A stretch of 21,684 nucleotides of DNA from a virus. Position 1 is the stretch's first letter; the number at the start of each line of letters is the position of its first letter. The stretch covers positions 1 to 21,684 of the IMG/VR virus record IMGVR_UViG_3300032163_000115, one strand, 5' to 3'. Below, piece by piece: positions 1 through 21,684 of this stretch. A program made the position numbers and the translations under genes. The notes beneath the pieces are model-generated. The model worked only from the letters and a program-made list of their open reading frames with translations, did not search any database and had not been told where the DNA came from.

Positions 1-31
1 ACCAGCATCCGTATGTCTCGTAGCACCAGTG

Positions 32-265
32 TTAAAGTTTCTCATACTCGTCGAAGACGATTGTATCTTTGCTGCTTGTGAGCTTTTCTTTACGGTGTGT
101 TGCTTTGCCATGTGGTTTTACTCCTAATGATTTGAGTTGTGAACGCACGCAGAATCCAACAGCATTCAACTGACGTATAGCGGTATTCATGTCAAATGGA
201 ATGCTACGCTTGCTAAAACTGGATACGTGCAATCCAGTCTTGTCATACACTTTAATCATATCCAT
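32..265 (-). CDS. small hypothetical protein, 77 aa
   Basis: I do not recognise this protein. The chosen start is the ATG at 265, which shares its A with the TAA stop of the upstream gene (TAATG), with a GGAGAG ribosome site about 8 bases before it. Longer in-frame starts lie inside the upstream gene and lack such a site. The product begins MDMIKVYDKTG, has a Lys/His-rich stretch around residues 50-60 and an acidic end (FDEYEKL). It is the last complete gene of the leftward operon containing the Sak4-like and Cas4-like genes, so co-expression with them is likely. The stop is at 34-32, only 31 bases from the window edge. No domain, signal peptide or membrane segment is visible. Confidence 0.7.
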   Translation of the reverse strand: MDMIKVYDKTGLHVSSFSKRSIPFDMNTAIRQLNAVGFCVRSQLKSLGVKPHGKATHRKEKLTSSKDTIVFDEYEKL

Positions 266-1167
266 TATAGTAATCTCTCCGCGTCGGTTACATATGTCAG
301 CATTTCTCGCGCCTCTATTGCGCTCAACAGGTTCGTGCCGCTGCGACCTTGCTCCTGTCGTGTTGCGCACAGGTCGGCGCATACGCTGAACGGCACAGGC
401 CAGCCTAGAAAACGCTGCACCATCACGTCCATTGTTGTAGCAGTAGCCACAGGCGTAGGAGTATCAGGTGCCGCAGACACAGTGTTCCGTTTGCGACGGT
501 CAATGCAGGAACGAGCGTCGTAAACGAATAGTACTTCCTCTTCCTCGCGCCGTTGTGCTGTCCTCCGCTCAACAGGTGCCGCAGACACAGGAGATTCCGT
601 CCGGTCTGTGGTGGGACTCAGCGGCGGCTTGTTAGCCGAACGCGCGAGTTGCCCACGATCCCTTTCAGATACTTCGTTACCCTGTGCTGCGGCATTCTTC
701 GCGTCGTGCGCTGCGAGGCATTGGCGAGCGTTGGCAAGATTGCGACGGTCAGCATTGCGCTCGTCTCGAAAACCTATTCTTAAAGTCCGTACAACGCGCC
801 TCTGCGCCACCCTGCGATCCGGCTTGACAAGGGCTATTACCGCGCTGAACGGATAGGATGATTGATCGTCAGTCGCGTGATACCAAATGCGCCTGCATAC
901 GGCGGCAAGGACAGGAACATTCGGCCCTTCAATTACTGGCGCGATTGTGTCGAAGAACGTCGTATTGTTATCCAACCAATACAGCAACCTCACATTCTCC
1001 TCCCGCAACTGGTGCAGGGCGGTGGCGAGTTTCTCAATGTCAGCAAGTTTCACCTTGCGAGCAGGATGAACCCGCATCGCGCCATCCTCCACGATGCAAT
1101 GCGAGGCGTTCAGCATGGACGCAATCAGCCCGGCGATCTCGGTGTCGGTGAGGGTGTGGGTGGTCAT
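265..1167 (-). CDS. hypothetical phage protein with disordered Arg-rich centre, 300 aa
   Basis: Function unknown. Residues 1-110 look folded and partly helical (for example ADIEKLATALHQLREENVRL). Residues 115-235 look disordered and contain repeated basic pieces (DRRVAQRR, ERRTAQRR, DRRKRN) and two VSAAP stretches. The last ~55 residues (VMVQRFLGWPVP, then GTNLLSAIEAREML) resemble a C-terminal motif I recall from many small phage proteins of unknown function, in which a QRFL.W.LP stretch is followed by a GTNLL..EAR..L stretch. That resemblance is from memory. The start ATG overlaps the stop of the ATPase gene by 4 bases (ATGA), showing translational coupling. The gene is visibly more GC-rich than the nuclease and ATPase genes beside it. 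A tether or adaptor between proteins or nucleic acid is possible but unproven. Confidence 0.75.
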   Translation of the reverse strand: MTTHTLTDTEIAGLIASMLNASHCIVEDGAMRVHPARKVKLADIEKLATALHQLREENVRLLYWLDNNTTFFDTIAPVIEGPNVPVLAAVCRRIWYHATDDQSSYPFSAVIALVKPDRRVAQRRVVRTLRIGFRDERNADRRNLANARQCLAAHDAKNAAAQGNEVSERDRGQLARSANKPPLSPTTDRTESPVSAAPVERRTAQRREEEEVLFVYDARSCIDRRKRNTVSAAPDTPTPVATATTMDVMVQRFLGWPVPFSVCADLCATRQEQGRSGTNLLSAIEAREMLTYVTDAERLL

Positions 1168-2021
1168 TTCACTACTCCTATGTTCTTGGCTGCCTGCATC
1201 GCGGGAGTTATGCTCACTACCGGCGCGGTTGCCTGCGGAAACAACTCAGGTTTAAATATAGCAAGGAGTGATGGATTCTCTACATTCTCAATCGCTATAT
1301 TTGTCCGACTTCCAGTTACCATATTCATACCAAATGTGGTAGCTGATCCAAATGTGTGTTTACGATTCTTAACCTCGCAATACACTACATGATCGAAATA
1401 CTTGGCAGTGTGCCGAGATGAATTAGAAGAGCCTCCAACTGGTACCAACTTCTGCTTTCCATCTTCCATCTTTACTTCTTCCTCGTGGGTAATAACTACT
1501 ACTGAGTATTGAGCAGCATGCACTTGGGAGAGGAACTTATCCATCAGCACTCGCAGATACCCCCAATCACTATACTCCAGCTTGTAATCTTCCGGCTGAT
1601 TTTTAGTGATGTGGCTGATGCAACTGTTAACAAACTGAGTTAGTGAATCAAACACCACTATGGTATCCGCACCCAATTCATTCAGAGCCACACGGTCTTG
1701 CGCACCATTATCTTTTTTACACATTGCGCAGGTAACTTTGCCGTGGAGTCTACAGATTTCAACTGGCGTTCCTTTAATGACTTTAAGCCAGGTTTCTGCT
1801 GCGATTGGGTACACTCTGGAATCGGGAACAGATATAATGTTGATTCGTTCCTGCCACTCTGGTTTAAGTTTGGTGAGGACACTCCATCCTTGCTCATTAT
1901 CAAACCACAGCAAATTGAAATGCTCGCTAAGCTTAGCAGCAAGCTCAGATTTACCTGTCTTTGGTGGTCCATATACCAGTACCCGCTGAGTGAGTGAGAG
2001 TTTCTTCTCTGTAAGTTTCAT
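1164..2021 (-). CDS. Sak4-like RecA-fold ATPase (AAA family) with zinc-finger-like insertion
   Basis: Predicted phage recombination ATPase of the Sak4/AAA_24 type, a shortened RecA fold proposed in other phages to act in single-strand annealing or strand exchange. Visible motifs: Walker A GPPKTGKS at residues 18-25, Walker B IVVFDS at 121-126, and a strand ending VVVITHE near 174-180 typical of the RecA core. Between Walker A and B lies C90-x2-H93-x4-C98-x2-C101, a likely zinc-binding loop. The length (285 aa) fits the family. It overlaps the Cas4-like gene upstream and the 300-aa gene downstream by 4 bases each, so the three are translated as a unit. Nuclease-plus-annealase pairs are common in phages. 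ATPase assignment is firm; the exact recombination role is inferred from family and neighbours. Confidence 0.88.
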   Translation of the reverse strand: MKLTEKKLSLTQRVLVYGPPKTGKSELAAKLSEHFNLLWFDNEQGWSVLTKLKPEWQERINIISVPDSRVYPIAAETWLKVIKGTPVEICRLHGKVTCAMCKKDNGAQDRVALNELGADTIVVFDSLTQFVNSCISHITKNQPEDYKLEYSDWGYLRVLMDKFLSQVHAAQYSVVVITHEEEVKMEDGKQKLVPVGGSSNSSRHTAKYFDHVVYCEVKNRKHTFGSATTFGMNMVTGSRTNIAIENVENPSLLAIFKPELFPQATAPVVSITPAMQAAKNIGVVK

Positions 2022-3019
2022 AGCACCGTGTCTCCGAGCTGCGCTGAGTTTGGCGCGGTTCCCTTCGGAACCATCACCTCTGTTTGTGTGTCATGTTTAC
2101 TGATCTGTGCATTTATCAGATCTGCTAGTGTCAATTCGATTGCAAATTCCTCCGCCTTCGCCGCGGTTGCATCATACGGTTTGACTAAATGGTGAGTGGA
2201 GAGAGTGCATACATTGAGATACTCACACTCCCTGAAAAAACTGTAACAGCTCTCGCCTCGCATGGGATATACCTGAACTCCTGCGTACATCTTAATTGTA
2301 TCAATGTCTAGGAGGAGTTCCTGAATCCACAAGGCACGCTGAAGATAAGATTTGGTGAATGTAAGAATCTCATACTCCATTGCTTTGGTTAGGAACACTA
2401 GGTACAAGACTTCATAGCTAGATAGTTCCGGAAATAGAACGTCCAATACAACGGAGTATCCGATAGCTTGCGACGAATTTTTAAACGTCGCTGGGTTAAG
2501 GCTTGCAGCGCTGCTAGTCTTGCACTCCAGTACCAATACCGCTCCTGTATGCCTGTGACGTAACACGACGTCAACAAATCCTCTGAATCGAAATCCATCA
2601 GGGAAAGAGATTCTGAATCCGAGTTCAATTGCGGGAGTTCCGTTATAATAAACAAGATCGTAGTCTCCAAGAAATCCGTTATCACGCATATGAATGAGTC
2701 GCTGTACTGCGCTCATAGCAACCCAGAAAGATTTGTTTTGTTTCCGATTCTCGTCCATTATATCAGCGTGCCAACCAAGAAACATACGGAGAATGATACG
2801 CTCGTAGCTGAGTCCTTGGAATACTGCTGCTATTCCATCTCCCACTACATGACCAAAGGCGAATGTGAGATTCTGGGTGCCATCACCATCAGTATCAGCA
2901 GCCTCAGAGCCCAAGCGATACAGCTGAAACTTCCTCGGACAGGAATGTAGCGTTCCTAGAGAGGAGTAACTGAGATTTAGGATGCGCGGGTCTATTGATG
3001 GTACTGGTGAATCGTTCAT
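2018..3019 (-). CDS. Cas4/RecB-like PD-(D/E)XK nuclease with Fe-S-type cysteines
   Basis: Predicted exonuclease of the PD-(D/E)XK superfamily (Cas4/AddB-like), expected to resect or process DNA ends in phage recombination or replication. Visible: an N-terminal SYSSLGTLHSCPRKF motif (residues 18-31) as in Cas4/RecB nucleases, a His at 57, the catalytic core D150 then E165-C-K167, and a QxxxY motif at Q184-Y188. Cysteines C27, C258, C265 and C271 (C-x6-C-x5-C at the C-terminal side) match the arrangement that holds a 4Fe-4S cluster in Cas4 and AddB; the 6-residue gap is wider than the usual 2. The start ATG at 3019 has TTGGAG about 7 bases upstream. There are no CRISPR arrays or cas1/cas2 nearby, so a phage recombination role is favoured over CRISPR adaptation. 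Confidence 0.88.
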   Translation of the reverse strand: MNDSPVPSIDPRILNLSYSSLGTLHSCPRKFQLYRLGSEAADTDGDGTQNLTFAFGHVVGDGIAAVFQGLSYERIILRMFLGWHADIMDENRKQNKSFWVAMSAVQRLIHMRDNGFLGDYDLVYYNGTPAIELGFRISFPDGFRFRGFVDVVLRHRHTGAVLVLECKTSSAASLNPATFKNSSQAIGYSVVLDVLFPELSSYEVLYLVFLTKAMEYEILTFTKSYLQRALWIQELLLDIDTIKMYAGVQVYPMRGESCYSFFRECEYLNVCTLSTHHLVKPYDATAAKAEEFAIELTLADLINAQISKHDTQTEVMVPKGTAPNSAQLGDTVL

Positions 3020-3254
3020 TGAATCGCTCCAATTGGAGAATCGCTGCGAATATGTGCTCTCGTGAACAGTTACTCAGGTGAGAGAGATACGTTAGTTCGT
3101 GCTGGTTAGCCCAGAACGGAATCACACTCACTGGTTCTGGAAGTATGTATGGATGGAGATACCATGCTAATTGGTGTGTTCCACGCCTACCACCAGCATA
3201 ATACAGGAACACAAAAACCCACAACGGAGTGGGCTCGTTAGAGAATGGTTCCAT
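2904..3254 (-). CDS. possible overlapping hypothetical protein, 116 aa
   Basis: An open frame fills the 236-base gap between the nuclease gene and the next gene upstream, then runs 116 bases into the nuclease gene in another frame. Its ATG at 3254 is one base after the stop of the 87-aa gene (TGAGATG), suggesting coupling by reinitiation. The ribosome site is weak. The first ~80 residues look protein-like (PLWVFVFLYYAGGRRGT, then HQLAWYLHPYILPEP); the last third lies over the nuclease start and could be incidental. Without it, this operon would have an unusually large gap. I do not recognise the family. It may be a real gene with a long overlap or a chance frame. Confidence 0.45.
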   Translation of the reverse strand: MEPFSNEPTPLWVFVFLYYAGGRRGTHQLAWYLHPYILPEPVSVIPFWANQHELTYLSHLSNCSREHIFAAILQLERFNERFTSTINRPAHPKSQLLLSRNATFLSEEVSAVSLGL

Positions 3255-3255
3255 C

Positions 3256-3519
3256 TCATAAATCTGCTACAGTAATGGACTTCATTGATTTCTTGGCTGG
3301 TGAGGAGGCAATGGATGTTGCAATGATATTCATTTGCATACGATCCAACCCACTCACTAGTATTCCTATTTCCTCCTCGCTCAACAGAGTTACAATGTCT
3401 GGATCAGCCGCTAATTTTTTATGTATGGTGCGGAGAAGTACAGGCAGTTGAGGATGATTTGATAAGATGGATGCTTGAAGCGAGAGCACAGATTCACGGA
3501 GTTGCTCAGCAGGAGTCAT
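3256..3519 (-). CDS. conserved-looking phage protein, 87 aa
   Basis: Start chosen at the ATG at 3519: it has GGAG seven bases upstream and lies 4 bases after the stop of the preceding gene. A TTG five codons earlier has no comparable site. The product, beginning MTPAEQLRESVLSLQ, is mostly helical, with the pattern HPQLPVLLRTIHKKLAADP then VTLLSEEEIGILVSGL. I recall similar short helical proteins beside Cas4-like nuclease and Sak4-like ATPase genes in other phages, but the function is unknown. The order (this gene, overlapping ORF, nuclease, ATPase) suggests a recombination accessory protein, which is inference from context only. Confidence 0.8.
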   Translation of the reverse strand: MTPAEQLRESVLSLQASILSNHPQLPVLLRTIHKKLAADPDIVTLLSEEEIGILVSGLDRMQMNIIATSIASSPAKKSMKSITVADL

Positions 3520-3523
3520 GGCA

Positions 3524-3763
3524 TTACTCCACAACTAATTCTTTTTGCTGTGCAATCCAACGAGAGACGGTGATTTTGTCATTGCGTGAATTGAGTGGAT
3601 CGCGTGTGATAACTTCAACCTGTGAAAATGGAAACCAACAACTCTTGCTTTCTCCATCCTGGGTGTGATCACCAAGTACAGTAAATTCAATGGCTCGTGC
3701 GGTTTCATGACCAGCAGTACCAGTGAATGTAATACAATCTTTTTCGGTACGCGATTGTGACAT
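3524..3763 (-). CDS. small hypothetical protein, 79 aa
   Basis: Start ATG at 3763 lies two bases after the TAA stop of the upstream gene, with GGAG about 11 bases before it. The product alternates short beta-type stretches (CITFTGT, RAIEFTVLGD, CWFPFSQVEVITRD, KITVSRWIAQQKEL), consistent with a small beta fold. No catalytic motif, signal peptide or membrane segment is evident. It sits in the compact minus-strand operon upstream of the Cas4-like and Sak4-like genes and its stop is followed closely by the next start, so it is probably expressed with them. Family not recognised. Confidence 0.72.
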   Translation of the reverse strand: MSQSRTEKDCITFTGTAGHETARAIEFTVLGDHTQDGESKSCWFPFSQVEVITRDPLNSRNDKITVSRWIAQQKELVVE

Positions 3764-3765
3764 GG

Positions 3766-4005
3766 TTACAGGCTCTCCAGTATGCGATTAATGATGAGTC
3801 GGAACTGCAATCGTGATCCATGGGATTCGTACTCAAGGCGAGGAGATTTAGATTCTTCAGCCATGAGTACTTTGTATCCTAAATCAAGATTCTTTTCTTT
3901 GATTACTGCACGAATAATACGGCGGTGAAAAGGCACCGGAGTTGCAATAGTTGCGCGCCCGTGTGCCTTTAATTGTTCCCAGATTGGTGCGTATTTTCGT
4001 GCCAT
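3766..4005 (-). CDS. small basic hypothetical protein, 79 aa
   Basis: The likely start is ATG at 4005; a GTG directly before it (4008) is an alternative. The product starts MARKYAPIWEQLK and is Lys/Arg-rich in its first half (HRRIIRAVIKEKNLDLGYK), compatible with nucleic-acid contact, though no defined motif is present. There is no clear Shine-Dalgarno directly upstream. Instead an AGGAG-bearing hairpin and a 10-codon ORF (see 4013-4064) precede it, so translation may depend on that leader. It is the first well-supported gene after a ~340-base weakly coding stretch. Family not recognised. Confidence 0.7.
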   Translation of the reverse strand: MARKYAPIWEQLKAHGRATIATPVPFHRRIIRAVIKEKNLDLGYKVLMAEESKSPRLEYESHGSRLQFRLIINRILESL

Positions 4006-4012
4006 CACATTT

Positions 4013-4064
4013 TTATTGTATGTTGCTGTAAGAATATCTACTCATGTAGGATTTCTCCTACACG
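4013..4064 (-). promoter_or_regulatory. leader hairpin with embedded ribosome site and 10-codon ORF
   Basis: On the minus strand CGTGTAGGA and TCCTACATG (4064-4043) can form a 9-pair stem (one G-U) closed by a GAAA loop. The 5' arm contains AGGAG and the 3' arm ends in ATG, nine bases further on, so the same hairpin could hide both ribosome site and start. That ATG opens a 10-codon frame (MSRYSYSNIQ) stopping at 4013, eight bases before the next gene's start. No U-run follows, so it is not a classic terminator. This may be a translational leader controlling the 79-aa gene; alternatively it is a chance stem. Confidence 0.4.
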
Positions 4065-4165
4065 GCTAGATACTCAACGATCCTCGGATGGGTAGGGATA
4101 ATGTCCCAGCACCTGTAACCATGTAAGTACTTCACTTGCATATGCAGTACTGCTGCTAATGCCAT
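4058..4165 (-). CDS. candidate tiny protein, 35 aa
   Basis: A short frame starting ATG at 4165 (a GTG at 4168 is possible) reads MALAAVLHMQVKYLHGY and ends HPRIVEYLAV. Its TAG stop lies inside the AGGAG ribosome site of the leader that follows, a common phage arrangement. The frame stays open about 14 codons further upstream, though no good start is seen there. A different frame over the same stretch (4208-4074, 44 aa, beginning MNAMDMYSRVSRPGDG) is a competing reading. Part of the sequence recurs in degraded form at 4241-4330. No recognised family; only weak evidence for translation. Confidence 0.3.
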   Translation of the reverse strand: MALAAVLHMQVKYLHGYRCWDIIPTHPRIVEYLAV

Positions 4166-4240
4166 CACCAGGTCGCGACACTCTTGAATACATATCCATA
4201 GCGTTCATCAGATCAGACTTTCACGAGCCAATCCTTCACG

Positions 4241-4330
4241 CTACGGCTAGGTACTCATCACATACGCCCGTAGGCACTGTGACATATAGTAACTTCCAAC
4301 TGCACATCCAGAGTCTATGCGGTAACTCAC
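4241..4330 (-). repeat. degenerate second copy of the 4058-4165 sequence
   Basis: On the minus strand this stretch runs parallel to 4058-4150. GATGAGTACCTAGCCGTAG (4259-4241) matches GTTGAGTATCTAGCCGTGTAG (4078-4058), and the segment around 4277-4310 resembles that at 4113-4145. In both the reading frame ends EYLAV. Copy B has gaps and an early stop, so it looks like a decayed partial duplication. The whole span 4006-4349 holds no well-supported gene beyond these fragments. Confidence 0.4.
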
Positions 4331-4349
4331 GTGATGCTGATTGGCCTAA

Positions 4350-4748
4350 CTACCCTGCACTGGGTTCAGTAATGTCACGCTCCTGTCCATACCATGCGCG
4401 TAACATCTTTGTAAATTTGGCTTGCGGTACTTTGAGATGTCCGTTACCATTTTCAACTTGTAAATTCTTATATACGAATACATCATCTCCCCAATGTTTA
4501 ATTGCTTTGTTTCCTGCGTGGTAAATATTCTCCGCAGTAAAACTGGTGATGAGGTTCAACTGTTGGTGAATTGCGTAAAATACTTGGAGTTGCGGATAAG
4601 GAATCCGCGGAGTTACTGTAAGCTGGCAGTAAGGAATCATTGCGTCTGTTAATGTATTACGTACCAGGTGCGCTATTTTTGTACCCGCATCTTTCACAGA
4701 CATAGTTTCTGGTGCATTCGTTACAAATGACACAGTGAATGAATACAT
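4350..4748 (-). CDS. hypothetical protein, 132 aa
   Basis: ATG at 4748 is preceded by CTGGAGAC about 10 bases upstream, a good ribosome site. The product (MYSFTVSFVTNAPETM onward) looks like a compact mixed alpha/beta protein: a beta start, a helix around residues 18-36, and a C-terminal half containing HWGDDVFVYKNLQVENGNG then KFTKMLRAWYGQERD. No motif that I recognise and no membrane segment. It is the first gene leftward of the terminator at 4877-4916, so it either has its own unseen promoter or is reached by read-through. Three 12-base tandem repeats lie just upstream of its ribosome site. Confidence 0.72.
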   Translation of the reverse strand: MYSFTVSFVTNAPETMSVKDAGTKIAHLVRNTLTDAMIPYCQLTVTPRIPYPQLQVFYAIHQQLNLITSFTAENIYHAGNKAIKHWGDDVFVYKNLQVENGNGHLKVPQAKFTKMLRAWYGQERDITEPSAG

Positions 4749-4766
4749 GATGTTATGTCTCCAGTT

Positions 4767-4802
4767 GATGAGATGGTGGATGAGATGGTAGATGAGATGG
4801 TG
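4767..4802. repeat. three 12-bp tandem repeats in a 5' leader
   Basis: GATGAGATGGTG, GATGAGATGGTA and GATGAGATGGTG stand head to tail with no gap (plus-strand reading). On the transcribed strand these read CACCATCTCATC. They lie 19 bases upstream of the 132-aa gene's start, between it and the terminator. A copy-number-variable leader or protein-binding site is possible; slippage origin is equally likely. Confidence 0.8.
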
Positions 4803-4876
4803 TTGTGACCTATAAGCTCAATGCTATCTCGTTATGCCTAACGCGTAGTGAAAGAGCCGCAGCCACAACACCAAAG

Positions 4877-4916
4877 AAAACACACTCCCAACCTGTAACA
4901 TTGGGCTGGGAATGTG
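4877..4916 (-). terminator. intrinsic terminator after the 237-aa gene
   Basis: On the minus strand CACATTCCCAGCC and GGTTGGGAGTGTG form a 13-pair stem (two G-U) with a 10-base loop, followed at once by TTTTCTTT. It lies 21 bases beyond the stop of the 237-aa gene and should end the transcript from the 5734-5762 promoter, isolating that gene from the recombination operon. Confidence 0.85.
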
Positions 4917-4937
4917 CAGACTTTGGTGCTTTGGTGC

Positions 4938-5651
4938 TTACAGGTTTGCCAGGAGTGCAGCTTCGTCCATGTTCAGGAGCGAATCTGCCTTGTCCATCAG
5001 AAACTGCACACACTCTGTAAACGATTCTGCTTGCGGAGAATTCGCAGTGTACAGTCCCAGTTGCGCTGAAAGCAACTTGAGAACCGGCTTGTTGGTCTTG
5101 ACTTGGTTAAACTTGTTGAGGAGAATCTTCGCAGCATTGCCGATCTGCTCTGCCGTCTTGCCAGTAACACCAGGCATGACTGCAATGTAGTCTTTGCTAA
5201 ATTCTTCCCACACTTCTTTGCTGATACCACCACCGCGACGCTCTGCTTTCGGCAGTGCAGCGATAGCTTCCCACGCAAGAGATTCCAGCGGAAAATTCTC
5301 TTGTGTGATGTTTTCATTGTCGTTGATGATTTCACGAGCGCGTGCAATAACCATGTCACGCACAACTTCTACCAACAGCTCCAATGCCTTACCACCAGTT
5401 TCGATGGATTTAACAATACCCTCAACACTGGGAACAGGAATGCTCAGTGCAACGGTAGGACGTTTGGTTTCGACTTTGGTGGTTTCATCTTTCACGGTTT
5501 TGAAGTGAAATTTCACATCAATGACATCAATCGTGTTGTCGAAGTTAGCCTTGATACTGGCGTGAACAGCAGCAGTTTCAGCGTCGATCTGCTCTTTGGT
5601 TTTTGCGGGAATAGCGGCGATGGTTGCAGAAACTTGATTGGCGGTATCCAT
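4938..5651 (-). CDS. hypothetical early protein, 237 aa, possible DNA-binding role
   Basis: Function not recognised. The first third includes a beta-like region (IDVIDVKFHFKTV, then PTVALSIPVPS); residues ~85-235 are mainly helical and end in a moderately acidic tail (MDKADSLLNMDEAALLANL). ATG at 5651 is preceded by AGGAGT. The gene is a single-gene transcription unit: a consensus-like sigma-70 promoter at 5734-5762, a leader with a predicted pseudoknot, and a strong terminator just after the stop. That wiring suggests an abundant, individually controlled protein. The helical part resembles in layout the 221-aa product of 11017-11682, so the two may be distant paralogs. A single-strand DNA-binding role is suggested only by the T4-gene-32-like leader and replication neighbourhood. 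Confidence 0.8.
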   Translation of the reverse strand: MDTANQVSATIAAIPAKTKEQIDAETAAVHASIKANFDNTIDVIDVKFHFKTVKDETTKVETKRPTVALSIPVPSVEGIVKSIETGGKALELLVEVVRDMVIARAREIINDNENITQENFPLESLAWEAIAALPKAERRGGGISKEVWEEFSKDYIAVMPGVTGKTAEQIGNAAKILLNKFNQVKTNKPVLKLLSAQLGLYTANSPQAESFTECVQFLMDKADSLLNMDEAALLANL

Positions 5652-5696
5652 GATGGATTTAAACTCCTGAGTGGTTGAAATGCTGTTGATTGATTT

Positions 5697-5729
5697 GACG
5701 CATTTTTATCGGATGCGTCTCAACCGATA
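5697..5729 (-). promoter_or_regulatory. predicted H-type RNA pseudoknot in the leader of the 237-aa gene
   Basis: Read as RNA on the minus strand: stem 1 UAUCGG (5729-5724) with CCGAUA (5712-5707), 6 pairs; stem 2 GACGCAU (5719-5713) with AUGCGUC (5703-5697), 7 pairs. Loops are UUGA (4), none, and AAA (3). The stems interleave, giving an H-type pseudoknot with 26 of 33 bases in Watson-Crick pairs and an A-only third loop. It starts at or next to the predicted transcription start and ends 45 bases before the ATG, with an A/U-rich, apparently unpaired stretch and the AGGAGT ribosome site between. The same bases could instead be DNA operator dyads. Confidence 0.6.
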
Positions 5730-5733
5730 GATC

Positions 5734-5762
5734 ATTGTCCCACAAAAGCGGGTTCGAGTCAA
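5734..5762 (-). promoter_or_regulatory. sigma-70-type promoter
   Basis: Minus-strand TTGACT (5762-5757), 17-base spacer, GACAAT (5739-5734). The predicted start is near 5727-5729, at the 5' edge of the pseudoknot, so transcripts should carry a leader of about 77 bases. It lies in the gap between the helicase gene's stop and the 237-aa gene, with no terminator between, so helicase transcripts may also read through. Confidence 0.75.
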
Positions 5763-5790
5763 GCCCCATTTTTTAATAGTTACAGTTGTG

Positions 5791-7503
5791 TTAGTAAGTT
5801 CCTCCGTTAATATCAAGTTTGCCTTTGAAATACTCAGCTTTTTGGAGGAGAGTATTACCTTTGATTTTCTGATTCAGTATTCCTTTAGTGAACGTATCAG
5901 GCTCACAGATTACGTATAGATGCTCACGCGCACGCGTTACAGCAGTATACAGTAACTCTCGCAGTGTCATGGTAGCATGGGATTGGTGGAGCACTAGAAA
6001 TACTCTGCGCCACTCTGATCCTTGTGCTTTGTGTACTGTTAGAGCATATCCCATGAGGAGTGCATTAACATCAGCAGCAGTGTCAAGATCAATCTCTTCT
6101 TCGGAATCTAACATCTTGATCTTAACTATGTGTGATGCTTGTCGTACACGCTCATCAGATGTAGCCGCTGCATCAATCGCGGAATCTAAGTCAAAGTCTC
6201 CTAATTCACCGCCAGCTTCTTGGACTTGTGCAGTTTTATTTGCATCGTGTCCCCAGTAATCAAGAGTAGGAGAATGTTTTGCAGGACGCTTGCCAGAATA
6301 TGTACCGTTGTGAACGATATCTACAATTACTGCATCCTCTTTGTCATAGAGTACTTTGGCTCCAACGTGCAAATATACGTTGTTGAATCCAGCTTTGATC
6401 TCATATACATCTTGATGAGATTTACGAGCCAGATGTTGGGCTATATGTTTATTGAGTTCCTCCGTACCAAATGATTTATTAAAAGGAATCAATATCATAT
6501 CCTCGTCTGGATCATAGGTGCCATGATCCATGTTAGTTGTGAAAAACTTAGCCGCAGTTGCCAGTGCATAATCTGCGGAGAGACGTTTCTTCCATGCGTG
6601 GAGTTTCAGTTTCTCAGGAAACTCCCATGCAGGATATTCCTCCACTGGAATAGGAACACCACTTAATATACGGTGCGCTAATCTGATGATTGGAGATTCT
6701 AATGCTTGTCGATACACCTCAGTTAGTTCAATAGTAACTAGTTCGAGCATCTTGTATCCAAGGATTGCAGATCCAAACACTGGTGGGAGTTGCTGTATAT
6801 CTCCGAGAAATACAAGTTGTGGTTTGTGGGGGCAAGCATTCATCAGTTCTTTAAAAAGTTCCACAGAATACATGGAAGATTCTTCGATGAATACTGTACG
6901 AATGGAAGCCGGGAGAGTACGGAGAATGTTGCGTGTAGCCTCGAATCGCATAGTATTACGCTCATCACCAGTTATTGGATCAACCACCGTATAATAAATG
7001 GGTTGGTATTCCAATAGCTTGTGGTGAGTAATGCAATTCCCTTGCATATCCGCTATTGATACTTTGCGGATATTGGATACAGCACGACGGGTATATGCGA
7101 TTACTGCAATTCCCGGTGCACCGTGAGATGGAAGATACTTGTGTCCATCAGCTTGCAAGACTCCTGCACGTCCAGATTGGATTAGTTCCTGGATTGCTGC
7201 TCGTGTGGATGTAGTCTTGCCTGTACCTGCTGCACCGATAAGAACACAAGACATTCCTTTAGAAACAACTTCAATGAATTGTTGTTGTTTTGCATTGTAT
7301 GTGATTGCCTCACCGTGCATTCCAATAGCATCAGGCTCCGGTACAATTGGAGTTACAGAAACTGGAGGCGCAGTGTGCTGTGGATGTGCTGTTGATGGCG
7401 ATTGTACTCGTGCCTCACGAGCTGCGCGGTCAGTATGAGCACGCTCCAATAGCTGGCGGATACGATCACCAGAGATTGGAGTTCCTACAATTGGGATACT
7501 CAT
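5791..7503 (-). CDS. RecD/Dda-like SF1B DNA helicase, 570 aa
   Basis: Predicted 5'-3' superfamily 1B helicase that unwinds DNA in phage replication or recombination using ATP. Motifs in order: Q-motif region YNAKQQQFIE at 69-78, Walker A GAAGTGKT at 90-97, Walker B VFIEE at 204-208, motif III GDIQQLPPV at 234-242, motif IV TEVYRQ at 261-266, motif V TVHKAQGSEW at 489-498, motif VI YTAVTRARE at 519-527. Residues ~365-480 sit where RecD2/Dda carry an SH3-like domain and include a loop rich in Asp/Glu/Ala. The first ~60 residues look disordered (Pro/Ala-rich), possibly a docking tail. ATG at 7503 overlaps the stop of the 109-aa gene by 4 bases. No partner RecB/RecC-like genes are present, favouring a stand-alone Dda/RecD2-like role. 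Confidence 0.93.
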   Translation of the reverse strand: MSIPIVGTPISGDRIRQLLERAHTDRAAREARVQSPSTAHPQHTAPPVSVTPIVPEPDAIGMHGEAITYNAKQQQFIEVVSKGMSCVLIGAAGTGKTTSTRAAIQELIQSGRAGVLQADGHKYLPSHGAPGIAVIAYTRRAVSNIRKVSIADMQGNCITHHKLLEYQPIYYTVVDPITGDERNTMRFEATRNILRTLPASIRTVFIEESSMYSVELFKELMNACPHKPQLVFLGDIQQLPPVFGSAILGYKMLELVTIELTEVYRQALESPIIRLAHRILSGVPIPVEEYPAWEFPEKLKLHAWKKRLSADYALATAAKFFTTNMDHGTYDPDEDMILIPFNKSFGTEELNKHIAQHLARKSHQDVYEIKAGFNNVYLHVGAKVLYDKEDAVIVDIVHNGTYSGKRPAKHSPTLDYWGHDANKTAQVQEAGGELGDFDLDSAIDAAATSDERVRQASHIVKIKMLDSEEEIDLDTAADVNALLMGYALTVHKAQGSEWRRVFLVLHQSHATMTLRELLYTAVTRAREHLYVICEPDTFTKGILNQKIKGNTLLQKAEYFKGKLDINGGTY

Positions 7504-7829
7504 GGGGTTATGTTCCTTGGCACAGTTATAATGACGTATGATTCTAGTTCATACTCAGGTTGTGCAGCACGAAAACTCAATGCTACTTGATCTGCACACC
7601 GTACTTTAGTAGGAGTGCAATGTTTGTAAATCACTTGATACACGGTGCCTTCATCAGTGATAGTACCGTTATGCAAGTTATTGAAGAAATACTCAGCTTC
7701 CCAGTACTTGAGATAATACCGTACCAGTAAATCCTGCTGTTCTACTGCAATGTGAGCTTGGTTTTGCAGTACGTATCGTACCACCGTGGGAGATACACCG
7801 TATTTTCTCAATGCTTCGACTGCGCTCAT
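7500..7829 (-). CDS. hypothetical protein, 109 aa
   Basis: Function unknown. The product begins MSAVEALRKYGVSPTVVRYVL, which could be a small helix-turn-helix-like N-terminus, continues with a Tyr/Leu-rich helix (QDLLVRYYLKYWEAEYFFNNL) and ends in beta-type sequence (YELESYVIITVPRN). It overlaps its neighbours on both sides by 4 bases (ATGA), so it is translationally coupled between the 349-aa protein and the helicase. A replication accessory role, such as a helicase partner, is a reasonable guess from position only. Confidence 0.78.
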   Translation of the reverse strand: MSAVEALRKYGVSPTVVRYVLQNQAHIAVEQQDLLVRYYLKYWEAEYFFNNLHNGTITDEGTVYQVIYKHCTPTKVRCADQVALSFRAAQPEYELESYVIITVPRNITP

Positions 7830-8875
7830 AGTATATCTCCCGAATCAGTTGTTACTGTGGTGGTATTACATTCAACTGCTGTTGCTACTTCCAATTCATG
7901 GTAATAATCCTGTGCCATACGAAATGCACCGCGTGCTCTCAGGTATGCAATCTGACTAGGATATTCACCTCGTACTGGCTCAGTCTTAGGCGCAGAATCA
8001 ATTAATGCTTGTTTAGCTGCTGCTTCAGGACTGGAATCATCAGGCATCAGTGAATACGTGGTGAGGCTCATGTTAATACCATCATCACCTAAGAAATTAG
8101 ATTGCCGTGCCATCCCTGCCCGTAGTAAGCTCATCAATGAATGAGCATACAATGAGCCGTGATCTATGTTATCCTCACACCACCGGATGAGACATTCTAA
8201 ATCTTCACGTGGAATAGTGAAGATAGATTCAGCTTTGCAGCAACGGATGATAATTGTTTTCCAGTATTCACGAGTAGATACACTCTTACCTGGCTCTGGA
8301 GTTAGTGGAGTAACAGGAAATTCTGCTGCATCCGCTGCCCAATCCGCAAGAATTTTAGCGTAGTGTGATATTGGGCGATTCACGTTCTTGATGAAATTGT
8401 GCAATACTTGCTCCCGTCTTGCAAGTTTTTCTTGTATCTTAGCTGCTACATTTCCATCTTGAAAATCAATGATACATTGCATCCAATCTTGTATCCAAAT
8501 GCGAGAGTTTGCAAGATCAGCATTGTCACGAGTAATAGCAATGCACGGCATTGAGAAATGAGGATGAACAATGATATTGGAGTACCCTATAACTCGCGCT
8601 AGATGCTCCATATTTTGTGACACAATGGAAGTTGTGTGTTCAGTGAAACGAGCAGGTACTCTGAATTCCATTTGATCAGTAGAATGCATCAATGCAAGAT
8701 ACAGCAAATATGAATCTTTTTCTGTTAATTCTCCTGCACTCCATTTACGGAGATACTGAAGCAATGATTTCTGTTTGATTAGAAATATTGGGTGCATCGC
8801 CTCTCGATTAGAGAGAGATGCAGGAAAATGAGTAACCTGGAGTTCTAATCCAGAGTACGCGCAAGTTATACGCAT
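7826..8875 (-). CDS. hypothetical replication-module protein, 349 aa
   Basis: First gene of the operon driven by the 8922-8950 promoter and followed by coupled genes ending in the helicase. The N-terminus reads MRITCAYSGLELQVTHFP, a Cys-Tyr-Ser-Gly start I associate with uncharacterised phage proteins. The remainder is largely helical with several Trp/Cys-containing stretches (IWIQDWMQCIIDF; ECLIRWCEDN). I see no polymerase, primase, P-loop or nuclease motif. The C-terminal 70 residues are more polar and end in a Thr-rich tail. AGGAG lies 12 bases before the ATG. It could be a replication initiator or loader because of its place before the helicase, but that is speculation. Confidence 0.78.
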   Translation of the reverse strand: MRITCAYSGLELQVTHFPASLSNREAMHPIFLIKQKSLLQYLRKWSAGELTEKDSYLLYLALMHSTDQMEFRVPARFTEHTTSIVSQNMEHLARVIGYSNIIVHPHFSMPCIAITRDNADLANSRIWIQDWMQCIIDFQDGNVAAKIQEKLARREQVLHNFIKNVNRPISHYAKILADWAADAAEFPVTPLTPEPGKSVSTREYWKTIIIRCCKAESIFTIPREDLECLIRWCEDNIDHGSLYAHSLMSLLRAGMARQSNFLGDDGINMSLTTYSLMPDDSSPEAAAKQALIDSAPKTEPVRGEYPSQIAYLRARGAFRMAQDYYHELEVATAVECNTTTVTTDSGDIL

Positions 8876-8921
8876 GGTATTTATAGGCTCCTAAATGTAA
8901 TGCAGTTGCGATGGAATTACG

Positions 8922-8950
8922 AGTGTAGCATATTGCTCAAGGCGTGTCAA
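8922..8950 (-). promoter_or_regulatory. strong sigma-70-type promoter for the helicase operon
   Basis: Minus-strand TTGACA (8950-8945), exactly 17 bases, TACACT (8927-8922): a perfect -35 and a 4/6-match -10 box. The TGA within the -35 box (8949-8947) is also the stop codon of the 93-aa gene, so one sequence serves both. Predicted start near 8915, giving a ~40-base leader. Confidence 0.82.
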
Positions 8951-9228
8951 GCGGCGCGATTTTTCTTAGCAGCATCCTCCATTAGTTGATTAACTTGCTC
9001 ATCACTGAGATCCTCTGAGAATCCGAGTCTATCCTCTATTGGATTAGTGATGAGCGCAGGGGAATTGTATCCATATTGCAATTTCAGCAGATACAGTCGA
9101 AGGGATGCTAGTAATTCTTGTTTGAGTGATGGATTCACTGCATCACTTGTGTTATATGCGTCAACTGCGGCGCATATCAATGTCATCTCAGCAATGCTGA
9201 GATATGGTCTATATTTTTTAGTTGCCAT
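8947..9228 (-). CDS. hypothetical protein, 93 aa
   Basis: Start ATG at 9228 with AAGGTG five bases upstream. The product (MATKKYRPYLSIAEM onward) is helical: an alanine-rich helix near residues 12-27, a Leu-rich one at 33-52 (KQELLASLRLYLLKLQYGY), then a Pro-containing linker and an acidic helix (SEDLSDEQVNQLMEDAAKK). No recognised domain. Its stop codon is embedded in the -35 box of the next promoter. The gene follows a 68-aa gene with a 9-base gap and probably shares its transcript. Confidence 0.72.
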   Translation of the reverse strand: MATKKYRPYLSIAEMTLICAAVDAYNTSDAVNPSLKQELLASLRLYLLKLQYGYNSPALITNPIEDRLGFSEDLSDEQVNQLMEDAAKKNRAA

Positions 9229-9237
9229 GATTGCACC

Positions 9238-9444
9238 TTATTTTCTCTGCTGTTGACGTTTAATCATTGGCATTGCTTTTTTAATAGCATCATCCAATGA
9301 GGAAGCGTGGATAAATATTGCACTCCATGGATACGGATAATAACCACAAGTTCCGTATTGTCCAGAGGGATGTATACAATAACGACGTGATCGTAGTTGT
9401 GTAACTTCCATATCGTATTCCAAATCAGTTTGCTTTTCAATCAT
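9238..9444 (-). CDS. small hypothetical protein, 68 aa
   Basis: ATG at 9444 with AAGGAAA upstream. The product starts MIEKQTDLEYDMEV and has an aromatic, Gly-rich middle (YGTCGYYPYPWSAIFIHASS) followed by a Lys-rich helix (DDAIKKAMPMIKRQQQRK). That layout, a small beta core with a basic tail, recalls tiny phage nucleic-acid-associated proteins, but the family is not recognised. It is the first gene leftward of the repeat-rich 9445-9855 region and probably reads from the promoter at 9541-9569. Confidence 0.72.
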   Translation of the reverse strand: MIEKQTDLEYDMEVTQLRSRRYCIHPSGQYGTCGYYPYPWSAIFIHASSLDDAIKKAMPMIKRQQQRK

Positions 9445-9507
9445 GATTGATATTTCCTTTCGATTGTGTTAATTACATTTAACAACTAATTGGGTCAGCA
9501 GGTCAAC

Positions 9508-9538
9508 AGTCTATTGTCCTGTTATCCCGCTATCCCGT
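9508..9538 (+). repeat. left arm of 31-bp inverted repeat with TATCCCGC units
   Basis: Positions 9508-9538 match the reverse complement of 9789-9819 at 29 of 31 bases; both contain the block AGTCTATTGTCC and two TATCCCG units. The arms are separated by 250 bases. The segment TCCTGTTATCCCGCTAT of the left arm (9517-9533) is repeated exactly at 9824-9840 in direct orientation. Confidence 0.85.
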
Positions 9539-9540
9539 CC

Positions 9541-9569
9541 ACTTTACCCTATCCCTTCCGGGGGGTCAA
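9541..9569 (-). promoter_or_regulatory. candidate promoter for the 68-aa and 93-aa genes
   Basis: Minus-strand TTGACC (9569-9564), 17-base spacer, TAAAGT (9546-9541). The expected start falls at ~9534, inside the left repeat arm, so a protein bound to the TATCCCGC units could block it. The -10 box matches only 4 of 6 positions. Confidence 0.45.
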
Positions 9570-9594
9570 CCCGGTTGTGCTAATCTGCTATCTT

Positions 9595-9629
9595 GTGTAT
9601 GCACACTATAACTCATAGTGTGCATACAC
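9595..9629. repeat. perfect 15-bp inverted repeat with 5-bp spacer
   Basis: GTGTATGCACACTAT (9595-9609), spacer AACTC, then ATAGTGTGCATACAC (9615-9629): a perfect 15-bp dyad. No T-run follows on either strand, so it is not an intrinsic terminator. It suits binding of a dimeric protein (repressor or initiator) or cruciform formation. Confidence 0.88.
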
Positions 9630-9788
9630 CTGAATGCAGCAATACCCCTTTCTATGGGGAGGGTATAGTTTCGGCCCCCTTTAAAATTTTATAATATATA
9701 CCTACCCCTATAACTAACATCTCATATACAGTCGATGATACTACCGTACAGACTGTCGAGGTACCCCGGAATGACAGGGGGAGGGTTA

Positions 9789-9819
9789 ACGGGATAGCGG
9801 GATAGCGGGACAATAGACT
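9789..9819 (-). repeat. right arm of 31-bp inverted repeat
   Basis: Inverted partner of 9508-9538, with GGGATAGC units in plus-strand reading. It lies 36 bases beyond the stop of the acidic 77-aa gene and is followed by the third TATCCCGC copy at 9824-9840, so the repeat cluster is denser on this side. Confidence 0.85.
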
Positions 9820-9855
9820 CTTATCCTGTTATCCCGCTATTCTCGTTACCATCAA

Positions 9856-10089
9856 TTAATTATTTTCGTATCTGCTATCCTCCGAATCTGAAAACCAATC
9901 TACCATACGTGGAACACCGTTAAACTCTAAGCATGGCTCATTACCAGTTTCTTCCAGTTCTGCGTCCTCTATACTAAGGCACTCGTAATCGCTGGAATCA
10001 CACGGAATTTCCTCTATATCATCCGCCGATTGTTCTAGAATCAACGCTGCAATATCGGCAGCACGTAAGAGTGTTAGCTGCGTTTTCAT
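9856..10089 (-). CDS. very acidic small protein, 77 aa
   Basis: The start is ATG at 10089, overlapping the upstream TGA stop by 4 bases (ATGA) and preceded by AAAGGAC; a longer frame from 10155 lies within the upstream gene and is rejected. By my count it has 21 Asp/Glu against 4 Lys/Arg. The N-terminus MKTQLTLLRAADIAALIL may form a short helix; the rest is strongly acidic (EDAELEETGNEP) and ends in SDSEDSRYENN. Proteins of this size and charge in phages are sometimes DNA mimics that inhibit host restriction or nucleoid proteins; that is a hypothesis from composition and from its place in the early, far end of the minus-strand arm. Confidence 0.7.
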   Translation of the reverse strand: MKTQLTLLRAADIAALILEQSADDIEEIPCDSSDYECLSIEDAELEETGNEPCLEFNGVPRMVDWFSDSEDSRYENN

Positions 10090-10373
10090 GCTTGCGTCCT
10101 TTCTTCGATTGTTGTGGTTACACGGTTTGGAAACTCTGCGTTGCATACCGTACATTCAATGTTTCTGCATTCCTCCGGTACTGCGCCGTTACTGCCGATT
10201 TCCCAGATATGCGAAAGTCGTACACGATACGGCACTAGAATAATCTGTCGCTGTATTTCAATTGGCATCCGTACCGGATTACCAAATGAGTCGATCAGTC
10301 GATTGTGCTGTACCATTTTAACAACATAGTACGCACTTCCCTCATCTTGTTTCAATCCATCACGGTTACACAT
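10086..10373 (-). CDS. hypothetical protein with Cys cluster, 95 aa
   Basis: ATG at 10373, with AAGG motifs 10-18 bases upstream. The product begins MCNRDGLKQDEGSAYYVV and has a central beta-type section (QRQIILVPYRVRLSHIW) and a C-terminal cluster C-x4-C-x2-C (ECRNIECTVC). Together with the N-terminal Cys this could bind one metal ion, though a complete zinc-finger pattern is not obvious. It is coupled by ATGA to the acidic 77-aa gene. Family not recognised. Confidence 0.72.
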   Translation of the reverse strand: MCNRDGLKQDEGSAYYVVKMVQHNRLIDSFGNPVRMPIEIQRQIILVPYRVRLSHIWEIGSNGAVPEECRNIECTVCNAEFPNRVTTTIEERTQA

Positions 10374-10402
10374 GGTTATTTACCTTATCCTTTCGTTTAT
10401 GG

Positions 10403-10798
10403 TTATTGTGTTGTGGGGTTGGACCATTTCCAGAACAACGGGCACAGTGGATATTCAACCCGCAAGACGGATGTTTGCTTTTTCCTTACAGCATCAGCAT
10501 ACGCAGTAGCATACGCAGCATCAGCATCAGCAGCATACGCAGCATCAGCATCAACATATGCATACGTAGCATATTTAGCATCAGCATACGCAGCATATGC
10601 AGCATCAGTATTAGCAGCATACTTAGCAATAGCAGTATACTTTTTCCACAATACCGTTTTAATAAGCCAATGCATCCAATCCGAGCGTGCGCAGTTATTC
10701 CACGCTGTTTGTGCATCGGGCTGTGTAGCAGCCCAGTTTATTGCCTCTTTACACGCACCTAATTCTTCCAGCTGAATAACATACCATTTCTTTTCCAT
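10403..10798 (-). CDS. Ala/Tyr-repeat protein resembling putative immunity (Imm5-like) proteins, 131 aa
   Basis: Residues 1-55 read MEKKWYVIQLEELGACKEAI and later AWNNCARSDWMHWLI. The pattern ACkEAi.WA...q...aW..C.r.DWM.WL matches, from memory, an N-terminal motif shared by phage and bacterial proteins labelled putative immunity proteins. Residues ~58-104 are a low-complexity Ala/Tyr/Asp repeat (YAAYADA, AAYAADADAAYA), also seen in those relatives, perhaps a long helical rod. ATG at 10798 is preceded by AGGTG at 6 bases spacing. The plus strand is also open across the repeat, but only the minus strand has a ribosome site and the family-like N-terminus. It stands upstream of small genes and behind its own TATAAT-type promoter. 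Function in the phage is unknown. Confidence 0.75.
   Translation of the reverse strand: MEKKWYVIQLEELGACKEAINWAATQPDAQTAWNNCARSDWMHWLIKTVLWKKYTAIAKYAANTDAAYAAYADAKYATYAYVDADAAYAADADAAYATAYADAVRKKQTSVLRVEYPLCPLFWKWSNPTTQ
10490..10640. repeat. degenerate GCATCAGCATACGCA tandem repeats inside a gene
   Basis: About 150 bases built from shuffled GCATCA, GCATAC and GCA units encode the Ala/Tyr repeat of the 131-aa protein. All units are multiples of 3, so gain or loss would keep the reading frame and change only rod length. Confidence 0.8.
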
Positions 10799-10836
10799 GA
10801 TTGCACCTCACCTCATTGATGTACTGTTGATGACAG

Positions 10837-10900
10837 ATTATATTACGGAAAATCTATTGGGAGCAGCGTGAGTGAGCACTCACTACTAGTGAGCACTCAC
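10837..10900 (-). promoter_or_regulatory. promoter with TATAAT box and two upstream dyads
   Basis: A perfect minus-strand TATAAT (10842-10837) lacks a recognisable -35 box. Upstream stand two identical 13-bp sites, AGTGAGCACTCAC at 10871-10883 and 10888-10900, each a GTGAG-CA-CTCAC dyad, 17 bp apart. Their centres fall about 47 and 64 bases before the predicted start (~10830), the usual position for an activator. Drives the 131-aa gene. Confidence 0.55.
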
Positions 10901-10939
10901 ATTGAATGAGACGCATTCGCATTTACGCACTGGACGCAC

Positions 10940-10965
10940 AAAAGCCGCGCCATTGCTGGCGCAGC
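10940..10965 (-). terminator. intrinsic terminator after the 221-aa gene
   Basis: Minus-strand GCTGCGCCA and TGGCGCGGC form 9 pairs (one G-U) closed by a GCAA tetraloop and followed by TTTT. It lies 51 bases after the stop of the 221-aa gene and separates that unit from the 131-aa gene's promoter. Confidence 0.85.
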
Positions 10966-11016
10966 CCTTGCTTGTGCAGTGCTAGCAGCTGGTGTTTACT
11001 GGCGCGTTCGCCTTTG

Positions 11017-11682
11017 TCATAGCGCACCTTCCTCAACCATTGCCGCTTGCAGCTTATGAGCATCGCTCATCTTCTGCACCCGCGCTGTCAGTGCCTTCGC
11101 TTTCCCATCGTCCCCACCGAACGCGAACACCTTCAGCAGCTGGTCACATACGGCAGGCGCGAAATTCGGCTTGCCGCCATTCATACTGACAATCAGCGCC
11201 TGATATTGAGCGTTGAATTGTTCCAGTTTGGCGACCTGCGGCGGTGTCGGATTAGCACCGATCCCGAACTTCGCAGCCAGCGCCGCGACTAGACTAGGCG
11301 CAATGGTATCGGTGTACCACTCCACCATTTGCTCATCCGTCCACGTAGAAACCTCTCCGAGCTTGGCGATGCAGGAATCAACGCTCAATTCCGCATCACT
11401 CACGCTACGCGCACCCGCTTCGAACTGATCCTTGACGATGGCATTCTGCGCTACTTCTAACAACTGAGAAATGATGTACGGGCGCAGCGCCATCATTTGA
11501 GCCTCGGTGATCGTGCCGACCTGCGGGATACTGGCGCAATGGTTCTCGAATCGCTTTGCCACCGTCTTTCCATCCTTGTCTTTCCCAGCCTTGTAATGAA
11601 CCGGCACCAAACGCTGACCCTCGAATGCGCCCTTGACGCTCGACGCCAGAACGATGTTATGAGTGGAACTGATTTGTGACAT
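11017..11682 (-). CDS. hypothetical early protein, 221 aa
   Basis: Function not recognised. ATG at 11682 with AGGAGA 8 bases upstream. An N-terminal beta-like domain (NIVLASSVKGAFEGQRLVPV, then a Lys/Asp-rich turn KAGKDKDGK) is followed by a helical body; it ends in a charged helix. It is its own unit, with a promoter-like sequence at 11740-11768 and a strong terminator at 10940-10965, as for the 237-aa gene at 4938-5651, and the two share a beta-then-helical layout with pieces such as LLEVAQNAI versus LVEVVRDMV. They may be distant paralogs. The gene is more GC-rich than its neighbours. Being nearest the divergent centre, it is probably expressed early. Confidence 0.8.
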   Translation of the reverse strand: MSQISSTHNIVLASSVKGAFEGQRLVPVHYKAGKDKDGKTVAKRFENHCASIPQVGTITEAQMMALRPYIISQLLEVAQNAIVKDQFEAGARSVSDAELSVDSCIAKLGEVSTWTDEQMVEWYTDTIAPSLVAALAAKFGIGANPTPPQVAKLEQFNAQYQALIVSMNGGKPNFAPAVCDQLLKVFAFGGDDGKAKALTARVQKMSDAHKLQAAMVEEGAL

Positions 11683-11739
11683 GGTACACTCTCCTAGTAG
11701 GTGATCCTGCTATCCGCACCCGGACTGCGTGCGAACCTC

Positions 11740-11768
11740 ATTATCCTGTATTGTCAACCCCCTGTAAC
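11740..11768 (-). promoter_or_regulatory. candidate promoter for the 221-aa gene
   Basis: Minus-strand GATAAT (11745-11740) is a 5/6 -10 box; GTTACA (11768-11763) stands 17 bases upstream and matches TTGACA at 4 of 6. A perfect TTGACA at 11757-11752 lies too close to serve this -10 and has no -10 box of its own at the right distance. Predicted leader ~50 bases. Confidence 0.45.
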
Positions 11769-11786
11769 TACCGTTCATCCGATAGT

Positions 11787-11805
11787 AATGGGAATCATTC
11801 TCATT
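11787..11805. promoter_or_regulatory. Fur-box-like dyad
   Basis: AATGGGAAT-C-ATTCTCATT is a 9-1-9 inverted repeat with one mismatch. It matches the 7-1-7 Fur consensus TGATAAT-C-ATTATCA at 12 of 15 positions. It lies ~20 bases upstream of the -35 of the candidate promoter for the 221-aa gene. It may be an iron-responsive site or a phage regulator's operator that happens to look alike. Confidence 0.4.
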
Positions 11806-11849
11806 CGCATTTGGGCGAAAAAATTTGTGCTCGCTGCGCTCGCAGAGAA

Positions 11850-12420
11850 ACAACAAAACCTACGAAAAATCAAAATCAACAGCTTTAACAGAGAAACGTT
11901 AAAACCATTGGAACAACAAAACCTACTCAACTGCATTCGCATTCGCTCATAAAGCTTTACGTGAGAACCGTTAAAACCATTGGAACTGCAACACCTACAC
12001 TTACAATCTAACAGTGCGTACTAAATTATGGAGTGCTATGCTTGCATTTTACAGCATTCGATACAAGTATCTCATTAAATGCTCAATAGAACATCGTTAG
12101 AATCAGGAAATACAACACCTACAACACTGCATACGATACCGCTTCGCGGTTAGAGCGGTGAACCTAGTGAGAATTACAGCTAGAATGCTACGCATTACGC
12201 AGCAATAGTGTGAGTGTAAGTATACGCAACACCTAGTACGCGCTACCGCGCTACAGTCAAATACAACTGCAGGAATGTTAGATGCAACACCAGTACAAGT
12301 GAGGCTGCGCCTGAAAACCGTAGCAACTGCAACACCTACGCTAGAGGCAACCCCGTAAAGCAAATGCAACAGTGAGAGGAACAACAACGATGTAAACCTA
12401 CGATGCGCTAACGCGATAAC
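11850..12420 (+). repeat. degenerate ~60-base repeat array in the divergent intergenic region
   Basis: The 900 bases between the two gene arms (11683-12586) hold no convincing large gene. From about 11850 the motif CAACACCTAC or close variants recurs at 11854, 11917, 11989, 12113, 12227, 12285, 12330 and ~12391. The gaps of 45-72 bases (twice that where a unit seems eroded) give a rough 60-base period. Two units (11881-11926 and 11953-11998) agree at 39 of 46 bases, including an identical 18-base block CGTTAAAACCATTGGAAC. Small stems occur between later units (ACCGC-TTC-GCGGT, CGCG-CTAC-CGCG, AGGC-TGC-GCCT). A related string, GGAACATTGCAACTCC, sits just before the small terminase start. Confidence 0.6.
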
Positions 12421-12483
12421 ACAAAATTTAGCCGGGGGTATGACCCTTTTTACCATCCGTCGATGCGCCAGTCCTAAGACACC

Positions 12484-12609
12484 ATGAAAACTTTCCTAAA
12501 CTTTTTCAAATCGTCTAATACCTCACACATGATATTTAGCTCTCAACGTACAATACAAGTATCACCTCGCGGAACATTGCAACTCCATGAACACTTCGAC
12601 CACAACTAG
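12484..12609 (+). CDS. candidate tiny protein, 41 aa
   Basis: An ATG at 12484 opens 41 codons (MKTFLNFFKSSNTSHMIF to the end) that overlap the start of the small terminase gene by 23 bases. The residue mix is plausible for a leader-type peptide but there is no clear Shine-Dalgarno site, and no family is recognised. It could couple to terminase translation or be chance. Confidence 0.22.
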   Translation: MKTFLNFFKSSNTSHMIFSSQRTIQVSPRGTLQLHEHFDHN

Positions 12610-13132
12610 TACTACTGAGCGCGCCCTTGCACTCCTCGGTGCTAATGTCAACCCAACACAGGTCGCTGCAGCCCTCGGAGTAGAATTGAGTCGTATTTCC
12701 CAGCTATTGAGCGATGCGGAGTTTGCGGCGCAGGTGTCAGCACTGCGATTCGAAACACTGCATAAACACAACGCGCGTGATAATGAGTATGACTCACTGG
12801 AAGATACACTCATTGAACGACTCCGCGATTGTCTCCCAATGATGCACCGACCGATGGAGGTACTCAAAGCTATTGCGGTAATTAATGCCGCGAAACGTCG
12901 TGGAGTCTCGGCTCCTGAGATGCTCCACCAGCAAGCAGCAGTATTACAACTTGTAATGCCTACTCAAATCATCAACCATTTCACTAAAAACATCAACAAT
13001 CAAGTAGTGCGAATTGGAGAGAGAGATTTAATTACGATCCAATCTGGTACATTGCTGGATAAAGTTAAAGAACGAATAGACGTTCGTACACTAGAGAATC
13101 ATAATGGACATGAACCCGCCCCCACTTCCTGA
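12587..13132 (+). CDS. terS: terminase small subunit, 181 aa
   Basis: Predicted DNA-recognition subunit of the packaging motor: it binds the phage packaging site and brings it to the large subunit. Residues ~10-45 (ALALLGANVNPTQVAAALGV, then SRISQLLSDAEF) form a clear helix-turn-helix typical of small terminases. A long helical middle (EDTLIERLRDCLPMM onward) would be the oligomerisation part, and the C-terminal piece is polar. The position directly before the large terminase and the length agree with the family. The ribosome site before ATG 12587 is weak (GGAA 13 bases upstream). It is the first main gene of the plus-strand arm, and the upstream repeat array is a natural candidate for its binding site. 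Confidence 0.85.
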   Translation: MNTSTTTSTTERALALLGANVNPTQVAAALGVELSRISQLLSDAEFAAQVSALRFETLHKHNARDNEYDSLEDTLIERLRDCLPMMHRPMEVLKAIAVINAAKRRGVSAPEMLHQQAAVLQLVMPTQIINHFTKNINNQVVRIGERDLITIQSGTLLDKVKERIDVRTLENHNGHEPAPTS

Positions 13133-13301
13133 TGCTGCACTAGATTTAGGTGCGCCTACCGAGATTGCTGCCAAGCGTGCAGCATTCTTGGCATTGGATC
13201 GTGCGCGAGCAATGGCGGTACTCGCATCCATTCAATCCCAGCTTTCCCAACGCGTATCACTGGTGGAAATTGTGGCGCGGTCCGGAGATTCCATTGAGTG
13301 A
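13104..13301 (+). CDS. short ORF between the terminase genes, 65 aa
   Basis: An ATG at 13104 opens a frame that overlaps the end of the small terminase by 29 bases and stops at 13301, overlapping the proposed TTG start of the large terminase by 8 bases. The product is MDMNPPPLPDAALD, then an Ala/Arg-rich helical stretch (AAKRAAFLALDRARAMAVLA) and a short polar end. It reads as more protein-like than the competing large-terminase extension over the same bases, which is Trp-rich. It could be a separate small protein, or the real N-terminus of the large terminase if a frameshift or sequencing error lies near 13250-13300. Confidence 0.45.
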   Translation: MDMNPPPLPDAALDLGAPTEIAAKRAAFLALDRARAMAVLASIQSQLSQRVSLVEIVARSGDSIE

Positions 13302-14928
13302 GCATGGCGATGTACTCATGCGTAACCTCGGATTCGAAACTGAGGAGATACAACAAGCACGAGCTAAACAGCGAGAAATTGACGCTAAGATCGAGGAGCT
13401 CCAGGCTACGGCTCTTAATGAGGAAGATTACCAGCGCCAGATTGCGTCCTCTCACATCACGGAGGCGGTATTTAAGGCGGATCAAGTCAATGAAATGGCT
13501 CGTAACAGTCTCGATTTCCTCGCAGCTATTGCTATGCCAACGGTGTTCAAATATTTTTTTCCTGACGTATTTCAGAATGTTTGGCAGTGGCTTCTATCTT
13601 ACGTTACCAAAACTCGTGATTTCTCGCAGCTCGCTCTCGGATTACCTCGTGGATTTGGTAAAACCACACTCATTAAGATTTTCATCCTCTACTGCATTCT
13701 GTTCACCTCCAAACGGTTTATACTGGTCACATCTTCTACGGCTACTCTCGCGGAGAATATCCTCTCAGATATAGTGGATATGTTAGAGGAGCCAAATATT
13801 AAGAAAACATTTGGTGACTGGAAACTAGGAATCGAAAAGGACACTCAAGCAGTTAAGAAGTTTGGATTCCGTGGACGAAACATCATACTAGCAGGAATAG
13901 GAGCAGGAACCTCTCTTCGCGGTCTCAACATTAAGAATGAGCGCCCAGATGTAATGGTATTTGAGGATATTCAGACTCGTGAACAAGCCGATTCGGATAT
14001 ACAATCAGATAACCTGGAAAAGTGGATGATTGGTACGGCTATGAAAGCTAAATCTCCACACGGATGTTTATTCATATTCATTGCGAATATGTACCCCACA
14101 AAATATTCCATTCTTCGCAAACTCAAAACTAATGCCACGTGGACTAAATTCATTGCTGGAGGAATACTGAGTGATGGCACCTCACTGTGGGAGGAACTTC
14201 AGCCGCTTACTCAACTGATGAATGAATTTGAGTCTGATCTAGCGATGGGACGTCCCGAAATATTTTTCGCTGAAGTACTCAACGATGAAACCGCATCGTC
14301 AAATAATTTAGTAGATTTTTCTAAACTTCCCGCTTACCCATACAAACAAGATGATATTCCAGCAGGTTCATTCATTATTATTGATCCATCCTCAGGTAAG
14401 GTAAATAGTGATGCCGTTGCAATCGGGTATTGCGAGATTCACAATGGATACCCAGTACTGATGGAACTAGTTAATGATAGACTATCACCTGGAGCAACCA
14501 TACGAAAAGCGTTAGAACTCGCACTTAAACACCAGTGTTGGCTTATAGCCATTGAGAGTGTGGCGTATCAATCAACTCTCGCATACTGGTTTCAATTTGT
14601 GTGTCAGCAGATGGGAATACTAGGAATCGAAGCGGTTGAGGTGTATCCAGGTGGATATTCTAAGAACTCACGAATCCTAGCAATGTACAAGACATATCAA
14701 ACGGGTGAGATTTGGGTGCATCCAGACATTGTAGCAACCGCTCATTTGCAAATTACTCAGTGGAATCCACTCCGGAGAGATAACGTGGATGATATACTGG
14801 ATCTCATGGCATACATGCCAAAAGTGGTAGAGTTGTATGGATCATACATTGTGAGTCGCGGAGTTATTGAGGATCAGGGATTCTCGGTGATTGAGGTATT
14901 ACCAGCTAGTGTGAGTGCTGCATTCTGA
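13294..14928 (+). CDS. terL: terminase large subunit, ATPase and nuclease, 544 aa
   Basis: Packaging motor: cuts concatemeric DNA and pumps it into the prohead through the portal. Numbered from the TTG at 13294: Walker A GLPRGFGKTT at 116-125, Walker B VMVFED at 220-225, then the RNase H-like nuclease with D364 (FIIIDPSSG), E421 (AIESVAY) and an Asp cluster near 499-503 (NVDDILDLMAY). The TTG start has GGAG six bases upstream and overlaps the preceding ORF by 8 bases. Alternatives are ATG at 13318 (no ribosome site) and GTG at 13150, whose extra 48 residues are Trp-rich and unconvincing. A GGGAG site for the next gene follows the stop. Identity is firm; the start is not. Confidence 0.92.
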   Translation: MSEHGDVLMRNLGFETEEIQQARAKQREIDAKIEELQATALNEEDYQRQIASSHITEAVFKADQVNEMARNSLDFLAAIAMPTVFKYFFPDVFQNVWQWLLSYVTKTRDFSQLALGLPRGFGKTTLIKIFILYCILFTSKRFILVTSSTATLAENILSDIVDMLEEPNIKKTFGDWKLGIEKDTQAVKKFGFRGRNIILAGIGAGTSLRGLNIKNERPDVMVFEDIQTREQADSDIQSDNLEKWMIGTAMKAKSPHGCLFIFIANMYPTKYSILRKLKTNATWTKFIAGGILSDGTSLWEELQPLTQLMNEFESDLAMGRPEIFFAEVLNDETASSNNLVDFSKLPAYPYKQDDIPAGSFIIIDPSSGKVNSDAVAIGYCEIHNGYPVLMELVNDRLSPGATIRKALELALKHQCWLIAIESVAYQSTLAYWFQFVCQQMGILGIEAVEVYPGGYSKNSRILAMYKTYQTGEIWVHPDIVATAHLQITQWNPLRRDNVDDILDLMAYMPKVVELYGSYIVSRGVIEDQGFSVIEVLPASVSAAF

Positions 14929-14939
14929 GGGAGATGTAA

Positions 14940-15524
14940 GTGACTGATCGAATTAAAGCATATCGTGCAGAAGAATCATTACCGCTTCACTTTGATGCGG
15001 CGAAGGTTGTGGAACTTGCACGTGCTGCGCAATTCGCAGTTGACGCTGGTGAATTGCCCCCAGAAGCAGTGACTACTCTAGGTGGAAGATATCTCCAAGA
15101 AGGTCGAGATGATGCTGGTGTTGATTTATACAATATCAACGATCCAGCTGCTCGAGGACTTTTTAATAAACTTAAAGCTGCTGGATTTAGTGAGCAAGCA
15201 GCCAAGTATGCAGCAGCGTACAAAGCTAATCTTCGTTTGGCGCGCATTCATAAGGTATCTTTTGATGATGCGTACAATGGAGGTGGAACTCCTGGATACA
15301 GTACTCAAATCAAACGCCAGCATGAAGCCGCGGCAACTGATCCCAGGAATGAGGATTTCCGCGCTCTCCTTCGCAGTGCCACACAATCCACAGTAGTAGC
15401 AGTGGCTACGCCTCCACCCACCGAACCTGCACCTACACCTGAACGTACTGTCCTGGATCACATCAAAGAATTCATTGGTACCATCGGTACTGAAGCCACT
15501 GCCGTATTCGGCGAGGAGCATTAA
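14940..15524 (+). CDS. hypothetical virion-region protein, 194 aa
   Basis: GTG start at 14940 with GGGAG six bases upstream, 11 bases after the large terminase. The product is mainly helical and Ala-rich: AKVVELARAAQFAVDAGELP, then a stretch LGGRYLQEGRDDAGVDLYNI, then helices (AARGLFNKLKAAGFSEQAAK). A Pro/Thr-rich linker (PPPTEPAPTPE) leads to a short C-terminal helix. I cannot assign a family with confidence. The place between terminase and portal suggests a structural or internal virion protein, or an assembly factor. Confidence 0.75.
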   Translation: MTDRIKAYRAEESLPLHFDAAKVVELARAAQFAVDAGELPPEAVTTLGGRYLQEGRDDAGVDLYNINDPAARGLFNKLKAAGFSEQAAKYAAAYKANLRLARIHKVSFDDAYNGGGTPGYSTQIKRQHEAAATDPRNEDFRALLRSATQSTVVAVATPPPTEPAPTPERTVLDHIKEFIGTIGTEATAVFGEEH

Positions 15525-15527
15525 ATC

Positions 15528-15803
15528 ATGGCATCTACTAAGAATGCAACTCCCCCAGAAACAATCAAGTCAGTCCTGGAAGCCCTCGGCGCGGTTTCAA
15601 AATCCGCATCTCCTATTGCTGTTAAACTAGCACAAATAGCAGATATTACTGATACTAGTATTGACCCTCAAACTGATGCTCTCCTCAGTCTCGTACACGC
15701 TAAAGCAATGATGGATTTCAAAGCTCTCGCTGATCCAGTATCAGCAGCATCTGGACTCACCAAGCCCACCGCAACAAATCTTGCTTCCTCCGGAGTAGCA
15801 TAA
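15528..15803 (+). CDS. small hypothetical virion-region protein, 91 aa
   Basis: ATG at 15528 follows the previous stop by 3 bases, with GAGGAG as ribosome site inside that gene's last codons. The product is helical and rich in Ala, Ser and Thr (SVLEALGAVSKSASPIAVKL) with a flexible end (GLTKPTATNLASSGVA). No motif is recognised. Its place two bases before the portal gene suggests it is made in step with it. Confidence 0.75.
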   Translation: MASTKNATPPETIKSVLEALGAVSKSASPIAVKLAQIADITDTSIDPQTDALLSLVHAKAMMDFKALADPVSAASGLTKPTATNLASSGVA

Positions 15804-15805
15804 CC

Positions 15806-17827
15806 ATGTCTCAATCCAACACGCCATTCATTCTCCCTAAAAATGCCCAGCAAGGCATATTGATGTTTTCGCGTGAGTGCTACACGATGCTCAATACATC
15901 GTGGAACATTCGGGAGAATATGAGAGCCGTTGATCTTGCGTACATTCGTGAGAATGATTTTACAGTGGAACATCAGCGCGCTAAAGCATACAATCGCTAT
16001 GGCGATCCAACTAAATACCAAGATATCGTAGTACCGGTGGTGATGCCACAAGTAGAACAAGCTGTAACATACCAATCAGCTGTATTCTTACAAGGTGTGC
16101 CGCTTTTTGGATGTGTTGCATCTCCTGAATATGAAGATGCGGCAATGCAGATAGAATCAATCATTGATGCCAATGCTATTCGCGGCGGTTGGAATCGGCA
16201 CTTAATGATGTTCTTTCGTGATGGATTCAAGTACAATCTCGGAATTGTGGAGGTAGCGTGGAAACGCCAAACAACTCCAGTCCTAGAAACTAACATTACA
16301 TTCTCAGCCACACAAGGTAAACCAAAAGAAACGGTGTGGGAAGGTAATGTTGTTGAACGGTGGGATCCATATAACTCATTCTTTGATTCCCGTTGTGCTC
16401 CCGCGGAAATCTACAAGCAAGGTGAATTTGTCGGTAAGACAGAACTGATGAGTCGCATTGCTCTCAAACAGTTCATTCAAGAGCTTCCGGATAAGATGGT
16501 AGATAATATCAAAGAGGCGTTTGAATCTGGTTTGGGTGCTGGAGCTACGGGCAATCCTGGAGGGATAGAGTCTTATTATATTCCTCAAATCAATCCTCAA
16601 GCCATTCTCAATCGCAATCCTCGTGCATCTACCAATTGGATGGCATGGGCAGGATTAGCACTTGAAGGGCCCGATGGTATTAAGATTGCATACAAGAACA
16701 TGTACGAAGTCACTACTCTATACGGGAAAATAATTCCTAGTGATTTCAAATTACGAGTTCCGGGTGCCAATACTCCGCAGATTTGGAAGTTTGTTATAGT
16801 GAATCATTCTGTGATCATCTATGCTGAACGTCAGACTAATGCTCACGGTTTCCTTCCCGTCCTCTTTTTTCAACCTCTTGAGGATGGACTCCAATACCAA
16901 ACTAAATCGTTAGCACAAAACGTTAAGCCAATCCAAGAAGTATCTACCGCATTGATGGCAGCTTCCATTGCGGCGCGGCGTCGTGCTATCAGTGATCGAG
17001 GTATCTATGACCCATCCAGAATCACCGAAGCAAATATCAACAGCGACAATCCAAGCGCTAAAATTCCTGTGCGACCAGCGGCGTATGGAAAACCTCTCAA
17101 CGAAGCCTACTACTCAATCCCATTCAAAGACGATCAATCTCCTATCATCATGCAAGAGATTGTCCAACTCCAGTCATTTGCAAATGTCATTGCTGGACGC
17201 AATCAAGCGCAGCAAGGACAATTTGTAAAAGGAAATAAGACACGGCATGAGTACCAAGATATAATGGAGCATGCCTCAGGTCGTGATCAAATGATTGCTA
17301 TACTTGCTGAATCGCAAGTATTCACTCCCATGAAAGAGATCATCAAACTTGACATTATGCAATACCAGTTGGCTGGGGATGTATACAATCGCGTCAAAAA
17401 TTCTTCAATAACAATTGATCCAAACGCTTTACGTACAGCTACCCTTGCATTCAAGATGAGTGATGGACTCCTCCCCTCTGATAAACTTATCAGTGCTGAT
17501 GCAATGCAAATGGCACTCCAAGTCATTGGTTCTTCTCCTGAGATTAACGGACAGTACAACATTGGTCCGATGTTTAGCTACTTAATGAAAACTCAGGGAG
17601 CGCATATAACTGAGTTTGAGAAATCACAACCTCAGATTGCATATGAAGGCGCGGTTGCGCAGTGGCAGCAAGTTTGCATACAAATGGTTAAGATTAATCC
17701 ACAAGTACAACCTAATCAATTTCCACCCCAACCACTCCCACAGCAATATAATTATATCCCTGGAGCACCTCCGTCCAAGCAAGGTCAACCAGCAGCACCA
17801 ACTCAGGCACCAATAGAATCACCATGA
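15806..17827 (+). CDS. portal protein, 673 aa
   Basis: Predicted head-to-tail portal: a dodecameric ring at one capsid vertex through which DNA enters and leaves, nucleating capsid assembly. The length (673) fits large portals of podovirus-like phages. Features: helix-rich N-terminus with RENDFTVEHQRAKAYNRYGD, a DIVVPVVMPQVEQAVTYQSA stretch typical of portals near the clip and stem, a middle beta region, and a helical stretch (QIVQ-type helices and RNQAQQGQFVKGNKTRHEYQ) around residues 465-490. The C-terminal 40 residues are Pro/Gln-rich and disordered. ATG at 15806 has GGAG upstream; its stop overlaps the next start (ATGA). It sits in the expected place after the terminase. No frame disruption is seen. 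Confidence 0.85.
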   Translation: MSQSNTPFILPKNAQQGILMFSRECYTMLNTSWNIRENMRAVDLAYIRENDFTVEHQRAKAYNRYGDPTKYQDIVVPVVMPQVEQAVTYQSAVFLQGVPLFGCVASPEYEDAAMQIESIIDANAIRGGWNRHLMMFFRDGFKYNLGIVEVAWKRQTTPVLETNITFSATQGKPKETVWEGNVVERWDPYNSFFDSRCAPAEIYKQGEFVGKTELMSRIALKQFIQELPDKMVDNIKEAFESGLGAGATGNPGGIESYYIPQINPQAILNRNPRASTNWMAWAGLALEGPDGIKIAYKNMYEVTTLYGKIIPSDFKLRVPGANTPQIWKFVIVNHSVIIYAERQTNAHGFLPVLFFQPLEDGLQYQTKSLAQNVKPIQEVSTALMAASIAARRRAISDRGIYDPSRITEANINSDNPSAKIPVRPAAYGKPLNEAYYSIPFKDDQSPIIMQEIVQLQSFANVIAGRNQAQQGQFVKGNKTRHEYQDIMEHASGRDQMIAILAESQVFTPMKEIIKLDIMQYQLAGDVYNRVKNSSITIDPNALRTATLAFKMSDGLLPSDKLISADAMQMALQVIGSSPEINGQYNIGPMFSYLMKTQGAHITEFEKSQPQIAYEGAVAQWQQVCIQMVKINPQVQPNQFPPQPLPQQYNYIPGAPPSKQGQPAAPTQAPIESP

Positions 17828-18114
17828 AAATCCTAACCAACGCATTCACGTCGTATGACCTCGCTGCGGAAGAACTCAGTGCAGGACTCATACTTTCACC
17901 ACTACAACAAGCGGTGATTCGTAACCACATTTCTGGATATGCACACCAGAAATTAGGCATGGAATTTGATAACCGGAATCCCATGGAATTCGGCATTCAG
18001 ATTGCATTGTTGGATGGTAAGATAGGAGCATTACAATTACTCCTAGATGAGTCCGATGAAGCATTTCAACTTTCCCTCGCACAATCCAAAACTGCAGCAC
18101 AATCACAGGAGTAA
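17824..18114 (+). CDS. small hypothetical protein, 96 aa
   Basis: Starts at the ATGA overlap with the portal stop, so it is translationally coupled to it. The product (MKILTNAFTSYDLAAEEL onward) looks alpha-helical, ends in a Ser/Gln/Ala-rich tail, and lacks recognised motifs. Small genes between portal and scaffold are common in phages with SU10-type capsids, but their function is unknown. The next gene's AGGAG site overlaps its end. Confidence 0.78.
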   Translation: MKILTNAFTSYDLAAEELSAGLILSPLQQAVIRNHISGYAHQKLGMEFDNRNPMEFGIQIALLDGKIGALQLLLDESDEAFQLSLAQSKTAAQSQE

Positions 18115-18120
18115 CAAATC

Positions 18121-18882
18121 ATGGGTATCATGGACATATTTAAACAAGCAATCTCTCCCGCCGCACCTGCTGGTGCGCAACCCCCAACTACCAATATGGG
18201 ATCACCAGGTAATATTCCTCCTACTGGTCTTGATAATGGTGGTACTGCATTTGGCAGTGGTACTGCTCCCAACGGTGCTGTGCCTGCCGGAGCAGCAGAT
18301 GCTCCCAAAAACCCGTTGGACGAATTTTCTAAGTTATGGGAAAATGATCCTGATGCCATAGCGAAACCGAATGATCCATATTTTAATGTAAATATGGAAG
18401 CACTAACAAAGGCTGCTGGCTCCCAAAACTTTCTCACAAGCGTTACTCAGGAACAACTGGCATCAGTAGCAAAAGGTGGACCTGAGGCAGTTAAAGCATT
18501 TGCAACTGTATTGCAAAATGTCTCCCAGGACATTTACGCTCGTTCAGCATTTGCAGCATCAAAGATAGCAGAATCAGGACTTCTCAAGGCAGAAGGCAAA
18601 ATGCGTGCTGAGGTTCCTGGAATCATCAAGTCCCACGGTCTCCGTAATTCATTGTTAGAAGAAAACCCAGCTTTTTCCCACCCTGCAGCACAACCTCTGA
18701 TCTTCGCAGTTCAACAACAACTCACACTTAAACATCCGAATGCTAGTGAGAGTGAATTGCGTGGAATGGCAATACAATACTTAGCAGCGTTCAACCAAGC
18801 CGCAACCAAATTGGAGGTTACGGGCAGCAAATCTGGTGGAGCAGCAGCAAGTACCGAGGACTGGGAAGCGTTTTTAAAATGA
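18121..18882 (+). CDS. probable capsid scaffolding protein, 253 aa
   Basis: Probable internal scaffold that guides capsid assembly and then leaves. The first ~65 residues are disordered and rich in Gly, Pro and Ala (SPAAPAGAQPPTTNMGSPGN); the remainder is helical and Ala/Gln-rich (GPEAVKAFATVLQNVSQDIY), with a short charged end (STEDWEAFLK). This composition, the low-complexity start and the place before the decoration-like and major capsid genes fit scaffolds, which rarely share sequence. I see no protease triad. ATG at 18121 has AGGAG ten bases upstream. Confidence 0.75.
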   Translation: MGIMDIFKQAISPAAPAGAQPPTTNMGSPGNIPPTGLDNGGTAFGSGTAPNGAVPAGAADAPKNPLDEFSKLWENDPDAIAKPNDPYFNVNMEALTKAAGSQNFLTSVTQEQLASVAKGGPEAVKAFATVLQNVSQDIYARSAFAASKIAESGLLKAEGKMRAEVPGIIKSHGLRNSLLEENPAFSHPAAQPLIFAVQQQLTLKHPNASESELRGMAIQYLAAFNQAATKLEVTGSKSGGAAASTEDWEAFLK

Positions 18883-18924
18883 TCTAACAGTCTAATTACA
18901 GCGTCAATCTTTTGGAGACTCATA

Positions 18925-19572
18925 ATGCTCGCAAAACCTGTAGTCTATCAAGGTGGCTTTCAACGCAAGATGCTGCCTGGTGACGTGATGAGTGGCGGGG
19001 AAACTCTTGCTAATTCAGCACTCACTACCGCTGGCGCTGGTACGATTACAGCTGCCATTCTCGCATCCGGATACTGTGTCCGCACTGGTCCGGTCGGTGG
19101 TTATACTGATACCACTGCTACTGCTACTGACCTGATAACAGCTCTCACCAACGGTCCTGATGCTCCGAGTCCTGGTGATACGTTCAAGTTCCGCCATATT
19201 AACACTGTTGCGCAAGCAATGACGTTGGCAGGCGGAACTGGATGTACTCTCGGAACAGTGCCTGCTACAACGCTTGCAGCTAGTGGTTGGAAAGAGTATC
19301 TCGTGACGCTTACGAATACGACTCCTGCTACGACTTGCGCTGTCAACTTCACTACCGGTACCAAAATCATCACCGGTATGAGTCTTGCGCAAACCTCCGC
19401 TATCAGCGTTGGTCAGCTTGTAACTGGAACTTCTGTTGGCGCATCGTCCGTGGTTACGAGTATCCAACCTGGAACTGGTTGCAACGTGTCCGTGAATGCG
19501 ACTGGTACGGTTGTTGGTGGAGCAGTTACTTTCGCCCCCACCTACCGTATTGACGCATTGACGATGGGTTAA
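18925..19572 (+). CDS. probable capsid decoration or head-fibre-like protein, 215 aa
   Basis: Likely a virion surface protein, found between scaffold and major capsid genes where decoration proteins usually lie. The start is MLAKPVVYQGGF, then long Gly/Thr/Ala-rich beta-type sequence. The C-terminal part (TGTKIITGMSLAQTSAIS, then GQLVTGTSVGASSVVTSIQP) has the pattern of small repeated beta folds in phage surface proteins. A similar pattern (LPGMILQESVSGENIIINSV) is inserted in the major capsid protein that follows. ATG at 18925 has TTTGGAG upstream. No enzyme motif. Confidence 0.65.
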   Translation: MLAKPVVYQGGFQRKMLPGDVMSGGETLANSALTTAGAGTITAAILASGYCVRTGPVGGYTDTTATATDLITALTNGPDAPSPGDTFKFRHINTVAQAMTLAGGTGCTLGTVPATTLAASGWKEYLVTLTNTTPATTCAVNFTTGTKIITGMSLAQTSAISVGQLVTGTSVGASSVVTSIQPGTGCNVSVNATGTVVGGAVTFAPTYRIDALTMG

Positions 19573-19613
19573 TCGCCCCTCACCTCCACTAACCCATCAA
19601 GGAGACATACATC

Positions 19614-20834
19614 ATGTCACAAGGAATTTTCACTAGTGCAGTATTGACACAAGATCTTCCCAAGAAGTCGTTTGCGGGAATGATTACTCGTCTCATGCCG
19701 AATGGTGCTGCACCACTGTTCGCCATGACTTCCATGCTTAACACGGAAACTGCAGTTGCTACTGAGCATGGATTCTTCACCAAGACCATGCTGTTCCCGC
19801 AGATGATTGTGGGAGCTGGTGGTCAAGTTGCTGGTGATACCACTCTCACGGTACTTTCCACTGCCAATGTACTTCCTGGCATGATTCTCCAAGAATCGGT
19901 TAGCGGTGAGAACATCATCATCAATTCGGTGATTTCTCCGACTCAAGTTAATGTGAGTCGTGCGGTTGGCACTGTGGCTGCTGCTGCCATGACCAGTGCT
20001 GATCAACTCAACCAAGTTGGTAATGCGTATGAGGAAGCATCACTGCGTCCGAATGCGCTGATTATCAACCCGGTGCGAGTTACGAACCTCACTCAAATCT
20101 TCCGCAACACGTGGGCGATCAGTGATACGGTTCGTGCAACTCTCATGATTGCAGGTGAAACGAATGTTGCGGAGTCAAGACAAGACTGCGCAGCATTCCA
20201 CGCTGCGGACATGGAGAAAGCATTGTTCTTTGGTCAGAAGTCGCAAGGCACTCGCAACAGCCAGCCATTCCGTACGATGGATGGTTTGGTGAATATTGTA
20301 GGAAACTTGAGTTACTATCCTGCAGTATATCTCACTACCAACATCACTGCGGCTGGTGCTACTACCAACTACACGCAACTCGAAGCTGCTCTCGATCCGG
20401 TGTTTAATCAAGCTACCGATCCGAAAGTTGCTAATGAGCGTGTGCTGTTTGTTGGTGGTGCAGCCAAACGTGTGCTTACTGCCATCGGACGTCTCAACGG
20501 CACGTACTTCATCACCGATGGTCAGACCTCCTACGGCTTGCAGTTCAGCACGTTCAAAACCAGTCGTGGTACGTTCCGTATGATTGAACATCCCCTGTTC
20601 AATTCCAATACGGTGTGGAGCAAGTACGCAATTGCAGTGGATCTCTCCACGTTCAATGTTGCATATCTTGGCGATCGCAAGACTCAGAACAAAGAGTTCA
20701 ATGCGGATCAGGACGCCAACGATAACGGTATTGATGCAGTTGGTGGAACTCTTACCACGGAAATGACGTGCGTGGTTAAGAATCCCCCCGCAAATGCAGT
20801 CATCACCAATCTGACCGCTGGCGCAACGGGTTAA
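19614..20834 (+). CDS. major capsid protein, SU10/DUF5309 type, 406 aa
   Basis: Forms the capsid shell. The sequence carries the pattern of the SU10 major capsid family (DUF5309, HK97 fold): NPVRVTNLTQIFRNTWAISD, then NVAESRQDCAAFHAADMEKA, FFGQKSQGTRNSQPFRTMDG, and later RVLFVGGAAKRVLTAIGR and MIEHPLFNSN. Residues ~62-135 hold an inserted beta-rich segment (VAGDTTLTVLSTANVLPGMI onward), as in relatives with an exposed extra domain. A strong CAAGGAGA ribosome site precedes ATG 19614. The region prefers C and G at third positions more than the flanking genes, consistent with high expression. The family call is from memory of the motif. Confidence 0.9.
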   Translation: MSQGIFTSAVLTQDLPKKSFAGMITRLMPNGAAPLFAMTSMLNTETAVATEHGFFTKTMLFPQMIVGAGGQVAGDTTLTVLSTANVLPGMILQESVSGENIIINSVISPTQVNVSRAVGTVAAAAMTSADQLNQVGNAYEEASLRPNALIINPVRVTNLTQIFRNTWAISDTVRATLMIAGETNVAESRQDCAAFHAADMEKALFFGQKSQGTRNSQPFRTMDGLVNIVGNLSYYPAVYLTTNITAAGATTNYTQLEAALDPVFNQATDPKVANERVLFVGGAAKRVLTAIGRLNGTYFITDGQTSYGLQFSTFKTSRGTFRMIEHPLFNSNTVWSKYAIAVDLSTFNVAYLGDRKTQNKEFNADQDANDNGIDAVGGTLTTEMTCVVKNPPANAVITNLTAGATG

Positions 20835-20854
20835 CGCAACACGCGAATACAGTT

Positions 20855-20879
20855 TGGACGTTCTGTTTAAAAACGTCCA
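20855..20879 (+). other. stem-loop after the major capsid gene
   Basis: TGGACGTT (20855-20862) and AACGTCCA (20872-20879) pair perfectly over 8 bases around a 9-base loop. No U-run follows, so a classic terminator is unlikely. It could protect the capsid mRNA end, or mark RNA processing or weak attenuation before the next gene. Confidence 0.6.
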
Positions 20880-20907
20880 TTACCACTCCCACAAGGAACA
20901 TAACATC

Positions 20908-21345
20908 ATGGATTCTACCACCGCACCTACGTCAAAAATGAAACACAAGTATCTTGGAACTCCAAGCAGTTTCAAGTATTTTTTCAAGAACGGTAAAGAA
21001 GCTGCATTCATCAACGGACAATATCTTACCGATATGGAGTATGAGATTGCCGAGTTGGATGCGGAAGTTGCATTGAATCATCCGCACATCAAGATTGATT
21101 CGGCTCAGCGTATTGTTGATGTATCACAGACTGATCCAATGGCAAGACTGCGGGATCAAATCATCAAAGATTACTTGGCGCAACAAACAGCTGCGACTCT
21201 CAAAACCAATGACCGCGGTTCCACGTTTGAAGGGCGAGCTGGAATCAAAGTTGGAGGTATAGCAAATAGCGATACCATTTTGGAGGCGGCAGCTAATTCC
21301 AATGCAGGCACTCCTGCATTTGTTGCTGCACCCGCTAAGAAGTAG
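20908..21345 (+). CDS. probable head protein, 145 aa
   Basis: Start chosen at ATG 20908 (MDSTTAPTSKMKHKYLGT), with AAGGAA ten bases upstream; an earlier TTG at 20854 runs through a stem-loop and has no ribosome site. The first half (SSFKYFFKNGKEAAFINGQY, LTDMEYEIAELDAEV) resembles a short conserved stretch I recall from genes just after the major capsid gene of similar phages (F.F.NGK.A.F..G.Y.T, then ELD.E). The rest is helical with a Gly/Ala-rich end. The function is unknown; head completion or a minor capsid role is inferred from position. Confidence 0.75.
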   Translation: MDSTTAPTSKMKHKYLGTPSSFKYFFKNGKEAAFINGQYLTDMEYEIAELDAEVALNHPHIKIDSAQRIVDVSQTDPMARLRDQIIKDYLAQQTAATLKTNDRGSTFEGRAGIKVGGIANSDTILEAAANSNAGTPAFVAAPAKK

Positions 21346-21368
21346 AAGTAATTCCTAGGACTTGAATC

Positions 21369-21684
21369 ATGAGCCTCTTCACTGATACTGTAGCCAACGT
21401 ATACGTTCAGACCAATCGGGCTGATCTGGTAGCGGAGACTGCATTAGCGGTGAAGAGTGCCACTCTGAAACTGCATCGTGCCGATTACTGGGCAAAAGAT
21501 CTGTTTGAGACTGGCATATCATTTCCCACAGCATCATATCTACAAACTCTGGATTACAAGACGCTCCTCCCACTGTGGCGCACAATTAAATATCTGCGAA
21601 AGTACGACGCGGTTGGATTAGCGGCAGGTGAGGAACTTGCAGCTATCTCCATCGAAAAAGTGTTAGATGGATACCAGCAGGAGA
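21369..21684 (+). CDS. head-tail adaptor-like protein, N-terminal 105 residues (cut by window end)
   Basis: A frame starts at ATG 21369, with TAGGA about 9 bases upstream, and stays open to the window end. It reads MSLFTDTVANVYVQTNRADL, then VAETALAVKSATLKLHRADY and KDLFETGISFPTASYLQTLD. I recall this pattern (MSL..DT...VY..TNRPDL, ATLK.H..D...KDLFETGI, LDY..L.P.WR..KYLR) from genes after the capsid gene in podovirus-like phages, described as head-tail connector or adaptor proteins. The C-terminus is beyond the window. A competing minus-strand frame (21585-21379) is a shadow. Confidence 0.75.
   Translation, partial: MSLFTDTVANVYVQTNRADLVAETALAVKSATLKLHRADYWAKDLFETGISFPTASYLQTLDYKTLLPLWRTIKYLRKYDAVGLAAGEELAAISIEKVLDGYQQE

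Follow-up and report, generated by a model that had tools for sequence, protein, structure and literature searches.

The leader of gene 32 is the textbook pseudoknot operator in phage mRNA. A viral DNA of 21,684 nucleotides (referred to as the window), a fragment of an IMG/VR contig, carries a perfectly paired pseudoknot ahead of a gene for a 237-aa protein of unstudied function, which raises the question of whether such a fold is a control element or a product of chance and, if the former, what it controls. An earlier note, made from the letters of the window, had compared it with the T4 gene 32 leader and suggested that the 237-aa protein might be an unrecognised single-strand DNA-binding protein (SSB).

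The leader and its gene

The pseudoknot is of the H-type and occupies positions 5729-5697 on the minus strand. It begins with the 5' strand of stem 1 (UAUCGG, 5724-5729), for which homologues have AUCGG(C/U) or CUGG(C/U) at the equivalent site. Loop 1 (UUGA, 5720-5723) and the 5' strand of stem 2 (GACGCAU, 5713-5719) follow, and the 3' strand of stem 1 (CCGAUA, 5707-5712) directly abuts stem 2, i.e. loop 2 has a length of zero. Loop 3 (AAA, 5704-5706) leads into the 3' strand of stem 2 (AUGCGUC, 5697-5703). The two perfect interleaved stems of 6 and 7 pairs with loops of 4, 0, and 3 nucleotides were exactly as first described, both in coordinates and in sequence. In A-form geometry, a loop 3 of 3 nucleotides is tight across 6 pairs of stem 1, and therefore the outer U-A pair of this stem probably frays. 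A rival non-knotted fold of the window leader (GGUUGA/UUCAACC) reached -16.2, similar within error to the rough pseudoknot estimate of -15.4, which was calculated from Turner stacks (a few G-U steps being approximated) plus a flat penalty. Searches of the window and of the loci of nine relatives with Rfam gave no family match at the curated score. A reading of GGTTCGAGTC, beside the promoter, as a tRNA or tRNA-like element was rejected because ARAGORN returned nothing.

A sigma-70-type promoter (TTGACT-17-GACAAT with TG ahead of the -10) is predicted at 5734-5762 on the minus strand from its consensus match, and matches of this kind were no commoner in the region than in shuffled sequence. The same promoter class was present upstream of nearly all homologues. 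Stem 1 begins 5 nucleotides past the -10 hexamer, the transcript start itself being predicted; in the family, the median distance was 8 nucleotides (5-9). G directly follows the -10 in 29 of 40 family leaders. On the opposite strand of the window, a terminator-like palindrome (GGGTTCGAGTCAAGCCC and then T6, plus strand, 5750-5766) overlaps the -35 of the minus-strand promoter.

Between the pseudoknot and the ATG lies an open, G-poor leader of 45 nucleotides (5652-5696, minus strand), so that the placement proposed earlier, at the predicted transcript start and 45 nucleotides ahead of the start codon, was borne out. The predicted ribosome-binding site AGGAGT (5668-5663) was likewise as described, but the label A/U-rich was too strong for a spacer that is rich in A and C and poor in G (A18 C12 U11 G4, 64% A+U). 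The gene itself (4938-5651, minus strand) has about 70 homologues and encodes a protein with a predicted beta hairpin plus helices. A gene for a Dda-like helicase lies upstream, and genes for a Cas4-like exonuclease and a Sak4-like protein are among those downstream.

Conservation in homologous leaders

Perfect pseudoknots of 6 plus 7 pairs with the same loop ranges occurred 17 times in 100 shuffled window strands, an expectation of about 0.3 per window when both strands are counted. The fold alone therefore proves little, and homologues were collected. Such a pseudoknot at a promoter start is rare, and when the strongest hairpin of the window leader was held fixed and the remainder permuted, a p value of 0.010-0.013 was obtained.

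Initial searches with the 237-aa protein yielded 48 loci, and a later search returned the same 48. Nearly every homologue possessed its own strong promoter-like sequence. The first 42 nucleotides of the family leaders had a mean fold z-score of -1.8 compared with -0.02 at 86 control promoter-like sites (p = 4e-10), whereas the following 42 nucleotides, the counterpart of the open stretch in the window, were unstructured (z about 0) and G-poor (12% G). The difference between sense and antisense fold z-scores was slight (p 0.02), and energies on the antisense strand were no weaker; thus, selection at the RNA level was not proven by that comparison. In the first set of 40 leaders, the evidence for an extra crossing stem was marginal under a null model preserving the hairpin (6 of 40 at p < 0.05; Fisher combined p 0.19), and the knots seemed dispersed across the tree. 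This impression shifted once contigs bearing an SSB gene added further homologue leaders. With an SSB candidate of about 145 aa as bait, 80 loci were found, and on their contigs lay homologues of the 237-aa gene missed by the initial searches. They contributed 36 more loci with leaders, of which 27 were usable and distinct; the knot was present in 18 of these 27.

Several leaders showed the window architecture with quite different letters: AACGGU UCA GGGAAUCU ACCGUU ACUAA AGAUUCCC in L229, AUCGGC UAAA GGGAACU GCCGAU CUAAUCAA AGUUCCC in L232, and CUGGC UUA GGGAAAGU GCCAG AACAA ACUUUCCC in L233. A strict detector was applied, requiring at least 4 pairs in stem 1, at least 5 in stem 2, loops of 1-6/0/3-9, and a start within 13 nucleotides of the -10. 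Strict pseudoknots at or below -15 were found in 21 of 67 distinct homologue leaders versus 9 of 2010 dinucleotide shuffles, and those at or below -19 in 18 of 67 versus 1 of 2010, counts that overstate independence since the leaders are kin and not independent events. Elsewhere in the same DNA, 10 of 542 other promoter-like sites reached -15, compared with the 21 of 67 at family promoters. With the strongest hairpin fixed and the rest permuted, 15 of the 67 leaders were significant at p <= 0.02. Lineages without the pseudoknot mostly had a plain hairpin at the equivalent place, and a few homologues, L238/L054 and L043 among them, had no clear 5' structure.

A structural alignment was built from 26 pseudoknot leaders, comprising 22 found by the detector and four added by eye. 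Two-sided changes were seen at pairs 1-5 of stem 1 and pairs 1-7 of stem 2. Compensatory changes in homologous leaders, which the earlier note had named as its own test, were therefore present in both stems. The percentages for individual pairs are fitted values because detection requires pairing. As the detector picks paired sequences, the unbiased evidence lies in the letters of the loops and in the comparison with shuffles. The loop letters, on which the detector did not select, were conserved: the first letter of loop 1 is U in 22 of 26 leaders, and loop 3 contains hardly any G and ends with AA in 24 of 26.

In a quick FastTree tree, the pseudoknot was present in 19 of the 20 rows of a well-supported clade and in 26 of 69 rows overall, and its distribution required 8 changes versus 21 with shuffled labels. 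The window, L008, L217, and L235 were pseudoknot bearers isolated on this tree. The nearest relatives of the window (L030, L006, and L013) carry plain hairpins, and the window copy, being isolated in this way, may thus be an independent gain. Judged by these sequence comparisons, the window pseudoknot is very probably not a chance motif, its decisive support being conservation in homologues. This makes it a probable control element, retained at the same place in relatives. In the family, the fold was conserved at a fixed place past the promoter and was followed by an open leader.

Possible roles of the pseudoknot

The phages that carry the element are uncultivated and form a group whose contigs measure about 42-45 kb. 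We lean, by a small measure, toward a conserved 5'-terminal structure acting in post-transcriptional control, chiefly by protecting the 5' end. As to its main role taken separately, the chances of 5'-end protection are about even, those of a protein-bound operator are clearly lower, and some other role is unlikely. A single-gene unit of the replication/recombination module would yield an mRNA that begins with the H-type pseudoknot itself, which would fold while the first 35 or so nucleotides exit the polymerase. With a loop 2 of zero, the stems could stack end to end and bury the 5' end, and the remaining 45-nucleotide open, G-poor stretch would serve as a ribosome landing site. The structured end would shield the transcript from 5'-end-dependent decay of the RppH/RNase E type and keep the leader open, and a protected, open leader would allow much protein to be made off one promoter. 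Because a plain hairpin usually takes the place of a missing pseudoknot, what the leaders seem to require throughout is pairing at the 5' end plus an open stretch after it, and it is for this reason that 5'-end protection is favoured. That 5'-terminal stem-loops stabilise mRNA is an established effect in E. coli (references given in PMC3997798). Like the protective stem-loops of ompA, papA, and aprE, the window leader has a paired structure at or beside the predicted transcript start and then an open leader; unlike them, leaders of its type have a pseudoknot instead of a simple hairpin. A role in stability does not by itself explain the conserved loop letters.

These letters could be protein contacts if the leader were an operator of the gene 32 kind, on which either the 237-aa protein or the phage SSB nucleates at the pseudoknot, spreads along the leader, and stops translation. 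By analogy with T4, this is possible but would not be our first choice. The operator of T4 gene 32 consists of a 5' pseudoknot of about 28 nucleotides plus more than 40 nucleotides of less structured RNA (PMC535899), and the T2 pseudoknot comprises 36 nucleotides with helices of 5 and 7 pairs (PMC5684407). The anatomy of the window leader matches the T4 operator: a predicted H-type pseudoknot on the 5' side, with a stem 2 of 7 pairs as in T4/T2, and then about 45 nucleotides of open RNA through the ribosome-binding site to the start codon. Unlike in T4/T2, loop 1 has 4 nucleotides and loop 3 has 3, and the downstream gene, unlike that in T4, is not a recognisable SSB gene. The spacer contains one UUUAAA and, in a further difference from T4, no UUAAA repeats; nor were UUAAA/UAAA-type repeats enriched in the family spacers (29 UAAA versus 24 +/- 4 in shuffled spacers), which also vary in length from 25 to 84 nucleotides. 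The plain hairpins in sister lineages argue against an operator as well.

The identity of the protein is a further argument on that side. The model of the 237-aa protein showed a beta hairpin and helices and no OB fold, and no convincing match was obtained in PDB, Pfam, PHROGs, or phage records. At the sensitivities used, the family was absent from GenBank phages, Pfam, PHROGs, PDB, and GTDB genomes, and neither a sequence match nor an OB-fold match to DUF669 or phage SSB proteins was obtained. All of the 20 related contigs searched encode a separate SSB candidate. Thus, the T4 likeness proposed in the earlier note holds for the layout of pseudoknot and open leader, and its suggestion that the gene encodes an overlooked SSB is not supported.

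It is improbable that the element acts at the level of transcription, whether as a put-like antitermination RNA, as an attenuator acting early, or as an operator in the DNA that overlaps the start. It does lie directly at the predicted start. YYC[TG]G was present at positions 6-10 past the -10 in 12 of 40 family leaders, hairpin-type leaders included, and in none of 86 control sites. A T run closes some of the hairpin-type leaders, such as that of L030. However, most leaders have no T run, the covariation falls in RNA pairs, and both the spacing of the stems and the letters of the half-sites differ widely, a pattern ill-suited to a DNA operator. The DNA operator in particular was rejected for the variable spacing and the absence of shared half-sites. 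In the L030 (L002) leader, the hairpin ACTGGCTGC..GCAGCCAGT past the promoter is followed by six T, resembling an intrinsic terminator, and may be an attenuator in that lineage.

Chance pairing in the window leader, to which the expected frequency of such folds and the plain hairpins of the nearest tree relatives would point, is very improbable given that position, architecture, and loop letters all fit a family seen in many homologues.

The SSB candidate and its leaders

The candidate SSB of about 145 aa, a protein with DUF669/OB-fold character encoded near Sak4, was present in 20 of 20 related contigs searched. It gave weak matches to DUF669 and to a PHROG of SSBs. Its model had the order beta-beta-beta-alpha-beta-beta, and the best PDB matches were to the plasmid protein PrgE, which has a DNA-bound structure, SSB domains being found further down. 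DUF669 proteins adjoining sak4 include one in phage HK620 that was shown experimentally to be an SSB (PMC5928155). An SSB gene of the window's own was not found in its 21,684 nucleotides and would lie past the end of the fragment.

Pseudoknots were also detected in leaders of the relatives' SSB genes, namely in L134/L055, L138/L001, L139, and L143, and this finding speaks for operators in these phages. The stems differ in each of the four, whereas a loop 1 of a single A, a loop 2 of zero, a loop 3 of 7-10 nucleotides, and a stem 2 of 7 pairs are common to all, and the pseudoknots lie 41-54 nucleotides ahead of the ATG. Their geometry is that of the T2 gene 32 pseudoknot, to which they come nearer than the window leader does. 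They resemble the window element in being of the H-type with a loop 2 of zero and, in two cases, in being near a promoter, but they differ from it in loop 1, in loop 3, and in the gene that follows. The pseudoknot is directly past the promoter in L055 (minus strand; the same as L134) and in L143, and these were the two strongest pseudoknots among the promoter-like sites outside the family. Values at or below -19 were reached in 4 of 68 SSB-gene leaders versus 3 of 1700 shuffles.

Consequently, the likeness to gene 32 may hold for these phages as a group but fail for the 237-aa gene. A conserved, covarying leader pseudoknot occurs in phages unrelated to T4, and candidate relatives of it precede their own SSB gene. 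We suggest, tentatively and with the odds somewhat against it, that an undescribed family of leader pseudoknots controls a widely conserved, uncharacterised protein of the replication module, that a gene 32-like operator also arose in these phages before their SSB gene, which is of the non-homologous DUF669 type, and that control of ssDNA-module proteins by pseudoknots would be a recurrent phage strategy and not a speciality of T4. With 33 nucleotides, the window element is a compact, testable RNA and marks a presumably abundant, unstudied early protein; the pseudoknot and plain-hairpin versions of one leader offer a natural comparison.

Two other minus-strand genes of the window were noted. 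The protein of 221 aa (11017-11682) was considered as a paralogue of the 237-aa protein and rejected, as no significant match between them was seen, and no homologue of it was found in viral contigs. Its gene is preceded on the same strand (11713-11735) by a 7-pair hairpin, UUCGCAC..GUGCGGA with a 9-nucleotide loop, just past a -10-like GATAAT. An open reading frame at 10403-10798 encodes long Ala/Tyr/Asp repeats (AYAADADAAYA-like) and is probably of low-complexity or tandem-repeat character.
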